In this document: positions 1 to 64,000 of the stretch, in pieces | How the letters are laid out: every line of letters begins with the position of its first letter | Position numbering within the stretch: position 1 is the stretch's first letter | Assembly: GCF_000832985.1 (NCBI RefSeq) | Contig: NZ_CP009920.1 | Location: 4,396,501 to 4,460,500 of the forward strand | DNA: 64,000 nt | From: Priestia megaterium NBRC 15308 = ATCC 14581 | Lineage (GTDB): Bacteria > Bacillota > Bacilli > Bacillales > Bacillaceae_H | Direction of reading: 5' to 3' | Made by a program: the position numbers and the translations under genes | Notes under the pieces: model-generated | The model's input: the letters and a program-made list of their open reading frames with translations, nothing else | Databases searched by the model: none | Told to the model about the DNA's origin: nothing

Positions 1-732
1 ATAAACCTGTCCACTTTTACGATTTTCTTTCTCTTTGAAATTGAAACTAGCTTCAAAATCAAATCCTTTTCTTATGCCCCCAGGGAAATTGATTGTGAAG
101 GCATTCATAACCTCTGTATTATTTAATGTAAGTGCATTTTCCGAAAAACCAGAGTTGTACATAGGTGCATTTAATGCTTTGAATTCTCCTTCTGTTTGAT
201 CAAGATTGGTAGCAGCCACAATAGTTCCACTTGGTTCGAAGAAGCGTTTTGCTCTTATTACATAATAAAAAGAGTTAAAATTCTCATGTGTTACATAAGC
301 TTGTAAATTATTGAAAGTGGGAATATCCTTCTTTTTCTTCTCCACTCCAGGAGAAACAATATCTTGTATTTGTCGAAGAGTAGTTTCGATACCGTTAGTA
401 CTCATATCTAAATAACTGAGAGCAGAAATGATTTTTGGTACATTTATATCTTCTGCTCTTACAGGAATGAATTGTATACCTGCAGAACGTTCTTTTAATG
501 CATTTGTCCATTCTAGAGTGACCATCGGACTTTTTAAGCTGTTTTCAGTAATAAAGTAGAAGAAAAATTGGCATCTTTCTAGTCCTTCATTCATTCTTTC
601 GATAATGTTCTCACCAGGTTTAATTGACCAATCATCATAAAAAACATTATCCTCTCCATAAATTTCTTCTAGCTGATAAGCAATAGGACTAACGATTTCT
701 TTATCTTTGTGTTGATGACTTATAAAAATCAT
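1..732 (-). CDS. TIR-domain protein (3' end outside window)
   Basis: The minus-strand frame is open from the ATG at 732 to the window edge (244 codons, no stop), so the C-terminus is missing. The ATG follows an AAAGGGGGAA ribosome site. Residues 1-120 form a bacterial TIR domain: it opens MIFISHQHKDKEIV, has the box-2-like segment VFYDDWSIKPGENI (30-43), and carries a glutamate at residue 74 (SPMVTLEW) where TIR NADases place the catalytic Glu. After about residue 125 comes a region rich in predicted beta strands that I do not recognise. TIR proteins of this type commonly degrade NAD+ or make signal nucleotides in anti-phage defence; that role here is inference. No ThsA-like partner is visible inside the window. 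Confidence 0.85.
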   Translation of the reverse strand, partial: MIFISHQHKDKEIVSPIAYQLEEIYGEDNVFYDDWSIKPGENIIERMNEGLERCQFFFYFITENSLKSPMVTLEWTNALKERSAGIQFIPVRAEDINVPKIISALSYLDMSTNGIETTLRQIQDIVSPGVEKKKKDIPTFNNLQAYVTHENFNSFYYVIRAKRFFEPSGTIVAATNLDQTEGEFKALNAPMYNSGFSENALTLNNTEVMNAFTINFPGGIRKGFDFEASFNFKEKENRKSGQVY

Positions 733-943
733 TAGACGTTCCCCCTTTTATTATTTTTTTCAGAATATAATCTGAATATCGATAAGTATAGCACTTTATT
801 TGTAAAATAATAGATTAAAAGCATTTCTATTCCTTAAAAGATAAATTTATCATTTAAATAATGAATTTTTTGCTTATTTGATTGCGGGCTTCTTTTGTTA
901 TTTAAATATTGCTATGATAATTGAAGAATGTGAGGTATCAACG

Positions 944-1126
944 ATGGAAAATCAAGAAGATAAATACGCAAATATAGATGTAACAAAAGTTTATGAATAC
1001 ACTGATCTACCAGACAAAATTTCAGGTCGCTGCGATAATTGTGGTGGAGTGAAATTTAAAAGTAGTGTAGGTGGCGGCAAGTTTCTACGCGAATGTACGA
1101 ATTGTGGGATGAAGAAGAATATATAA
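944..1126 (+). CDS. Small zinc-ribbon protein
   Basis: A 60-residue protein starting at the ATG at 944, which has GTGAGGT eight bases upstream; a longer in-frame extension to 878 lacks a ribosome site. Two CxxC knuckles (RCDNCGG and ECTNCGM) separated by about 20 residues form a treble-clef or zinc-ribbon fold in the C-terminal half. The N-terminal half is acidic. It is divergent from the TIR gene and convergent with the lipoprotein gene. Function is unknown; nucleic-acid or protein binding is the usual role of such ribbons. Confidence 0.7.
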   Translation: MENQEDKYANIDVTKVYEYTDLPDKISGRCDNCGGVKFKSSVGGGKFLRECTNCGMKKNI

Positions 1127-1128
1127 AT

Positions 1129-1166
1129 AAAGCCCATTGTCTACTATTAGGCAACGGGCTTTTTTA
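1129..1166. terminator. Terminator between convergent genes
   Basis: A 15-bp stem (AAAGCCCATTGTCTA against TAGGCAACGGGCTTT, with one A:C mismatch and one T:G wobble) is followed by a T-rich tract. It lies just after the zinc-ribbon gene and overlaps the end of the opposing lipoprotein gene, so it can serve both. Confidence 0.75.
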
Positions 1167-1168
1167 TT

Positions 1169-1969
1169 TTATTCAGTCACTTCACCGTCTCCACCTTCAC
1201 CAGCTACGCCTTCTTTTTGGTCATATGAAGGATACATATATGCTAACACCTCATAATCAAATTGATCTGGCACTTTGTCAGCAGGGATCTTATCGCTAAA
1301 TGTTTCAAAACCTACTGATGCACCCGCATTTAATGGTGAATCTACTTGGCCATATGTAGTTCCAATGAATTTTCCATCTTTTGAGTAAAGAGCTGCTGCA
1401 ACGGTAATATAATCTGTTTGTTTCTTAGATGTATTCTTTACTTTTCCGTTTACATACATTGTACCATCATATTTACCTGAATCACCTTCAATTGGTAACT
1501 CTTTCACTGTATCATTTGTATAAATAGGAGTTACATTTAATTCTGCTTTTCCAAATTGCTCAACTGGTATATCAAGATCAGTATCAGCAGAAAGATACGT
1601 TTTTTGACCAGGTTTTAAAATTTGTGGAGATGTCCAAATAGAAGAAGATTCTTCTGTTGCAAGGACTGTTCCCTTTTTATCTAAAAATGTTACGGTCATT
1701 TCTGTAATATCTACTGGAACCTTACTTTTGTTTTGAACAACAGCAAAATAGCTTGCCGTAGTAGTTTCCGCATATGGATCAGTAAAAACATAACTTACTT
1801 GATCTACAATCTTTGCCTTTAATTCCTCTTGTGGTTGGCTGCTATTTGCACCTTCTCCTGTTGTTCCCTTTGTCTCTTCTTGGGCTTGATTTGTTGTGCT
1901 TATTTTTTCATTTCCACAGCCAGCTAATAACATCCCAAATGCTAATAAAGTTAAACCAAAAGATTTTTT
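1169..1969 (-). CDS. Lipoprotein with FxLYD-like repeats
   Basis: A 266-residue secreted lipoprotein. I start it at the ATG at 1969, which has AAAGGAG upstream; an extension to 2011 has none. The signal peptide MKKSFGLTLLAFGMLLAGC ends in a clear lipobox (LAGC), followed by a Ser/Thr/Gln/Glu-rich linker. The remainder contains two related beta-sandwich units with motifs like VDITEMTVTFLDKKG and KQTDYITVAAALYSKDG, matching the pattern of FxLYD domains in Bacillus extracytoplasmic proteins. The ligand is unknown. It ends at a shared terminator with the small zinc-ribbon gene. Confidence 0.75.
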   Translation of the reverse strand, partial: KKSFGLTLLAFGMLLAGCGNEKISTTNQAQEETKGTTGEGANSSQPQEELKAKIVDQVSYVFTDPYAETTTASYFAVVQNKSKVPVDITEMTVTFLDKKGTVLATEESSSIWTSPQILKPGQKTYLSADTDLDIPVEQFGKAELNVTPIYTNDTVKELPIEGDSGKYDGTMYVNGKVKNTSKKQTDYITVAAALYSKDGKFIGTTYGQVDSPLNAGASVGFETFSDKIPADKVPDQFDYEVLAYMYPSYDQKEGVAGEGGDGEVTE

Positions 1970-2530
1970 CATAATAACGGCTCCTTTAGTTAGATTTTCC
2001 TGCATTGACAACTAATATTATAAACCTACTAAAAGAACATTCAAGAAGTAGCATGTATTATGCGGATAATAAGGTTGGATATGTTTATTGTATTTAAAAA
2101 GGCCCCATCTTATCATACAAAATGCTTTTTTGATATTAATAAGCTACATGTTTTTCTTTTTTTAAGTTTTCTTGATGTTTTAAAGAAAGGGAAGCCCCTA
2201 ATAATGTATGGTCCAAATATAAAAAAACAACTTTACAATCTAAAAAAATGAACTAAAGACCTATGAGTAAGTAGGTCTTTAGTTCATTTTTTTTACATTT
2301 ATAAGAAGACAAAAAGGAGTAAATGCTAGTAATTTCCTGTCTTTTTTTGTAGAATAAAAAAAGATAGGAAGCTGGTCCCATCTCTAATCAAGTTTTATTT
2401 ATAATTGACTATAATAAATATATAATAAAAGTCCTATTGTGTCTATCTATATGAATCTCTATCCTATGTATAATAGACAGGTAGTTTTTGGTTTTTGAAG
2501 GATGAGCCTCTAGAAAAAAGGGGGGCGTTT
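1970..2530. other. Gene-poor AT-rich spacer
   Basis: Between two divergent genes. It holds one strong hairpin terminator (2250-2294) and otherwise AT-rich sequence. A 63-codon frame at 2060-2251 has no convincing ribosome site and an unremarkable composition, so I do not call it. It may be the remains of a gene that the terminator once served. Confidence 0.5.
2250..2294. terminator. Perfect bidirectional terminator
   Basis: A perfect 14-bp inverted repeat (GAACTAAAGACCTA / TAGGTCTTTAGTTC) has T-runs on both sides when each strand is read. No confident gene lies directly upstream on the plus strand. Confidence 0.8.
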
Positions 2531-3466
2531 ATGAATAGCTTGCAATTTCAAAAAGTTGTTGCTAGAGATAGAGTGATACATGAAGTTGAGAAGTTAGATG
2601 TTGAATGCAAGAAGAACGATAGCATGGATACAATTTTCAAGATTCTAATGGAAGAAAATTCGAAAGTAGCAGAAGAGATTTTTGAAGAGTATAAGCTTGC
2701 AGGTAAAACATCTCTAAATGTGTTTGAAGTCACTGATTATCCACAACATTTAAACAGTAAGAAAAGCCTGACAGCACATATACAAAAAAAGTTGGGCATT
2801 CAAACAAAAGTGTTAGATGTAAAATTAAATCCTCAGCTGACTCCAGAACCTCAGATATATCATGTTGAGGAAATAGAAGAAGGGCTTCGTATAATTTGGG
2901 TATCCGGTGAGGAAAAAACATATGAGAATTACTATGAGTATACCACTATAGTTAGGCCGAAGTATGTAGTCTCCATTATCCGTTTGGGATCACCGGTATT
3001 CATCGAGGTAAGAGCGGGTTATACTGATTCACTTGCTTACTTTAATTTATTTAAGATACTCCTATCTTCCGATAATAGACCTTTAGATATCAATCATTTA
3101 CCTTTAACGAAGGTTACGGAAAAAGAAGCAGAAGAGATTGCTGAAAAATTAAAAGCAGGTCTACTAGAAGGTGAACATTTAGGTAGTAATGGGATAGGTA
3201 AATATTCTATTTCTGCAGATAGAGACACAAAGGATTTGAGACAGGTAGACGAATACACACAAAATTACAGTGGGAAAAAATATTTGGCTCAGACCTTAAA
3301 TGTTTATTATGAAGACATGGATTCTGGTTACAAAACATATGTTAAGTTTAGGCTAAGTATGAACGGTGGTTTTCAGTTTAAAACCAAAGTTAGTGAAAAA
3401 ATTATTAAAAGGATTTTTGATGTGTTTACCGAAGTAAGATACAAACAACAAGCTAGTGGAGAGTGA
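2531..3466 (+). CDS. Unrecognised protein, first gene of a two-gene module
   Basis: A 311-residue soluble protein, started at the ATG at 2531 because AGGGGGG lies about seven bases upstream. It has no signal peptide, membrane segment or catalytic motif that I recognise. The N-terminal ~70 residues are helical and charged; a middle region (about 110-190) is beta-rich with IVRPKYVVSIIRLGS; the C-terminal third mixes helices and strands (GYKTYVKFRLSMNGGFQFK). The next gene starts 21 bases downstream with its own ribosome site, so the two are probably co-transcribed. The location beside a TIR gene suggests, but does not show, a defence role. Confidence 0.65.
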   Translation: MNSLQFQKVVARDRVIHEVEKLDVECKKNDSMDTIFKILMEENSKVAEEIFEEYKLAGKTSLNVFEVTDYPQHLNSKKSLTAHIQKKLGIQTKVLDVKLNPQLTPEPQIYHVEEIEEGLRIIWVSGEEKTYENYYEYTTIVRPKYVVSIIRLGSPVFIEVRAGYTDSLAYFNLFKILLSSDNRPLDINHLPLTKVTEKEAEEIAEKLKAGLLEGEHLGSNGIGKYSISADRDTKDLRQVDEYTQNYSGKKYLAQTLNVYYEDMDSGYKTYVKFRLSMNGGFQFKTKVSEKIIKRIFDVFTEVRYKQQASGE

Positions 3467-3487
3467 ATTTCAAGAGGAGGGATTTGA

Positions 3488-4336
3488 ATGGGTATTAAGA
3501 CTACCGCAGTGAATATGGTGTTAGAAGAACTAGCTTATAAAGAAGAGCAACGTTTTAATGCTCATCAAATTGCCTTCTTATCTGGACAAAGAGATATAGA
3601 AGAAGTGAACGAATACCTTCTACATCTATCACAAGGGAAATTCGCAAGTCTAATAGCTAAAATAGAGGTACTTTGTGAAGAAAATGATCACCCTGATGCC
3701 AAATATAACCTTAATGAGCCTTTACCTTCACATGAGATTTGTTACATTTGCGGGGATGAATATGTTCCTACTATAGAAAGGTCTCACTTGGTTTTTTACT
3801 TTAAGGATAGTTATATACAGGAGGTAAAAAAAAAAGGGCCGGGTAGTCAAGATGATGATAAAGGTGTAGGGTTAGAGTTACCTGAAATGCGGGAATTTAT
3901 GTACATTCCAGACCTAATTCGCAAAGGAACTCTAGCTATAGAACCAGATTTTAAAGGAGGATTTTTAGTGACAGTTAACCATAATTACGGTAATACTCAC
4001 CAATATGGCGCAATTGATGCAAGAGGGAATAAAGGAAATATAGGACTTGGTGAGAATGTTACAATTACTCAAATACTCAATGAAAATACTGAGATTGCTA
4101 ATTTGACTAGAGAATTACTTAGTCAATTACAGAATGCAAATCTTCCAACCCAACAAAGGACAGAAATTATAGAGGTCGTTAATGCTGCAACAGAGGTCGC
4201 AAATGCAGAGGAACCGAACAAAACTATTTTAAAAAGTCTTGTGCAAAGTGGCAAGGGGCTAATTGCTGCCGCAACAACTTCAACAGCATTAATTGAAGCA
4301 TATAATCAATGGTCTACATTCATTGGGTCCATGTAG
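3488..4336 (+). CDS. Unrecognised protein with CxxC knuckle and effector-like C-terminus
   Basis: A 282-residue protein with AGAGGAGGG before its ATG. Residues 1-70 look like a helical, winged-helix-sized domain. Residues ~80-110 contain EICYICGDEYVP and a nearby SH, a possible partial zinc site. Residues ~165-200 include a Gly/Asn-rich strand repeat (GNKGNIGLGENVTITQI). The end is a helical module (about 200-260) with EEPNKTILKSL followed by an Ala/Gly/Thr-rich hydrophobic segment (LIAAATTSTALIEAY). That tail resembles C-termini I associate with prokaryotic conflict proteins, where a short hydrophobic segment follows a helical pair; this is pattern memory, not a search. It forms an operon with the preceding gene. 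Confidence 0.65.
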   Translation: MGIKTTAVNMVLEELAYKEEQRFNAHQIAFLSGQRDIEEVNEYLLHLSQGKFASLIAKIEVLCEENDHPDAKYNLNEPLPSHEICYICGDEYVPTIERSHLVFYFKDSYIQEVKKKGPGSQDDDKGVGLELPEMREFMYIPDLIRKGTLAIEPDFKGGFLVTVNHNYGNTHQYGAIDARGNKGNIGLGENVTITQILNENTEIANLTRELLSQLQNANLPTQQRTEIIEVVNAATEVANAEEPNKTILKSLVQSGKGLIAAATTSTALIEAYNQWSTFIGSM

Positions 4337-4345
4337 AAGAAAAGT

Positions 4346-4379
4346 GTTCGCTACTTATTAAAGTTAGCGGGCTTTTTTA
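4346..4379 (+). terminator. Terminator of the two-gene module
   Basis: GTTCGCTA pairs with TAGCGGGC (two G:T wobbles), followed by six Ts. It lies directly after the stop codon at 4336. Confidence 0.75.
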
Positions 4380-4599
4380 TATGTGGGCAAATGTGTTATT
4401 AACTGGAATATGAGGTATCAGACTTAATAAGAATATAAATTTGTAGATGTATATGCTCATATAACAAAATAAAAATGTTTATTTTATGTATTTTCTTTTT
4501 TATAAATATATAAATTTTGAAGGTGCGTATTTAGAAAGGATATGTAAGTTACTCTGAAGAAGTGATATAATGACCCACTACATTGGATGGAGGTACTTT

Positions 4600-5383
4600 A
4601 TGAATACAGCCACTTGGTTTACCGTTCAAAGAATTGATGAAACGACATATGCAATTAGTGAATACGGACATTGGGAAAAAGTGCATTCATTCTTGTTAGT
4701 AGGAGAGAAAAAAGCGGTTCTTGTTGATACTGGTCTTGGGATAGACAATATTAAAAGAATCACAGATCAACTAACTCACTTACCTGTTGAAGTTATTACT
4801 ACTCACGTTCATGTTGATCACATTGGAAGTCATGGAGAATTCGAAAAAATCTTTGTTCATGAAGGAGATAAAGAATGGCTAGTTAATAGAATTGAAGGAT
4901 TATCTATTGAACAAATAAGAAAAGATATAAATAGGGAAATTACACTACCTAAGCCTGCAACATTTAACCCCGATACATACCATCCTTTCCAAGGAGAACC
5001 AACAGGTTTGTTAGAAGACGAGGATAATTATACATTTAGGGAATCGGGAATTGATTATTTACCATACTCCCGGCCACTCTCCAGGACATATATGTATTTA
5101 TGATGCTACCAATGGTTATTTATTCACAGGCGATTTGCTTTATGCTCAAACACCTATCTATGCTTTTTATCCTTCTACTAACCCTGTGGATCTAGTAAAC
5201 TCATTAGAAAAAATATCAAATATAGAAAATATTAATGTTATTTCTGGCTCTCATAATACTTTAGGATTGCACCCTAAAATCTTAGAAGAAGTGAAATTTG
5301 CAGTTAAGTACTTAAAAGAACAAAAACTTACTAGGTTTGGGACAGGAATTCATAAATTTAAAGGGTTTAGTATTCAATTTTAA
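4600..5383 (+). pseudogene. MBL-fold metallo-hydrolase, frameshifted
   Basis: The first part (ATG at 4600, GGAGG upstream) encodes the N-terminal half of a metallo-beta-lactamase-fold hydrolase, including the zinc motif HVHVDHIG. Around 5015-5030 the reading frame shifts: the original frame drifts to an early stop at 5103, while the +1 frame encodes the expected continuation LGNRELIIYHTPGHSPGH, then TGDLLY and the C-terminal SGSHN, ending at 5383. Both halves are otherwise intact and collinear. A single-base indel explains this, so it is a recent pseudogene, a sequencing error, or, less likely, recoding. The substrate of the family is not predictable from sequence. Confidence 0.8.
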
Positions 5384-5506
5384 TTAATCTCAAAAGCTCC
5401 CATCTAGAGATAGATTTCAGTAATCTCGAGCAAAGTCTTTACAGTATTTATTATTAATTAGAGAAAGTAATATTTTTTTGAGATTATAAAGTTAGGGGGA
5501 ACTTCT

Positions 5507-6103
5507 TTGTATATTAGGGAATATCAACATAAAGATGAGAGTAGCTGGGTTCGTTGTAGGGTGTTATCTTTTTTAGATACAGCCTATTTTGATGATGTTC
5601 TTAAAGAGAAAAACAAATATAGAGGCTCTTCAATTGAATTAGTGGCAGTAGAAAACGAACAAATTATTGGTCTTATTGACATTGAATATGAAAATAAGGA
5701 AGGAACTATTTTCTCTAATAACGAACAGGGGTTGGGGGGGATGATATGGCATATTGCTGTGCATCCAGATTTTCGTAGATTAGGTATCGGTAGTAAGCTC
5801 CTCCATGTAGCCCAAGAGAAGCTTATTATACTAGGTATTAACTATCTTGAAGCATGGACTAGGGATGATGAGTGGGTCCATAAATGGTATAGGCAAAATG
5901 AATTTCGGGTTTGTGAATCTTATTTTCATGTGTTTATCGATACAAAAAAACAATTAAATGAAATAATTCATTGCTCTGCAGGAAATATATATCCTATTCA
6001 ATTGTTTGCTCATTATACAGGAACAAATAAAGAGCAAATAAAGCGAGACTACAAAAGAGTTCATGAGTGTTTTCGATATCAGAAAAACTTACAGATTAAA
6101 TAG
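5507..6103 (+). CDS. GNAT family N-acetyltransferase
   Basis: A 198-residue protein with a TTG start preceded by AGGGGGA. The acetyl-CoA binding motif A is visible as AVHPDFRRLGIGSKLL (R/Q-x-x-G-x-G/A pattern), preceded by the usual beta4 strand (MIWHIAVH). The C-terminal ~50 residues extend beyond the minimal GNAT fold. The acceptor is unknown. A second GNAT gene follows 22 bases later, and the pair probably forms an operon inside the accessory island. Confidence 0.85.
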   Translation: MYIREYQHKDESSWVRCRVLSFLDTAYFDDVLKEKNKYRGSSIELVAVENEQIIGLIDIEYENKEGTIFSNNEQGLGGMIWHIAVHPDFRRLGIGSKLLHVAQEKLIILGINYLEAWTRDDEWVHKWYRQNEFRVCESYFHVFIDTKKQLNEIIHCSAGNIYPIQLFAHYTGTNKEQIKRDYKRVHECFRYQKNLQIK

Positions 6104-6125
6104 AAACAAGAAGGAGGTTTATTAA

Positions 6126-7007
6126 GTGAAGAAAATGAGCTTTATAAAGGATTATAAAGACAACCATATCCTTCGAAAAAGCTACTGTGAACTTGCAAAT
6201 AATATATTTGGTATAGACTTTAATGAATATTACGAGAAAGGTTTCTGGAGCAATAAATATGTTCCTTTTTCCTATGTCTATGAAAATCAAGTAATAGCCA
6301 ATGTATCAGTTAATATTCTTGATCTAATTGTAAGGGGTGAAAAGAAGAAAGCTTTACAAATAGGGACAGTTATGACTGACCTAAATTATAGAAAGCAAGG
6401 GCTCGCGACGGATTTAATGAACAAAGTGTTAGATGATTATAGGGACAGTTATGACTTTATGTACTTATTCGCAAACAAAAACGTTTTAGATTTTTATCCC
6501 AAATTTGGATTTAGTGTAGTTGAGGAGAACGAATTTTATATAGACTTTTTCTTCAAGAAAAGTATATATGAAGTAATCCATAAACTAGACATTTCTAATA
6601 TTAATCACAGAAATTTTGTATACCAATTTGTATTGAAGAGATTACCTAATTCTAAAACGTTTAGCACACTAAATGCTGAAGGGATATTTATGTTTTATTG
6701 TTTGAATGTTTTCCAAAATAGTATTTACTATCTTGAAAAAGAAGATGTGATTATAGTATTTAAAAAAAATCAAGAACAGCTACATATTTTTGATATTGTT
6801 AGTAAGAAAGAGGTAGAGATTGAGAACATCCTGCACAAGATTGCAGACAGTTCTATTCAGAAGGTAATATTCCATTATACTCCAGAATATAAAGGAATCG
6901 TCTTACATAATAAGGTTTTTCATGGAAGTGAAATATTATTTGTGAAATCTTCTGATGACAATGAGTTTCCATTAGACTTTAGACACCCAATTATGTCTCA
7001 AGCATAG
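6126..7007 (+). CDS. GNAT family N-acetyltransferase with C-terminal extension
   Basis: A 293-residue protein with a GTG start and AAGGAGG eight bases upstream. The N-terminal GNAT domain shows IGTVMTDLNYRKQGLATDLM (residues ~77-96), the Q/R-x-x-G-x-A loop that binds acetyl-CoA, followed by LFANKNVLDFYPKFGF, typical of Eis-like acetyltransferases. The C-terminal ~130 residues have no recognisable family and may form the second half of an Eis-like substrate pocket. It is in an operon with the preceding GNAT. Confidence 0.8.
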   Translation: MKKMSFIKDYKDNHILRKSYCELANNIFGIDFNEYYEKGFWSNKYVPFSYVYENQVIANVSVNILDLIVRGEKKKALQIGTVMTDLNYRKQGLATDLMNKVLDDYRDSYDFMYLFANKNVLDFYPKFGFSVVEENEFYIDFFFKKSIYEVIHKLDISNINHRNFVYQFVLKRLPNSKTFSTLNAEGIFMFYCLNVFQNSIYYLEKEDVIIVFKKNQEQLHIFDIVSKKEVEIENILHKIADSSIQKVIFHYTPEYKGIVLHNKVFHGSEILFVKSSDDNEFPLDFRHPIMSQA

Positions 7008-7077
7008 GTTAATAATTATCTTTATTAAAAATTAAATACCATTCTAAATATACCTTTTATCTTAATGATGATAGGGA

Positions 7078-7106
7078 ATGGGGCAGAAATATTTTGCCCC
7101 ATTTTT
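7078..7106 (+). terminator. Terminator after GNAT pair
   Basis: ATGGGGCA / TGCCCCAT stem with a short loop, followed by TTTTT. Confidence 0.75.
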
Positions 7107-7201
7107 GCCCCACTTAATTTAATTTACAATGATATATTTTGAAAATTAGAATCTAATAAAAGTTAATTAAATAACTTTACAATAGCTGAATGACACATTA
7201 T

Positions 7202-7242
7202 AAAACCCACTTGTTTTTTTAAGAAAAAGATGGGGTTTTTTT
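7202..7242 (+). terminator. Possible terminator/hairpin before the hydrolase gene
   Basis: An imperfect AAAACCC / GGGGTTTT stem with a long A/T loop and a seven-T tail, just upstream of the ribosome site of the next gene. It could mark the right boundary of the accessory stretch or act as an attenuator. Confidence 0.45.
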
Positions 7243-7282
7243 ACGGAATTAAATGTTAGAATATTTAAAAAGGAGGAGTGAC

Positions 7283-7912
7283 ATGCACGTAGATCAAAAA
7301 AGTGTAAGCAACCAAACTAATAAGATTACCTATACACATATTAAAACAGGAGGGCCTCGCATTTGCTTTATGTTTTCAGGGCTAGGCTATACGTACGAAA
7401 AGCCGCTATTGTATTATGTAACGATGCTGATGCTAAAACACGGAATTGACGTTGTTCATATTCACTATACATATCCAAAAGAGCTCATGACAAAGTCTAC
7501 AGATGAGATTGCAGATGTTATGATGAAAGACATTGATCTCGTGCTGCAAGACGCTTTATCTCATAATGACTATAAAAATATCATATTTGCAGGAAAATCG
7601 CTGGGCACCATTCCGCTGATTCAGCGGGTTATGAAAGGTGAAGTCTACAAAGATGCAGTGATGCTTTTACTGACGCCGCTTTTAACCAGATCGGAACTGT
7701 TTAAAAGTTTACTAGAAAGCACTTATAAAGGTCTTCTTGTAATAGGAACTCGCGATCACTATTATACTAAAGAAGTTTATCAATTAAAAACAAACACAAT
7801 GAATGTTCAAGTGATTAAAAATGCCGATCATTCATTGGACGTTTTGTATAATCCTACGGAATCGTTAAAGGCGCTGGAAACCGTTTTGAATGGCATAGAA
7901 CAGCTTCTGTGA
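7283..7912 (+). CDS. Alpha/beta hydrolase
   Basis: A 209-residue protein, started at the ATG at 7283 behind AAAGGAGGAG. The nucleophile elbow is AGKSLGT (serine at the centre of GxSxG), an aspartate lies in GTRDHYY, and a histidine follows in NADHSLDV, giving the order Ser-Asp-His expected for the fold. It is short, close to the minimal hydrolase core. An AraC regulator and an EamA exporter follow on the same strand with short gaps, so they may act as a unit. Confidence 0.8.
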   Translation: MHVDQKSVSNQTNKITYTHIKTGGPRICFMFSGLGYTYEKPLLYYVTMLMLKHGIDVVHIHYTYPKELMTKSTDEIADVMMKDIDLVLQDALSHNDYKNIIFAGKSLGTIPLIQRVMKGEVYKDAVMLLLTPLLTRSELFKSLLESTYKGLLVIGTRDHYYTKEVYQLKTNTMNVQVIKNADHSLDVLYNPTESLKALETVLNGIEQLL

Positions 7913-7939
7913 GATAGGAAATAAGGAAAGGAGTACAAA

Positions 7940-8656
7940 ATGGATACGCTACGTGAAATTATTTGCGAAAAAAGAGCCTACAGCTATTCACCTCATACTC
8001 ATGATCATAACTACAGTCAGCTTTTGTTTCCGCTAGCAGGTGCTCTTGATATTCAAGCAAGTGAGCAGCACTTAACGCTGCAAGAAGGATGCTTTTACAT
8101 TCCACCTCGTCAGCTTCATACGTATCAAGCTAAAAATACAAATGAATGTCTGGTCGTTGATATTCCCTTGAAATTTACAGAAAGTGCGCATCTTGCTCAA
8201 CAAGCCGCTTTTATTCAATGGGATTCAACATGGAAAGCAATTCGCTACCTTTTACTTGATGGGCTTCAAAAAAGCACTGACAGAGGGGCGCTTGAAGATT
8301 TAGTCCGTTACGTTCAGCATTATTTGCCAAAGAAACAAACGTTTAAATCCATTGATTATCTTCATGCTAACTTTAATCAAGAGCTAAACATAGAAAGTCT
8401 TGCCAAGATGGAAAATTACCATCCTGCCTATTTTTCTGCTTGGTTTAAACAAAAAACGAGCTATTCGCCTCAAAGCTATGTAGCGCGTATACGTTTAAAT
8501 AAAGCAAAAGAATTGTTAAAAGAGAGCAGCTATTCGATAACGTATATTGCGCACGAAGTCGGCTATCACAGCTTGTCTTCATTCACTAAATGGTTTGCAA
8601 AACAAGAAGGAGTCTCACCCACGCAATATCGAAGTATCTTAAAAACAGACAAATAA
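7940..8656 (+). CDS. AraC-family regulator with cupin sensor
   Basis: A 238-residue transcriptional regulator. The N-terminal half is a cupin-like sensor (SPHTHDHNYSQLLFPLAG, then QLHTYQAKN). The C-terminal ~100 residues hold two AraC helix-turn-helix motifs (LNIESLAKMENYHPAYFSAW and SITYIAHEVGYHSLSSFTKW), ending FAKQEGVSPTQYR, the family's usual close. The gap to the downstream exporter gene suggests it controls that gene. AAGGAG precedes the ATG. Confidence 0.9.
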   Translation: MDTLREIICEKRAYSYSPHTHDHNYSQLLFPLAGALDIQASEQHLTLQEGCFYIPPRQLHTYQAKNTNECLVVDIPLKFTESAHLAQQAAFIQWDSTWKAIRYLLLDGLQKSTDRGALEDLVRYVQHYLPKKQTFKSIDYLHANFNQELNIESLAKMENYHPAYFSAWFKQKTSYSPQSYVARIRLNKAKELLKESSYSITYIAHEVGYHSLSSFTKWFAKQEGVSPTQYRSILKTDK

Positions 8657-8720
8657 TATCATAAAAGCGGAAAAACTTTTTTCTTTCTTTTAGCTATGAT
8701 AAAAGAAAGGAGATGGAAAT

Positions 8721-9605
8721 ATGAATACTTCATTATCAAAAATACTTATTTTATGTGCAGCTGTACTATGGGGAACAACAGGGACTGCCCAAGCTTTAGC
8801 ATCTGCTGAAGCACATTCCGTGGCAATTGGAGCGGTGCGTTTAGCTGTAGGGGGACTATCGCTTCTTGCAGCTTGTCTTATTCAAAAAAAGAAAGTGGAC
8901 GTAAGAAACCTTCCTATTCTGCCCCTTACGGTTGCTGCAGCAAGTATGGCCGCTTATCAGCCGCTGTTTTTTTCAGCCGTTATCAAAACGGGTGTTGCAG
9001 TAGGAACAATGGTGGCAATTGGGAGTGCGCCGCTTTTGTCAGGAGTGTTAGATTACATAGTGTACCGCAAGAAACCTACAAAAAAGTGGTTGCTTGCTAC
9101 ATTTACGGGTATTATAGGGTGCTGCAGCTTGTTGTTAAAAAAAGATAGTCAAATCGACGTGATAGGTTTAGGTATGGCGATAGGAGCAGGGGCGTCTTTT
9201 GCTTGCTATACGACTGTTAATAAAAAAATTGTTCAGCATGTTGATCCGCAAGTAGGCGCTTCTCTTGTGTTCACAGCCGCTGCTGTTCTACTAATCCCAT
9301 GCTGGTTTATGTATGATATGAGCTGGCTAATTTCTTTAAATGGAATGGGCATTGCTCTTCACTTAGGAATACTTACGACGGCTCTTGCTTATGTATTATT
9401 TTCTACAGCGCTTAAGTCGGTGCATGCGTCTACCGCCGTGACGTTATCGTTAGCAGAGCCCGTTACCGCTTTTTTACTTGGCGTCTTTTTCTTAGGAGAA
9501 TCTCTAACCTTGGTGAACATATGTGGAGCAGCACTAGTATTTGCTAGCTTAGCGTTTTTAACGTATTCTCCGAAATCATCGCTAAATCAAGAGGTGCGTA
9601 TATAA
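8721..9605 (+). CDS. EamA/DMT-family transporter
   Basis: A 294-residue, ten-helix integral membrane protein made of two EamA repeats (residues ~5-140 and ~150-285). The second repeat contains the typical LSLAEPVTAFLLGVFFLGE. DMT exporters move metabolites or drugs out of the cell; the substrate is unknown. GAAAGGAG precedes the ATG. It follows the AraC regulator by 64 bases and ends at a bidirectional terminator shared with ykpA. Confidence 0.9.
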   Translation: MNTSLSKILILCAAVLWGTTGTAQALASAEAHSVAIGAVRLAVGGLSLLAACLIQKKKVDVRNLPILPLTVAAASMAAYQPLFFSAVIKTGVAVGTMVAIGSAPLLSGVLDYIVYRKKPTKKWLLATFTGIIGCCSLLLKKDSQIDVIGLGMAIGAGASFACYTTVNKKIVQHVDPQVGASLVFTAAAVLLIPCWFMYDMSWLISLNGMGIALHLGILTTALAYVLFSTALKSVHASTAVTLSLAEPVTAFLLGVFFLGESLTLVNICGAALVFASLAFLTYSPKSSLNQEVRI

Positions 9606-9607
9606 AA

Positions 9608-9640
9608 AAATCCCCTTTCTCTAGAGAAAGGGGATTTCTT
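9608..9640. terminator. Bidirectional terminator between EamA gene and ykpA
   Basis: A perfect palindrome, AAATCCCCTTTCTC / GAGAAAGGGGATTT with a two-base centre, flanked by A-run and T-rich sequence between convergent genes. Confidence 0.9.
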
Positions 9641-9641
9641 A

Positions 9642-11261
9642 TTAAGCGTACATGCTAGCTACTTGTTTTTGCAGGTTGCTGTCTTCTAAATACTCATCAT
9701 ACGTCATTTGCTTGTCAATTACTCCGTTTGGCGTAATTTCAATTACACGATTTGCAATCGTTTCAACGAACTGATGGTCATGAGATGTGAAAATCATTGA
9801 ACCTTTGTAGCTGATAAGTCCATTGTTTAGTGCTGTGATTGATTCTAAGTCAAGGTGATTCGTAGGATCGTCTAGTAAAAGAACGTTTGAACCGCTTAGC
9901 ATCATTTTAGAAAGCATACAGCGAACTTTTTCTCCTCCGGAAAGAACATTGGCTTTTTTCAACACTTCTTCACCAGAGAATAGCATTCTGCCTAAGAAAC
10001 CGCGTAAGAAGCTTTCGCTTTGGTCATTAGGTGAATACTGACGCAGCCAGTCTACTAAATTTAAATCTCCGTTTTCAAAGTACTCGGAGTTGTCTTTTGG
10101 GAAAAAGGCTTGAGACGTTGTCACACCCCATTTGTACGTACCGCTGTCCGCTTCCATTTCACCCATTAAAATCTTCATTAATGTGGAATTTGCAAGTTCG
10201 TTGCGGCCTACAAGAGCGATTTTGTCATCTTTATTCATAATAAAGCTTACGTTATCAAGCACTTTTACGCCGTCAATTGTTTTTGTTAGACCTTCAACAC
10301 GAAGAACGTCATTTCCAATCTCACGTTCCGGAGTGAAGTTCACGTACGGATAGCGACGAGAAGAAGGGCGGATGTCATCTAATGAAATTTTATCAAGCAA
10401 TTTTTTACGAGACGTTGCTTGTTTTGATTTCGATGCATTTGCGCTAAAGCGAGCGATAAAGGCTTGAAGCTCTTTAATTTTTTCTTCTTTTTTCTTGTTC
10501 GCATCTGACGCCATTTTTTGTGCTAATTGACTTGATTCATACCAGAAATCATAGTTACCAACGTAGACTTGGATTTTACTGAAGTCAAGGTCAGCAATGT
10601 GCGTACATACTTTGTTTAAGAAGTGACGGTCATGAGATACAACAATGACTGTGTTTTCAAAGTTAATTAAGAACTCTTCTAACCATTGAATTGCTTGAAT
10701 ATCCAAGTTATTCGTAGGCTCATCTAAAAGTAATACATCAGGTTTTCCGAATAAAGCTTGTGCAAGAAGCACTTTTACTTTTTCACTACCCGTTAGTTCA
10801 GCCATTTTTTTGGCGTGAAGATCTTCAGAAATACCTAATCCTTTTAAAAGAATAGCTGCTTCTGATTCTGCTTCCCAACCGTTTAATTCAGCAAATTCAC
10901 CTTCAAGCTCAGCTGCTTTCATTCCGTCTTCATCTGTGAAGTCTGCTTTCATATAAATAGCATCTTTTTCTTGCATTACTTCATAAAGGCGAGCGTGCCC
11001 CATAATAACGGTTTTCATAACTTCTTGATCTTCATATTCGAAGTGGTTCTGTTTTAAGACAGCAAGGCGTTCGCCAGGGCCCATATGTACATCACCAGTT
11101 TGAGATTCAATTTCACCAGATAAAATTTTTAAAAACGTTGATTTTCCAGCACCGTTTGCGCCGATTAATCCATAACAGTTACCAGGCGTGAATTTAATAT
11201 TCACATCTTCAAATAACTTTCGGTCGCCAAATCGTAAACTTACATTACTAACTGTAATCAT
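9642..11261 (-). CDS. ykpA: ABC-F family ATPase YkpA/YbiT
   Basis: A 539-residue soluble twin-ATPase, started at MITVSN (GGAGG upstream) rather than the extension to 11285. NBD1 has Walker A GANGAGKST (34-42) and Walker B LLLDEP with E181. NBD2 has a normal signature LSGGE (440-444), but the Walker A position reads GRNELANST (352-360), lacking the lysine, and the catalytic Glu is Asp (LLLDDP, D465). It closely resembles B. subtilis YkpA as I recall it. ABC-F proteins bind ribosomes and modulate translation; this subgroup's task is not well defined. There are no membrane segments. Confidence 0.92.
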   Translation of the reverse strand: MITVSNVSLRFGDRKLFEDVNIKFTPGNCYGLIGANGAGKSTFLKILSGEIESQTGDVHMGPGERLAVLKQNHFEYEDQEVMKTVIMGHARLYEVMQEKDAIYMKADFTDEDGMKAAELEGEFAELNGWEAESEAAILLKGLGISEDLHAKKMAELTGSEKVKVLLAQALFGKPDVLLLDEPTNNLDIQAIQWLEEFLINFENTVIVVSHDRHFLNKVCTHIADLDFSKIQVYVGNYDFWYESSQLAQKMASDANKKKEEKIKELQAFIARFSANASKSKQATSRKKLLDKISLDDIRPSSRRYPYVNFTPEREIGNDVLRVEGLTKTIDGVKVLDNVSFIMNKDDKIALVGRNELANSTLMKILMGEMEADSGTYKWGVTTSQAFFPKDNSEYFENGDLNLVDWLRQYSPNDQSESFLRGFLGRMLFSGEEVLKKANVLSGGEKVRCMLSKMMLSGSNVLLLDDPTNHLDLESITALNNGLISYKGSMIFTSHDHQFVETIANRVIEITPNGVIDKQMTYDEYLEDSNLQKQVASMYA

Positions 11262-11642
11262 GTATGAGCAGTCCTCCAAATTCAATATCTATAAAATTAT
11301 ACCATTCTTTTGAGATAAGAGCGATATGAATACAATATTTCAAACATAAAGTGTAACCGACACTTTAAGCACTCGTCAACCATTTAAGGGAATTTTTGAG
11401 CGGTGAAACTTTAATTATTCTAGCATTCACCAAAACATTGAGCGGCAAACCAGCATGTATAATCCTTCAGTAATCAGCTCTTTTTCATTTTTAAGATGGA
11501 TGTTGTATTCCTTTGTATAAGAAACAAAAAGAAGAATAATACTACCTGGTAAATAAAAGAATTTTTATGAAGTAAACACTGATATTTTACGGGTGCTTAT
11601 TTCTAAAATTGGTTTGACATAGACATAAATAGGGTGATTATC
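11262..11642. other. Spacer between ykpA and the ger operon
   Basis: Divergent promoter region. It contains a 19-bp inverted repeat at 11348-11366 and AT-rich sequence. I could not identify a convincing forespore promoter for the ger genes; TTTGACATAGACATAAAT near 11611 is the only suggestive element. Confidence 0.4.
11348..11366. promoter_or_regulatory. Inverted repeat, possible operator
   Basis: AAAGTGT-aaccg-ACACTTT, perfect 7-bp arms, 87 bases upstream of the ykpA start. The size and symmetry fit a dimeric repressor site, but there is no T-run to make it a terminator. The cognate regulator is unknown. Confidence 0.4.
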
Positions 11643-11768
11643 ATGTGGAAATTAGTTGTTTCCTATCTTCCAGAAGGGCCAGTTTTTATACAAGCAGTTC
11701 TGGTTTTTTTCATCCCATATATAATCTACAAATTATTAAGCGGGATTCGTAATTCAGAGGAAGAGTGA
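11643..11768 (+). CDS. 41-residue membrane peptide leading the ger operon
   Basis: The ATG at 11643 follows AGGGTGA, and the peptide [20 protein letters not shown]... has one hydrophobic helix (about residues 14-33) and an acidic tail NSEEE. Its stop codon overlaps the start of the GerA-type gene (TGATG), implying translational coupling. It is much shorter than the two-helix D subunits known for germinant receptors, so it may be a new accessory peptide. Confidence 0.6.
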
Positions 11769-13345
11769 TGGAAGTGAAAAAATGGAAATCGGCAGTGAAA
11801 AAAATAGGCAACCATGCGAACGAGAAGGAAAACAAACAGGAATCTATACACCAAGATTCATCTAATCATGTTACGGATCATTTAGCTTTAACTCTAGAAG
11901 TAATTAAAAATGAAATTGGTCATAATTCCGATGTTCATTTTCGTGAGTTTATTATAGGACGCACCGGCATTCAGGCAGCTATTATTTTTGTAGAGGGGCT
12001 CTCAGATAAAGATCTTATTGAAAAACATATTTTGTCATCATTGATGGCTGATTTTTCAAAAGAATATCAACAGGATCAGCTTTACGTAAAGGGAAGCCTT
12101 TCAAAAAAGTGTATTAAAAGCCAAGTATTATCAATTAGTGATGTAGAAGAGGTCCATTCTATTAAAGACGTAATATCAAAAGTCTTAACAGGATCTACGG
12201 CTCTTTTAATTGACGGGTTATCACTTGCCTTAATTCTTGGTACAAGCAAAGTAAAAACAAGGACGATTGAAGAGCCCGTATCAGAAGCATTAGTGAGAGG
12301 GCCAAGAGTAGGCTTCACTGAATCGTTAAGTGATAATACTTCTTTATTAAGAGGAAGCGGAGATATTGAAAATTTGTCGCTGGTGAAATTTCAAGTAGGA
12401 AAGCGTTCCAAAAAAGACTTAGTTGTTGCTTACATAAAGGAGATTGTTGATCCAGAACTAGTTGAAGAAGTAGAAAAACGAATTAAAAAAATTGATCTTG
12501 ATAATGTACCGGAGTCTGGATATGTTGAACAACTCATTGAAGATAATTACCTTAGTCCCTTTCCTCAAGTACAGAATACGGAGCGTCCCGATCGTGTAAT
12601 TGCTGCTTTGATGGAAGGGAGAGTAGCCATTTTATTAGACGGGACGCCTTTTGCTTTGATTGCTCCCGTTACGTTTAGCATGATGTTACAGTCGCCGGAA
12701 GATTATTATGAAAGGTGGATTCCCGGTACATTCATTCGTTTTCTTCGTTATATTGCAGTGGTTCTTTCCCTTTTTACCCCGGCTTTGTATATTGCGTTTA
12801 TTTCATTTCATCCAGGGATGATTCCGACTAAATTGGCTATTTCCATTATAGGAACAAAGTCTGGAGTGCCATTTCCAGCCCTTATAGAAGCCTTATTCAT
12901 GGAAATAGCTATCGAAATCTTGAGAGAAGCTGGACTCAGGTTACCAAAACCAATTGGTCCAGCAATGGGAATTGTCGGTGGATTAATTATTGGAGAAGCT
13001 GCTGTGCAGGCAGGGATTGTTAGCCCTATTTTAGTGATTATTGTAGCGTTAACTGCCATTTCATCGTTTGCTATTCCGCAATATAGCGTCGGGATTTCAT
13101 TGCGTATTCTTCGCTTCATAGCTATGCTATGTGCTGCCATACTTGGATTATACGGCGTTGTTTTATTTTTCCTTTTTATGACCAGTCATTTAGTGAAACT
13201 AAAAAGTTTTGGCGTATCTTACATGAGTCCAGCGGTACCCTATCGTTTAAGTGAATGGAAAGACTTGATGGTCCGTATGCCTCTTATGATGATGAAAAGA
13301 CGTCCAAAGATGATGCACACCAAAGATTCTCTACGAAAAGGATAG
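11768..13345 (+). CDS. Spore germination protein, GerA family (A subunit)
   Basis: A 525-residue A subunit of a germinant receptor in the spore inner membrane. A soluble N-terminal half (~1-300, including [13 protein letters not shown] and the [12 protein letters not shown] strand) is followed by the conserved [20 protein letters not shown] and four to five transmembrane helices ([15 protein letters not shown], then [17 protein letters not shown]). Length and order match GerAA/GerKA. The start at 11768 overlaps the stop of the small membrane peptide. The gerB and gerC genes follow immediately. Germinant specificity cannot be read from the sequence. Confidence 0.93.
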
Positions 13346-13351
13346 CAGCTT

Positions 13352-14479
13352 ATGATAAAAGGAAGTGAATCAGTGGTAATGATAAATTCAAACGATCGTA
13401 TTACGACGCCACAAACAGCTATTATTGTCATCAATTTTATACTTGGAACTGGTATTCTGACGTTGCCGCGAACAGCTGCGGAACAAGTGAAAACACCAGA
13501 TGTGTGGTTAACTGTTATTCTAGGAGGAATAGTCACTATGATAGCAGGGATAATCATGGTGAAGTTAAGCCGGAAATTCCCTGGAAAGACGTTTTATCAA
13601 TACAGTAAAGAAATTACAGGGAAATGGTTGAGTAAGTTAATTAGCTTACTTATGATAGGTTATTTTTTACTGCTTGGTGGTTTTCACGCCCGTTCATTGG
13701 CAGAAGTAACCGGATATCTCTTGCTGGAAGGAACGCCGACGTGGGCTATTATTATGCCATTTATGTGGATAAGCCTCTATTTAATTAGAGGAGGCATTAA
13801 TTCGATCGCTCGACTGTTTGAAATTATATTCCCTATTACCGTTATTCTTTTTTTACTGGTAGCTTTTATGAGTATGAAAATATTTGAAATAGATAATCTG
13901 CGCCCAGTACTTGGATCAGGGGTCCTTCCTGTACTAAAAGGGGTAAAAACAACTGCTCTTGCATTTACGGGTCCTGAAATTATGTTAATCATTTTAGCTT
14001 TTATGAAAGAACCACACAAAGCAGGAAAAGCTGTGCTAGTTGGAATTACTATTCCTATATTTATTTATGTGATTACTGTTGTAATGGTTATTGGAGCGTT
14101 ATCGATTGATGGAGTAGTAATAAGAACATGGCCAACGCTTGATTTAATAAGGAGTTTTGAGCTGACAGGCTTGATTTTTGAACGATTTGATTCCTTGCTG
14201 CTAGTTGTATGGATCATGCAGATGTTTGCTTCTTTTACTATTAACCATTACGCCGCTTCATTAGGACTGTCTCAGCTTTTCCAAAAAAACATTCATCCAT
14301 TTATGTATGGTTTGCTTCCGGTTATATATCTTATTTCCATGATTCCTAAAAATATTAATGATGTATTTAAATTGGGAGATGTGATTGGCAATATCGCCTT
14401 AGTTTTATTTGGCTTTTTGCCGCTGCTTCTTCTCATTATTTCAAAAGTAAAGGGAGTAAAGTATGAAACAAACCTTTAA
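13352..14479 (+). CDS. Spore germination permease, GerB family (B subunit)
   Basis: A 375-residue, ten-helix protein of the amino-acid/polyamine permease fold that forms the B subunit binding germinant in GerA-type receptors. It starts at the ATG at 13352 (AAAGGA upstream); a second in-frame ATG at 13379 (TTPQTAIIVINFILGTGIL follows) is a plausible alternative. It overlaps the following gerC by 17 bases. It belongs to an A-B-C operon in the usual order. Confidence 0.92.
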   Translation: MIKGSESVVMINSNDRITTPQTAIIVINFILGTGILTLPRTAAEQVKTPDVWLTVILGGIVTMIAGIIMVKLSRKFPGKTFYQYSKEITGKWLSKLISLLMIGYFLLLGGFHARSLAEVTGYLLLEGTPTWAIIMPFMWISLYLIRGGINSIARLFEIIFPITVILFLLVAFMSMKIFEIDNLRPVLGSGVLPVLKGVKTTALAFTGPEIMLIILAFMKEPHKAGKAVLVGITIPIFIYVITVVMVIGALSIDGVVIRTWPTLDLIRSFELTGLIFERFDSLLLVVWIMQMFASFTINHYAASLGLSQLFQKNIHPFMYGLLPVIYLISMIPKNINDVFKLGDVIGNIALVLFGFLPLLLLIISKVKGVKYETNL

Positions 14480-15674
14480 CCATTTCCAGTTCCTATTGGT
14501 TTTGTTTTCTGTTTTTTTGCTCTTACCTCTGGCAGGCTGCTGGAGCAGTCATGAAATTGAAGAGCAAAGTTTTGGAGTGGGTGTGGCTTATGATAAAGGT
14601 AAGGAGTCCATAGCTGAAAAAGAATTTGATGAACAAGGAGGAGGGTATACTAAAAAGAACCTGATTACGTCAACGTATCAACTTATCACTCCTCAAGTCG
14701 CAAGTTCAACGACTAAACAAGGAGGATCGCAGCAAAAATCATACGTAAATATCTCGGAAACAGGAGATTCTCCTTTTCAAATGCTTCGTGAATTATCTTT
14801 AAGAAGTGATACTCCTTTAACTAGTCCCCATATGAAAGTAATGGTTATCAGTGAGGCTCTTGCACGAGCGTATAGTTTAGAGCAATTAGTGGACCAAACT
14901 CTTCGGGACAATGATTTTAGACCTAGTTGCCTTGTGTTTATTAGTAAAGGAAGGGCTAGCGACACGTTAGAATCAAAAACAGCAGGAGAGATCCCGGCTT
15001 TTCACCTGTATGGAATGATAGACAATACGTATCGAACAACGCGAATTTTACCGCCCATGCCGCTTATTAAATTAGCAAGCAAGATTCAAACTGGGTCTAG
15101 TTTTCTGATGCAAAATGTATTATCAGCAAATGGAGAAATCAAATTTGCGGGTGCTGGTATAATTAAAGGGAAAACAAGCAAAATGATTGGGTTTTTGAAT
15201 GAAGAAGAACTAGATGGTTTGGCTTGGATCACAGGAAAAGGAAAAGGTGGCCTAGTGAAAAGCTTTGATAAAAAGACCGGTCAGCTGATTGTATATGAAA
15301 TAGAGTCTATGAAAAGTCACATTCAACCCCATGTTAAAGGAGATAATATCTCTTTTGATGTACACATTGAATCAGTGGGAAGGCTATCTGAAAGTTGGAT
15401 GACCTCAGGGAGCGCTTTTAATAATCAATTTTTACAGAATGCGCAAAAAACTTCAGAAAAAAAAGTAAAGTACCTGGTAACAAACGTACTAGAAAAAATG
15501 CAAACAAAATATAAAGTTGATGTTGCAGGTTTCGGAAATCAATTGAGAATTAAGCAGCCTAGAACATGGATGAGGGTCAAAGAAAATTGGGATCAAACAT
15601 TTAGTGAAGTGCCAATTAACTATGATGTGAAGTTAACGATTAAAGATTATGGAGCATCCGGGTCAAAAAAGTAA
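14463..15674 (+). CDS. Spore germination lipoprotein, GerC family (C subunit)
   Basis: A 403-residue lipoprotein. The signal peptide ends in LLPLAGC, and CWSSHEIEEQSF follows, the conserved GerC opening. The family C-terminal domain is present at about residues 215-395. GerC subunits sit on the outer face of the spore inner membrane with the A and B subunits. The start lies inside the end of gerB; AAAGGGAG is upstream. It completes the operon begun at 11643. Confidence 0.92.
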   Translation: MKQTFNHFQFLLVLFSVFLLLPLAGCWSSHEIEEQSFGVGVAYDKGKESIAEKEFDEQGGGYTKKNLITSTYQLITPQVASSTTKQGGSQQKSYVNISETGDSPFQMLRELSLRSDTPLTSPHMKVMVISEALARAYSLEQLVDQTLRDNDFRPSCLVFISKGRASDTLESKTAGEIPAFHLYGMIDNTYRTTRILPPMPLIKLASKIQTGSSFLMQNVLSANGEIKFAGAGIIKGKTSKMIGFLNEEELDGLAWITGKGKGGLVKSFDKKTGQLIVYEIESMKSHIQPHVKGDNISFDVHIESVGRLSESWMTSGSAFNNQFLQNAQKTSEKKVKYLVTNVLEKMQTKYKVDVAGFGNQLRIKQPRTWMRVKENWDQTFSEVPINYDVKLTIKDYGASGSKK

Positions 15675-15797
15675 GCACCCGACTGTAACTTTGCTTATCG
15701 TTATGTCAAAAATGAAAAAAACCCAAAAAAATAATAATCTCAGACTTCCCACGAAATACTCATCGCATGCTTCGTACGGAGCCTTCAATAAACAACA

Positions 15798-15830
15798 AAT
15801 AAGAGCTGCCGATTTTCGACAGCTCTTATT
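15798..15830. terminator. Terminator between gerC and ytoQ
   Basis: AATAAGAGCTG / CAGCTCTTATT, 11-bp perfect arms, between convergent genes; AT-rich tails on both sides. Confidence 0.75.
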
Positions 15831-15835
15831 CGTTG

Positions 15836-16276
15836 TTATTCAAAAATATAAGCTAATGCTTGAAGAGCCTGTTCTGGCGTTTCGACTACAACTTGGGCTT
15901 TGTTTGCCAGTTCTTTAAGCGGGTGATGCAGTTTTTCAGGGCGAACCAAAATTAGCGGTTTATCTAATGCAATGGCTGTCGCCGCATCCATTGCGCTGTT
16001 CCACTGCTTGTATTTTTCGCCAAATAAAGCAATAACCACATCAGATTTTTTAAGGAGCACCTGCGTACGTAAATTATTAATTTGAGAAGCAGCTTCATCT
16101 TTTAAGACAGCGTTAGGCTGTTTTCCTAAAATTTCTTCTCCAATGTTGTCGGAGCGGTCATGGTCTGTCATGGGACCGACAAAGGTAAGGGGAAGGTTTA
16201 ATTGTTCTGCTTGGTTTTTAATTTCGTCTCGCCAGTTATCGTGAATTTGCCCAGCAAGGTATACGGTTAAGTTCAT
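15836..16276 (-). CDS. ytoQ: YtoQ family protein
   Basis: A 146-residue soluble protein that closely follows my memory of B. subtilis YtoQ, including VYLAGQIHDNWRDEI at the N-terminus, FVGPMTDHDRSDNIGEEIL and VIALFGEKYKQWN. The fold resembles nucleoside 2-deoxyribosyltransferase-like proteins. The function is unknown. GGAGGA precedes the ATG. Confidence 0.88.
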   Translation of the reverse strand: MNLTVYLAGQIHDNWRDEIKNQAEQLNLPLTFVGPMTDHDRSDNIGEEILGKQPNAVLKDEAASQINNLRTQVLLKKSDVVIALFGEKYKQWNSAMDAATAIALDKPLILVRPEKLHHPLKELANKAQVVVETPEQALQALAYIFE

Positions 16277-16443
16277 TATGTAGAAGTCCTCCTCTAACTA
16301 AAGTTTGTTTTATTTTATCAAATGTAAGCGGATAATACGAATGATTTGAATGGGCTACTTTTCCAAAAATAAGGTTATAGTAGACAAATAGTTAAAAAAG
16401 AGAAACAATAGAAGGCGTATTGCTAATTAAAGAAAGGATGTAC

Positions 16444-17358
16444 ATGATGACAGAAACAGTGCTACAAGTAGATCATGTCAGTAAAGTAATTGGGAAGAAA
16501 ACCATTTTGCATGATGTATCCTTATCGGTTGAGCGCGGTGAGATTTTCGGATTGCTTGGTCCAAACGGCTCTGGAAAAACAACGTTAATTCGTACCGTCG
16601 TAGGACTCATCAAAGAAACAGAGGGAACAATTATCGTCAATGGATTTCCTTTAAAAGAACAGTTTACATCAGCTATGAAATCAATTGGAGCGATTATTGA
16701 AAACCCTGAGTTTTATGATTATCTGACGGGCTATCAAAATTTAAAACACTTTGCGAATATGCATGAAGGGATCACATCAGAACGCTTGGATGAAGTGATT
16801 GCTTTAGTAAAGCTTGAAAACAGCATTCATGCAAAAGTGAAGACGTATTCTCTTGGGATGAGACAGCGTTTAGGAGTAGCTCAAGCCATTTTACATAAGC
16901 CTGCATTGCTTTTACTAGACGAACCAACAAATGGTCTAGACCCAGCGGGAATGAGAGAATTTCGTACATATTTACAAACGCTTTGCAGGGAAGAAGGAAT
17001 TTCAATCTTAATCGCGAGCCACTTATTAAAAGAGGTAGAAGCATTATGTGACCGCGTTGGCATTATTCAAGACGGTGAGTTAAAAGCCATTCAAGATCTA
17101 TCTCCAAATCGTCAAGACCAAGGAATGTACGTAGAATTTGAGTTGTCTGACGCGCAAAAAGCAGCGGATCTTTTATCACAAGAATTTGAAGTAACGATGA
17201 GATCACATATTATCGACGTGGCGATTGTAAAAGAACAAATTCCAGCTGTAAATAGAAAATTAGTGGACAGCGATATTTTAGTCTACCGAATCACTCCTGT
17301 GTATGAGACGCTTGAAGATTCGTTTATGTCCGTTACGGAAGGAGAGCACCATGCTTAA
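16444..17358 (+). CDS. ABC transporter ATP-binding protein
   Basis: A 304-residue ATPase. Start chosen at 16444 (AAAGGA six bases upstream). Walker A GPNGSGKTT, signature YSLGMRQRLGVA, Walker B ALLLLDEPTNGLDP and the H-loop ASHLLKE are all present. The C-terminal ~80 residues form the extension typical of BcrA/YhaQ-like ABC-2 exporters. The gene overlaps the permease gene by eight bases, so the two make one complex. The substrate could be a peptide antibiotic or drug; not predictable. Confidence 0.92.
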   Translation: MMTETVLQVDHVSKVIGKKTILHDVSLSVERGEIFGLLGPNGSGKTTLIRTVVGLIKETEGTIIVNGFPLKEQFTSAMKSIGAIIENPEFYDYLTGYQNLKHFANMHEGITSERLDEVIALVKLENSIHAKVKTYSLGMRQRLGVAQAILHKPALLLLDEPTNGLDPAGMREFRTYLQTLCREEGISILIASHLLKEVEALCDRVGIIQDGELKAIQDLSPNRQDQGMYVEFELSDAQKAADLLSQEFEVTMRSHIIDVAIVKEQIPAVNRKLVDSDILVYRITPVYETLEDSFMSVTEGEHHA

Positions 17359-18118
17359 GCTAATTCAAAATGAACATATGAAATGGTTTCACAAAAGAAG
17401 CACAAAAGTCACGTTTATTACCATCGGTATTTTAACTCTTTGTATGGCTCTATTAATGAAAAAAGTAGCAAACAGTGCAGGAACAGAAGACAACATTTTG
17501 AACTTCCTGTCATTTAGTTCAGGTATGCTGATTCTCATTCAATTTTTCGCTCTTGCTGTTGGAGGGTCAATGGTTGCAAAAGAGTTTGAAGCAGGCACTA
17601 TTAAGCTTCTTTTAATTCGCCCTGCTAGACGTTCAACGATTTTAGCATCCAAGTACCTAACCCTCATTTTAATTAGCTTGTATTATTTACTGAGCTATTT
17701 GCTTTTTTCGTTTGTATGGGGAGCCTTGTTCTTTGGATTTACCAGTCTAGAAGGAGATGCGCAGCTGCTTAAAAATATTACGCTTACGTATGACAGTGCG
17801 TATATGGAAACGTTTATGATGATGACGTTCGCATTCATGCTGTCGTCTTTATTTAGAAACAGCGCGCTTGCTTCCAGTCTGGCTATTGTCGTAAGTATCG
17901 GGGCGAAAGCTGTAACAGGACTAGTATCACAGTTTGGTTTATGGTGGGGGAAATTTTTACTGTTCGCCAACACGAACTTTGTGCAGTATATGGACGGAAT
18001 GAAGACGATGTTTGACGGCATGACAATTCCATTTTCCATTTTCATCTTGGTGGCGCATTTTGTCTTCTTTATGGGCGTGGCATGGGCAGCGTTTTTGAAA
18101 CGAGACGTAGCTAATTGA
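17351..18118 (+). CDS. ABC-2 type permease
   Basis: A 255-residue permease with about six membrane helices, started at MLKLIQNEHMKWFHKRS, where GGAGAG lies upstream and overlaps the end of the ATPase gene. It has the family's short cytoplasmic N-terminus before helix 1 and the MVAKEFEAGTIKLLLIRP motif after helix 2. It partners the preceding ATPase. Confidence 0.9.
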   Translation: MLKLIQNEHMKWFHKRSTKVTFITIGILTLCMALLMKKVANSAGTEDNILNFLSFSSGMLILIQFFALAVGGSMVAKEFEAGTIKLLLIRPARRSTILASKYLTLILISLYYLLSYLLFSFVWGALFFGFTSLEGDAQLLKNITLTYDSAYMETFMMMTFAFMLSSLFRNSALASSLAIVVSIGAKAVTGLVSQFGLWWGKFLLFANTNFVQYMDGMKTMFDGMTIPFSIFILVAHFVFFMGVAWAAFLKRDVAN

Positions 18119-18158
18119 TGTGAGAATTTTCGCACTATATATTTTTCTAAAATAGCAT

Positions 18159-18187
18159 TTGACAATTAAATAAAAAGAGCTTACAGT
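18159..18187 (+). promoter_or_regulatory. Sigma-A promoter for the SAM-riboswitch transcript
   Basis: TTGACA, a 17-base spacer, then TACAGT, about 35 bases upstream of the riboswitch aptamer. Confidence 0.75.
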
Positions 18188-18221
18188 AGTGAAAGACTAT
18201 TTTTAAAACAACTATAAACTT

Positions 18222-18328
18222 CTTATCAAGAGAGACGGAGGGACTGGCCCTATGATGTCTCGGCAACTGGCTGTACGCAGTGCGGTGCCAAATCCAGCAG
18301 ACGATGTTTCGTTTGGAAGATGAGAAGG
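18222..18328 (+). ncRNA. SAM-I (S-box) riboswitch
   Basis: The S-box core is plain: CTTATCAAGAGAG opening the P1 helix, GGAGGGACTGGCCC, a GATGTCTCGGCAAC block, GGTGCCAAATCC, and the closing GATGAGAAG. The last element can pair with either the 5' strand of P1 or with CTTCTTATC in the following terminator, giving the usual SAM-off switch. S-boxes control methionine and SAM genes by transcription termination, so the downstream transporter should be expressed when SAM is low. Confidence 0.95.
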
Positions 18329-18350
18329 GTAATCTTATGATACAAATAAG

Positions 18351-18387
18351 AGACCTCTTCTTATCAATAAGAAGAGGTCTTTTTTTA
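18351..18387 (+). terminator. Riboswitch expression-platform terminator
   Basis: AGACCTCTTCTTAT / ATAAGAAGAGGTCT stem plus seven Ts between the aptamer and the transporter gene. The 5' arm overlaps the anti-terminator pairing region. Confidence 0.92.
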
Positions 18388-18411
18388 TTACGTAAACAAG
18401 AGGTGTTAAGA

Positions 18412-19722
18412 ATGGAACAACAAAAAGGAAACGGCTGGGCGCTGTTACCGCTGGGCGTCTTTTTAGTCCTGTTTGTCGGATCAGGAATTATAACGGGAGA
18501 TTTTTATAAGCTGCCTGTATTAGTAGCCATTATCATTGCAGCCATTGTGGCGCTGGCTATGAACCGCAAAGATTCACTTAATCTAAAAGTGGAACGTTTT
18601 GCTAAAGGAGCAGGACATCCTGATATCATTATTATGGTGCTTATTTTTATTTTAGCAGGTGCTTTTTCTCAAGTGGCTAAAGGCATGGGAGCTGTTGATT
18701 CAACGGTAAACTTAGCTCTGTCTGTGCTTCCGCAAAGCTTAGTGGTAGTCGGAATCTTTATTATTGGCGCATTCATTTCAATTTCGATGGGAACGTCAAT
18801 GGGAACAATCGCAGCGCTAGGGCCTATCGCTGTAGGGATCAGTGAGCAAGCACATGTATCCATTACATTGGCAATTGCTGCCGTTGTTGGTGGTGCAATG
18901 TTTGGAGATAATTTATCCGTAATCTCTGATACGACTATTGCAGCAGTTCGTACGCAAAAAACAAATATGTCAGATAAATTAAAAGTGAACTTTTTTATTG
19001 TACTTCCTGCAGCGATTGTTACGGTAATTTTATTGCTTGTAATGACGCTAGGCAACACGTCATCAGTAGAAATTAAAGACTTCAGCTGGTTTAAAATCTT
19101 ACCTTATGTGGGCGTCTTAGTCGCTGCGATATTTGGTGCAAACGTATTAAGTATTTTAACCGGAGGAATTGTATTGGCCGGCGTGATCGGATTAGCTGAC
19201 GGAAGCTACACGCTTTCTTCTCTTGCTAAAACTGTGACAGAAGGTATTGGCGGAATGTCAGAGTTAATTATTTTATCTCTGCTAATCGGCGGAATGGTTG
19301 AGCTTATTCGCTATAATGGCGGTATTCAGTTCTTATTGAACTTATTAACACGACGTATCCAAACGAAAAAAGGCGGAGAATTCAGCATCGCTGGACTGGT
19401 AAGTTTAACAAATTTAGCAACGGCTAATAACACGATTTCAATTATTACGGCAGGTCCGTTAGCAAAAGAAATCTCTGATAAGTATTCAATTGATAATCGT
19501 AAATCAGCCAGTCTGCTTGACTTGTTTTCATGCAGCGTTCAAGGGCTTATCCCTTACGGCGCACAAATGCTTCTCGCAGCAGGATTTGCTAAAGTTTCAC
19601 CGATTGAGATTATTCCATTTACATTCTACCCAATGTTAACAGCGGTTTGCGGAATCATTGCAATTGTAATTGGATTTCCTCGTTTAAATAAAAAGTCAAA
19701 GTCATCTAAAGAAGCTGCGTAA
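18412..19722 (+). CDS. NhaC-type transporter, probable methionine importer (MetT-like)
   Basis: A 436-residue polytopic membrane protein (about 11-12 helices) of the NhaC Na+/H+ antiporter superfamily, with the conserved GAMFGDNLSVISDTTIAA segment. Started at the ATG at 18412 with AGAGGTG upstream; an in-frame extension would run through the riboswitch. The S-box immediately upstream points to methionine uptake: comparative work has proposed S-box-linked NhaC-like proteins as MetT methionine transporters. Role inferred from regulation, not from binding residues. Confidence 0.85.
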   Translation: MEQQKGNGWALLPLGVFLVLFVGSGIITGDFYKLPVLVAIIIAAIVALAMNRKDSLNLKVERFAKGAGHPDIIIMVLIFILAGAFSQVAKGMGAVDSTVNLALSVLPQSLVVVGIFIIGAFISISMGTSMGTIAALGPIAVGISEQAHVSITLAIAAVVGGAMFGDNLSVISDTTIAAVRTQKTNMSDKLKVNFFIVLPAAIVTVILLLVMTLGNTSSVEIKDFSWFKILPYVGVLVAAIFGANVLSILTGGIVLAGVIGLADGSYTLSSLAKTVTEGIGGMSELIILSLLIGGMVELIRYNGGIQFLLNLLTRRIQTKKGGEFSIAGLVSLTNLATANNTISIITAGPLAKEISDKYSIDNRKSASLLDLFSCSVQGLIPYGAQMLLAAGFAKVSPIEIIPFTFYPMLTAVCGIIAIVIGFPRLNKKSKSSKEAA

Positions 19723-19726
19723 TATC

Positions 19727-19763
19727 AAACCCTTAAAAAGAATGTTCTTTTTAAGGGTTTTTT
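19727..19763 (+). terminator. Terminator after the MetT-like gene
   Basis: AAACCCTTAAAAAG / CTTTTTAAGGGTTT stem followed by Ts; it also abuts the end of a small minus-strand gene. Confidence 0.85.
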
Positions 19764-19890
19764 ACTGTTTAAAAAAATCAGTCGGCTTTTCATCATCTAA
19801 CTCCTTCCAAAGCGTCTCGTTCTGCTTAAGTGCATAAGCCGCTCCTCCAATTTCAATTCCGCATAATAAAATGAATAATAAAATACCCAT
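19762..19890 (-). CDS. 42-residue membrane-anchored peptide
   Basis: A short minus-strand gene with a textbook AAGGAGGT seven bases before the ATG at 19890. The peptide starts MGILLFILLCGIEIGGAAYA, a single N-terminal hydrophobic helix, followed by a charged tail (LKQNETLWKELDDEKPTDFF). It is divergent from the LacI regulator, whose palindromic operator lies 88 bases away, so the regulator might also control it. The family is unknown. Confidence 0.6.
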   Translation of the reverse strand: MGILLFILLCGIEIGGAAYALKQNETLWKELDDEKPTDFFKQ

Positions 19891-19977
19891 GAAATGACCT
19901 CCTTACGTAAATGAGTAAAAACACGATGGTAACGGGTTTAGCTTCTTGCTGTTTCACTTTATAATGAGAATAAAGTA

Positions 19978-19991
19978 TGAAACGCGTTTCA
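19978..19991. promoter_or_regulatory. LacI-type operator
   Basis: TGAAACGCGTTTCA, a perfect 14-bp palindrome with a central CG, as bound by LacI/CcpA-family repressors. It lies just downstream of a TATAAT (19960-19965) and 24 bases before the start of a LacI-family gene. Autoregulation is the simplest reading. Confidence 0.75.
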
Positions 19992-20014
19992 GCGCAAGAG
20001 AAAAAGGTGAAAAC

Positions 20015-20974
20015 ATGACAAATATCCGAGATATCGCAAAAAAAGCTGGTGTATCTGTTTCGACTGTATCCCGGGTGCTAAATCATCATCCGTATGTAAA
20101 AGAAGAAAAACGCCGGCTGGTAGAGCAGGTTATTCACGAACTTAATTATGAACAAAACATTAATGCCGTTCACTTATCAAAAGGGAAAACAAATATGATT
20201 GCCGTCGTCTTGCCTTTTATTAATCATCCGTATTTTAGTCTGCTTTTAGAAGGAGTGGCATCTCAGGCGTTAGAAAAGCAGTATCAGCTTGTTATTTGTC
20301 AGACGAACTATGATGTGAAAAAAGAAGAAGAAGCGCTTCATATGCTAAAAACAAAGCAAGTTGATGGAGTGATTATTTGTTCTAGAGCAAGCAGCTGGAG
20401 CACGATTGAATATTATCAGCAGTACGGTCCGATAGCCGTGTGCGAAAACGTACAGAATCGTTCTATTCGCTCCGTATACGTTGATCATTATGCAGCTTTT
20501 AAGCAGGCGCTCCTGTATTTAAAAGAAAAAGGATATACGGATATTGGCTACTGTATTGGAAGAATGACGGGTACGAATAGTCAACAGCGGCAACAAGCAT
20601 ACAAAGAATATGTAGAAAGAATAAATCAGCCTTATCATCCGGAATGGGTTTTTCAAGGCTGTTTGAACGTGACAGATGGTGAAAAAGTGGTTGAAAAACT
20701 AGTGCAGATGAAAAATCGGCCTCAGGCGCTTTTAGTAACAAACGATCAAGTCGCTATCGGAATAAAAGCTCAGTGCGAACAAGCGGGTATTTCAGTTCCT
20801 GGTGAATTAGCTATCATTGGTTTTGATAATCATCCGCTTTCTTCTTATTTACAAATAACAACGATCGAACTTCCTCTTAAGGAAATGGGAGAAACGCTTT
20901 TTACATTAGTGGGAAGCAAGGTTCCTCAGAAAATTGAGCTCCCTTTTCGGTTTATTGAGCGTAAAAGCGTATGA
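20015..20974 (+). CDS. LacI-family transcriptional regulator
   Basis: A 319-residue regulator. The helix-turn-helix is NIRDIAKKAGVSVSTVSRVL (residues 2-21) with a hinge region, followed by a periplasmic-binding-protein-like sensor (KTNMIAVVLPFINHPYF onward, ending FDNHPLSSYLQITTIELP). Start at 20015 (AAAAAGGTG upstream). A palindromic site precedes the gene. The effector is unknown, and no sugar-utilisation genes lie next to it, so its regulon may be small or elsewhere. Confidence 0.92.
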   Translation: MTNIRDIAKKAGVSVSTVSRVLNHHPYVKEEKRRLVEQVIHELNYEQNINAVHLSKGKTNMIAVVLPFINHPYFSLLLEGVASQALEKQYQLVICQTNYDVKKEEEALHMLKTKQVDGVIICSRASSWSTIEYYQQYGPIAVCENVQNRSIRSVYVDHYAAFKQALLYLKEKGYTDIGYCIGRMTGTNSQQRQQAYKEYVERINQPYHPEWVFQGCLNVTDGEKVVEKLVQMKNRPQALLVTNDQVAIGIKAQCEQAGISVPGELAIIGFDNHPLSSYLQITTIELPLKEMGETLFTLVGSKVPQKIELPFRFIERKSV

Positions 20975-21064
20975 ATTCTTGATGATGCTATGAGGGTTTT
21001 TACCGGATAAAATGAGTAAAAGCGGACATCATACGAGTAAAGAAAGAAGAAAAGGATGATGATC

Positions 21065-21307
21065 GTGGAGAAAAAAGAATATCAAGTGGGAGATCAAGTA
21101 TTTGTTATTTACCGAAATCCTCATACGGCAAACGTTGCGAATATTAATCAGGCTGAAATTGTTGAACATCCTGAAAATAAAGGTGAAAAGGCGCTGTTTC
21201 TGCATGAGTCTTATCATTTGTTAGCTGAAGATGATGCCGTGTATTCAACGTATGAAGAAGCTGAAAAAATGTATAATAAGATATTTGATTATGAACAATA
21301 TGACTGA
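21065..21307 (+). CDS. splA: SplA, regulator of spore photoproduct lyase
   Basis: An 80-residue protein resembling B. subtilis SplA in size and in the segments VFVIYRNPHTANVANI and VEHPENKG. The GTG at 21065 has AAAGGA at a good distance; the ATGs at 21056/21059 sit on top of the ribosome site. SplA is a negative regulator of splB that has been compared with the TRAP attenuation protein. A CATACGA element at 21030 could be part of a SigG promoter, but no clear -35 partner is present. Confidence 0.85.
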   Translation: MEKKEYQVGDQVFVIYRNPHTANVANINQAEIVEHPENKGEKALFLHESYHLLAEDDAVYSTYEEAEKMYNKIFDYEQYD

Positions 21308-21310
21308 CGC

Positions 21311-21339
21311 AAGGCTCTCTTAAACAGAGAGTCTTTTTT
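21311..21339 (+). terminator. Intercistronic terminator between splA and splB
   Basis: CTCTCT / AGAGAG stem followed by six Ts, inside the operon. In context it is a candidate attenuator through which SplA could limit splB. Confidence 0.7.
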
Positions 21340-21418
21340 GTTTGAAAAATAATTACCAAGGATAGAGTCTTTTTATTTTTCAAACGCTATTAGTATTAGA
21401 AAAAAGGAAGTGTACATG

Positions 21419-22447
21419 ATGATAAAACCTTTTGTACCTCAATTAGTATATATTGAGCCAGGGGCAATGGAGTACCCGCTTGGTGTTCAATTAAAAGAAA
21501 AATTTGAGAAGATGGGAATTGAGATTCGTCAAACAACTTCTCATAATCAAGTCCGTAATATACCGGGAAAAAATGATTTGCAAAAATACCGCAATGCCAA
21601 GTCGACTTTAGTAGTTGGCGTGCGTAAAACATTGAAATTTGATACATCTAAACCGTCAGCTGAATATGCAATACCATTTGCAACAGGGTGTATGGGGCAC
21701 TGTCACTATTGTTATTTACAGACAACAATGGGAAGCAAACCATATATTCGTACGTACGTGAATGTTGAAGAAATATTAGGTCAAGCAGAGCAATATATGC
21801 AGGAGAGAGCCCCTCAAATAACGCGATTTGAAGCGGCTTGTACCTCTGATATCGTAGGAATTGACCATTTAACACATTCATTAAAGCGCGCGATTGAATA
21901 TTTTGGGGAAAGTGAACTAGGTCAACTGCGCTTTGTGACTAAATTTCATCACGTGGATCATTTATTGGATGCTAAACATAATGGCCGCACGCGCTTTCGC
22001 TTTAGCATAAACGCGGATTATGTTATAAAAAACTTTGAACCCGGTACATCCCCTCTTGATTACCGGATTGAGGCTGCTAATAAAGTTGCAAAAGCCGGAT
22101 ATCCACTTGGCTTTATTGTGGCGCCTATTTACATTCATGAAGGTTGGCAGGAAGGGTATCGTCAGTTGTTTGAAAAGCTTGATGCTTCTATACCTGAAGA
22201 GTCAAGAGATGATATTACATTTGAAATGATTCAGCATCGCTTTACCAAGCCGGCCAAGCGGGTAATCGAGAAAAACTATCCGAAAACAAAGCTTGAGATG
22301 AATGAAGAAGAGCGCCGCTACAAGTGGGGGCGTTACGGAATTGGAAAGTATGTATACGCAAAAGATGAAGAACAAGAATTAAGAGAGACGTTGGAATATT
22401 ACATTGATCAGTATTTTCCAAATGCAAAAATCGAGTACTTTACGTAA
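21419..22447 (+). CDS. splB: Spore photoproduct lyase
   Basis: A 342-residue radical-SAM enzyme that reverses the spore photoproduct (5-thyminyl-5,6-dihydrothymine) during germination. The CxxxCxxC cluster motif is GCMGHCHYCY (C91, C95, C98), and the hydrogen-atom donor cysteine is C141 (FEAACTSDI). These positions equal the B. subtilis numbering and support the start at 21419 over the ATG three bases earlier. It lies downstream of splA in the usual order. Confidence 0.97.
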   Translation: MIKPFVPQLVYIEPGAMEYPLGVQLKEKFEKMGIEIRQTTSHNQVRNIPGKNDLQKYRNAKSTLVVGVRKTLKFDTSKPSAEYAIPFATGCMGHCHYCYLQTTMGSKPYIRTYVNVEEILGQAEQYMQERAPQITRFEAACTSDIVGIDHLTHSLKRAIEYFGESELGQLRFVTKFHHVDHLLDAKHNGRTRFRFSINADYVIKNFEPGTSPLDYRIEAANKVAKAGYPLGFIVAPIYIHEGWQEGYRQLFEKLDASIPEESRDDITFEMIQHRFTKPAKRVIEKNYPKTKLEMNEEERRYKWGRYGIGKYVYAKDEEQELRETLEYYIDQYFPNAKIEYFT

Positions 22448-22598
22448 TTATTCTACAGTAATTGAAAAGTTATTTTGACATCTTAGTCGAGATAGCTTTT
22501 TAATTTTTAACGTAAAAAATAAATTGGTTGCTAATAAGCTGAAAAAAGAGGTTATTTGTATCTCTTGTCGTATTACATACATAAGGGAGGTGACTGAG

Positions 22599-23042
22599 AT
22601 GTTAAAAAATGAAGAGTTTGCGCTAACAAAAGAATTAACAAAAGAACAGCAAGAAGCTGCACGAAACTTTATTCAAGTGTTGTTTCAAGAAGATTTATCT
22701 GAATTTTGGAACATATTATGTGATATCGATAAGTCTCGTATTTACGGCTTGTATGAAGCAAACCATTATTATGATTCTGATATTGAACTGCATGGATTTG
22801 TACAAGAAATAAGAGATAATGTAAGAGCTGTGTATGCGCCTCTTCAAGGGCAAGGGGGCATTTCGACGAAGGTTCGATATACAAGCGAAGGAAAGATGTA
22901 TGTATACATATTAGGAAGTGGCGAAAACCCTAAGGTATATCCTGTTGGATTAATGCCTGAAACATATATCGAACAAGAACGTTTTTCTCAGCGGCTTCAA
23001 ATTAGTATTTATAACGACGAGTTTCGAAACGTTGCCCTATAA
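22599..23042 (+). CDS. Hypothetical protein, 147 residues
   Basis: Soluble acidic protein with a strong ribosome site (AAGGGAGGTGA) before the ATG at 22599. The first ~60 residues are helical (LTKEQQEAARNFIQVLFQED), and the rest is mixed with GGISTKVRYTSEGKMYVYIL. I do not recognise the family. Neighbours are splB and another small unknown gene, with no sign of an operon. Confidence 0.7.
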   Translation: MLKNEEFALTKELTKEQQEAARNFIQVLFQEDLSEFWNILCDIDKSRIYGLYEANHYYDSDIELHGFVQEIRDNVRAVYAPLQGQGGISTKVRYTSEGKMYVYILGSGENPKVYPVGLMPETYIEQERFSQRLQISIYNDEFRNVAL

Positions 23043-23141
23043 ACCATATACATGGGAAAATAAAGAATAATAAAATTAATTTGTTAAAATAGCAATATTT
23101 GGGGTATGTAATAGATATAACATTAAAAAGGGGTGAAAGAA

Positions 23142-23378
23142 ATGCATTATTATCGTATTTCAGAGGGAGACCATGAAGAGTATTGTGAAACGATTCTGCT
23201 TCATGAAAAGAAGTTTTGCAAAGAAACATTTCAATCTATGGTGCGAGAAGCAATGAACAATAAGCCCGGTAAAATTGACCGTGTGGATATTGTTAAATAT
23301 TTAATTGGTCACCATAGTTTTCAAGTAGCCCACATCGAAGCGGGATTTCATAGTACATACAGCGAGAAAGTGACATAA
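23142..23378 (+). CDS. Hypothetical small protein, 78 residues
   Basis: Starts at the ATG at 23142 behind AAAAGGGGTG. It is charged, rich in His and Glu (MHYYRISEGDHEEYCETILL), and ends with YLIGHHSFQVAHIEAGFHS. No family recognised. A terminator follows directly. Confidence 0.65.
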   Translation: MHYYRISEGDHEEYCETILLHEKKFCKETFQSMVREAMNNKPGKIDRVDIVKYLIGHHSFQVAHIEAGFHSTYSEKVT

Positions 23379-23381
23379 AAA

Positions 23382-23439
23382 ATGCAGCACCTCCTATACA
23401 ACGAACTTTTCTTTTGAAAAGGGCGCTGTATTTTTTTTT
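23382..23439 (+). terminator. Terminator after the 78-residue gene
   Basis: Outer arms TGCAGC / GCTGTA with an inner CTTTTCTTTTGAAAAG hairpin, then nine Ts. Confidence 0.7.
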
Positions 23440-23551
23440 GCTAAAAATAGAATGTTTCTAAGTGATATCCCTTTTAATGGTATAATAGTTAAGTTCTGTT
23501 AGATATACATATAAACATCACAAATACTTTAAAGAGAAAGGGTGAGAGAAA

Positions 23552-25204
23552 ATGGAAAAAGAAAGAATAGAAGAACTTGAACGAAAAATAAGCAGTTTAG
23601 AAGAAGACGTAGCCAAGCTAAAGTCGCTCGTATATAAAACAAATTCTCCAAGACCAGCAGTTCACGCTCCTCCCAAGCAGCGCCAGGAGACGACTAAACG
23701 TCCTGCTCAAACAGCAGCTAAAAGCTCACAGGCAATAGAAGAGCCTGTTGATTGGGAAAAAGTTCTTTTTCAAACATGGCTGCCGAGAATTTTTATTTTT
23801 GTATTTATCATTGGCGTGCTATGGGGATTTAAAGCAGCCTCTGACTATGGGTTAATGAATGAAAAAGCAAAAGTTGTTCTCGGCTTTGTGCTTTCGATAG
23901 GTTTTGCTGTGACAGGTCATTTTCAAATTAAAAAGAGCAGGCTGGTGCTCGGGCAAGTACTTGTAGGAGGAGCTATTCCTATTCTCATGTTAACGACGTT
24001 TGCCATGCATAGCCTATACCATTTAGCAGGACCAACGCTGGCTTTTATGCTAAATGCGACTTGGATCATCTTAGGAATTGCAGCAACAGTCTTTTATCGT
24101 TCGCAGGCGCTAGGTATTATTAGCGCCGTGGGAGGCGTACTAGTTCCGTTTCTTATTGAAAGTAATTCGCCTAATGCGCTTGTTTTCATCGGCTATGAAA
24201 CGTTTCTGTATATAGCCTTTTTATATGTGGCAGTCAAACAAAAATATTCTATTTTATATGTACTTTCGGCGGTACTATTAAATCTTACCCTACTGATTTA
24301 CTATTCGTTTGTTGGTGATAATGATGTAAAAGGGTTATTAGGTGTGGCGATTCTTATTCAGCATTTATGCTTACTTTCTAGTTTTTTTCTATCAAAGTCC
24401 GTACTGCAAATATATGCGTTTACCCTTTTATCGAGTTTGGCAGTTACGTACGGCTGGCTGCTCGCCGTTTTTGACGATGGTACGACTACACTGGTGCTGC
24501 TTGCGTTAGTTATTATTTACGTATTAGGTGCTTACGCAGTTAGAAGTTCTAAAGAGAAATTTGAATTTTTTATCACCTATTTAATTGTTGCAGTAGCGTT
24601 TTTTATTCATCAGCTCGTCGATTTAAGAGAAGGAGTGATTTTATATGTGATTCAAGGGCTTGCAGTTTACTATATCGCCATGACGTACAAAAATCTTCTT
24701 CATCAACTGTTTTCTTATACGATTTATATACTGAGCGCAACGTATATCTTAGTTACACCAATCGAACAAGTGCTGTCTCTTCCGACATTAAATTGGCTTG
24801 TTGTGTTAGCATCTATTCTAGTATTTATATGGATCAGCATTCAAAAAACAGAAAAAGATGAGCATGATACGTTCAAAATTGGAGGAAGTATTGTTTTTTC
24901 TATTCTTTCTTTAATTTTTGCAACGGAAGTGACGGTCGCTGGAACCACTGATCTTTCCGCTAATACACAAACGCTTATTATGACGGCCGTTTGGCTAGTG
25001 CTGTCCATTACTGCATTCATTATAGGAGCACTTAAAACGTTTAAAACAGCAACGTATGTCGGCGTGGGCATTTTGTTCTTAACACTTTTTAAACTCGTTT
25101 TATATGATTTACCTTTTATCCCAATGGCTATAAGGGCCTTGTTATTTATCGTCTTAGGAGCTATCGGTCTAATTATTTCACGCCTATTTTATAAAAAGAA
25201 GTAG
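23552..25204 (+). CDS. DUF2339-type polytopic membrane protein
   Basis: A 550-residue protein. It begins with a coiled-coil heptad segment (IEELERKISSLEEDVAKLKS), then a Pro/Ala/Gln-rich linker, then the junction EPVDWEKVLFQTWLPRIFIF and about 14-16 membrane helices, the architecture of DUF2339 proteins. The function is unknown. AAGGGTGAGAG precedes the ATG. It is monocistronic. Confidence 0.75.
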   Translation: MEKERIEELERKISSLEEDVAKLKSLVYKTNSPRPAVHAPPKQRQETTKRPAQTAAKSSQAIEEPVDWEKVLFQTWLPRIFIFVFIIGVLWGFKAASDYGLMNEKAKVVLGFVLSIGFAVTGHFQIKKSRLVLGQVLVGGAIPILMLTTFAMHSLYHLAGPTLAFMLNATWIILGIAATVFYRSQALGIISAVGGVLVPFLIESNSPNALVFIGYETFLYIAFLYVAVKQKYSILYVLSAVLLNLTLLIYYSFVGDNDVKGLLGVAILIQHLCLLSSFFLSKSVLQIYAFTLLSSLAVTYGWLLAVFDDGTTTLVLLALVIIYVLGAYAVRSSKEKFEFFITYLIVAVAFFIHQLVDLREGVILYVIQGLAVYYIAMTYKNLLHQLFSYTIYILSATYILVTPIEQVLSLPTLNWLVVLASILVFIWISIQKTEKDEHDTFKIGGSIVFSILSLIFATEVTVAGTTDLSANTQTLIMTAVWLVLSITAFIIGALKTFKTATYVGVGILFLTLFKLVLYDLPFIPMAIRALLFIVLGAIGLIISRLFYKKK

Positions 25205-25331
25205 CTAGAAGCTGAAGAGAAATTCTTCAGCTTTATTTATTATAATCTTGTTATGTAAACTTAATCCTGAAGTCGTACAAAAGGTATACAATCATGTATA
25301 ATGGAACAAGTGAATTGGAGGTATACATAAA

Positions 25332-27413
25332 ATGAAATCACTTGTATTAGCAGAAAAGCCAAGTGTAGCACGTGATCTTGCGCGCGTACTTGGCAGCACA
25401 CAAACAAAAAAAGGGTATATTGAAGGGCCAAAGTATGTCGTAACATGGGCACTTGGTCATTTAGTTGAATTACAAACACCAGAGGATTATGATAACCAAT
25501 ATAAAACATGGCGATTAGAAGATCTGCCAATCATGCCTGAGAAAATGAAATTGAAAGTAATTCGTAAAGTGAGCTCTCAGTTTCGCACAGTATCCGATCT
25601 AGCAAAAAGAAAGGATATTGGAGAGTTAATTATTGCGACTGATGCCGGGCGTGAAGGAGAGCTTGTAGCCCGCTGGATTATGGAAAAGGTACGCTGGAAC
25701 AAGCCGTTTAAACGCCTTTGGATTTCGTCTCAAACGGATAAAGCAATTCGTGATGGGTTTAAACAGTTAAAACCAGGAAAAGAGTTTAACCGCTTGTATG
25801 ACTCAGCGGTTTGCCGTTCAGAAGCTGATTGGCTTATCGGTTTAAACGTAACGAGAGCGTTAACGACTAAATACGAAGAACCATTATCGGCAGGAAGGGT
25901 CCAAACACCGACCCTTGCGATGATAATTGAGCGTGAACAGGTAATCAATACATTCAAACCTAGTGAATATTGGACGCTTACAGCTCAGTTTTCATCTTTT
26001 GAAGCAGCTTGGCAAAAGGGCAATGAAAAGCGCATTTTTGATGAAAAACGCGCAAAAGAGCTGCACTCAAAATTATCAGGCGAAGCAGTTGTAAAAACAA
26101 TTAAGCGCAAAATGCATAAAGAAGCGCAGCCGCTTCCTTATGACTTAAACGAACTGCAGCGGGATGCTAACAAACGCTTTAATTTCTCTGCTAAGAAGAC
26201 ATTAAATGTACTTCAAAAGCTATATGAACAGCATAAGTTAGTCACATATCCACGTACTGATTCCCGTTATTTAACAACAGATATGGTTTCTACTATGAAA
26301 GAGCGTTTGGAAAGCATCTCTGCTGTATATAAAGAAGAGGTTCGTCCAATTTTAAGAAATGCACAGCTGCCAAAGCGAGTGGTTAATAACGAAAAAGTAA
26401 GTGATCACCATGCTATTATCGTGACAGATCAGCCTGTGTTTTTACAGGACCTATCAGCTGATGAACGAAAGCTGTATGACTTAATTGCAAAGCGATTTAT
26501 TTCATTATTTTATCCTGCATATGAGTATGAAGTGGTTAAAGCAGAGCTTGAAGTAAACGGGGAACAGTTAGTAGCAAGCGGAAAGCAAGTCGTGAATGCA
26601 GGCTTCAAAAAAGTTTCTAGTGGAGACTCAGAAGCAACGGTGAAGCTGCCTGATATGGAAGAAGGCAGCAAGCTGCTTATTCAAGATGTAACGATGAAAA
26701 GTGCATTTACAGAGCCGCCGCAGCGCTATACAGAAGCGGATCTTCTTGGACAAATGGAAAAACATAATTTAGGTACCCCGGCAACACGTGCAGATATTAT
26801 TGAAAAACTTCTGCAGAATGAATCCATTGATCGCCAAAACAATCGTCTGCACGCAACCAAAAAAGGGAAGCAGCTGATTGACCTAGTAGCAGATGAGTTA
26901 AAGTCGCCTGAGCTTACGGCTAAGTGGGAACGTGACTTAGAAGCAATTGCTAAAGGAAAAGGAAATGCAAAAGAGTTCTTAACAAATATTCGCGAACAAA
27001 CAGAAAAGCTAGTTAAGCAAGTCAAAACAAGTAATCAAACGTACAAACCTCATAATTTAACGGGCTCTAAATGTCCGGAATGCGGTTCTTTCTTGAAAGA
27101 AAAGAAAACAAAGCAAGGAAGGGTGCTCGTTTGTTCAAGTCTTGAGTGCAGCTATAGACGCGCAAAAGACCCTAAACTATCAAATCGACGCTGCCCACAG
27201 TGTCATAAGCGAATGGAAATTCACTCAGGAAAAGCGGGTACGTACTTCCAATGTCGTTCATGTCAAGTAGTGGAGAAAGCTGAGGACAAAAAGAAAAAGA
27301 TTTCGAAACGAGAAGAACGAAAGCTTCTTAACAAATACAATGATGACGGAGCATTTGGTTCAAGCTTGGGTGATGCTTTAAAACAAGCCCTTCAAGATAA
27401 AAAAGATAAATAA
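25332..27413 (+). CDS. topB: DNA topoisomerase III
   Basis: A 693-residue type IA topoisomerase that decatenates DNA. The Toprim domain is at the N-terminus (LAEKPSVARDLARVLG, then TDAGREGELVARWI), and the catalytic tyrosine lies in VTYPRTDSRYLT (about residue 309). The C-terminus carries zinc-finger-like segments (CPECGSFLKE...CSSLEC and CPQCHKRMEI...CRSC), then a basic tail. GGAGG lies ten bases before the ATG. Confidence 0.96.
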   Translation: MKSLVLAEKPSVARDLARVLGSTQTKKGYIEGPKYVVTWALGHLVELQTPEDYDNQYKTWRLEDLPIMPEKMKLKVIRKVSSQFRTVSDLAKRKDIGELIIATDAGREGELVARWIMEKVRWNKPFKRLWISSQTDKAIRDGFKQLKPGKEFNRLYDSAVCRSEADWLIGLNVTRALTTKYEEPLSAGRVQTPTLAMIIEREQVINTFKPSEYWTLTAQFSSFEAAWQKGNEKRIFDEKRAKELHSKLSGEAVVKTIKRKMHKEAQPLPYDLNELQRDANKRFNFSAKKTLNVLQKLYEQHKLVTYPRTDSRYLTTDMVSTMKERLESISAVYKEEVRPILRNAQLPKRVVNNEKVSDHHAIIVTDQPVFLQDLSADERKLYDLIAKRFISLFYPAYEYEVVKAELEVNGEQLVASGKQVVNAGFKKVSSGDSEATVKLPDMEEGSKLLIQDVTMKSAFTEPPQRYTEADLLGQMEKHNLGTPATRADIIEKLLQNESIDRQNNRLHATKKGKQLIDLVADELKSPELTAKWERDLEAIAKGKGNAKEFLTNIREQTEKLVKQVKTSNQTYKPHNLTGSKCPECGSFLKEKKTKQGRVLVCSSLECSYRRAKDPKLSNRRCPQCHKRMEIHSGKAGTYFQCRSCQVVEKAEDKKKKISKREERKLLNKYNDDGAFGSSLGDALKQALQDKKDK

Positions 27414-27420
27414 TGTAGAA

Positions 27421-27450
27421 AAGTGCGATACCACGGTATCGCACTTTTTT
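27421..27450 (+). terminator. topB terminator
   Basis: AAGTGCGATACC / GGTATCGCACTT with a two-base loop and a T-run. Confidence 0.92.
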
Positions 27451-27496
27451 CGTATAATATGGATTAAGTGATGAGTAAGTAAGGTGGAGTGGAACA

Positions 27497-27934
27497 ATGA
27501 AAAGAAAAAGCAGGGGAATGGATCGTTTAATCGCGTTCATTATAGTAGGAGCGATGGTACTAATCATTTTAGCGATACTAATGGTAAGCTATTTTTTTGG
27601 TTTTATAGGCTTCCTTAAAGTAATGGGAGTGGAATATGAGTCCTACTGGGCCATATGTTTATTTCTATTTTTAATTTTTGTATTTGGCTCTATCACAGAG
27701 CTTTTTTCAAAGGTACTCATTTTTTTAATGAAGAATGCCAGACTGAATAGAGTACTATTTATAACATCTGCAGCTTTTGTGGATATATTTTTTACTTTTC
27801 TATCAGTTTATATAGCAGACTTGCTTGTGAGCGGCATCACTGTATCTATTTTAGCGGTGACTCTTTTATCCGTCTTATTTTTTTTGATGGAGAGTGCATT
27901 GGATAGTGAATTTCTACGTAAAAAAACAAGCTGA
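27497..27934 (+). CDS. YrvL-like membrane protein
   Basis: A 145-residue protein with four membrane helices (starting at about residues 10, 45, 75 and 105). Arrangement and motifs such as FFGFIGFLKVMGVEYES and SITELFSKVLIFL resemble the YrvL family, whose B. subtilis member restrains the SigO-RsoA sigma system. No sigO/rsoA genes are visible here, so the role is open. It ends in a GCTGATGA/TCATCAGC hairpin. Confidence 0.6.
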   Translation: MKRKSRGMDRLIAFIIVGAMVLIILAILMVSYFFGFIGFLKVMGVEYESYWAICLFLFLIFVFGSITELFSKVLIFLMKNARLNRVLFITSAAFVDIFFTFLSVYIADLLVSGITVSILAVTLLSVLFFLMESALDSEFLRKKTS

Positions 27935-28031
27935 TGAAGTTTCTCATCAGCAGCGCATCAGCAAGAAAAGCGCATCATATCAAGCTTCAACGTTATTTAA
28001 AGGACCCTGTAACATATTTTTTTAAAAAAGT

Positions 28032-28049
28032 ATGTGATTTTTTTCACAT
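28032..28049. promoter_or_regulatory. Operator 1 of nox: TGTGA-N6-TCACA dyad
   Basis: ATGTGATTTTTTTCACAT lies just upstream of the -35 box. The core TGTGA-N6-TCACA fits both Rex and Fnr/CRP consensus sequences. Confidence 0.7.
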
Positions 28050-28054
28050 ATCTC

Positions 28055-28083
28055 TTGAAAAAGGACAAACATGTTTGTATAAT
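28055..28083 (+). promoter_or_regulatory. Sigma-A promoter of nox
   Basis: TTGAAA, a 17-base spacer, TATAAT; expected start of transcription near 28090, about 85 bases before the gene. Confidence 0.8.
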
Positions 28084-28099
28084 AAGAATTGTAAAAGAT

Positions 28100-28117
28100 A
28101 TGTGAAACATTTCACAA
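28100..28117. promoter_or_regulatory. Operator 2 of nox: TGTGA-N6-TCACA dyad
   Basis: ATGTGAAACATTTCACAA, with perfect TGTGAAA/TTTCACA arms and a two-base centre. It is very close to the Rex consensus TTGTGAAATNNTTTCACAA and lies just after the predicted transcription start. Confidence 0.8.
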
Positions 28118-28120
28118 TAT

Positions 28121-28138
28121 ATGTGAAAAACTTCACAA
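28121..28138. promoter_or_regulatory. Operator 3 of nox: TGTGA-N6-TCACA dyad
   Basis: ATGTGAAAAACTTCACAA. Its centre is 21 bases (two helical turns) from that of operator 2, allowing side-by-side binding on one DNA face. Confidence 0.75.
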
Positions 28139-28175
28139 TATCATATTTTCTATAATCCTAAGGGGGATATCATCT

Positions 28176-29510
28176 ATGAAAATTGCAGTAGTAGGGTGTA
28201 CACATGCAGGAACGGCAGCAGTAAAAAATATGGCAGAACTTTATCCAGAAGCTAAAATTACAGTTTATGAGCGAAATGATAATGTTTCATTTTTGTCTTG
28301 TGGAATTGCGCTCTATGTAGGCGGGGTCGTAAAAGATGCAAATGGCTTATTTTACTCTTCACCGTCTGAATTGCAAGAGATGGGTGTAAATATGAAAATG
28401 AAACATGAAGTTACGAATATTGATACAGATGGTAAAAAAATAGCTGTACGAAATTTAGAAACCAACAAAGAATTTGAAGATACATTTGACAAACTAGTGA
28501 TGACAACTGGATCATGGCCGATTATTCCAAACCTTGAAGGCATCGATTTAAATAATGTTGTGCTTTGTAAAAACTATCAGCATGCTAATCACATCATTGA
28601 AAAAGCGAAGCAAGCGAAGAAAATAGCCGTAATTGGTGCGGGCTATATTGGTGCAGAGTTAGTAGAAGCATTCGAAGTGTATGGAAAAGAAGTGACGTTT
28701 ATTGATAGTGCTGATCGCATTTTAAATAAATATCTTGATCCAGAATTTACGAATTTAATGGAAACTGAGTTTGAAAATCGAGGAGTTAAATTAGCATTAA
28801 ACCAAGCGGTTACTAAATTTGTAGGCAGCGAGGGATCTGTTGAAAAAGTAATGACAACTGATGGCGAATACGAAGCGGATCTTGTTATTCTGTGTGTTGG
28901 ATTCCGTCCAAATACAGACTTAGTAAAAGGACAAGTAGATATGCTTCCAAACGGCGCAATTGTGGTTGATGAATATATGCAAACAAGCAAAAAAGATATA
29001 TTTGCTGCCGGAGATAGCTGTGCCATTTACTACAATCCGATTAAGAAACATGCCTATATTCCGCTTGCTACCAATGCGGTTAGAATGGGAACATTAGTAG
29101 CTCAAAACCTTGTTAAGCCAACGATTAAGTACATGGGAACACAAGGAACGTCAGGCTTGCATATTTATGATTACAATGTTGCATCTACCGGCATAACAGA
29201 AACAGCAGCTTCTCTTTTTGATATGAATGTGAAAAGTATCACAATATCAGAGAATAACCGACCTGAATTCATGCCAACGTACGAAAATATTACGTTAAAA
29301 GTAGTATATGAAGAAGAAACAAGACGAATTGTAGGCGCACAGGTTATTTCTAAAATTGATGCTACTCAAGCAATCAATACATTGTCTGTATGTGTACAGC
29401 AGGAAATGACGATCGATGAGCTTGGCTTTATGGACTTTTTCTTTCAGCCGCATTTTAATAAGCCTTGGCATTTCTTAAACCAAGCAGGACTTCAAGCGCT
29501 TCAAGCATAA
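28176..29510 (+). CDS. nox: Water-forming NADH oxidase
   Basis: A 444-residue flavoprotein of the NADH oxidase/CoA-disulfide reductase family. FAD-binding VVGCTHAGTAAV at the start with H10, redox cysteine C42 in NVSFLSCGIALYVGG, the NAD-binding AVIGAGYIGAELVEA, and a second FAD motif IFAAGDSC. This SFLSCG form and the overall sequence resemble the H2O-forming Nox of lactic acid bacteria, which re-oxidises NADH with O2 using no respiratory chain. AAGGGGG precedes the ATG. Three Rex/Fnr-like dyads surround the promoter, so expression probably follows the NADH/NAD+ ratio or oxygen. CoA-disulfide reductase is the main alternative. Confidence 0.88.
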   Translation: MKIAVVGCTHAGTAAVKNMAELYPEAKITVYERNDNVSFLSCGIALYVGGVVKDANGLFYSSPSELQEMGVNMKMKHEVTNIDTDGKKIAVRNLETNKEFEDTFDKLVMTTGSWPIIPNLEGIDLNNVVLCKNYQHANHIIEKAKQAKKIAVIGAGYIGAELVEAFEVYGKEVTFIDSADRILNKYLDPEFTNLMETEFENRGVKLALNQAVTKFVGSEGSVEKVMTTDGEYEADLVILCVGFRPNTDLVKGQVDMLPNGAIVVDEYMQTSKKDIFAAGDSCAIYYNPIKKHAYIPLATNAVRMGTLVAQNLVKPTIKYMGTQGTSGLHIYDYNVASTGITETAASLFDMNVKSITISENNRPEFMPTYENITLKVVYEEETRRIVGAQVISKIDATQAINTLSVCVQQEMTIDELGFMDFFFQPHFNKPWHFLNQAGLQALQA

Positions 29511-29538
29511 AAAAAGCAGGTGACTACCTGCTTTTTTT
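29511..29538 (+). terminator. nox terminator
   Basis: AAAGCAGGT / ACCTGCTTT stem with seven Ts. Confidence 0.88.
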
Positions 29539-29550
29539 ATGTGGATTTTA

Positions 29551-29799
29551 TTATTTTTTTATTTTAGCAGGTCTAAAGCGGATCCAGCCTATAGTAAGGA
29601 GAATAAAAGGATAAAAAGCTCCTACGAAAAAACTATAGGGAATCCACGTTTCGGCTAACCATGTTTTTTGATAGAAAATGCTTGGCTAAACAATAATGGA
29701 AAAAGTCATAACGATTAATCCCATCGGTAACGTTAAAAAACGGATTTCAGCAATGTTAAAAATTTGACACACTCCAGCGATGGAAGCATGAAAATAATT
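29551..29799 (-). pseudogene. C-terminal relic of a GerB-family permease
   Basis: Reading the minus strand gives about 83 codons collinear with the last 80 residues of the intact gerB just upstream: NYFHASIAG matches IYFYATLLG, TWIPYSFFVGAFYPFILL matches TWIPYSLLVGILYPLFLL. An in-frame TAG replaces the tyrosine codon of the YPSVSYQK-like motif, and nothing upstream of the match survives. It is the tail of a second, tandem gerB copy that decayed. Confidence 0.85.
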
Positions 29800-29869
29800 A
29801 GTGTTATATTTTCCTGGAAAATAATTACTTATACTGAAGGTGCATTCTTTATGAAAGGTTTTTGGATTT

Positions 29870-30979
29870 CTATCCATTGCTAGAACGCCGCTTTTTATTT
29901 TGAATAAACCCGGCAATTAAAAGGAAAAGTGGATATAAGATGCCTACAAGTAAGCTGTAGGGAATCCACGTTTTTGTATCCCAATCCTTTTGATAAGAAA
30001 CGCTTGGATACACAATAAGGGAAAGGGTAATCATAATGAACGCGACTGGAAAAGAAAATAGCGTGTAGTCCTTTATATGAAATACATTGGCAAACCCCAA
30101 AAGAGTAGCGTAAAAGTAAATGCAAAGCTTAAAAAAGAGAGTAATAAACCACAAAATAGCAATGACTACTTCAATTCCTTGAAGAAAGTTTCCTACATCA
30201 ATTCTTCTTCCTAATTCATAGCTTGGAAACATGGTGATTTGGGAGTAATAAGGACCAAGTACTAGAATTCCGAGTAAGATTAACGTCACCATCACTAGTC
30301 CACCGGCTATATTACCTACATAAAAAGATTGAGTTGCCTTTTTCATGTCTGGCGTGTGTGAAGGGAAAATCATAAGCAGAATGGTATAAGTCAAAGAACT
30401 CATGCTTAAAAACGTTAAAACAGCACGAATAAAAGCTTTTGGATGGATTTCCAACACAGGCTGAATATGCTCTATTTTAATTTGAGGGATCATAGACAAA
30501 ATAAGAAGGCCGAATAATCTGACAAACCAAGGAAATAAAATCTCGGCACTTCGTGCAATCACTTCTATTCCTAGGCGTACTCCTACGATGACGACACCCA
30601 TAAATGCAATGTGGATGGCTGTTAGCGGCGTGTAGGGAAGGATTTGAGTGGTAAGAAAATTTCCTACATAGTAAAGAACTTGACTGCTGATAAATAAATT
30701 AGATAACACAAAAACAGCAGAAACAATCTTTCCAAATAGTTTGCCTAAAATTTTTTCGTTCATTTCCATCAGCGTAAGCGTGGGAAACATTTTTCCTAGT
30801 GAGGTAAAAAGCAAAACTAAGCCAATTCCTGATGCTACGCCGAAGAGTGATGCAATCCAGGCATCTTGATGAGCATCAGCTGTAATAGCGGCAGGTACAA
30901 CAATAATTGTGCTTCCGATGCTATATAAAGTTACTAATTTGCGAAACTGCGCAGCTGAAATATTGATTTCATTAAGCAA
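29870..30979 (-). CDS. Orphan GerB-family germination permease
   Basis: A 369-residue, ten-helix permease of the GerB family. I prefer the TTG at 30979 (MLNEINISAAQFRKLV), with AAAAGG 11 bases upstream; a GTG at 30988 sits too close to that ribosome site. No gerA or gerC partner is nearby; instead a small two-helix gene precedes it and a dead gerB tail follows. It may serve as an alternative B subunit for a receptor encoded elsewhere, as known for exchangeable GerU/GerV-type subunits in B. megaterium. Confidence 0.88.
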   Translation of the reverse strand: MLNEINISAAQFRKLVTLYSIGSTIIVVPAAITADAHQDAWIASLFGVASGIGLVLLFTSLGKMFPTLTLMEMNEKILGKLFGKIVSAVFVLSNLFISSQVLYYVGNFLTTQILPYTPLTAIHIAFMGVVIVGVRLGIEVIARSAEILFPWFVRLFGLLILSMIPQIKIEHIQPVLEIHPKAFIRAVLTFLSMSSLTYTILLMIFPSHTPDMKKATQSFYVGNIAGGLVMVTLILLGILVLGPYYSQITMFPSYELGRRIDVGNFLQGIEVVIAILWFITLFFKLCIYFYATLLGFANVFHIKDYTLFSFPVAFIMITLSLIVYPSVSYQKDWDTKTWIPYSLLVGILYPLFLLIAGFIQNKKRRSSNG

Positions 30980-31010
30980 AATGAGCACATCCTTTTGCCA
31001 TATACATGAA

Positions 31011-31244
31011 TTAAGTGATCCAACGGAATAATAAGTGACTTAAAGGTTGAAACATTACTTCTACCCAATCAGAAGGGTTCGGTAAAGGCAGCCGAAAGAT
31101 TTTTGCAAGAGCGATTATGATACTGATTGTCATGAATACCATAAAAATGTTCCGTTCCTTTTTATGAGAGTGTTGAGGTAATCTTTTTGTTTCCATCCAT
31201 ATAATCCCTGCACAAATGATCAAAAAGAAAAGAAACAAGTGCAT
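31011..31244 (-). CDS. Small two-helix protein, probable germinant receptor D subunit
   Basis: A 77-residue protein with two hydrophobic helices (residues ~1-17 and ~32-50) separated by a basic loop (METKRLPQHSHKKERN). GGGGTTGACTGC precedes the ATG. It lies just upstream of the orphan gerB on the same strand; small two-helix D genes often accompany ger operons and modulate receptor activity. Identity rests on size, topology and position, not sequence matching. Confidence 0.6.
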   Translation of the reverse strand: MHLFLFFLIICAGIIWMETKRLPQHSHKKERNIFMVFMTISIIIALAKIFRLPLPNPSDWVEVMFQPLSHLLFRWIT

Positions 31245-31489
31245 GCAGTCAACCCCAATACATTTTTTCGTTCAGATAAGCTATTCGTATGATGTCTGCT
31301 AAAGAAAGTGATTATACATTTTTGTAAGATATAGAAAGCATTTCAGGAGATAGAAGATATTTTTTAGGGCTCTTATATGATTGAGGGATTTGTTATGAGG
31401 AATATTCATTTAGCTTTAACCTATTGAAGCGTCGTATGAATAAGTAGAAAAATGCCACACTAAAGAGTGAACAAATGGAAAGGAGCACT

Positions 31490-31762
31490 ATGATGAAAAA
31501 ATACCCATACAATAAAGATAAACAACAATCGTTTCAAGCAGCGCAGCAGGGGCATAAAGAAGCAGTAGATGCATATGAACAGGCAAATGAAGCTAAAAAT
31601 GATGCATCGTACGGCCATGAAGCGAAGCAAGCAATAGGTGAAGTGAATGAAGCCTCTCAGCAAATTGAGAATGCGCTTGAAAATGCTTCTGAAACACAGC
31701 GTCAGCGTTTAACAGAGTTTCAGCAAGATATAAAAGATATGGAGAACGATCTTAATCAATAA
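31490..31762 (+). CDS. Small Gln/Glu-rich helical protein
   Basis: A 90-residue hydrophilic protein with AAAGGAGC before the ATG (31490 or 31493). After a basic N-terminus it is a continuous predicted helix rich in Gln, Glu and Ala (EAKQAIGEVNEASQQIENAL, then QRLTEFQQDIKDMEND), like small soluble Bacillus proteins of the DUF3813/spore type. No firm family assignment. Confidence 0.6.
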   Translation: MMKKYPYNKDKQQSFQAAQQGHKEAVDAYEQANEAKNDASYGHEAKQAIGEVNEASQQIENALENASETQRQRLTEFQQDIKDMENDLNQ

Positions 31763-31812
31763 AAGAGCCGCTGTTTTACTTAGGCAGGTTCACAATAGAG
31801 AGTATAAATTGT

Positions 31813-31846
31813 AAAAGCAGAAGGTAATGAACTTCTGCTTTTTTTG
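31813..31846 (+). terminator. Terminator
   Basis: AAAAGCAGAAG / CTTCTGCTTTT stem with T-run after the small helical protein. Confidence 0.85.
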
Positions 31847-31971
31847 TCGTATAAGCAGTATTTACGCTCATTTTTTAATCTAAATGAAGGCTAAATAAAT
31901 TTCTACCCATACATATACATATTTTGGGACATTAAGGGTATAGAGTAGTAATTTAATTAAGGAGGATGATT

Positions 31972-33111
31972 ATGAAAGCAGTAACTTTTCAAGGTGCAAA
32001 GGATATCCAAGTAAAAGAAGTAGAAGATCCATCTTTGAAGAAAAAAGACGACATTATTGTTAGGATTACATCTACAGCTATTTGCGGTTCGGACTTACAT
32101 ATCTACCAAGGTGCTCTCCCTGCTGAAAAAGGATACGTTATTGGTCATGAACCAATGGGGATTGTAGAAGAAGTGGGTCCAGAGGTAACAAAAGTAAAAA
32201 AAGGAGACAGAGTAGTTTTACCGTTCAATATTTCGTGCGGGACCTGTTATTATTGTCAGCATGATTTAGAAAGTCAATGTGATAACTCTAATCCTAATAA
32301 GGAAATCGATACAGGAGGATACTTCGGGTTCACTGAACGATACGGGAATCACCCAGGAGGACAGGCTGAACTATTACGTGTTCCCTTTGGGAATTTTATG
32401 CCATTTGTAATTCCGCCCTCCTGTGAGCTTGAAGATGAGGCATTGTTATTTATGTCTGATGTTCTGCCAACCGCTTATTGGAGTGTAGAAAATTCCGGAG
32501 TTGGACCTGGGGATACAGTAGTGGTTCTTGGCAGCGGCCCCATTGGATTAATGACTCAAAAGTTTGCATGGATGAAAGGTGCTAAACGGGTCATCGCTGT
32601 TGATAACGTTCCATATAGATTAAAACGAGCTAAACAAATGAATAACGTAGAGTGCTTTAATTTTGATAAATACGACGATATGGGAAGCTATATTAAAGAG
32701 GTAACCGGTGGTGGAGCAGATGTTGTAATTGACTGTGTAGGAATGGATGGAAAGAAATCACCAGTAGAAGCGATTGAACAGAAACTCAAGCTGCAAGGAG
32801 GAACGTTAAGTGCTATTCAAATTGCACTAAAAGCAGTAAGGAAATTTGGCACAATTCAGCTAACAGGTGTATATGGATCAATATATAATATGTTTCCTCT
32901 TGGGAACATTTTTGAAAGAAACATCACTTTAAAAATGGGACAGGCTCCAGTAATTCATTACATGCCAGAATTATTCAAAAAAATTACAGATAGGGAGTTT
33001 GATCCTACAGAAATAATTTCTCATAAAATCCCTCTTGATCAAGCGAGTGAAGCTTATGAAATGTTTAACAATCATCAGGATGAATGTACAAAAGTTATCT
33101 TAAAACCATAA
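31972..33111 (+). CDS. Zinc-dependent alcohol/formaldehyde dehydrogenase
   Basis: A 379-residue medium-chain dehydrogenase. AAGGAGG supports the ATG at 31972. Catalytic zinc ligands C38 and H60-E61 (AICGSDLH, VIGHEP), a structural zinc loop with four cysteines (CGTCYYCQHDLESQC), and the NAD-binding VVVLGSGPIGLM. The long insert after the structural zinc loop and the loop around VECFNFDK fit the glutathione-independent formaldehyde dehydrogenase-like subgroup. The true substrate is uncertain. Its transcript ends in the repeat-associated terminator. Confidence 0.88.
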   Translation: MKAVTFQGAKDIQVKEVEDPSLKKKDDIIVRITSTAICGSDLHIYQGALPAEKGYVIGHEPMGIVEEVGPEVTKVKKGDRVVLPFNISCGTCYYCQHDLESQCDNSNPNKEIDTGGYFGFTERYGNHPGGQAELLRVPFGNFMPFVIPPSCELEDEALLFMSDVLPTAYWSVENSGVGPGDTVVVLGSGPIGLMTQKFAWMKGAKRVIAVDNVPYRLKRAKQMNNVECFNFDKYDDMGSYIKEVTGGGADVVIDCVGMDGKKSPVEAIEQKLKLQGGTLSAIQIALKAVRKFGTIQLTGVYGSIYNMFPLGNIFERNITLKMGQAPVIHYMPELFKKITDREFDPTEIISHKIPLDQASEAYEMFNNHQDECTKVILKP

Positions 33112-33177
33112 TCAAGCATATATCTCCTTAAATATGTATAAAGAAAAAATTGAGAATTATTTTTACAATAATCATAT

Positions 33178-33372
33178 CTATTTGAAAGAGGCTGGAACAA
33201 AAGCATGTTATTTGAAGGAAGATCCGAGCACGTTTGATTCTTGATGGAGAATCGAATGCGTTCGGATTTTTTTATTGATAGTGTAAACGTAAGTTTCGTG
33301 TATATAATTGCTTCTAGCTGTTGTTTGGGAGGAAAGGCGAAGACTTGCACGGAAATCAACAGTGGTGTAACA
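33178..33372 (+). repeat. Copy 1 of a terminator-linked repeat family, internally deleted
   Basis: From GAAAGAGGCT through GTGGTGTA this stretch aligns with 62550-62820. The first part is a terminator hairpin; the end (33318-33362) is a mini-element bounded by CTGTTG/AATCAACAG. Relative to the other copy it lacks exactly 85 bp between two direct 9-mers (GCGAAGACT and GCGAAGTCT). Confidence 0.85.
33221..33274 (+). terminator. Terminator inside repeat copy 1
   Basis: GATCCGA ... TTCGGAT with inner GATTCT/AGAATC pairing, then seven Ts; serves the dehydrogenase gene. Confidence 0.75.
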
Positions 33373-33466
33373 AATAATCCATCATTCCATTCTTATTTTA
33401 AAAGGTATAGAAGTTAAAAAAGTAAGAATCCTAATAAAAACAGAACGATAAGAATGGAAAGGGATT

Positions 33467-34894
33467 GTGACAGGAAATATGCTAATAAACATACTAATAA
33501 TGATTGTCGTATTGTACTTCATATATGTATTCGCAACTGCAGTGGTACTGTTTTATGTCCCTTTGCATAAGGGAAAAGACCTAAAAGTAATGAATACTGA
33601 GAATTTTTACGGGAAGAAAGAATCCACAGATCGAGTTATGCTTTTGGAAAACGGTTATCTTTCAGGGCTTGTTCGGATGCAGATGATTCAAGAAGCGAGG
33701 CATACAATTGATATTGCTTACTTTTCCATAGGTAAAGGTCGTTCTTCGGATTTACTTATGGGCGCTTTATTCGAAGCTGCGGATCGAGGTATACGTATTC
33801 GCGTGCTGTTAGACGGGATCTCTCATGGGTTAAAAGGCAAGAGAAAAAATGTTCTTTATGCTCTAGCTTTCCACAATAATATAGAATTAAAGTACTATGA
33901 GCCCTTCACTATTTTTAAACCTTGGACATGGCATAACCGTCTTCACGATAAAATAATAGTAGTCGATGGTCAATTAGGTATTAGTGGAGGACGAAACATT
34001 GGAGATAAATACTTGGCCAGTCAACCAGATAAAAATTTTGTCTATGACCGTGATGTGCTAATTTATAACACAAAGCAAGAAAGTTATAGTGTCATTGTCT
34101 CAATGGAGAAGTATGTAGAGAAATTATGGAACCACCCGTATACCCGCAAAGCTTTTCCAAAGCTCAAGAAAACTAAACAATTTCGGGGCCTTTCAGGCAA
34201 GAAATTGTTAATAGATCAATACGAAGAGGCAAAAAAAGCAAATGAACCTTTTGTCCATCCTTATATTGTATGGAGAGAAGCAACGATGCCTACAAGAAAG
34301 GTTTCTTTTATTACAAATCCTATTCAACGAATGAATAAAAGCCCTTTTATATGGAAAACATTTATTAAGCTTTCCCAACAAGCTGAAAAATCCATTGTTG
34401 TTCAAAGCCCTTATATCGTACCAACAAAAGAGATGGAACAGTATATAGATAAGCAAGTAAAACCAAAAGTGCAAAGAATTATTTTAACTAATTCTATTAC
34501 ATCCACTCCAAATGCTATGGCTTTTTCTGCATACTTGGGAGTGAAGAATCGCGTTATAAAAGCTGGTTCAAAGCTTTATGAATATCAAAAGCCTTATTCA
34601 ATTCACGGGAAATCTGTTGTTTATGATCAGCGTTTAAGTGCAGTTGGTTCTTTTAACTTAGATTCACGTTCAGTATTTTTAAATACTGAATCCATGGTTA
34701 TGATAGATAGTGAAGAATTTGCAGCCGAGCTAACAGGAGCTATTGAAACTAAAATTTCTCACAGTGCGCTTGTAGGAAATGAGGGAGAACCTGTTGATCT
34801 TAATACGGATTCTCAAAAAAATGTCCCTCCTGTAAAGTCTGCACTCCTACATATCCTTTCGGTCTTCACGCGATTTTGGAGACATTTTGTATAG
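33467..34894 (+). CDS. Phospholipase D-family protein, cardiolipin synthase-like
   Basis: A 475-residue membrane-anchored protein with one N-terminal helix (residues ~6-30) and two HKD-type half-sites: LHDKIIVVDGQLGISGGRN (about 163-181) and IHGKSVVYDQRLSAVGSFN (about 380-398). This pairing fits bacterial phosphatidyl transferases such as cardiolipin synthases, though the long form differs from ClsA. The GTG at 33467 follows AAAGGG; the ATG at 33479 is an alternative. Confidence 0.83.
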   Translation: MTGNMLINILIMIVVLYFIYVFATAVVLFYVPLHKGKDLKVMNTENFYGKKESTDRVMLLENGYLSGLVRMQMIQEARHTIDIAYFSIGKGRSSDLLMGALFEAADRGIRIRVLLDGISHGLKGKRKNVLYALAFHNNIELKYYEPFTIFKPWTWHNRLHDKIIVVDGQLGISGGRNIGDKYLASQPDKNFVYDRDVLIYNTKQESYSVIVSMEKYVEKLWNHPYTRKAFPKLKKTKQFRGLSGKKLLIDQYEEAKKANEPFVHPYIVWREATMPTRKVSFITNPIQRMNKSPFIWKTFIKLSQQAEKSIVVQSPYIVPTKEMEQYIDKQVKPKVQRIILTNSITSTPNAMAFSAYLGVKNRVIKAGSKLYEYQKPYSIHGKSVVYDQRLSAVGSFNLDSRSVFLNTESMVMIDSEEFAAELTGAIETKISHSALVGNEGEPVDLNTDSQKNVPPVKSALLHILSVFTRFWRHFV

Positions 34895-34980
34895 TTCCGC
34901 ACTGTGTCTAAAAAAGGCTTTTACTGAAAATCAATGGTAGAATTAAGAGCTACTGCAACTGGCGGAGGGGAGTATAAAAA

Positions 34981-35005
34981 GCTGTGATATGCCTCACAGT
35001 TTTTT
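34981..35005 (+). terminator. Terminator before tRNA cluster
   Basis: CTGTGA / TCACAG stem with six Ts. Confidence 0.7.
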
Positions 35006-35044
35006 GAAATCGCTAGTACTAGTCATGATTCTTAAAAAGCCCTA

Positions 35045-35073
35045 TTGACGAAATTTTATATATGTTTTATTAT
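35045..35073 (+). promoter_or_regulatory. Promoter of the tRNA cluster
   Basis: TTGACG, 17-base spacer, TATTAT; about 45 bases upstream of the first tRNA. Confidence 0.65.
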
Positions 35074-35120
35074 AATATAGCGTCGTTAATAAATGAGGTT
35101 CTTTTGAAGAAATGATTTCT

Positions 35121-35194
35121 AGGGGCATAGTTTAAAGGTAGAACTACGGTCTCCAAAACCGTCAGTGTGGGTTCGATTCCTACTGCCCCTGCCA
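35121..35194 (+). tRNA. tRNA-Trp (CCA)
   Basis: A 74-base cloverleaf: acceptor AGGGGCA/TGCCCCT, anticodon loop CTCCAAA with anticodon CCA on stem ACGGT/ACCGT, T-arm GGTTCGATTCC, encoded 3' CCA. Confidence 0.96.
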
Positions 35195-35220
35195 TTTTGG
35201 AGTTATCTTTTAATTCACAC

Positions 35221-35302
35221 GCGGGTGTGGCGGAATTGGCAGACGCGCTAGACTTAGGATCTAGTGTCTTATGACGTGGGGGTTCAAGTCCCTTCACCCG
35301 CA
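35221..35302 (+). tRNA. tRNA-Leu (UAG)
   Basis: A class II tRNA with a long variable arm (TGTCTTATGACGT). Acceptor GCGGGTG/CACCCGC, anticodon loop CTTAGGA with anticodon TAG on stem CTAGA/TCTAG. The CCA is not encoded. Confidence 0.95.
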
Positions 35303-35321
35303 TCTTTACTTTCATATACGC

Positions 35322-35393
35322 GCGGAAGTAGTTCAGTGGTAGAACACCACCTTGCCAAGGTGGGGGTCGCGAGTTCGAACCTCGTCTTCCGCT
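35322..35393 (+). tRNA. tRNA-Gly (GCC)
   Basis: Acceptor GCGGAAG/CTTCCGC, anticodon loop TTGCCAA with anticodon GCC on stem CCACC/GGTGG, T-arm GAGTTCGAACCTC. The CCA is not encoded. Confidence 0.96.
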
Positions 35394-35400
35394 TCTTTTC

Positions 35401-35434
35401 AAAAGCAGTTTGCATGTGCAAACTGCTTTTTTTG
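35401..35434 (+). terminator. tRNA cluster terminator
   Basis: AAAAGCAGTTTGCA / TGCAAACTGCTTTT stem with T-run. Confidence 0.9.
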
Positions 35435-35608
35435 TTGTAGAAATAAAGAGTTTTATTATGCTGTTTTTAATCAGAAATAGTTTAGTAAAGCAGTGCTGCT
35501 TATACGTGTTGTTTTCGTGAATATACACATAATATTGGGGTTACATTAAAAGCTAATGAACGATACGTGAAGACATCTAATATGGTCTTTAAGATAGGGG
35601 AGAGTCCT

Positions 35609-37009
35609 ATGGAATCTAGTTGGTTTTCAATTATACCGTTTTTAATTGTTATTCCAATAGCTATTTTCACCAAACAAGTGCTGCCAGGGTTGTTTCTAGG
35701 CTTATTAGTAGGCGCTTATTTGATTGATCATTCGATTGTCGGAGGTGTTGAAAAGCTACTTCACTACATTGTACAAGCTCTTAGAAATAAAAGTAATATA
35801 GAAATCGTCGTCTTTTTATACGCATTTTCAGGGCTTATCGGAATGATTAAGATGGCTGGAGGAGTGAAGGGTTTTGTAGAAACAGCTGCAGAAAGAATTG
35901 ATACAAGAAAAAAAGCTCTTATTTTAACCTATGTTTCAACCATTGGAACATTCAGTGCTCCCACATTTCGTTTTGTGACGATCGCGCCCATTATGAGAGC
36001 ATTACTCAAAAAGGTGAAAATGACGACAGCAGAGCTAGGGTTTGTTATTGAAACAACTGCTACTCCTGTTATCGTCTTAATTCCTGTGGCAACGGCATTT
36101 GTAGGGTATATGGTCTCAATCATTCAAATGGCAATTGATCATCAAGGCATAAAACAAGACGCTTATTCTTTGTTTATTCAAAGCATTCCTTATAACTTCT
36201 TTTCGATTGTGATTATTTTAGTAGGGATTTATTTCAGCTTTTTTCATCATTCAACATCTACGGCTCCTATGAAGCTCGAGGAAGAAGACGAAAAAGATTG
36301 GCATGATTGTCATCCTTGCGTGTCGAAGGATTTGCCTTCTAAGCCTTGGAATTTGTTAGTACCTTTACTTGTTGTGATTTCACTTACCTTACTTTTAACA
36401 TGGTGGAGCGGGCATCATAAGAGCCACAGCTTTTTTGAAGCATTTATTAAAGCAGACGTGTTAGAAGCGATGGTAGTAGCTTTAATTATCACTACGTTAA
36501 TTACCCTCATTTTTTTCTTGTTTCAGCGCTTTACATTACAGAATTTGCTTAATGGTTTTATCACAGGAGGCAATGACTTAATGTCCGTTATTCTGCTGTT
36601 ATCGGTAGTATGGGGATTATCCGCTGTTACAGAAGACTTAGGTTTTTCAAATTTTGTGACGGCACATTCTAAGTGGATTCCTCAAATGTTTGTCACTCCG
36701 TTCATGTTTATCTTTGGAGCCGCTATTTCTTACTTTATCGGATCTGCTTGGGGAACGTGGGGGATCTTAATGCCGCTTGGCATATCGCTTGCAAGTTCTG
36801 CAGATCTTTCTTTGCCATTGATTATCGGTGCGGTGTTTGCGAGCGGTTCATTTGGAGCGTTTTCTTCACCTTTAAGCGACGATACGAATACCATCGCCAA
36901 AATATTAGATTTGTCGGTTATTGAATATGCCAAGTATAAATTAAAGCCAGCTTTAATTGCAGCGGGAATAACAGTAGCTTTTTATCTTGTTGTATCTTTC
37001 TTGTTTTGA
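35609..37009 (+). CDS. NhaC-type Na+/H+ antiporter-family transporter
   Basis: A 466-residue protein with about 11-12 helices, started at the ATG at 35609 (AGGGGAG upstream). Family motifs include TIGTFSAPTFRFVTIAP and the C-terminal GSAWGTWGILMPLG followed by FSSPLSDDTNTIA, the acidic/polar signature of the NhaC/YheL-like group. A His/Asp/Cys-rich cytoplasmic loop (DEKDWHDCHPC) is unusual. Unlike the 18.4-kb relative, it has no riboswitch. The substrate could be Na+ or an organic acid. Confidence 0.82.
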   Translation: MESSWFSIIPFLIVIPIAIFTKQVLPGLFLGLLVGAYLIDHSIVGGVEKLLHYIVQALRNKSNIEIVVFLYAFSGLIGMIKMAGGVKGFVETAAERIDTRKKALILTYVSTIGTFSAPTFRFVTIAPIMRALLKKVKMTTAELGFVIETTATPVIVLIPVATAFVGYMVSIIQMAIDHQGIKQDAYSLFIQSIPYNFFSIVIILVGIYFSFFHHSTSTAPMKLEEEDEKDWHDCHPCVSKDLPSKPWNLLVPLLVVISLTLLLTWWSGHHKSHSFFEAFIKADVLEAMVVALIITTLITLIFFLFQRFTLQNLLNGFITGGNDLMSVILLLSVVWGLSAVTEDLGFSNFVTAHSKWIPQMFVTPFMFIFGAAISYFIGSAWGTWGILMPLGISLASSADLSLPLIIGAVFASGSFGAFSSPLSDDTNTIAKILDLSVIEYAKYKLKPALIAAGITVAFYLVVSFLF

Positions 37010-37032
37010 ATGAGGGAAATAGCCATCTAGTA

Positions 37033-37155
37033 TCAATTTTTCATTTTTTTCAGCTTAAAGTATGCATACAGTCCTAATGATAGGCACACTAGCATGATAC
37101 AAGTAAGCGGAAATAAGATGGTATTAACAAAATGATCATAAAACCATATATACAA
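37033..37155 (-). CDS. Possible 40-residue membrane peptide
   Basis: A TTG start preceded by GAGGTGAT gives a peptide beginning LYIWFYDHFVNTILFPLTCI (first residue Met in vivo), one hydrophobic helix and a Lys-rich end (FKLKKMKN). It sits just downstream of a gerB relic on the same strand and may itself be a leftover of a ger locus. No homologue recognised. Confidence 0.35.
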   Translation of the reverse strand: MYIWFYDHFVNTILFPLTCIMLVCLSLGLYAYFKLKKMKN

Positions 37156-37186
37156 AAAAATCACCTCGATAAATTAAGCCATTTTT

Positions 37187-37453
37187 CTATTTATTAGAGA
37201 TACACGATCTGTGTTGCTTCTTCCTATTTTTCAAAAAGGCGATATTCAGAAGCAGTATGGGTACGATAGAAAATAGCGGCATATATAAAAGAAATCTCGC
37301 TACGTGTAACCCTTTATAAAGATGTTCTTAAAAATTACTAGCGATGGTAATCGACAAAAGCAACACAATGATGCGTAAAGGATACGCTAGTTGTGAAGGA
37401 GATTTAATTTTAAATAAAGTAGCTGTACCTATTAATAAAGGTAAGGTTCTCAG
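37187..37453 (-). pseudogene. Second C-terminal relic of a GerB-family permease
   Basis: The minus strand reads LRTLPLLIGTATLFKIKSPS and onward, then an in-frame TAA at 37328-37330, then EHLYKGLHVARFLLYMPLFS and IVPILLLNIAFLKNRKK before a TAG. This is the pattern of the last two helices and basic tail of GerB permeases. It differs clearly from the relic near 29.6 kb, so it came from another paralogue. The whole 37010-37690 stretch has no intact gene apart from the small candidates listed. Confidence 0.7.
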
Positions 37454-37692
37454 GCAGCAGATTCTTAAGAGAAGACTATGTTTGTTCACTGCTTGTTTGA
37501 TTTGCCTGAGGTCGAAGATTATTTTTAGATTTTTGATTTTTAAAGAACGAAGGCATAAATGAAAGCACCCTTACTATATACTATAGTTTTTATTAATTTG
37601 ACCAAAACCGTATAGTTATATAATTTTTAACAAAATATCTTTTGCATGGCAGTAAATAAAAATGACGAACCTATGAGGTAAGCAATAATTAG

Positions 37693-38004
37693 GTGAAGAG
37701 TGAAAATGATGAAGTTATTGGAGTCAGCCTGCTGCTATTTGGATCACTGCTCGCTCTTTCTGTAGGAATTGATCTTTTTCAAGGAACGAACGTACTGCAG
37801 GCACTATACCATGCTTTAAGCCCGTTTTGTGTAAATGGAAGTGGCCGAATTATTTGTCCTTTTTTCTCTTTTGTTTTTCTTTTTCGCGGAGTCACTTTAT
37901 CTTGTTTTAAAGAAGCGTCAGCAAAAGCAATAGTAACTTGGTGCAAAGAGGTTTTTATCTCTTCACTATCGAAACAAGCGTATAGAAAGATAGCTTTGAG
38001 ATAG
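37693..38004 (+). CDS. Possible small membrane protein
   Basis: A 103-codon frame with a GTG start and GAGGTAA about 12 bases upstream. It has two hydrophobic segments (VIGVSLLLFGSLLALSVGI and IICPFFSFVFLFRGVTL) with a basic C-terminus. It ends 11 bases before the next gene. No recognised family; could be a decayed gene. Confidence 0.4.
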   Translation: MKSENDEVIGVSLLLFGSLLALSVGIDLFQGTNVLQALYHALSPFCVNGSGRIICPFFSFVFLFRGVTLSCFKEASAKAIVTWCKEVFISSLSKQAYRKIALR

Positions 38005-38015
38005 GGGAGAACCAC

Positions 38016-38528
38016 ATGAACATTGAGACTAACAGGTTATTAATACGCAAATTTAACTATGAAGATTGGCAGGAGGTCTACGCATATACATCTGATGCTA
38101 ATGTCATGAAGTACATACCAGAAGGTGTTTTTAGTAAGGATGATGCGAAGAAATTTGTAAATGAAAATATGAAAGGAAACGTTAAAAACTTTCCAGTTGT
38201 ATTAAAAAATGAAAACATCATAATTGGTCATATCGTCTTTTTTAACTATTTTGGGGACCATACTTATGAAATTGGCTGGGTATTTAATGCTCTCTATCAT
38301 CAGAAAGGATATGCTTCAGAAGCGGCAAAAGCAATAGTGGACTATGGTTTTAACACAATGAAACTGCATCGGATTATTGCTACTTGTCAACCAGAGAATA
38401 CGTCTTCTTATCGTGTTATGGAGAAGATCGGGATGAGAAGAGAAGGTTATTTTAAAAAATGTATTCCAACTGATAAAGGATGGTGGGATGAATATTATTA
38501 CGCGATTTTAAAAGAAGAGTGGAAATGA
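38016..38528 (+). CDS. GNAT acetyltransferase, RimJ/RimL type
   Basis: A 170-residue acetyltransferase that opens INTERNAL-style with ETNRLLIRKFNYEDWQEVY and contains the acetyl-CoA motif YHQKGYASEAAKAIVDYGF, then HRIIATCQPENTSSYRVMEK and IGMRREGYFKK, the hallmark of RimJ/RimL-like enzymes that modify N-termini or small amines. AGGGGAG precedes the ATG. Confidence 0.92.
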   Translation: MNIETNRLLIRKFNYEDWQEVYAYTSDANVMKYIPEGVFSKDDAKKFVNENMKGNVKNFPVVLKNENIIIGHIVFFNYFGDHTYEIGWVFNALYHQKGYASEAAKAIVDYGFNTMKLHRIIATCQPENTSSYRVMEKIGMRREGYFKKCIPTDKGWWDEYYYAILKEEWK

Positions 38529-38716
38529 GCTTTGCTTTTACGGAATTGCATTTTCCAAGTTGTAAAGACGAAAACAAGCCCAATTTTAAAAAAATGAGCA
38601 GAACAGCAAACCAAAACGTCTAGGCAGACATACAATAAGCTATCCATGAGAAACACCCCATGTTTGAACCTTCTTTGTTTTAGCAACAGAAAATTACGTT
38701 GAAAGGGAGTGCTTGT

Positions 38717-38839
38717 ATGTCTAATGCTGGATGTGGATTTGGTTCTGGTTTCGCTTTATTAGTTGTATTATTTATTCTATTAGTAATTATCGGATGTAGT
38801 TGTTATAGCGGTGGTTATGGTGGCGGATACGGCTGCTAA
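38717..38839 (+). CDS. YjcZ-family sporulation protein
   Basis: A 40-residue peptide with AAAGGGAG nine bases before the ATG. It starts MSNAGCGFGSGFALLVVLFI, has one hydrophobic helix, then IIGCSC and a Gly/Tyr tail (YSGGYGGGYGC). This is the typical layout of the YjcZ/YnfU-like small sporulation proteins of Bacillus. A terminator follows. Confidence 0.85.
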   Translation: MSNAGCGFGSGFALLVVLFILLVIIGCSCYSGGYGGGYGC

Positions 38840-38853
38840 TTATATCACTGAAT

Positions 38854-38882
38854 AGCCTAAAGGATACCCTTTAGGCTTTTTT
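38854..38882 (+). terminator. Terminator of the yjcZ-like gene
   Basis: AGCCTAAAGG / CCTTTAGGCT stem with six Ts. Confidence 0.9.
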
Positions 38883-38912
38883 GTGTTCATTATAAAAAGC
38901 TGGAAGAGATGA

Positions 38913-39851
38913 TTAATCAGCAGGCTCAGTATCAACATGCGATTCAATTTTCTTCTCTTTCGGCAATTGGTCAATAGAAGCCCAAGGCACGCGGCGAGGC
39001 TTATATTCAATCGCATCAGTAGAGTAAACGGCCACGCTTACGACTCCTCCGTGTACCTGCGCTCGAATCAACAAAGGATCACTATACGTATTTTTAAAGT
39101 GAAAGTCAGGTCCATACCAGCTGACGGTAGCGTCTCGTCCAGGAGGTACGTAGGAAACGCTACGGCTGTGTGAATAACGCTGTGTAATCGTTACGCCAGC
39201 GTTATCAACGGCGTTAAATAAAGTAGAAGAAACTTGGCAAATTCCTCCTCCAACTCCTTCAGAATACTCTCCTTTTACAATGATTGGCGCACGCATATAC
39301 CCTTTTGCTGCCGTTCTTTTTCCAACGGTTTGATTAAAAGAGAAAACTTCCCCAGGAAATATAACGCTGCTGTCTAGTGATTCAGCCGCAAGAGAAATAT
39401 TGTGAGAACGATTTTTATTATGAGGGTTAAATACTGTATGATAATGACCGATTTGCTTAATTCGAATCGTTGCAAGCAGCTCCTTATCTACGCGAGGCGG
39501 AACAGGAAGCGTCGGGATTTCTAATGTTGACGTACCGCCGTTAAAAAAATAAGTATAAAATTTCTCCGCAAAATCTTTATGATATAGTTTGACACCCGCT
39601 TGCTCAGGAACAATTTGTCCGCTTTTATCAATGCGGGCATTTATGGGCTCTCTATATGTCTTTTTATCCAATTCTTTTAGAAGAAGATTGTATCGATCAT
39701 GATCAACCATAGGTACAGGAAGAAGAGGTACGGTCACTTTGTCCCGTTCAATCCGTTCAATTGGTTTACCGTCATGAGTAATAGATAGGTGGTCTTGTGT
39801 AGAAAGAGGTTGAATGAGCATTAAAAGTCCAACCATCCAAGTGAAATTCAT
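38913..39851 (-). CDS. VanW family protein
   Basis: A 312-residue exported protein with an N-terminal hydrophobic segment. The VanW domain (about residues 125-285) shows HNISLAAESLDSSVIFPGEV, FSFNQTVGKRTAAKGY and the hallmark GVGGGICQVSSTLFNA, then YVPPGRDATVSW. It resembles B. subtilis YoaR. VanW proteins are envelope proteins of uncertain activity, named from a vancomycin-resistance operon; no resistance genes are nearby. GAGGT precedes the ATG. Confidence 0.9.
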   Translation of the reverse strand: MNFTWMVGLLMLIQPLSTQDHLSITHDGKPIERIERDKVTVPLLPVPMVDHDRYNLLLKELDKKTYREPINARIDKSGQIVPEQAGVKLYHKDFAEKFYTYFFNGGTSTLEIPTLPVPPRVDKELLATIRIKQIGHYHTVFNPHNKNRSHNISLAAESLDSSVIFPGEVFSFNQTVGKRTAAKGYMRAPIIVKGEYSEGVGGGICQVSSTLFNAVDNAGVTITQRYSHSRSVSYVPPGRDATVSWYGPDFHFKNTYSDPLLIRAQVHGGVVSVAVYSTDAIEYKPRRVPWASIDQLPKEKKIESHVDTEPAD

Positions 39852-40029
39852 ATCATATACCTCGCTTTCACCTGTTAGTATGAATAAAATGAACCGTTTA
39901 ATGTATAGGATTCACAAGCTCTTTTTTGTATTATTTTCCATTAGCTTAGCGTGTAAAAATTTCTATTTATAATTGTATGTGTACTTTCGCATATTACATA
40001 GAGAAACTACAAGGTAATGAGGGTAGACA

Positions 40030-40845
40030 ATGACAAAATTAATGATTTTAGTCTTTATGCTTATTAGTTTTTTTGTGCATCCCCAAAAGATGAAAGCAGA
40101 AGAAAACCTTACGTACTTTCCGGTAAGTGACACTGGAAAAGTATTAAAGTGGAAACGTGTAGAAAGCTTACTGCCGAAGGGGAAAAAATTTAAAGTTATC
40201 GATGTAGAAACGGGTTTTTACTTTTACGTGCAGCGAAGAGCAGGCTCACACCATGCAGATGTTCAGCCGCTTACACGTCAAGATACGAAAGTAATGAAGC
40301 ACTTATATAATGGAAAATGGAGCTGGAACCGAAGAGCTGTTCTCATTCCGTTTAAAGGTCAAATGCTTGCAGCTTCCATGAACGGAATGCCTCACGGAGC
40401 CGGTGCGCTTGACAATGGGTTCCCCGGTCATTTTTGCATTCATTTTGCAGGAAGTACGACTCACAAGTCTCAAAATGTGGATCCAGGTCATCAGTTAATG
40501 GTATTAAAAGCAGGAGGAAAGCTTGATGAATATGCATTAAAAGCTGAGCCGGCAGAAGTCGTAAATATGTTTTTAACAGGATTAAAGCAAGATGACGATG
40601 CCTTAATGCAGCCGGTTTTGCGCGTGAAGCAAGAGCATAAGCTATGGGCAAAACTGCATAGTATCTCCACTATTTATTATAAAACGGACTTATTTCATAC
40701 AAAAAAGTATAAAACAAAAGAAAAAATCGTCGTAGATTGCCTTATTTATTACGAAGATAAAGGGGCTCAAAAGACAACGATGGTCTTTACTTTAAAGAGA
40801 AATCCGTTAACAAATGGGTGGGAAATTTCTTCTCTTACATTGTAA
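40030..40845 (+). CDS. Secreted hypothetical protein with HFCIHF motif
   Basis: A 271-residue protein with a cleavable signal peptide (MTKLMILVFMLISFFVHPQKMKA). The core has DVETGFYFYVQRRAGSHHAD, MPHGAGALDNGFPGHFCIHF and then GSTTHKSQNVDPGHQ. The Cys/His arrangement in that conserved stretch looks like a catalytic or metal site, as in some firmicute cell-wall proteins; I cannot name the enzyme. The C-terminal ~90 residues resemble an NTF2-size domain. GAGGGT precedes the ATG. Confidence 0.7.
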   Translation: MTKLMILVFMLISFFVHPQKMKAEENLTYFPVSDTGKVLKWKRVESLLPKGKKFKVIDVETGFYFYVQRRAGSHHADVQPLTRQDTKVMKHLYNGKWSWNRRAVLIPFKGQMLAASMNGMPHGAGALDNGFPGHFCIHFAGSTTHKSQNVDPGHQLMVLKAGGKLDEYALKAEPAEVVNMFLTGLKQDDDALMQPVLRVKQEHKLWAKLHSISTIYYKTDLFHTKKYKTKEKIVVDCLIYYEDKGAQKTTMVFTLKRNPLTNGWEISSLTL

Positions 40846-40854
40846 ATACTGATT

Positions 40855-40903
40855 AATGCTTAAAAACACATCTGACAAAAAACAGATGTGTTTTTAAGCA
40901 TTT
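40855..40903 (+). terminator. Long perfect-stem terminator
   Basis: About 20-bp arms (AATGCTTAAAAACACATCTG and its complement) around an A-rich loop. Confidence 0.85.
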
Positions 40904-41033
40904 GTTTAGCTCTTTAGCCGTTCGCAATGTTATAGTGGAAAAACGTGCTTACATACGATAGAAAAGAATAAAAAAGGGTATAAGTAATAATATTACTCTT
41001 TCTACAAAGAACTCTACAGCACGAAAGGAGAGG

Positions 41034-43211
41034 GTGTTTATTCTTTCATATTGGTTTAGCCGCTTAGTCGCTGCAGACCCTGGACGAAAAAGGTTCAAAA
41101 CGGCTTCTAAAGCTACGATTAGCGTCATTACAGCGGTTGTTATTATGCTGATCGTATTAAAAGCAGCGGGGAGCTCACAAATTACCGCTGCTATTTTAGC
41201 AGGCGTAATTGGCCTGATGGGTATATTGGTTGTGAATGATGAAACAACAAAAGCAAAAAAAGTGACAACAGGCTTAGTAGCACTTTCTAGCGCCGTTTCT
41301 CTCGGAATTGGCTCGTTTTTATCACGATATGGACAGGCAGAAAATGTTTTTCTCGTTCTGCTAGTGTTTTTGTCCTTTTATTTACAGAAATTTGGTATTC
41401 GCTATTTCTCTCTGTCGATGGTAGCATTTATGTCGTTTTATTTTGCTTCTATTTTACACGTTACATTTTCTCAGCTGCCCTGGCTATTAGCTGGCGTTAT
41501 AGTAGGAGCCTGCTGTGCATTTATCTATAATTTTGTCATCTTTAAAGACCGACCTGCCAACGTGCTGAGATCTTCAATGAAATCGTTTCATATTCAAGTG
41601 AATTTGGTACTTGATTTAATTATTGAGTTAATTCAAAAGAAACAGATTGAACCTGCTCAAATTAAACAATACAACCGCAATATTAAAAAATTAGCGGAGT
41701 ATGCACGTGTAGCATCAGAAGAGCTTGGCAATACAGATCCTCACGACATATGGCCTGGCGTCACAGCTGAACAAATGCGCCTTTATGTATTTGATACAGT
41801 TATGCTGCTTCAGACATATTCCCCGGCAATTCGAAAACTCAGTGAATTAAAGGCATTTAATCATTTTGATATTCAGCAGCTGCTGTTAAAGCTAGTGGAA
41901 TCGATTCGCGAAGCAGAGGTATTAAATGAAAATCCTACTCATTCACTAACAGATGCAGCTCAGCATCTGCAAGAGCTGCGCCAAAAATTAAGTGAACTCG
42001 AACCTCAAGACAAAAGGTATAAAGATTGGCTTTACTTAATACGCCGTATCGAAACGATATCAAATCACGTGATTGATGAAGCCTATGAGCTGCAGCAAGC
42101 AATTGTGAAGCAAGAAAAACAGCCTCAAAAAGAAGTGGAAGAAAAAGAAGACGAAGAGGATAATGATGAAGAAAAAGGATTAAAACCCTCTACGAAAAAG
42201 TCTATTCAAGCGGTCATCACTGCTGTTGCGACATTAATATTTGGCTCTTTTTTATCTCCATCGCACCAATATTGGGCGCTGTTAGCAGGATATTTAGTGC
42301 TTCTTGGTACAGAAACGATAGGAAGTACGTTTGTAAAAGCTGTACAGCGAAGTGTAGGCACGCTTTTAGGAGCGGCTGTGGGCTTTGTTGTCGCAAGCTT
42401 TGTTTCACCAGGAATACTTGAAATAACGCTGCTTTTTATCTGCGTGTTTATGGCTTTTTATTTCTTTCCCATTACGTACTCGTTTATGAGCTTTTGGATT
42501 ACAATGATGCTGGCCTTTATGTATGACATGCTTCTTGGAGGAATTTCAGAGAGCTTATTACTGGCTCGCGTATTAGATACAGTCGTAGGAGTTGGAATTG
42601 GCTTAGCCGTATCAGCTCTTGTGTTTCCTAAAAAAACAAGAGATAAAATAACCGACACATCAGTAGAATACGTAGCAGCTTTAAAAGAATTTGTTCACAC
42701 CTATTTACATCGTTTTACGAAGCAGTATGCATTTGCCAATTTAGCTGATAAAGGAATGGAATTAGAAAAAAAGCTAAAACAGCTTCATGTCGATTCAGAT
42801 CCTATTATTAAAGGTTTCGTTGGCCGTTCACGTCTTCAGCAATTTTTGACTGTTTTTACCGCCATTAATTATTACGCCAAGCATTTGGTAGCTTCTTCTA
42901 CTAGAAACCAGGCTTTTTATAAGGAAGCAGAATTTCACGGCGTAGTCAAGGAAGTGGAAGAGAAAGTAGCAAGCAATTTCACTCAGCTTGAAAAAGCGCT
43001 GCGAGGAGAAAGAGGAACGTATGTATACACGATTGAAGATGTAAGACAAAAAATTGAACAATCTTTAGATTATTTTGATACGTCCGTTCAATCAAGAAAC
43101 TTACAGCATCTGCAGCTGCTGCATAACATTTATTACGTATGGAAAATCAATCAATCGGTTGTTCACTTAGCCAAAGAGCTAGGAGCAGAAGAAATAAGTA
43201 GTGAAGACTAA
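41034..43211 (+). CDS. FUSC-family membrane protein
   Basis: A 725-residue protein with two membrane blocks (about residues 25-165 and 385-540, six helices each), separated and followed by long cytoplasmic helical regions with an acidic stretch (EEKEDEEDNDEEKG). This duplicated layout is that of the FUSC/aromatic-acid exporter-like group (YccS, YhfK, AaeB). The substrate is unknown. GTG start at 41034, with AAAGGAG close upstream. Confidence 0.8.
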   Translation: MFILSYWFSRLVAADPGRKRFKTASKATISVITAVVIMLIVLKAAGSSQITAAILAGVIGLMGILVVNDETTKAKKVTTGLVALSSAVSLGIGSFLSRYGQAENVFLVLLVFLSFYLQKFGIRYFSLSMVAFMSFYFASILHVTFSQLPWLLAGVIVGACCAFIYNFVIFKDRPANVLRSSMKSFHIQVNLVLDLIIELIQKKQIEPAQIKQYNRNIKKLAEYARVASEELGNTDPHDIWPGVTAEQMRLYVFDTVMLLQTYSPAIRKLSELKAFNHFDIQQLLLKLVESIREAEVLNENPTHSLTDAAQHLQELRQKLSELEPQDKRYKDWLYLIRRIETISNHVIDEAYELQQAIVKQEKQPQKEVEEKEDEEDNDEEKGLKPSTKKSIQAVITAVATLIFGSFLSPSHQYWALLAGYLVLLGTETIGSTFVKAVQRSVGTLLGAAVGFVVASFVSPGILEITLLFICVFMAFYFFPITYSFMSFWITMMLAFMYDMLLGGISESLLLARVLDTVVGVGIGLAVSALVFPKKTRDKITDTSVEYVAALKEFVHTYLHRFTKQYAFANLADKGMELEKKLKQLHVDSDPIIKGFVGRSRLQQFLTVFTAINYYAKHLVASSTRNQAFYKEAEFHGVVKEVEEKVASNFTQLEKALRGERGTYVYTIEDVRQKIEQSLDYFDTSVQSRNLQHLQLLHNIYYVWKINQSVVHLAKELGAEEISSED

Positions 43212-43215
43212 AAAC

Positions 43216-43240
43216 CAGCGAATATGTCGCTGTTTTTTTA
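43216..43240. terminator. Terminator between convergent genes
   Basis: CAGCGA / TCGCTG stem followed by seven Ts at the FUSC gene's end. Confidence 0.75.
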
Positions 43241-43531
43241 GTCTGATGAATAAGGAGACGTATCTTTTCTAATCGTTCTCCACGTTGTTTTAAGACCGGC
43301 ATAGCTGCCAATTGCCGCGTATCCATAAAAATATCCCATAAACAACCCGGCAATAATATGATGAGGATGACTGATAAATACTGAAAACAGCACGCCAACA
43401 GCCAAAGCAATAGTCGGCACATACTGCTTTTTAGGATGAAAAAGCCATTTGATCAGCTGCGTCACGATTAATACGACAGGAACACCAATGACTGCGTCCC
43501 AAAAATTTGTATGAATTGTAGGGAAATCCAT
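43238..43531 (-). CDS. Hypothetical small membrane protein
   Basis: A 97-residue protein with three likely helices (AVIGVPVVLIVTQLIKWLF, PTIALAVGVLFSVFI and IIAGLFMGYFYGYAAIG). Size and topology resemble phage holin-like or DUF-type membrane proteins, with no further support. GAGGTG precedes the ATG. Confidence 0.65.
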   Translation of the reverse strand: MDFPTIHTNFWDAVIGVPVVLIVTQLIKWLFHPKKQYVPTIALAVGVLFSVFISHPHHIIAGLFMGYFYGYAAIGSYAGLKTTWRTIRKDTSPYSSD

Positions 43532-43594
43532 ATGTAAGCACCTCGTTAAATGTGTTAGATGTAAGGTTATCTATGCTGTTTATTTTAAAACACT

Positions 43595-44149
43595 TCAATT
43601 AGAGTTATGAGGGGCTCCAGGTGGATAATAATAAGGAGGAATTTTGAGCCATCCTTTTTGCTGCATTAGAATTTTTACTTTTGATCCTAATATGATTTTT
43701 TCAGTGTGGAATTTCAACCACATTAATCCAATATCGGTTCTAATAGACTGTCCCATATTCGTGCTGCACATGACGATATTAGAGGCAATTTTTACAGATA
43801 TTAAGTTAGCGATTTCAGAATCCGTGGCTTTCGCTCCTAATGGAATACTGTTAGGGTCAGATTTCGGTTTAGTAGCCGGTATTTCAGGAAGGGGAATTCC
43901 TTCTTTAATCATTAATTTTTTGAGTGTATCAATCTGAGATTCAGCCAGGTTTTTTGAGTCTTGAACAAGCTTAAGCAGTTCACTGTTCGTTGTTGTATTA
44001 AGACAGGTTTCTAAGGCAGGTATTTCTTCCGCTAAAGCAGTGAAATAAAGCCAGCAACCCATAGTCTCACCAATATGTGGGCGAGGGGGAGGATCATCTG
44101 TAGAAGAGTTCTTTATATAATCAATTAGTGTCTCAATGACGTTAATCAT
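43595..44149 (-). CDS. DUF3231-family protein (single domain)
   Basis: A 184-residue helical protein matching DUF3231 by the pattern PHIGETMGCWLYFTALAEE, SQIDTLKKLMIKEGIPLPE and TDIGLMWLKFHTEK. Most family members are about 330 residues with two such units; this one has a single unit and a Pro/Tyr-rich tail (PPYYYPPGAPHNSN). The function is unknown; several are sporulation-associated. AAAGGGTG precedes the ATG. Confidence 0.75.
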   Translation of the reverse strand: MINVIETLIDYIKNSSTDDPPPRPHIGETMGCWLYFTALAEEIPALETCLNTTTNSELLKLVQDSKNLAESQIDTLKKLMIKEGIPLPEIPATKPKSDPNSIPLGAKATDSEIANLISVKIASNIVMCSTNMGQSIRTDIGLMWLKFHTEKIILGSKVKILMQQKGWLKIPPYYYPPGAPHNSN

Positions 44150-44385
44150 AACTTTTCACCCTTTATATAGTTTATGCATCTTCATTATTACCTTCAGCAG
44201 AAAAGGATAAACACAGCTAAGAAATGTTACGTATAAAATTGATTATGATAAGTGGCAGGAAAAGCATCCTACGCAGCAATTTATAATGATGACGTTACAT
44301 TTAGTGTCACCACATCTAAAGGTATAAAAATTGTTGAAACGCTTGATAAATAGCTTGGTGCTAGAAGATAAAGTCAATAGAAAAA

Positions 44386-44413
44386 AAACTCCTTGCTTAT
44401 CAAGGAGTTTTTT
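44386..44413. terminator. Bidirectional terminator
   Basis: AAAACTCCTTG / CAAGGAGTTTT stem with T-run after the 85-residue minus-strand gene. Confidence 0.85.
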
Positions 44414-44423
44414 AGCAGGTGTA

Positions 44424-44681
44424 TTATATCGTTTTTCTCCGATGCTCTCTCCATAACGAAGTTAGTTCCTCTGACCAATATTTATAATCAAATACCGTTA
44501 TATTTTTGCTGGGCATAAAAACATTCAACAGCCAATTAACCCTTAATTTGTCTCTGACGCCTATCGTTTTATCATTTTTACAACAGCCTTCATCACAAGG
44601 TTTATCGTGTATCTTGTAAGGAATATTTTTAACGACTAATCCATTTTTCACACGTTTTGTGTACTCAATTCCTATAATCAA
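44424..44681 (-). CDS. Hypothetical basic protein, 85 residues
   Basis: I start it at the TTG at 44681, which is spaced correctly from GAGGAG; the GTG at 44690 lies inside that site. The peptide has a cysteine cluster (KPCDEGCCKND) and a Trp-rich basic end (YWSEELTSLWREHRRK). The family is unrecognised; it may be a small regulatory protein. Confidence 0.5.
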   Translation of the reverse strand: MIIGIEYTKRVKNGLVVKNIPYKIHDKPCDEGCCKNDKTIGVRDKLRVNWLLNVFMPSKNITVFDYKYWSEELTSLWREHRRKTI

Positions 44682-44776
44682 ATATATCACTCCTCACAGT
44701 AACTCTTATCTTCATAATCATATGTATGAATGACTTCTTTAATGAAAGGGGAAGAAGGGAGGAAGACAAAAATAAA

Positions 44777-44799
44777 AAAGCCCTGCTGTAGGGCTTTTA
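44777..44799 (-). terminator. Terminator of the stress-protein gene
   Basis: On the minus strand AAAAGCCCTACAGCAGGGCT is followed by six Ts. Confidence 0.85.
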
Positions 44800-44801
44800 A
44801 A

Positions 44802-45128
44802 TCAAGCAACTTTTGATGCAACGACGATTACTTTACCGTGATCTAATTCTTCTTCATAGCGTTCAGCTTCCGGCTGTGATAATCCTAATGAACGCATTTT
44901 GGCACGAAGCTCGTCTCCTCGAGAACGAAACACATTCGCAATCGCATCAAAAACACCTTGTTCAGAAAGACCGATATTGTTTGTATTTGTTGCAGCTGTT
45001 AAATCCTCGGAGCGATCTTGATGGTGTGCAAGTAAATAAACTTCGTCTTTTGTAAATCCTTCACGCAAAAATTGTTCGATTGTATCTTTTGCCTGTACGC
45101 CATTTTCAACTACTTTTACATTTACCAT
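44802..45128 (-). CDS. yflT: General stress protein, YflT family
   Basis: A 108-residue protein, started at MVNVKVVENG with AAGGAGG upstream; a longer frame to 45278 has no ribosome site. DEVYLLAHHQDRSEDLTAAT, then GVFDAIANVFRSRGDELR and AERYEEELDHGKVIVVA match YflT/general stress protein 17M. B. subtilis homologues belong to the SigB regulon; I could not find a clean SigB promoter here. Confidence 0.88.
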   Translation of the reverse strand: MVNVKVVENGVQAKDTIEQFLREGFTKDEVYLLAHHQDRSEDLTAATNTNNIGLSEQGVFDAIANVFRSRGDELRAKMRSLGLSQPEAERYEEELDHGKVIVVASKVA

Positions 45129-45532
45129 TTCAAAAAACCTCCTTGTATGATAGACAACTTTCTCGAATATGTTTAGTAATGAAGAGAAGTTTAAGTAACT
45201 TATCTCCTTGCTTTGTGTATACACGTTATTGGAAGTGATAAAACCTATTTCCAGAAATTGAGTTAAAAAGTCTAACATAGGAGGGGAAAGCGCTGTTGTT
45301 TTTAAGGAGAATCTGGGAAAGGATCAGCAGGAAGATGCTTTAGCAAGCCTAGCATTTCGCTTGCATAATTATTTTTATTTGTACGACAAATACTACTTTT
45401 TTGGTATGAAGTTTAAGCTACAGACGTACGCACATTTTTTGAAAAATCTCTCAATATAGGACAGGCACCCGTGCACATTCCTTTCTTTTTCATATACTGA
45501 TAGGGACAAAGAAAGAAGGAGATGATAGTAGA
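45129..45532. other. Spacer with a possible gene remnant
   Basis: No intact gene. On the plus strand from about 45278 to 45459 one frame encodes a protein-like stretch (DALASLAFRLHNYFYLYDKY) ending in TAG, but it has no usable start codon next to its AGGAGGGG. It may be a truncated relic. Confidence 0.35.
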
Positions 45533-45793
45533 ATGGGATGTTGCAAAAAGAGATTCCACAACTGTGAGGACCATCATCACAGCAGATGTTCTCGTAAGAA
45601 AAGATGTCACAAGCATGACGACTATGGTCACAGCAGATGCTCTTGCAAAAAAAGATGCCACAAGCATGATGACTACGACTATGGCCACAGCAAATGCTCT
45701 TGCGAGAAAAAATGCCATAAGCATGACGGGTATGAGAAAAAACATCATTGTGAAGACCACTGCGACAATGATTACCGCTTAATTGTTTTTTAA
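45533..45793 (+). CDS. Cys/His-rich repeat protein, probable spore-surface or metal-binding protein
   Basis: An 86-residue protein with GAAGGAG eleven bases before the ATG. It contains about 2.7 tandem repeats of a 17-19-residue unit (CHKHDDYGHSRCSCKKR, then a DY-extended copy), giving at least 13 Cys and 15 His. Such sequences bind metals or become cross-linked in spore coats. Because the DNA repeats, an overlapping frame from 45522 is also open, but its ATG abuts the ribosome site and its product has no such composition. It stands next to other spore-surface candidates. Confidence 0.65.
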   Translation: MGCCKKRFHNCEDHHHSRCSRKKRCHKHDDYGHSRCSCKKRCHKHDDYDYGHSKCSCEKKCHKHDGYEKKHHCEDHCDNDYRLIVF

Positions 45794-45822
45794 TATAAAA
45801 GTAAAAATGTAGGACAAATTCC

Positions 45823-45867
45823 AAAAAGCCTGTATCTTAAGTAAGGAATTAAGATACAGGCTTTTTT
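45823..45867. terminator. Bidirectional terminator
   Basis: AAAAAGCCTGTATCTTAA / TTAAGATACAGGCTTTTT stem between convergent genes. Confidence 0.92.
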
Positions 45868-45887
45868 CATACATAAAAAATAAAAGC

Positions 45888-46301
45888 TTAAGATGAAAGG
45901 CGTTCTTTTTGTTTTTCGTACACGGAAGTGGATTCATTCCACGTATAACGACCGTCTTGCAATTGAATGGTCGCGCTGAATGGACAGTCTATTGACGTTT
46001 CTGCGTCATCTAAACTGCTTTCAAGCAAACTTTTTTTGAATCGAAGTAAATCTTCTTTCGACGCAATTCGAAAAACCATTTCTAACGTAAGATCATCGTC
46101 CATTGCATTGTGTAATTGACTGATGCTTTTTCGGAATTCTTTATTATATTGAAGCATAATTTTAATGTCTGCTACGCAAGCAACACCAAACACATCTTTC
46201 ACAACAGACTCAACCGTTAACTGCGTTGTCGAAGCATACGTTGAAATATCACGCTGAGGATTTTCTAAATAATAAATCGTTTCTACAGGATGTCTCGTCA
46301 T
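45888..46301 (-). CDS. Hypothetical protein, 137 residues
   Basis: A soluble protein starting at the ATG at 46301 (AGAGG five bases upstream). Sequence features include TRHPVETIYYLENPQRD and LTLEMVFRIASKEDLLRFKK, and a C-terminal beta segment (SATIQLQDGRYTWNEST). I do not recognise the family. Confidence 0.65.
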   Translation of the reverse strand: MTRHPVETIYYLENPQRDISTYASTTQLTVESVVKDVFGVACVADIKIMLQYNKEFRKSISQLHNAMDDDLTLEMVFRIASKEDLLRFKKSLLESSLDDAETSIDCPFSATIQLQDGRYTWNESTSVYEKQKERLSS

Positions 46302-46377
46302 AAGCACCTCTTTCTTACTACTTATTATACAGGAAAAAAGGGCAAAACGGGGAAAAGAATTTTAGGAAGGGTTTACA

Positions 46378-46414
46378 TAAAAAATAAAAAAACCCTCTTA
46401 TTAAATAAGAGGGT
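46378..46414 (-). terminator. Terminator of the leader-protein gene 1
   Basis: ACCCTCTTATT / AATAAGAGGGT stem; seven Ts follow on the minus strand. Confidence 0.9.
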
Positions 46415-46431
46415 AATAAGTGTGATGGGAA

Positions 46432-46986
46432 TTAATAAAAATCTTTTTCAGAAAAACGCGACGAGACTTTTGCGACTGTGAGAGTGGCATTGATAGTAGT
46501 AGGTGGTCCGACTGCAGCTGTAACTGTAGCTGTAACTGTTACCGTATCGCCTCTTCTTAGATAACGAAGGAATGATGCTGTAGCTGTACCAGCAGTAGGA
46601 GTAATAGTTTGAGTGAAGCCTCCAGCGTTAATCGTATACGTAACAGTTGGGGCAACAGCAGCAGTAGAAGTGAAGAATGCTGTAAATGAAATAAAATACT
46701 CCCCTCTTTCTAAAACTTCTAGACCACCAGACACAACTCGTACGTTCTCACTTGGAGATAGAAGGTTCAGTGTTAGTGGAGTGGTTACTGGTACTCCTGC
46801 TCCTGCTCCTGCTACTGTGGTTGTACCTGTTACTGTGCCAAACGCAGGTCTATCATCAAAATCTGGTCTCTCACAATCATCGTCACAGCGTCTTTTGCAG
46901 TGATGTTTATGCCATTCATTATCACAGCGGCGTCTATACTCGTCGTCAGAACTACCTTTTAAATATTTTTTGTAATAATATGACAT
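46432..46986 (-). CDS. Putative exosporium/spore-surface protein with MSYY leader
   Basis: A 184-residue protein. The N-terminus MSYYYKKYLKGSSDDEYRRR is followed by a Cys/His/Asp-rich segment (CDNEWHKHHCKRRCDDDC), then a Thr/Val/Ala-rich beta domain (about 50-180) with the length and pattern of the TNF-like trimer domain of BclA-type exosporium proteins (SPSENVRVVSGGLEVLERGE, ISFTAFFT). There are no collagen-like GXX repeats. The leader is shared with the next gene. AAGGTGAGGTGAAAG precedes the ATG. Confidence 0.72.
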   Translation of the reverse strand: MSYYYKKYLKGSSDDEYRRRCDNEWHKHHCKRRCDDDCERPDFDDRPAFGTVTGTTTVAGAGAGVPVTTPLTLNLLSPSENVRVVSGGLEVLERGEYFISFTAFFTSTAAVAPTVTYTINAGGFTQTITPTAGTATASFLRYLRRGDTVTVTATVTAAVGPPTTINATLTVAKVSSRFSEKDFY

Positions 46987-47220
46987 GCTTTCACCTCACC
47001 TTGGATTTGAAGGTTTTCACCTTCTAGTATAGTAGATGCAGGAGGTGAGGGTTTTGCAATGGACAAGGGTTTAATAATATAAAATATATTTACAACATGA
47101 AGCCAATGGTAATTCTATATAGGTTAAAGATACTTTAATTCAAAAATATGTAAACTTTAAGTTGATAATCTAGGTATTCTATTTACATGGTTTTCTATTT
47201 ATGTAATCTTATTTATTTAT

Positions 47221-47248
47221 AAAAAATACCCCTGCTAAAGAGCAGGAG
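47221..47248 (-). terminator. Terminator of the leader-protein gene 2
   Basis: CCTGCT / AGCAGG stem; on the minus strand it is followed by a T-rich run. Confidence 0.7.
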
Positions 47249-47318
47249 CAAAATAGTTAGAAACTATTCTATAGCGGATATTAACAAGAAATTTGAAAAT
47301 ACTCTCTATATTTTTTAT

Positions 47319-48077
47319 TTACTCAGAGCCTAGTTCTAGAGCTGTGAATGTGTGGCTTGTTACATTGTCAGGGATAAGCGTAATACCAGATGCAGCAATT
47401 GTTTCAGCTGTAGGAGGAGTAGCGCCAAGGTCAAACAGTATAGAACCTTCTGGGAAAGGACCTAAATTAATAGTTAAAAAGTACTCATTTTCTCCCTTGT
47501 CTGGATCAGTATCTACCGCATGAATAGAAGTAGTAATTTGGCTAAATACAATACTGAGAAGGCCGCTTCCTAAAATTTGCAATCCGAAAATTCCACTTGT
47601 ATCAACTTTTTCAGAAATCAATACAGGTCTGGATGATTTGTTGCCTTTTCTCCAAATTCTAAAAGTTGCTGGAACAGCTATAGGAACAAAAATTCCAGAA
47701 GGTGATAAAAGACCTGTTAAAATAGTAAGGATTATTCCAAGTACATCACCTAAATCCTCTAGTGCAACACCTAAATCAAAAGCCGCAGGTTGCCAATTTA
47801 CTGTTGCATCTAATACTACTTGATCACAATAATCATCAACACAAACTTCTGTTGTTGCAATTGTGCTTGATAATAAATTAGGGCGAGCAGTTGTAGTAAC
47901 TGGTACTGATGGAGCTTGATCTACATCAAGTTCTAATTCTTTTCCATAGTGTTCATTCTTGTAATCATCAAACTTGCAGTGGTGTTTGTGTTCCTCTTTA
48001 CAATCCTCTTTACAATCCTCTTTACAATCATATTTCTTAGGATCGCCTTTAATATACTTTTTGTCATAATATGACAT
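47319..48077 (-). CDS. Putative spore-surface protein with MSYY leader, second paralogue
   Basis: A 252-residue protein opening MSYYDKKYIKGDPKKYDCKE with a short tandem KEDC repeat (CKEDCKEDCKEEHKHHC), then a domain unrelated to its neighbour's: VCVDDYCDQVVLDATVNWQP, a hydrophobic stretch (about 115-135) and a beta-rich C-terminal half. The shared leader with variable bodies suggests a sorting or cross-linking signal. GGAGGTGAAAG precedes the ATG. Confidence 0.7.
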   Translation of the reverse strand: MSYYDKKYIKGDPKKYDCKEDCKEDCKEEHKHHCKFDDYKNEHYGKELELDVDQAPSVPVTTTARPNLLSSTIATTEVCVDDYCDQVVLDATVNWQPAAFDLGVALEDLGDVLGIILTILTGLLSPSGIFVPIAVPATFRIWRKGNKSSRPVLISEKVDTSGIFGLQILGSGLLSIVFSQITTSIHAVDTDPDKGENEYFLTINLGPFPEGSILFDLGATPPTAETIAASGITLIPDNVTSHTFTALELGSE

Positions 48078-48234
48078 AAACTTTCACCTCCGAGTTATTT
48101 AAGAGGTTTTTTAAGCCTCTTGATATATATAATGCTAGAGCTCAATAAGATGGACTAGGTTACCGTCTAAAATTGTAAAAAAGGGCTTTTGGCTAGTCCT
48201 TCTAACTGATATTGTAGTGATGTCTCATAGTTAT

Positions 48235-48447
48235 TTAAAACTGCACTTTAATAAAATTTACAGAAGAAAGTGCAATCGATACACTTCGATTTTCTCTTTC
48301 ATAGCCTATTACGGTTTCTTCTAATTTAATCAACCCATTTTCAAAGTTTTTTAAAACACCTTCAAAAAGCGCATTGTCAGTAGCAACTTCCAAAGTCATT
48401 CCCATAGATTGCTGAAGCTGAGATTCTAACCTCCACGAAAAATTCAC
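48235..48447 (-). CDS. Small beta-barrel-like protein, DUF2642-like (second of pair)
   Basis: A 70-residue protein with a GTG start overlapping the previous stop (GTGA). The pattern QQSMGMTLEVATDNALFEGV ... ENGLIKLEE ... SIALSSVNFIKV is that of an Sm-like five-strand barrel as in DUF2642 spore-coat proteins. Assignment is by pattern only. Confidence 0.55.
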   Translation of the reverse strand: MNFSWRLESQLQQSMGMTLEVATDNALFEGVLKNFENGLIKLEETVIGYERENRSVSIALSSVNFIKVQF

Positions 48448-48692
48448 GATAATTCACCGTCTTTGTTAATAATAATCACTGAATGAATACTTGCTAATGG
48501 AATATACACAAAATCTTTTTCTGCCTGTTTTAATACCACATAATTCAAAGGGATTTTAATAACAGACCCAGTTTGTACTACTTCTCCCGTTATAGAACCA
48601 AAAGCGGTAACGATTTCTACATTTAAATTTATGGCTGTGATAAGCAATGCCCGAAATTCAGAACTTTCTTGTGCTGATAAAACTTGTGCCAT
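48444..48692 (-). CDS. Small beta-barrel-like protein, DUF2642-like (first of pair)
   Basis: An 82-residue protein with the same strand order as its partner: INLNVEIVTAFGSITGEVVQ, then IPLNYVVLKQ and FVYIPLASIHSVII. It is translationally coupled to the next gene by a four-base overlap. AAAGGAATG precedes the ATG. Probable spore-surface component by location; function unknown. Confidence 0.55.
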   Translation of the reverse strand: MAQVLSAQESSEFRALLITAINLNVEIVTAFGSITGEVVQTGSVIKIPLNYVVLKQAEKDFVYIPLASIHSVIIINKDGELS

Positions 48693-48830
48693 TCTAAACC
48701 ATTCCTTTCATTTTTAATCATACATTTCAACATATTCAAGAAGCCTTCTATTGACAGGGACAAACTTCCTATACTCCAAAAAAGGGCGGGATTTTAAGCA
48801 CATCATAAAAGATTCACGATTACTTGTCTC

Positions 48831-48857
48831 ACCTTTCATATGCGATTGCATATAGTA
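48831..48857 (+). promoter_or_regulatory. Candidate SigK promoter
   Basis: AC, a 16-base spacer, then CATATAGTA, matching the mother-cell SigK form AC-N16/17-CATANNNTA. The -10 is only 18 bases from the start codon, leaving a leader of about 12 bases that still includes GAGGTGA. It would place the glycosyltransferase operon late in sporulation. Confidence 0.5.
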
Positions 48858-48875
48858 AGGTGAGGTGAATATAAA

Positions 48876-49580
48876 ATGTTATATGAACGGACTTTAGGAC
48901 TAATTAGCGTAGTAATAACCTGTCATAATATCTCATCTTTTGTTAAAGAGTGTTTAGATGGTTTATTAAAACAAACGTATCGTAATATAGAAGTTATTTT
49001 AGTGAATGATGCATCTTCAGATGACACAAGTAGTGTAATAAAAGAGTGGATAGCGGAAAACGACCCTTCTTTTCATGTTGAAGTAATAGAGTTGCCCCGT
49101 AACGTCGGGTTTGCAGGTGCATCAACAATTGGCTATTTTTTAAGCAAAGGAGAATATATTGCGGTTCATGACGGTGATGATATATCTCATCCGGAACGGT
49201 TAGAAAAACAAGTATCTTATTTACAAAATCACCCCGAAATTGATGTGCTAGGGTCAAGCTATGCTTATTTTCATGATGGTAATTTTCAAGAATTCAAAAA
49301 AGAAAATTGGCTTCGATATGGAAAAAATATTCGCGAATTATATGCAAAAGGCGGACACTGCGTATGTCATGGAACGCTTCTGTTCCGAGGTGAAGTTTTT
49401 GACAAAATAGGAGGGCCAACGCGCAGAATCAAAGGCGCTGAAGACTATGAGTTTATTGCAAAGTGCTTAAATGCAAAGTTTAATGTAGAGAACTTACCTG
49501 ACGTTTTATACTATTATCGTTTTCATTCAAAACAGCGTTCTCAACAATTTTATAGAAAGGAAGCCGTAAAAGATGAGTAA
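48876..49580 (+). CDS. Glycosyltransferase family 2
   Basis: A 234-residue GT-A enzyme: LISVVITCHNISSFVKECLD, VNDASSDDT and the metal-binding AVHDGDDISHPERLEKQ. It lacks membrane segments, so it acts in the cytoplasm on a nucleotide-sugar donor. First gene of an operon with a GT4 enzyme and a pyruvyltransferase; overlaps the next gene by eight bases. AGGTGAGGTGA precedes the ATG. Confidence 0.9.
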   Translation: MLYERTLGLISVVITCHNISSFVKECLDGLLKQTYRNIEVILVNDASSDDTSSVIKEWIAENDPSFHVEVIELPRNVGFAGASTIGYFLSKGEYIAVHDGDDISHPERLEKQVSYLQNHPEIDVLGSSYAYFHDGNFQEFKKENWLRYGKNIRELYAKGGHCVCHGTLLFRGEVFDKIGGPTRRIKGAEDYEFIAKCLNAKFNVENLPDVLYYYRFHSKQRSQQFYRKEAVKDE

Positions 49581-50712
49581 TGAGTCTCTGCGTATACTAA
49601 TGGTTTTAGACAGCATCGAAGTAGGCGGCACGGAAACGCACGTATTTAGTTTAGCTAAAGAAATGCTTAGAAAAGGCATTCACATAGTCATTGCTGGAAA
49701 TAAAGGAAGAATGATCGATAAATTTCATGAATTAGGCTGTCCCATCTATGAAGTTGATTTTCCCTATACATTAAATGTAGAAGAAGAAAAAAGAAATGAG
49801 TTAATCAGCCAAGTTGAGCAAATTATTGAAAAAGAAACTATTTCTCTTGTTCATGCTCACCAAACTCCTTCAGCATACCTTACCTTTTCAGTTGCAAAAC
49901 AAAGAAAAATTCCCACTGTCTTCACAGTCCACGGCACGTACTACCCTAAAAGTGAATTACTCAAAGTAGTAGAATTAGCTTCAGCCACCATATGCGTTAG
50001 TCCTCCAGTCTACGAATATGTTCAAGAAGAAACATCTGCCCAGCCAATTTTAATTGCGAATGGAATTGACACGGAAGAATACAGTAATAGGGATGTGACG
50101 GAGTTAAAAGCTCAATTGAACATTCCTAAAGAAGCATTTGTTTTATTATACAGCAGTCGCATTAATTGGACGAAGGCTAATATTTGTATGATGCTGCTTC
50201 GGGCATGTAAAGATGTGAAGCTGTCAAAAGCTCCTCACCTTCACGTTGTGGTAGTAGGAGACGGTCCTCGCTTTAAAGATCTTCAAAATTTAACCGATTT
50301 AATTCATCGAACGTGTAAAGATTCGTTTATTCACCTTGTAGGTGAAAAACAAGATATGCAGCGCTATTATCCGATAGCGGACTGTGTGGTAGGAACAGGG
50401 CGAGTAGCGCTTGAAGCAATGGCTTGTACAAAGCCTGTGCTAGCCGTTGGCAATCACGGGTATTTTGGGTTGATAGATAAAAATGAGTACGACGATGCGT
50501 GGAATTACTATTTCGGAGATCATAATTCTCGCCAGGCGTGCAGTCGGTTTACGTTGGCTCGTGATTTGGGTACGATTATTGCTTCTTCTGAACAGCTTAA
50601 AAACATTGGAGTTCAGTCAAGAGAATGGATTTTAAATAAATTTGACGTAACAAAAGTAACGGAAGAATTGATAGAGTTATATCTTGATAAACTAAAGGAT
50701 GAGACAACATGA
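49573..50712 (+). CDS. Glycosyltransferase family 4
   Basis: A 379-residue GT-B enzyme. The N-terminal domain begins RILMVLDSIEVGGTETHVFS, and the C-terminal donor domain has SRINWTKANI, HVVVVGDGPRFKDL and the GT4 motif VGTGRVALEAMACTKPVLA (E at the usual EX7E site). It overlaps the genes on both sides, so translation is coupled. Confidence 0.92.
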   Translation: MSNESLRILMVLDSIEVGGTETHVFSLAKEMLRKGIHIVIAGNKGRMIDKFHELGCPIYEVDFPYTLNVEEEKRNELISQVEQIIEKETISLVHAHQTPSAYLTFSVAKQRKIPTVFTVHGTYYPKSELLKVVELASATICVSPPVYEYVQEETSAQPILIANGIDTEEYSNRDVTELKAQLNIPKEAFVLLYSSRINWTKANICMMLLRACKDVKLSKAPHLHVVVVGDGPRFKDLQNLTDLIHRTCKDSFIHLVGEKQDMQRYYPIADCVVGTGRVALEAMACTKPVLAVGNHGYFGLIDKNEYDDAWNYYFGDHNSRQACSRFTLARDLGTIIASSEQLKNIGVQSREWILNKFDVTKVTEELIELYLDKLKDETT

Positions 50713-51761
50713 AAAAAGTGCTGTATATAGGCTGGATTGGCTTTGGGAATTTAGGAGACGAACTGCTTTGGCATGTATTTAAAGAGCTGAGCGAACAGTA
50801 TTACAGTGAAGATGAAATTGAAGTCACTCCGTCTTTTCCAGGAGTTGATTTTAAAAACGTAGAGCCTTACGATACGGTAGTTTTAGGAGGAGGGTCGCTA
50901 TTACTACCTGGTTATCTTCAAGTCTTGCAAAAAGCAGCTGATTTAGGAAAAGATATTTTAATTTGGGGAAGCGGAATGGACTGGGTTGAAAAAGAACAGC
51001 TGGATAAAATGCTGGCTGGAGAAAACATTTCTTTAGGTAAGCTTTTTACTGAAAAAGATGGAGAACTAATGAAAGATGTTTTTAATCGCGTATCTTTTGC
51101 AGGAATAAGAGGGCCACTCGCTAAAAAAGCATTAGAAGCAATAGGAGTCGATTCTGAAAAAATACGTATTATTGGAGATCCTGGCTTGTTGTTAAATTCT
51201 AATAGTATGGTCGATAAAAAAGAAAAAATCATTGGCGTGAACTGGGGAACTACGTATAACCGTTTATATGGAGGCAATGAGCTAGCAGTTGAAGACGCTC
51301 TAGCAAGCGCGTGTAAAAAACTGATTCAACAAGGGTACAAAATAGCTATCTACCTTGTATGGGGAAGTGATAAAGCTTCGTGTCAAAGACTATTTGATAA
51401 AATTAACGATCCAGAACATGTGGTGTTTGACGAAAAATTGTATAAAGAACAAGAGCTAATGACTATTTTATCTCGTTACACTATGACCATTAATTTTAAG
51501 CTTCATGCGAATATTTTATCTTTAGCAGCAGGCGTTCCATGCGTGGCACTTGGATATCGTTTTAAAGTATTTGACTTAGCCTATTCTCTTGGTTTAGAAG
51601 AATGTGTGGTTTCCCCCGATTCTCTAACCTTAGAAAAAGATGTTCTGAGTCGAATAGCATATATTGAAACTAATTATGATGATATCTTGAGTCAGTATAA
51701 AGAAAATGAGAATTTATATAAGCCTTATTTAATAGAACCTTTTCAAAAGAAAATATTCTAA
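50709..51761 (+). CDS. Polysaccharide pyruvyl transferase family protein
   Basis: A 350-residue protein of the CsaB/GumL family: the N-terminus YIGWIGFGNLGDELLWHVF, VVLGGGSLLLPG, RGPLAKKALEAIGV, and the C-terminal NFKLHANILSLAAGVP. These enzymes add ketal pyruvate to surface glycans, which can anchor S-layer-type proteins; here a spore-surface glycan is a reasonable guess. ATGA overlap with the previous gene. Confidence 0.88.
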   Translation: MKKVLYIGWIGFGNLGDELLWHVFKELSEQYYSEDEIEVTPSFPGVDFKNVEPYDTVVLGGGSLLLPGYLQVLQKAADLGKDILIWGSGMDWVEKEQLDKMLAGENISLGKLFTEKDGELMKDVFNRVSFAGIRGPLAKKALEAIGVDSEKIRIIGDPGLLLNSNSMVDKKEKIIGVNWGTTYNRLYGGNELAVEDALASACKKLIQQGYKIAIYLVWGSDKASCQRLFDKINDPEHVVFDEKLYKEQELMTILSRYTMTINFKLHANILSLAAGVPCVALGYRFKVFDLAYSLGLEECVVSPDSLTLEKDVLSRIAYIETNYDDILSQYKENENLYKPYLIEPFQKKIF

Positions 51762-51764
51762 ACT

Positions 51765-51805
51765 GTAAAAAGCAAGTGTCTTTGTAAAGTACTTGCTTTT
51801 TACAT
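51765..51805 (+). terminator. Terminator of the glycan operon
   Basis: GTAAAAAGCAAGT / ACTTGCTTTTTAC arms around a 13-base loop. Confidence 0.8.
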
Positions 51806-51945
51806 TACATATATTTCTTCATGAAGTTATGCTAGAAATAACACAGCAGCTAATTTTTTGTTAGAATAGGAAGAGCAATTGTAATGTTTACCCTCAATCA
51901 ATCCCTCAACCACTATTTCTACTTATTTTAAAGGAGGACGCAATT

Positions 51946-54081
51946 TTGCAATTTGAACAAGCTTTAACACATTTACAGTCCTATTTTGGCTATGATTCGT
52001 TTCGAAAAGGACAGGAAGAGTCGATTCGTTATGTTTTAGAAGGGCACAATACCGCTTGTATTATGCCAACAGGAGGAGGGAAATCACTTTGTTATCAGAT
52101 TCCTTCATTGCTTTTAGAAGGTACAACATTAGTGATTTCTCCGTTGATTTCCTTGATGAAAGATCAAGTGGACACGCTGAACGCAGCTGGTATTCCCGCT
52201 ACGTATATTAACAGCTCGCTGACGCACACGGAGGTGCAGCAGCGCTTAGAAGAAGTAGCGCTCGGCGAATATAAGCTGCTTTATGTAGCGCCGGAACGAC
52301 TGGAGTCTCCACAATTTTTAGAACAGCTTCAAATGCTTCCTATCCCGCTTGTAGCGGTAGATGAAGCGCACTGTATTTCACAGTGGGGTCATGATTTTAG
52401 ACCGAGTTATTTGCGCATCAATGAACTGATCAGCAAGCTGTCTAACGCTCCGATTGTGATGGGGCTGACGGCTACGGCTACGCCTCAAGTGCGTGAAGAT
52501 ATTTGTCGAGCTCTTCATATTAACGAAGAGTACACGGTGATGACGGGGTTTGAACGTGAAAATTTATCGTTCGCTGTGGTAAAAGGCCAGGATCGAATCA
52601 GCTATATCGAGCAGTATATCCGTAAAAATAACCAAGAAGCAGGAATCATCTATGCCGCTACGCGTAAAGATGTTGAAGAGCTTCATGCTAGATTGCAAAA
52701 GTCAGGAGTTAACGTATCAAAATACCATGCTGGTATGAATGGGAACAGCCGTGATGAAGAGCAAAACCGCTTTCTGCAAGATGATGTGCAGGTAATGGTA
52801 GCCACGTCTGCCTTCGGAATGGGGATTGATAAATCGAATATTCGCTTTGTTCTGCACTATCAGCTTCCGAAAAATATGGAAAGTTATTATCAAGAAGCAG
52901 GCCGTGCTGGTCGTGACGGACTTCCAAGTGAGTGTATCGTGCTTTATTCACCTCAAGATATTCGCGTGCAGCGCTTTTTGATTGAACAGTCAACGTCGAA
53001 TCCTAAAAAGCAAATTCAAGATCTTGAAAAGTTGCAAAGTATGGTGAACTACTGTCATACAGAAGGCTGCTTGCAGGCGTATATTCTTCATTATTTTGGA
53101 GAAAGTGAAGCGCATGAGTGCGGCCGCTGCAGCAACTGTACGGATGATCGTGTGGAAATAGATGTAACGGTCGATACGCAAAAAGTATTATCTTGTATGA
53201 TTCGTATGGGCGAACGTTTCGGTAAAATGATGATTGCTCAAGTATTAACGGGTTCTCGAAATAAAAAAGTAGTTGATTTTGGTTTTGATAAACTGAAAAC
53301 GTACGGCGTCATGAGCGACCGGTCGGCTAAAGAAGTGAGCGATTTTATTGAGTATTTGATTTCAGAGCAGTTTATTTTAGTAGGACAAGGGTCATTTCCT
53401 ACTTTATCTGTAGCGGCCAAAGGAAAAGGCGTGCTTCTTGGGACGGAAAAAGTAATGAGAAAAGAACAAATGGAAGTGAAGCAAATTGTCCAAGATGACG
53501 AGCTGTTTGCTCATTTGCGTTCCGTTCGAAAGCAGCTAGCAGACGAAGCCGGCGTGCCTCCTTTTGTTATTTTTTCAGACGATACTCTTCATGATATGTG
53601 TGCGAAACTTCCAGTAACTTTTGAACAGTTCGCCACTGTAAAAGGAGTCGGAGAACAAAAACAAGAGCGGTACGGAGAACGATTCACGACTGAAATCAAA
53701 CAGTTTTGTGAAGAACATCCAGATCGAAAGCGAGAAGTTTCAGCGCCTGCTCCGAAAAAAGCAAGAGCGTCATCAAAAGAAGGTTCTCACTTAATGACGT
53801 ATGAGCTATTTCAGCAAGGGAAATCGTTAGATGAAATTGCTGCTGAACGTGAATTGAGCCGCATTACCATTGAAAATCATTTGTTTAAATGCGCAGAAGA
53901 AGAAAAAGAAATTGACTGGTCACCTTTTCTTTCAGATGAAGACGAACAGCTTATTTTAGAAGTTGCTTCCTCAGTAGGCGATGAAAAGTTAAAACCAATC
54001 AAAGAAAAATTGCCTGAAAATATCACTTATTTTATGATAAAAGTAGCGTTATTCAAACAAAAAATGAAGCAGCTGTCTTAA
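51946..54081 (+). CDS. recQ: ATP-dependent DNA helicase RecQ
   Basis: A 711-residue superfamily 2 helicase. TTG start with AAAGGAGG upstream. Walker A IMPTGGGKSLC (about 39-49), DEAH box LVAVDEAHCISQWGHDFRPS, motif VI QEAGRAGRDG, the RecQ zinc site (CHTEGCLQAYIL, CGRCSNC), the winged helix (RSAKEVSDFIEYLI), an HRDC domain (about 515-590) and a C-terminal helix-turn-helix region of the longer RecQ type. Acts in recombination repair. Confidence 0.96.
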   Translation: MQFEQALTHLQSYFGYDSFRKGQEESIRYVLEGHNTACIMPTGGGKSLCYQIPSLLLEGTTLVISPLISLMKDQVDTLNAAGIPATYINSSLTHTEVQQRLEEVALGEYKLLYVAPERLESPQFLEQLQMLPIPLVAVDEAHCISQWGHDFRPSYLRINELISKLSNAPIVMGLTATATPQVREDICRALHINEEYTVMTGFERENLSFAVVKGQDRISYIEQYIRKNNQEAGIIYAATRKDVEELHARLQKSGVNVSKYHAGMNGNSRDEEQNRFLQDDVQVMVATSAFGMGIDKSNIRFVLHYQLPKNMESYYQEAGRAGRDGLPSECIVLYSPQDIRVQRFLIEQSTSNPKKQIQDLEKLQSMVNYCHTEGCLQAYILHYFGESEAHECGRCSNCTDDRVEIDVTVDTQKVLSCMIRMGERFGKMMIAQVLTGSRNKKVVDFGFDKLKTYGVMSDRSAKEVSDFIEYLISEQFILVGQGSFPTLSVAAKGKGVLLGTEKVMRKEQMEVKQIVQDDELFAHLRSVRKQLADEAGVPPFVIFSDDTLHDMCAKLPVTFEQFATVKGVGEQKQERYGERFTTEIKQFCEEHPDRKREVSAPAPKKARASSKEGSHLMTYELFQQGKSLDEIAAERELSRITIENHLFKCAEEEKEIDWSPFLSDEDEQLILEVASSVGDEKLKPIKEKLPENITYFMIKVALFKQKMKQLS

Positions 54082-54083
54082 AC

Positions 54084-54111
54084 AAAAAGCTCCTATTAAA
54101 GGAGCTTTTTG
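54084..54111 (+). terminator. recQ terminator
   Basis: AAAAAGCTCC / GGAGCTTTTT stem. The following sequence resembles that after the terminator at 59731. Confidence 0.85.
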
Positions 54112-54189
54112 TGTTGAGTAAGCGAGTTTACTGATAAAATAGAAGGTATAAATATTTGAAAAATCAGATTACATAAAAAGGAGGAATGA

Positions 54190-55572
54190 ATGGGAATGAT
54201 TGAACGAGAGATTGAAGCGATTTTGCATGCTTCTCACGACAATATCGTTATCACTGACGAAAAAGGGCTTGTTTTACGAGCGAGTCAAAACTGTCGTGAT
54301 ATATATGGGCATGATGTCTCAGAATTAACCGGTCAAACCGTCTACGAATTGCAAAAACGCGGGATATTTTCACCTTCCGTTACGATTGAAGTGCTAAAGA
54401 AAAAGAAAGAAGTACAGCTGATGCAAAAAACAGAAACGGGCAAAGTGGTAATGGCAACCGGTATTCCCGTGTATGATGAACATCAGTGTATGAAAAGAGT
54501 CATTAGCTTTTCGCATGATTTAACAGAGCTTCAGCGCTTAAAAGAAGATTATCAGCAGCTCGAAGTGAAAATGAAAACATATCAGCTAGAAGTGGAAGAG
54601 CTTCGTGAACAGCAGTCAAATGAGATGGTCATACGAAGTGAATCGATGAAAAAGGTATGGTCGATTATTAATCGCGTGGCAGACAGCGATGCAACGGTTG
54701 TGCTACTAGGTGAATCGGGTGTTGGTAAAACGGCTTTTGCTCATGCTTTACACTATGGGAGTGAACGAAAAGAAGAGCCGTTTATTGAAATCAACTGCGG
54801 AGCTATTCCAGCTAGTTTGTTTGAATCTGAAATGTTTGGCTACGAAGCAGGCTCTTTTACAGGTGCAAGTACAAAAGGGAAAATAGGAAAGTTTGAATTA
54901 GCTCATAACGGCACGCTTTTTTTAGATGAAATAGGAGAGCTGCCTCTTGATATGCAAGTGAAGCTGTTAAAAGTGCTGCAAGAAAAAACAGTCACCAAAA
55001 TTGGAGGTGAACGAGCCAAACACGTAAACTTCAGGCTGATTGTAGCCACAAATCAGCCGCTTGAAGAAATGATCAAAAAAGGAACGTTTCGCGAAGATTT
55101 ATTTTATCGCTTGCACGTTATTCCGATTACCATTCCGCCGCTTCGTGAGCGAAAAGAAGACATCGCGGCACTGCTTTATCACGTGTTACATAAACAAAAT
55201 GAAAAATATAACATGAAGAAATTTTTTCACGCAGAAGCATTAAATCTACTTCTTGAACATCCGTGGCCTGGAAATGTTCGCGAGCTTCAAAATACAATTG
55301 AACGCCTTGTGTTAATTACAGATGAAAACAGTATCTCGCCTCAAGACCTCCCGTTTTACTCAGAAAATAGCAGCAGTGGAAAAGAAGAATGGGAGACTCT
55401 TGATACGTTAACATCTCAGGGAATGACGCTTCAGCAAGCACTTGCAGAAGTGGAGAAAAACTGGCTGGTTCGTGCTTATCGTCAGTGTCAAACAACGTAT
55501 GAAATGGCAGATGTACTAGGAATCAGCCAGCCTACGGTCGTAAGACGTTTACGAAAGTACAATATAAAATAA
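54190..55572 (+). CDS. Sigma-54-dependent transcriptional activator with PAS domain
   Basis: A 460-residue activator. An N-terminal PAS sensor (about 8-112; HDNIVITDEKGLVLRASQNC), a coiled-coil linker (112-145), an AAA+ domain with Walker A GESGVGKT (174-181), GSFTGA (221-226, Ser instead of Ala in the GAFTGA loop that contacts sigma-54) and Walker B FLDEIGE (244-250), then a Fis-type HTH (MADVLGISQPTVVRRLRKYN). Immediately downstream are dyads and a -24/-12 promoter, so it surely drives the operon that follows. The PAS ligand is unknown. Confidence 0.94.
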   Translation: MGMIEREIEAILHASHDNIVITDEKGLVLRASQNCRDIYGHDVSELTGQTVYELQKRGIFSPSVTIEVLKKKKEVQLMQKTETGKVVMATGIPVYDEHQCMKRVISFSHDLTELQRLKEDYQQLEVKMKTYQLEVEELREQQSNEMVIRSESMKKVWSIINRVADSDATVVLLGESGVGKTAFAHALHYGSERKEEPFIEINCGAIPASLFESEMFGYEAGSFTGASTKGKIGKFELAHNGTLFLDEIGELPLDMQVKLLKVLQEKTVTKIGGERAKHVNFRLIVATNQPLEEMIKKGTFREDLFYRLHVIPITIPPLRERKEDIAALLYHVLHKQNEKYNMKKFFHAEALNLLLEHPWPGNVRELQNTIERLVLITDENSISPQDLPFYSENSSSGKEEWETLDTLTSQGMTLQQALAEVEKNWLVRAYRQCQTTYEMADVLGISQPTVVRRLRKYNIK

Positions 55573-55579
55573 TGAGATT

Positions 55580-55598
55580 TTAATTCATTATGAATTAA
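55580..55598. promoter_or_regulatory. Palindrome 1, candidate upstream activator site
   Basis: TTAATTCATTATGAATTAA, a perfect 19-bp palindrome, centre about 123 bases before the sigma-54 transcription start. Shares ATTC..GAAT half-sites with the next two dyads. Confidence 0.6.
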
Positions 55599-55627
55599 CT
55601 GATTCAATACTGAATCAGTTTTTTTGT
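55597..55627 (+). terminator. Terminator of the regulator gene / dyad 2
   Basis: AACTGATTCA-atac-TGAATCAGTT plus a seven-T tail: a clear intrinsic terminator whose core also repeats the ATTC..GAAT dyad found on both sides, so it may double as an activator site. Confidence 0.8.
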
Positions 55628-55630
55628 TTT

Positions 55631-55646
55631 GATTCTATTGTGAATT
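55631..55646. promoter_or_regulatory. Dyad 3, candidate upstream activator site
   Basis: GATTCTATTGTGAATT, imperfect dyad with ATTC/GAAT half-sites, centre about 73 bases before the predicted start of transcription. Confidence 0.5.
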
Positions 55647-55686
55647 AAAAATCCTCCATAATTGCACGAAATAGAGTAATAAAAAT

Positions 55687-55702
55687 TGGCATGCATTTTG
55701 CA
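55687..55702 (+). promoter_or_regulatory. Sigma-54 (-24/-12) promoter
   Basis: TGGCATGCATTTTGCA: TGGCAT, five bases, TTGCA, with GG and GC exactly 12 bases apart. It lies 88 bases before the ureohydrolase gene and directly after a sigma-54 activator gene. Confidence 0.92.
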
Positions 55703-55789
55703 TTAATAAAAAGTATCTAAATAAAAAGCGTCAGTATCTAACATGATAATACGGTGCTAATGAATGAAACCCACTAGGAGGAATAAATT

Positions 55790-56773
55790 ATGCCAAAATA
55801 TCAGCCGAAAAATTCATTTGAATCTCCGCGTTTTTGCGGACCTCGAACATTTATGAGACTTCCGTATGTAGAACAAGTAAATTCAGAGATGGATTTTATT
55901 GTGACGGGTATTCCATTTGATTCAGGGCAGTCTTTTCGAACAGGAGCACGTTTCGGACCGGAAGCTATTCGAGATTTCTCCATTTTGCTTCGTCCGTATA
56001 ACCCAGAACAAGAGATTAATATTTTTGATTACATTTCAGGCGTGGACTACGGGGATTTGTCAGTTGTTCCCGGATATATTTTAGAAACATATAAAAAAAT
56101 TGAAGAAGGGTTAACGCCGGTTGTGAATGAAGGAATTATTCCTATTTCACTAGGCGGTGATCATTCGATGACCCTTGGTGAACTTCGTGCCATCGCGAAA
56201 AAGCACGGACCGGTAGCGCTTTTACAGTTTGATGCTCATTCTGATACGTGGGATAGCTATTTTGAACAAAAATACAATCACGGTACGGTATTTAGACGAG
56301 CGATAGAAGAAGGGTTAATCGACGTGTCGCGCTCGATTCAAATTGGTATGCGAGGCGGTCTGTACGGCATTGAAGATTTAGAAGATGCAAAGAACTTAGG
56401 TCTAGCTCTGTATACGACAAATGAATATAAAAAACTGGGCGTTGAAAGAATGCTAGAAATTATTCATGAGCGTGTAGGAGAAGGACCCGTATTTTTATCG
56501 TTTGACATTGACTTTTTAGATCCAGTTTACGCGCCGGGAACGGGAACGCCTGAAGTATCGGGTGCAAGTATTGACGATGCGCTTCAATTTGTTCGCGGGT
56601 TAACAAGTATAGATTTTGTCGGTTTTGATTTAGTGGAAGTACTGCCAGCTTATGATCATGGTCAAATTACAGCAGCGGCGGCCGCTAATATTGTCTATGA
56701 ATTTATCACGCTTATCGCGTTAAGAAAAAAAGCAAAAGAAGAAGAAGCGCTGTTAGTGAAAGCACGCGACTAA
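55790..56773 (+). CDS. Ureohydrolase, agmatinase/guanidinobutyrase-like
   Basis: A 327-residue Mn-dependent arginase/agmatinase-fold enzyme that splits urea from a guanidino compound. Metal ligands are complete: H125 in GGDHS, D148/H150/D152 in FDAHSD, D239/D241 in SFDIDFLDP. The stretch YNHGTVFRRAIEEGL is agmatinase-like. With the downstream aldehyde dehydrogenase the substrate could be agmatine (giving putrescine) or 4-guanidinobutyrate (giving GABA); guanidine hydrolases share this fold. AGGAGGAA precedes the ATG. First gene of a sigma-54 operon. Confidence 0.88.
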   Translation: MPKYQPKNSFESPRFCGPRTFMRLPYVEQVNSEMDFIVTGIPFDSGQSFRTGARFGPEAIRDFSILLRPYNPEQEINIFDYISGVDYGDLSVVPGYILETYKKIEEGLTPVVNEGIIPISLGGDHSMTLGELRAIAKKHGPVALLQFDAHSDTWDSYFEQKYNHGTVFRRAIEEGLIDVSRSIQIGMRGGLYGIEDLEDAKNLGLALYTTNEYKKLGVERMLEIIHERVGEGPVFLSFDIDFLDPVYAPGTGTPEVSGASIDDALQFVRGLTSIDFVGFDLVEVLPAYDHGQITAAAAANIVYEFITLIALRKKAKEEEALLVKARD

Positions 56774-56789
56774 ATACAAGCAAGGTGGT

Positions 56790-56827
56790 AAAAGTGGGAA
56801 GGTACTATTATCTTCCCACTTTTATAT
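56790..56827 (+). terminator. Intercistronic hairpin within the catabolic operon
   Basis: AAAAGTGGGAAG / CTTCCCACTTTT, 12-bp perfect stem with a ten-base loop and a weak T-tail (TTTTATATA). Probably a partial terminator or mRNA-stabilising structure between the ureohydrolase and dehydrogenase genes. Confidence 0.75.
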
Positions 56828-56855
56828 ACGAGTTCTCTATAGGGAGTGTTTGGGT

Positions 56856-58304
56856 ATGAACAGGCAAGCAAATGTAAAAATAGATAAGAAACAGGAAAAA
56901 ACATTAAAAAGAGAAATTATCAATCCAGCGACTAATAAGATCATAGCGGAAGTGTGTGACTCGTCGCTTCAACAAGTAGAGGAAGCGGTAGGTAAAGCAA
57001 AGCAGGCTTTTGAACAGAGTGAATGGAAGAAAAATAAGTCACTGCGTGTAGAGGTGCTTAATAAACTAGCAAATTTATTAGAAAATGAAGCGAGTGTATT
57101 TGCCGAAACAGAAACGTTAAATACAGGCAAACCAATAAAAGAATCACAGTTAGATATAGAAGATACGATTAATTGTTTAAGATATTACGCAAATTTAATA
57201 GAAGAAAATCAGCCGTGGACAAAGAACATGTTCGACGACACAAACAGTAAAATCATTCAAGAACCTATTGGCCTATGCGCGCTGATTGTTCCTTGGAATT
57301 TCCCTTTGTTGCTTGGTATGTGGAAGCTGGCTCCTGCCTTAGCAGCTGGAAATACGGTGGTGTTTAAGCCGTCAGAATTAACGCCGCTTTCTTTTTTAAA
57401 GTTAGCTTCACTATGTGAAAAAGCTGGTATACCAGAAGGCGTGTTTAATTTACTTACGGGAGACGGTGAAGTGGGAAGTGCACTGATTGAACACAAAGAC
57501 GTAGCTAAAGTCTCTTTTACAGGAGGATCAGTAACAGGCAAACGTATTTATCAGCAGTGCGCAAAAGAGCTGAAAAGAGTTTCGCTTGAACTGGGAGGGA
57601 AATCTCCCCTTCTTATTTTTGAAGATAGCGAGATTGATATTGCAGTAGATTGGACAATGTTTGGCTCATTTTTTAACCAAGGTCAAGTGTGTGTAGCTTC
57701 ATCGCGTATACTCGTACATGAATCTATCTATAAGCCGTTTCTTTCTGCTCTTACGGAGGCTGTTGCTGCCATAAAAATTGGTAACCCCTTAAGAGAAGAA
57801 ACGGAGATGGGTCCGGTTATTAGCAAGGAGCATCTGAATAAAATACAGAGTTTTATCAAGCTAGGTCAAGAAGAAGGTGCGAATTTATTAACAGGAGGAA
57901 CGTTAATTGACTGCGAAGGTGGCAACTATATAAAGCCGGCTGTGTTCGTCGGTGTGGAGCAGCATATGAAAGTCGTACAAGAAGAAATATTTGGTCCGGT
58001 CATTACCGTTCAATCTTTTTCAAGTGAAGAAGAAGCCATAGTACTTGCCAACGGTACGAGATTTGGTTTAGCTGCAGGAATTTTAACGAATGATTTAATG
58101 AAAGCAGAGCGAGTTGCTGAACATCTTCAAGCGGGAACGATTTGGATCAACGGCTACCATACGCCTCATATTGAAACGGCGTGGGGCGGTTTTAAAGAAA
58201 GCGGCATTGGCCGGGAGTTAGGTCCATCAGGATTAGCTGCTTTTACTGAAATAAAACATGTGAATACAAATACCAAGCTAGCTCGAGCCAATTGGTATCA
58301 ATAA
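56856..58304 (+). CDS. Aldehyde dehydrogenase
   Basis: A 482-residue NAD(P)-dependent aldehyde dehydrogenase. I use the ATG at 56856 (AGGGAG upstream). IVPWNFPLLLGMWKLAPALA, FTGGSVTGKRI, LELGGKSPLLIFED and the catalytic cysteine in NQGQVCVASSRILV are all present. Closest in look to the betaine/gamma-aminobutyraldehyde group. It could oxidise gamma-aminobutyraldehyde or guanidinobutyraldehyde made in the same pathway as the ureohydrolase product. Confidence 0.92.
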   Translation: MNRQANVKIDKKQEKTLKREIINPATNKIIAEVCDSSLQQVEEAVGKAKQAFEQSEWKKNKSLRVEVLNKLANLLENEASVFAETETLNTGKPIKESQLDIEDTINCLRYYANLIEENQPWTKNMFDDTNSKIIQEPIGLCALIVPWNFPLLLGMWKLAPALAAGNTVVFKPSELTPLSFLKLASLCEKAGIPEGVFNLLTGDGEVGSALIEHKDVAKVSFTGGSVTGKRIYQQCAKELKRVSLELGGKSPLLIFEDSEIDIAVDWTMFGSFFNQGQVCVASSRILVHESIYKPFLSALTEAVAAIKIGNPLREETEMGPVISKEHLNKIQSFIKLGQEEGANLLTGGTLIDCEGGNYIKPAVFVGVEQHMKVVQEEIFGPVITVQSFSSEEEAIVLANGTRFGLAAGILTNDLMKAERVAEHLQAGTIWINGYHTPHIETAWGGFKESGIGRELGPSGLAAFTEIKHVNTNTKLARANWYQ

Positions 58305-58324
58305 AAGTGAAAGGTGGAAAAGGA

Positions 58325-59686
58325 ATGACAACAAAAAGTGGTCTCGCCCATGATGATGTGCAGCCGATTGCAATGAATAAAAGAAGTATGGGCTTCTTCT
58401 CTACATTTTCCATGTGGATAGGAGCCAATGTGGTAGTAACGACCGTTTTTACCGGAATGCTGTTTGTACCCGATATGACATTTTTAAAGGCATTATTTAT
58501 TATTGTGCTTGGCTCTTTAGTTGGTGCTATACCGCTCGTGTTGATGGGGAATATCGGAACTCGCACCGGTCTTCCAACCATGGTTTTAATGAGACCAGCT
58601 TTTGGACAAAGAGGGGCTATGCTTCCTGCTGCTGTTAATCTTATTACACTGATCGGCTGGGCGTGGATTCAAGCCTACATGGCAGGGCTAAGTTTAAATC
58701 ATGCCGTCATCTTTTTGACCGGTTACAGCAATATCAATCTATTTACGATTCTTACTCAAGTACTAGTAGTAGCGATTTCTATATACGGACACAAAGGCAT
58801 TGAAGCCACGGAAAAGTTAGTAGCTACGCTAATGGTCATTTTAGCAACCGTTGTGTTTAGCTATTTGTTTATCGAATTTGATGCAGCAAAATTAATTCAA
58901 ATGAAAGCAAGTGAAAATCCTGGTATTACAGGAATGTTAGCTTTTGATATCGTAGTAGCTACAGCTTTTACGTGGATTCCTATTGTTTGCGATTATAACC
59001 GAAACTGTAAATCTGAAAAAACGGGAATTGCGGGAACGTATTTAGGGTATAACGTTGCGACATTAATTGCGATGGGATTAGGCGCAACGGTTTCCGGCTT
59101 TTCAATTCTCGGAAATATGACGCAAACGTATGACCCGGTAAATTTAATTGGCGCATATAGTCCGCTGTTAGGATTAGTAGCAGCCATCGTCATTTTTTTA
59201 TCGGTGTTGTCAACCAACGTAATGGTATTGTATAGCGCGACAATGTCTTATTTATCTATTTTTCCAAAGCAGAGGTTCTGGATACCGGCACTAACCATGG
59301 GAGTTGTCACAGTCCTGGGTTCTTTATTAAAAGAGTGGTTAATGACAAATTTTCAAAGCTTTTTGCTTATGATCGGCGTATTATTTATTCCTATTATTGC
59401 GATTGTTCTTGTTGATTATTATATCATTCGCCGAAAACACTATGACGTTTCAGCTATTTTAGAAAAACAAAATAAACTGTACTGGTATACAAAAGGATTT
59501 AACCTTTATGTGTATGTATCTTACATAGTGGGGGCTGTATTTGCCTACTATTTTACGTACGTTCACCCGCTAGCCACAGGCGCAACGATCTTAGCTTTTT
59601 TATTTACAGGTGTTTTGCATGTATCGCTAACCAAACTTTCACAGCTTTCAATCCCTTATTCAAAGGGAATCGACAAAAATGCTTGA
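58325..59686 (+). CDS. NCS1-family permease
   Basis: A 453-residue, 12-helix permease of the cytosine/purine (NCS1) family: SMGFFSTFSMWIGANVVVTT at helix 1 and the loop RTGLPTMVLMRPAFGQRG, typical of the CodB-like branch. Started at the ATG at 58325 (AAAAGGA). It probably imports the nitrogen compound broken down by the two enzymes encoded upstream; NCS1 members carry nucleobases, hydantoins or similar compounds, so a guanidino substrate would be a new specificity. Confidence 0.88.
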   Translation: MTTKSGLAHDDVQPIAMNKRSMGFFSTFSMWIGANVVVTTVFTGMLFVPDMTFLKALFIIVLGSLVGAIPLVLMGNIGTRTGLPTMVLMRPAFGQRGAMLPAAVNLITLIGWAWIQAYMAGLSLNHAVIFLTGYSNINLFTILTQVLVVAISIYGHKGIEATEKLVATLMVILATVVFSYLFIEFDAAKLIQMKASENPGITGMLAFDIVVATAFTWIPIVCDYNRNCKSEKTGIAGTYLGYNVATLIAMGLGATVSGFSILGNMTQTYDPVNLIGAYSPLLGLVAAIVIFLSVLSTNVMVLYSATMSYLSIFPKQRFWIPALTMGVVTVLGSLLKEWLMTNFQSFLLMIGVLFIPIIAIVLVDYYIIRRKHYDVSAILEKQNKLYWYTKGFNLYVYVSYIVGAVFAYYFTYVHPLATGATILAFLFTGVLHVSLTKLSQLSIPYSKGIDKNA

Positions 59687-59730
59687 CGTATACTTAAAAT
59701 AGACTGAATTATCTAAAAAATAAGTGTCGG

Positions 59731-59757
59731 AAAGCTCCTTTAAATAGGAGCTTTTTG
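59731..59757 (+). terminator. Terminator of the catabolic operon
   Basis: AAAGCTCCT / AGGAGCTTT stem with T-tail, nearly the same as the recQ terminator at 54084. Confidence 0.85.
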
Positions 59758-59926
59758 TGTTGAATAGAGGGTAAAAAAGCAAGCAGATAAAATAGACGAG
59801 AAATAAGTAAAAGCAGGAAGAAGAGAGCTTATTAATCCAGCCTCAAATAAAGTAATAACATGTATTTGATTCTCTCAGAGGTCTTTCCTATAATAAATGT
59901 AGGAAAACTTTCCAAAGGAGAATTTT

Positions 59927-62539
59927 ATGCTTGAATTAGAGGCTATTCAAAGCAGGGCCATTGAAAAAACTAAACATACATTACTACAGGATATAAAAAG
60001 CGTACTAGGTGAACAAGACGAATGTCCGAATTTAGAGACGTATTTAACAGACAGGCATTCTTTTATTAAGAAAGCCTGGGGGACTGCGTGGAGAAAAATT
60101 GCTGTTTCTTCTGTATCTAAGAAAAACAGAAGATCGTATTTAACAGAAAGAGGCTTTGAGATAAAAGGATATAAACCTCAAGCTATCGATAAGTTATTTG
60201 CTAAAGAAACGAGAAAAGGTATGGAGTTTGATGCTTTTTCTTGGTTAAAAGAGCAATACGGAAATGGCAATAAAGCAGAGTGGCTGTCTCTATACGGAGA
60301 AGCAAGAGCTGAATTTGCCAAAAAAGAAGAAGAAAGAAAAGAGAAAGAAAGACAGCAAAGTATTAATGATCGAAAAGCCAGGTATCAATTACAGTTAAAT
60401 TTAGAAGCGGCTCCTATTTTGGAAGTAAACAAAGAGCTGTATTATCTACATATAAGAGAACAGCTTTCACATCAGCTATCAAAAGATATTGAAACAAACT
60501 CAAAATATATTGAAAACTATGCGCCGCATACTGAGCTTGAAGATGAATTAATAGAAAACGGTGATTTAACACGTCATGATTATGAAACGGTTCATGACTT
60601 TTTTCAAGAGCTCACCGGCGGCGTAAGCTCAGAATTAGACCGATACTCAACGATTATCTTATTTGAAACGTATGAAGATGTATACGAGGTATTTATCACC
60701 GATAAGATTTATGAAATCATTCCAACTATGATTATGGATGACCTTCCTGCTTCATTTAAAGAAGAATATAAATCCTATACAAATGCTTCGGTAACACGAA
60801 TGGACATTATAAAAGCACTTAGAAGTGATTTATCGGATTTGGTCTATGAATATAAAAGAATGCTTGTAGAAGAAAAGCTTTCCCATGTACTAGAAGTTTC
60901 AGATCACAACTTAACGATCGAAGAGCATCAAGAGAGATATCAACAGCAGCTGGAAGAAAGAAGATTACAACAAGAACGTGAACGTGAAGAAAAGAAAAAG
61001 CTGATTGAAGAAGAACAGCGACAGTTAAATTATATTTTTGGTGCAGAATACGAAATGGACCCAAGAAAAGAGACGGAATACATTCTTCATCTCGGTGATA
61101 CAAACACAGGAAAAACGTATACAGCATTAAAATCATTAAAAAAAGCTGCTTCGGGTAGTTACTTAGCGCCGCTTCGCCTGTTAGCTTTAGAAGTTTTTGA
61201 AAAGCTGAACAAAGACGGAGTCCCTTGTTCGTTAAAAACAGGTGAAGAAGAAAAGATTGTTGAAGACGCTCAGCACATGGCTGGTACCGTAGAGATGTTT
61301 AGTGAATTAGAACATGGCGATGTAACCGTAATTGATGAAGCACAAATGATTCAAGACAGAGACCGAGGGTTTTCATGGTATAAAGCCATCACTCGAGCTA
61401 ATGCCAAACAAGTTCATGTGATTGGGAGTTTAAGCATTCGAAGTATGTTAGAAGAGATGCTTGACGGTGTGATCTCAGAAATTCATGAGTATGAAAGAGA
61501 TATACCTTTAAAAGTAGATCTTCGAAAGTTCAAAATTGAACAAGTGAAACCCGCAGATGCTTTAATTGTTTTCTCGCGTAAAAAAGTGCTCCAGACAGCG
61601 GCTAAGCTAGAAAAAGATGGTCATAAAGTTAGCGTGATTTATGGAAGTATGCCGCCTGAAACGAGAAGAAAACAAATTGAGCAGTTCATTAATAGAGAAA
61701 CAAATGTCATTGTGTCTACAGATGCAATTGGAATGGGGTTAAATCTTCCAATTAGACGAATTGTCCTTTTAGAAAACATGAAGTTTGACGGACAAAAGAG
61801 GAGATTGTTGACTTCTCAAGAGTTAAAGCAGATTGCAGGTCGTGCTGGAAGGAAGGGTCTCTATAATGTAGGAGAAGTTGCATTCGCTAAAGATGCAAAG
61901 CAAATGAGAGAACTGTTATTTTCAACAGACGAGCAAATCAGTAAATTTTCTATTGCGCCTACTTCAGATATGCTAAGAAGATTTAAAGAATATCATCATG
62001 ATCTCGGAACGTTTTTTGACATGTGGGCTAAATTTAAAAATCCAAAAGGTACACAAAAATCAAACCTGGCACAAGAACGTGAGCTTTATGAGGAAGTGAA
62101 AGACACGCTGATTGAGGCGAAAATGCCGATTGTTGATTTATATGGCTACTTGCAGCTGCCTTTTTCAGCCAAAGAAAGTTCTTTGAAAAAGCAGTGGGTG
62201 GCCAGCATGAATGCGATTGTTAACAGAGAAGAGTTACCTGAACCAAGGATAATAGAAGGTTCACTGGAAAAATTAGAGCTGTCTTATAAGGCGATTGGCC
62301 TGCATCTTTTATTTCTATATCGAATGGACAGAAGGCCAGAGGCTATTTACTGGGAGCGTGTCCGAGAAGAGCTTACCGATAAAATCCATAACGTATTAAG
62401 AAAAGATATGAAAAAATTTAAAAGAACATGCAGTGCGTGTTCTAAAGACCTTCCTTGGAATCATGATCATGCGATATGCGATTCGTGTTTTCATAAAAGA
62501 TTCCGCAGAAGATATGGGGACGAAGATTTTAATTACTAA
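59927..62539 (+). CDS. Suv3-like ATP-dependent RNA helicase
   Basis: An 870-residue protein. A long N-terminal helical region (~1-370) with charged coiled coils precedes a superfamily 2 helicase core: Walker A LGDTNTGKTYTAL (about 384-396), APLRLLALEVFEKL, the DEAQ-form box VTVIDEAQMIQDRDRGFSW, STDAIGMGLNLPI, and motif VI QIAGRAGRKGLYN. These match the Suv3 RNA helicases of mitochondria and proteobacteria. The C-terminus ends with a four-cysteine zinc knuckle (CSACSKDLP...CDSC). GGAG precedes the ATG at 59927. A role in RNA turnover is inferred. Confidence 0.85.
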   Translation: MLELEAIQSRAIEKTKHTLLQDIKSVLGEQDECPNLETYLTDRHSFIKKAWGTAWRKIAVSSVSKKNRRSYLTERGFEIKGYKPQAIDKLFAKETRKGMEFDAFSWLKEQYGNGNKAEWLSLYGEARAEFAKKEEERKEKERQQSINDRKARYQLQLNLEAAPILEVNKELYYLHIREQLSHQLSKDIETNSKYIENYAPHTELEDELIENGDLTRHDYETVHDFFQELTGGVSSELDRYSTIILFETYEDVYEVFITDKIYEIIPTMIMDDLPASFKEEYKSYTNASVTRMDIIKALRSDLSDLVYEYKRMLVEEKLSHVLEVSDHNLTIEEHQERYQQQLEERRLQQEREREEKKKLIEEEQRQLNYIFGAEYEMDPRKETEYILHLGDTNTGKTYTALKSLKKAASGSYLAPLRLLALEVFEKLNKDGVPCSLKTGEEEKIVEDAQHMAGTVEMFSELEHGDVTVIDEAQMIQDRDRGFSWYKAITRANAKQVHVIGSLSIRSMLEEMLDGVISEIHEYERDIPLKVDLRKFKIEQVKPADALIVFSRKKVLQTAAKLEKDGHKVSVIYGSMPPETRRKQIEQFINRETNVIVSTDAIGMGLNLPIRRIVLLENMKFDGQKRRLLTSQELKQIAGRAGRKGLYNVGEVAFAKDAKQMRELLFSTDEQISKFSIAPTSDMLRRFKEYHHDLGTFFDMWAKFKNPKGTQKSNLAQERELYEEVKDTLIEAKMPIVDLYGYLQLPFSAKESSLKKQWVASMNAIVNREELPEPRIIEGSLEKLELSYKAIGLHLLFLYRMDRRPEAIYWERVREELTDKIHNVLRKDMKKFKRTCSACSKDLPWNHDHAICDSCFHKRFRRRYGDEDFNY

Positions 62540-62549
62540 GATGTAGAGA

Positions 62550-62820
62550 TGAAAAAGAGGCTTGTATAAACGTATTTTAGTTAAAGAAAGGTCCGAACGA
62601 GTTGGATTTTTGATTGAGAATCCAATTGGTTCGGCTTTTTTTATGGTGAACGTAGCTTTCATCTGTTTCGTTTCTTCTAGCACAGTTGATTGGAGGGCAA
62701 GGCGAAGACTCCTGCCGGAAAAGCGGAAGGGGTGAGACCCCGCAGAAGCGTAAGCGACGAGGAGGCTCAGCGGACGCCCGCGGAAAGCGAAGTCTTGCAC
62801 GGAAATCAACAGCGGTGTAC
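62550..62820 (+). repeat. Copy 2 of the terminator-linked repeat family, full length
   Basis: Aligns along its whole length with 33178-33372. The distal part (62683-62812, 130 bp) is a GC-richer palindromic element bounded by AGTTGATT / AATCAACA, with internal GGGGTGAGACCCC and GCGAAGACT/GCGAAGTCT repeats. The sequence resembles an interspersed repeat I recall from many Bacillus-group genomes (GAAGACTCCTGC... type); copy number cannot be judged here. Confidence 0.8.
62590..62643 (+). terminator. Terminator inside repeat copy 2
   Basis: GGTCCGAAC...GTTCGGC with inner TTGGATT/AATCCAA pairing, then seven Ts; serves the helicase gene. Confidence 0.85.
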
Positions 62821-63158
62821 TAAGCAGTCCAGTTCATGTATACTATTTGTTCATCTTTAGATTGGATTGATGTAGTTATGTCTCAATCTGATTTTTCATA
62901 CAGGCTTTTAATCTTTTTCCTGCGAATTTCTGCATCAAAGCAGATTTTTGTAGAAAAAACCGGAAATGTATAAGCGGTCATCTTGTAAAAAGATCAATAA
63001 ATTATTATGATATAGAGTGGAACTGATATTTTAAAGAGTTCCGTGATTTTTTTGTTGGGCGGACGTGTATTGTATTAGAGTAAGTTTGCTATCATTCATT
63101 ATGTTAAAAGCAGCACTTTTAAATAGAGATACGGTTCGTAATAGAAGGGAAGAGGATG
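62821..63158. other. Spacer upstream of menA
   Basis: AT-rich. An AGATTG/CAATCT hairpin near 62856-62891 is followed by Ts. No gene-like frame with a ribosome site seen on either strand. Confidence 0.4.
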
Positions 63159-64000
63159 ATGACAAGTCATAACAAAGAAAACAAAGCTGCAGTCGAGCAG
63201 TATAGCAAAGGGAAAATTTTGTGGCAATTAACCCGTCCTCATACGCTAACAGCATCGTTTGTACCGGTTTTGATTGGTACAGTTCTAGCCATGTTTTATG
63301 GCCATGTGAACGTTTGGATGTTTCTTGCGATGCTTTTTTCATGTTTGTGGATTCAAATTGCGACGAACTTATTTAACGAGTACTATGATTTTAAACGCGG
63401 GTTAGACACAGAAGACTCCGTAGGTATCGGAGGAGCTATCGTCAGACACGGAATGAAACCGAAAACGGTATTAAATTTAGCACTGATTTCTTATGGAATT
63501 GCTCTTATTTTAGGTGTATATATATGTGCAAACAGCAGCTGGTGGCTTGCTTTAGTTGGATTAGTAGGTATGGCGATTGGTTATTTGTATACGGGCGGAC
63601 CGCTTCCGATTGCGTATACGCCGTTTGGAGAATTATTTTCAGGTCTTTGCATGGGTGCCATGTTCGTTTTAATTTCATTTTTTATTCAAACAAATACCGT
63701 AACGTCTGAAAGCATCTTTGTATCACTTCCGATTGCGATTTTAGTAGGGGCGATTAATTTGTCTAACAACATTCGCGATATAGAAGAAGACACAAAAGGC
63801 GGACGACGTACGCTAGCTATTTTATTAGGTTCCAAAAATGCGATTAGATTTTTAGCTGCTTTGTTTGGCATTGCGTATATTTGGACCGTTGCATTAGTGG
63901 TATTCTTCGGTATTAGCCCTTGGATTTTCTTAGTGTTTCTTAGTGCACCTAAGCCAATTCAAGCCGTACAAGCATTTGTACGCGGAGAGCTTATTGCGAT
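63159..64000 (+). CDS. menA: 1,4-dihydroxy-2-naphthoate polyprenyltransferase (3' end outside window)
   Basis: Open from the ATG at 63159 to the window edge (280 codons). It starts MTSHNKENKAAVEQYSKGKI and then follows B. subtilis MenA closely: LWQLTRPHTLTASFVPVLIG, the first prenyl-diphosphate motif NEYYDFKRGLD and the second NNIRDIEEDTKGGRR. An integral membrane UbiA-family enzyme that joins the isoprenoid tail to dihydroxynaphthoate in menaquinone synthesis. GAAGGGAAGAGG lies upstream; the ATG three bases earlier is an alternative. Confidence 0.95.
   Translation, partial: MTSHNKENKAAVEQYSKGKILWQLTRPHTLTASFVPVLIGTVLAMFYGHVNVWMFLAMLFSCLWIQIATNLFNEYYDFKRGLDTEDSVGIGGAIVRHGMKPKTVLNLALISYGIALILGVYICANSSWWLALVGLVGMAIGYLYTGGPLPIAYTPFGELFSGLCMGAMFVLISFFIQTNTVTSESIFVSLPIAILVGAINLSNNIRDIEEDTKGGRRTLAILLGSKNAIRFLAALFGIAYIWTVALVVFFGISPWIFLVFLSAPKPIQAVQAFVRGELIA

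Follow-up and report, generated by a model that had tools for sequence, protein, structure and literature searches.

A mobile two-gene module of Bacillota with a conserved A-tract that may yield two products from its second gene

Introduction

What are two adjoining genes for, at the end of a Priestia megaterium prophage, when one of them has no family assignment and the other only a partial one? The pair lies in a 64,000-nucleotide stretch of strain NBRC 15308 = ATCC 14581 (contig NZ_CP009920.1, positions 4,396,501 to 4,460,500), hereafter the window, and it had been singled out from the sequence as an unrecognised two-gene module in a defence-like island and a candidate for an undescribed defence system (the original prediction). 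RexAB and similar systems are examples of prophage-borne defence cargo. For slippage, which we propose below for the second gene, the main known cases are transposases, dnaX and a gene of a secretion system.

Results

An adjoining gene pair with few family matches

Gene A (2531-3466, + strand) encodes 311 residues from an ATG start preceded by the SD-like AAAAAAGGGGGG, and gene B (3488-4336, + strand) encodes 282 residues, also from an ATG, behind the ribosome-binding site AGGAGG (3475-3480, + strand). Both genes are complete, are served by good ribosome-binding sites and lie 21 bases apart, just as predicted, and the features read earlier in the B protein are there as well: a PNKTI motif, a last helix rich in Ala and Thr, a Gly/Asn-rich strand stretch and a CYIC motif. 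A is the conserved first component, and this copy belongs to type 1 of two related subfamilies. B is, in this copy, an in-frame fusion of two parts: B1 (3488-3825, + strand), which reads as a winged helix plus a zinc-ribbon-like element, and B2 (3836-4333, + strand), made of the Gly/Asn strand repeat followed by a helical tail. Between them runs a tract of ten A's (3826-3835, + strand), our proposed slippery site.

Family searches left A without any match in Pfam, PADLOC and PHROGs at E≤1, and its single NCBIfam match was at chance level (E 0.037, 13.8 bits against a cut-off of 174). B matched the PADLOC family PDC-M14B over residues 175-278 only (E 5.7e-10) and phrog_33512, a PHROG of unknown function, over residues 48-116 (E 1e-6), while its best Pfam (E 0.0062) and NCBIfam (E 0.043) matches fell under the curated cut-offs. 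The claim that the proteins cannot be assigned thus stood for A across four family libraries and had to be qualified for B, parts of which do match. No metabolic or phage structural family matching the pair was found. Profile searches of A, of its second subfamily A', of B1 and of B2 against the PDB gave nothing convincing: A had no match at E≤10 in one search and a best E of 1.5 in another, and the best values were 0.14 for A', 0.42 for B1, 0.16 for B2 and 0.035 for the M14B protein of locus L020 (see below).

The pair lies in the cargo zone of a prophage

The pair is carried at the cargo end of a 43-kb prophage bounded by 25-bp att direct repeats. The right copy lies in the window (7214-7238, + strand) and the left one outside it (contig position 4360754), at the 3' end of a gene that reads as monooxygenase-like and beside a gene that reads as a tyrosine recombinase (contig 4360850-4362016, also outside the window). 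Tail, holin and amidase genes run up to the window edge, and from the amidase to the right att site come a TIR gene, the pair, a split metallo-beta-lactamase-fold gene and two GNATs. Inside the same prophage, upstream of the window, we also observed a strongly repetitive ORF rich in Gly, Met and Pro (contig 4372268-4372890). The neighbours named in the original prediction were all recovered, namely the TIR gene (TIR_2, E 4.5e-24), the hydrolase broken into two overlapping frames (the metallo-beta-lactamase-fold gene, 4570-5383, apparently frameshifted) and the two GNATs; what did not hold was the island itself, which is the cargo zone of a prophage ending at the att site at 7214-7238 and not a chromosomal island.

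The TIR gene encodes 272 residues (- strand, window 1-732 and continuing outside, L002 8414-9232), has a C-terminal half without assignment and is the first gene past the prophage amidase. We rejected it as an operon partner of the pair because it is on the opposite strand and because a small Cys-rich ORF and a gene that reads as lipoprotein-like stand in between; it is possibly a separate piece of defence cargo. The small ORF (944-1126), which has the TIR gene on one side and the lipoprotein-like gene on the other, contains two CxxC pairs, is zinc-ribbon-like and has no Pfam match above the cut-off.

B joins a cyclase-associated domain to a domain of a defence candidate

In an alignment of nine B1 rows, C63 and C85 were invariant and C88 was present in eight, and by eye the sequence of B1 reads as a winged helix plus a zinc ribbon. 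Three B1 copies matched DUF5939 (PF19363) weakly (L019, E 6.7e-4 and 19.3 bits; L018, 2.2e-3 and 17.6 bits; L076, 5.4e-3 and 16.4 bits), all below the gathering score of 22.5, and there was no such match for L077 at E≤0.01 or for the B of the window at E≤1. Searched the other way, the B1 profile matched seven nucleotidyl cyclase-type proteins: two of them (L057 and L060) carry DUF5939 (E 2.5e-20 and 1.6e-20) plus a guanylate cyclase domain, and the other five are ORFs 36-56% identical to L057. On this profile evidence, B1 is a distant relative of the DUF5939 of nucleotidyl cyclases. DUF5939 is the N-terminal region of class III nucleotidyl cyclase proteins; B1 has no cyclase attached and occurs either by itself or fused to B2. 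Another use of the B1 domain is seen in two stand-alone B1-like genes (L075 6355-6738, + strand; L078 6274-6612, numbered on the - strand), which have neither an A gene nor an A-tract at their end; both are weak matches and do not belong to the locus set described below.

The helical tail of B2 had been suggested to be membrane-active. The highest 19-residue Kyte-Doolittle mean in the window copy was 1.05, and a value of 1.6 was reached in one of 17 copies. With a tail too weakly hydrophobic in the other 16, this suggestion is not supported, and we rejected the tail as a pore or membrane anchor.

B2 matched the PDC-M14B models in all seven copies scanned (window, L012, L013, L014, L015, L018 and L019; best E 1.4e-4 to 1.1e-11). 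The likeness lies in the last ~100 residues of M14B, while the N-terminal part of M14B and the zinc-ribbon-type M14A are absent from the A-B loci. Membership of PDC-M14 was rejected since B covers only positions 153-261 of the 267 of the profile and A has no PADLOC match; as a positive control, L020 matched M14B over positions 2-265 and M14A as well. L020 (8503-9754) and L021 (8602-9921) carry the B2-like domain on another N-terminal part, beside a zinc-ribbon gene, the former being PDC-M14 by its PADLOC matches and the latter by likeness. L022 and L023 also carry the domain, and in all four loci the B matches were confined to the B2 part, with no match to the A, A' or B1 profiles. Near their M14-type genes, L020 and L021 had no run of at least nine A or T; L021 had one run of eight.

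A and B stay together in a thinly spread module

In all, 19 separate loci with A and B were recovered. They comprise the window; Lysinibacillus yapensis (L012), Domibacillus iocasae (L013), Paenibacillus lactis (L014) and P. aquistagni (L015); the viral contigs L004 and L018; and genomes G226 (L019), G606 (L028), G927, G940, G892, G1092, G1034, G891, G1020 and G975 (L048-L055), and G1143 and G452 (L076, L077). Duplicate records of one isolate or contig were counted once, as was the second module copy of G975. In that genome the module stands at two places (L055 and L056) with identical B1 and second-part readings, which suggests two related prophages.

Eleven of the 19 loci (L019, L048-L055, L076 and L077) were recovered through B or B1 independently of A, and A lies directly upstream in all eleven, as it does in all 19 overall; its presence in L004, L012-L015, L018 and L028 is no test of linkage because these were found through A. 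The surroundings range from prophages to a plasmid-like contig and to sites without evident phage genes, so that the proposed check of a conserved adjacency amid variable surroundings was largely borne out. The A gene is open throughout in 17 of the 19 loci; that of L052 has an in-frame stop, and that of G606 (L028) is split over two contigs, with stops in one piece. The A proteins fall into two subfamilies of 311-346 (type 1) and 350-372 residues (type 2, A'). Profile comparison relates the two (hhalign E 1.2e-6, probability 90.8, 198 columns), and both show the same A-B arrangement with its tract.

The spread of the module is thin. Within the genus, the pair was present in one of ten genomes, the window's own, and in none of the other nine. 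At the order level, B matched in 7 of 397 genomes, three with the module (the window's own, G218 and G226) and four with the B2 part only. The B1 profile gave 18 matches in 398 genomes of the class, from which nine module-bearing genomes were kept (ten places, G975 twice) after we dropped the seven cyclase-type proteins (two by Pfam, five by their 36-56% identity to L057) and, by reading, the rhodanese-like L059 and the GTPase-like L058. The reverse search with A' matched 6 of 378 class genomes, five with the module plus one with a 78-residue fragment, and a search of the phylum with A matched 2 of 398 genomes. Phage and plasmid records held no relatives of the window's A or B, and the phage records none of the A and B1 of L018 or of the A' of L019.

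A conserved A-tract separates two reading frames of B

The most conserved odd feature of the locus is the A10 run at 3826-3835, which the original prediction did not mention and which is new information beyond it. A run of consecutive A's, 7-12 long, occupies the joint between B1 and the second part in all 19 loci, and it is at least nine long in 18 of them (9-12), the exception being L018 with A7; in an earlier set of 17 loci, the tract was at the same place in all, with at least nine A's in 16. Runs of at least nine A or T occur 21 times in the 324,520 nucleotides of these 17 loci, 16 times at these joints. Lysine is encoded by AAA in 326 of 478 codons outside the tract, and Lys-Lys pairs by AAAAAA in 11 of 36 cases, so lysine coding alone does not explain the nine-A runs.

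The first three copies compared have ten A's each, and B is one gene in the window and two ORFs, the second part in the -1 frame, in the others. Over the 19 loci, the second part is in the -1 frame in 13, in the +1 frame in three (L051, L055 and L077) and in frame in three (the window, L053 and L054); the counts for the first 17 were 12, 2 and 3. In 16 of the 19 loci, then, B1 and the second part are in different frames and B1 stops soon past the tract: the description as a two-gene module is right for the adjoining A and B and too simple for B itself, the parts of which are frame-split in these loci. Past the tract, each of the 17 loci keeps exactly one long open frame (143-211 residues), with a stop inside the first 20 codons of both others. 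All 14 out-of-frame copies among them have the frame of their second part open right from the tract; the chance of this over 30 codons is ~10^-12, a rough figure that treats the copies as independent, which they are not. L076 and L077, two A'-bearing loci found once the slippage hypothesis had been framed, fit it: each has an A9 tract, and the second part is shifted to -1 in one and to +1 in the other.

The B2 profile matched the second part in 14 of the 19 loci, eight of which built the profile and six of which are independent. In L028, L050, L055, L076 and L077 there was no such match, and the name B2 rests there on position and an open frame. Given these five loci, and since no strand repeat is seen by eye in the second part of L077, this portion of B may be variable.

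In the window, the default product would be the fusion, which in this and the two other in-frame copies needs no slippage; here slippage would instead yield a short form, of 126 residues in the +1 frame or 119 in the -1 frame, and the 126-residue form is within the range of 121-147 of the other copies. A sequencing error of one A in the homopolymer may affect the window assembly, and it would swap the default and the minor product with the conclusion unchanged.

Transcriptional slippage is the favoured origin of two products

Sequence comparison makes it likely that the tract gives rise to two products, and we propose that RNA polymerase would slip on it, so that each locus would make B1 alone and a B1-B2 fusion. 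According to PMC3711429, a poly-A tract can have its effect at transcription, translation or replication, and orthologs that differ in direction predict transcriptional realignment, whereas a fixed direction predicts ribosomal frameshifting. The direction does differ here (-1 in 13, +1 in three, none in three), and the more than seven A's expected at the frame transition for slippage are present in all loci (9-12 A's) except L018 (A7). The main competitor on the translational side is programmed -1 ribosomal frameshifting on A_AAA_AAG or A_AAA_AAA as the source of the fusion. In keeping with it, 13 of the 16 out-of-frame copies are -1 and A_AAA_AAG is in phase in six of these (L012, L014, L018, L028, L048 and L049), but A_AAA_AAG also stands in phase in copies of other states (L077, which is +1, and L053 and L054, which are in frame), and the three +1 and three in-frame copies among the 19 depart from the single direction that frameshifting predicts. 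Moreover, in 17 loci no stimulatory hairpin or SD-like motif was common to all copies: folding z-scores downstream of the tract (mononucleotide shuffles) ranged from -2.78 to 0.88 and were at or below -1.8 in three loci (L013, L049 and L054), and an upstream SD-like motif was found in 4 of 17. RNA polymerase slippage is favoured because of the varying direction and of this lack of a shared signal, and frameshifting is unlikely as the general explanation. Nevertheless, L018, whose A7 is short for transcriptional slippage and makes up exactly the heptamer A_AAA_AAG, fits ribosomal frameshifting better.

Phase variation, in which the length of the tract would flip between cells at the DNA level and switch the long product on and off, seems just as improbable to us as frameshifting. 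Switching by poly-A tracts is among the possibilities given in PMC3711429, homopolymer-linked switching of a phage receptor is reported elsewhere in the literature, and relatives differ in frame state, with no clustering of the states on the B1 tree (five changes against a shuffled mean of 4.8), although that tree is poorly resolved, with one of 14 inner branches well supported. A random phase, however, should produce the three states about equally, yet 13 of 19 copies are -1; a search of viral contigs with the junction patterns of three copies gave no second strain for a comparison of tract lengths. Lastly, B1 and B2 might be two neighbouring genes that became fused in some lineages, with B2 translated from its own start. 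Start codons do exist within B2 in all seven copies examined, and in six of them GGAGG or a close variant precedes an in-frame ATG or GTG 40-46 codons past the tract; but these starts are at least 40 codons in, the earlier ones (codons 8-29, in five of seven copies) lack a clear SD by eye, the B2 frame would have no reason to be open back to the tract as it is in 14 of 14 copies, and the A-tract itself would go unexplained. We consider this reading very unlikely, and return to transcriptional slippage as the preferred one. As an observation apart, GGAGG or a close variant, encoding Gly-Gly, lies shortly ahead of an in-frame ATG or GTG where the strand repeat begins in L004, L012, L013, L014, L015, L018 and the window (3956-3970), and in these seven copies an internal start that would give B2 alone is possible.

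The module as a candidate anti-phage system

Taken together, we think that A and B probably form a single mobile module; most likely it is carried by prophages as an anti-phage system that blocks superinfection, and slippage on the tract would yield B1 and B1-B2. The module is mobile, lies in prophage cargo, is sparsely spread among varying neighbours and shares the B2 domain with a defence candidate; on these features, defence or control of superinfection is the role we consider most plausible, and we lean slightly towards defence as such. One gene set kept together in changing mobile contexts, with A upstream of B in 11 of 11 loci found independently of A and in all 19, is what a defence system is expected to show. 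A PADLOC scan of 100 neighbouring ORFs (99 of the 186 listed, chosen by closeness, plus the TIR gene), made without a control set, gave 75 families, of which the 25 displayed had one member each, and no enrichment of defence genes was evident from it. The pair could instead be a prophage gene set with another role, in lysogeny, lysis timing or host fitness, a view to which we give a rather low probability. It draws on the loci in which the pair closely follows holin/endolysin-type genes, named mostly by reading (L004, L012, L013, L049 and L055), and on the window, where three genes intervene. Yet the pair precedes HNH/terminase-like genes in L018 and L019, lies on a contig with TubZ and replication-initiator genes in L048 and occupies sites without evident phage genes in L051, L053 and L054, contexts that argue against a tie to lysis.

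We suggest that A would recognise a signal of infection, that B1 could be an adaptor binding A or nucleic acid, and that B2, with its strand repeat and helical tail, might be an oligomerising effector. Slippage would then limit the number of effector-bearing subunits that enter the complex, and the module would be safe until triggered.

Discussion

The arrangement in B is like that of IS transposases, of Thermus-type dnaX and of tssM of Citrobacter rodentium, in which, according to PMC3711429 and PMC4256274, an A-tract just before an early stop gives access to a long product in another frame; in IS transposases the direction is also free to change among relatives (PMC3711429). In Citrobacter, the A11 tract of tssM yields two products, and both of them and their ratio are needed, as PMC4256274 reports; by analogy, the module might need both a short B1 and a long B1-B2. 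Unlike these cases, the A-B locus is an unassigned mobile module that carries a domain of a defence candidate, and slippage is putative in it. Within the literature searched, we found no description of the A-B module or of slippage in an anti-phage system and no mention of the terms PDC-M14 or DUF5939; the excerpt of PMC10986495 treats slippage and frameshifting of Lactococcus pseudogenes and no defence system, and that of PMC11100668 mentions frameshifting in passing. Like RexAB-type cargo, with which sequences were compared through PADLOC only, the pair consists of accessory genes near a prophage end beside other cargo (TIR, GNATs).

We tentatively put forward, and at a little less than even confidence, that the pair represents a hitherto undescribed kind of immune module, sparsely distributed in Bacillota and their phages; slippage would set its proportion of effector-bearing subunits, giving B1 and B1-B2 whatever the frame, with a switch point that would have survived frame changes across both A subfamilies. 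If this is true, a putative immune system would dose its effector by slippage. Gene-by-gene pipelines could miss such loci because reading a single frame shows unrelated short ORFs, and a B1-type ORF followed, across an A-tract, by another open frame offers a signature for direct searches.
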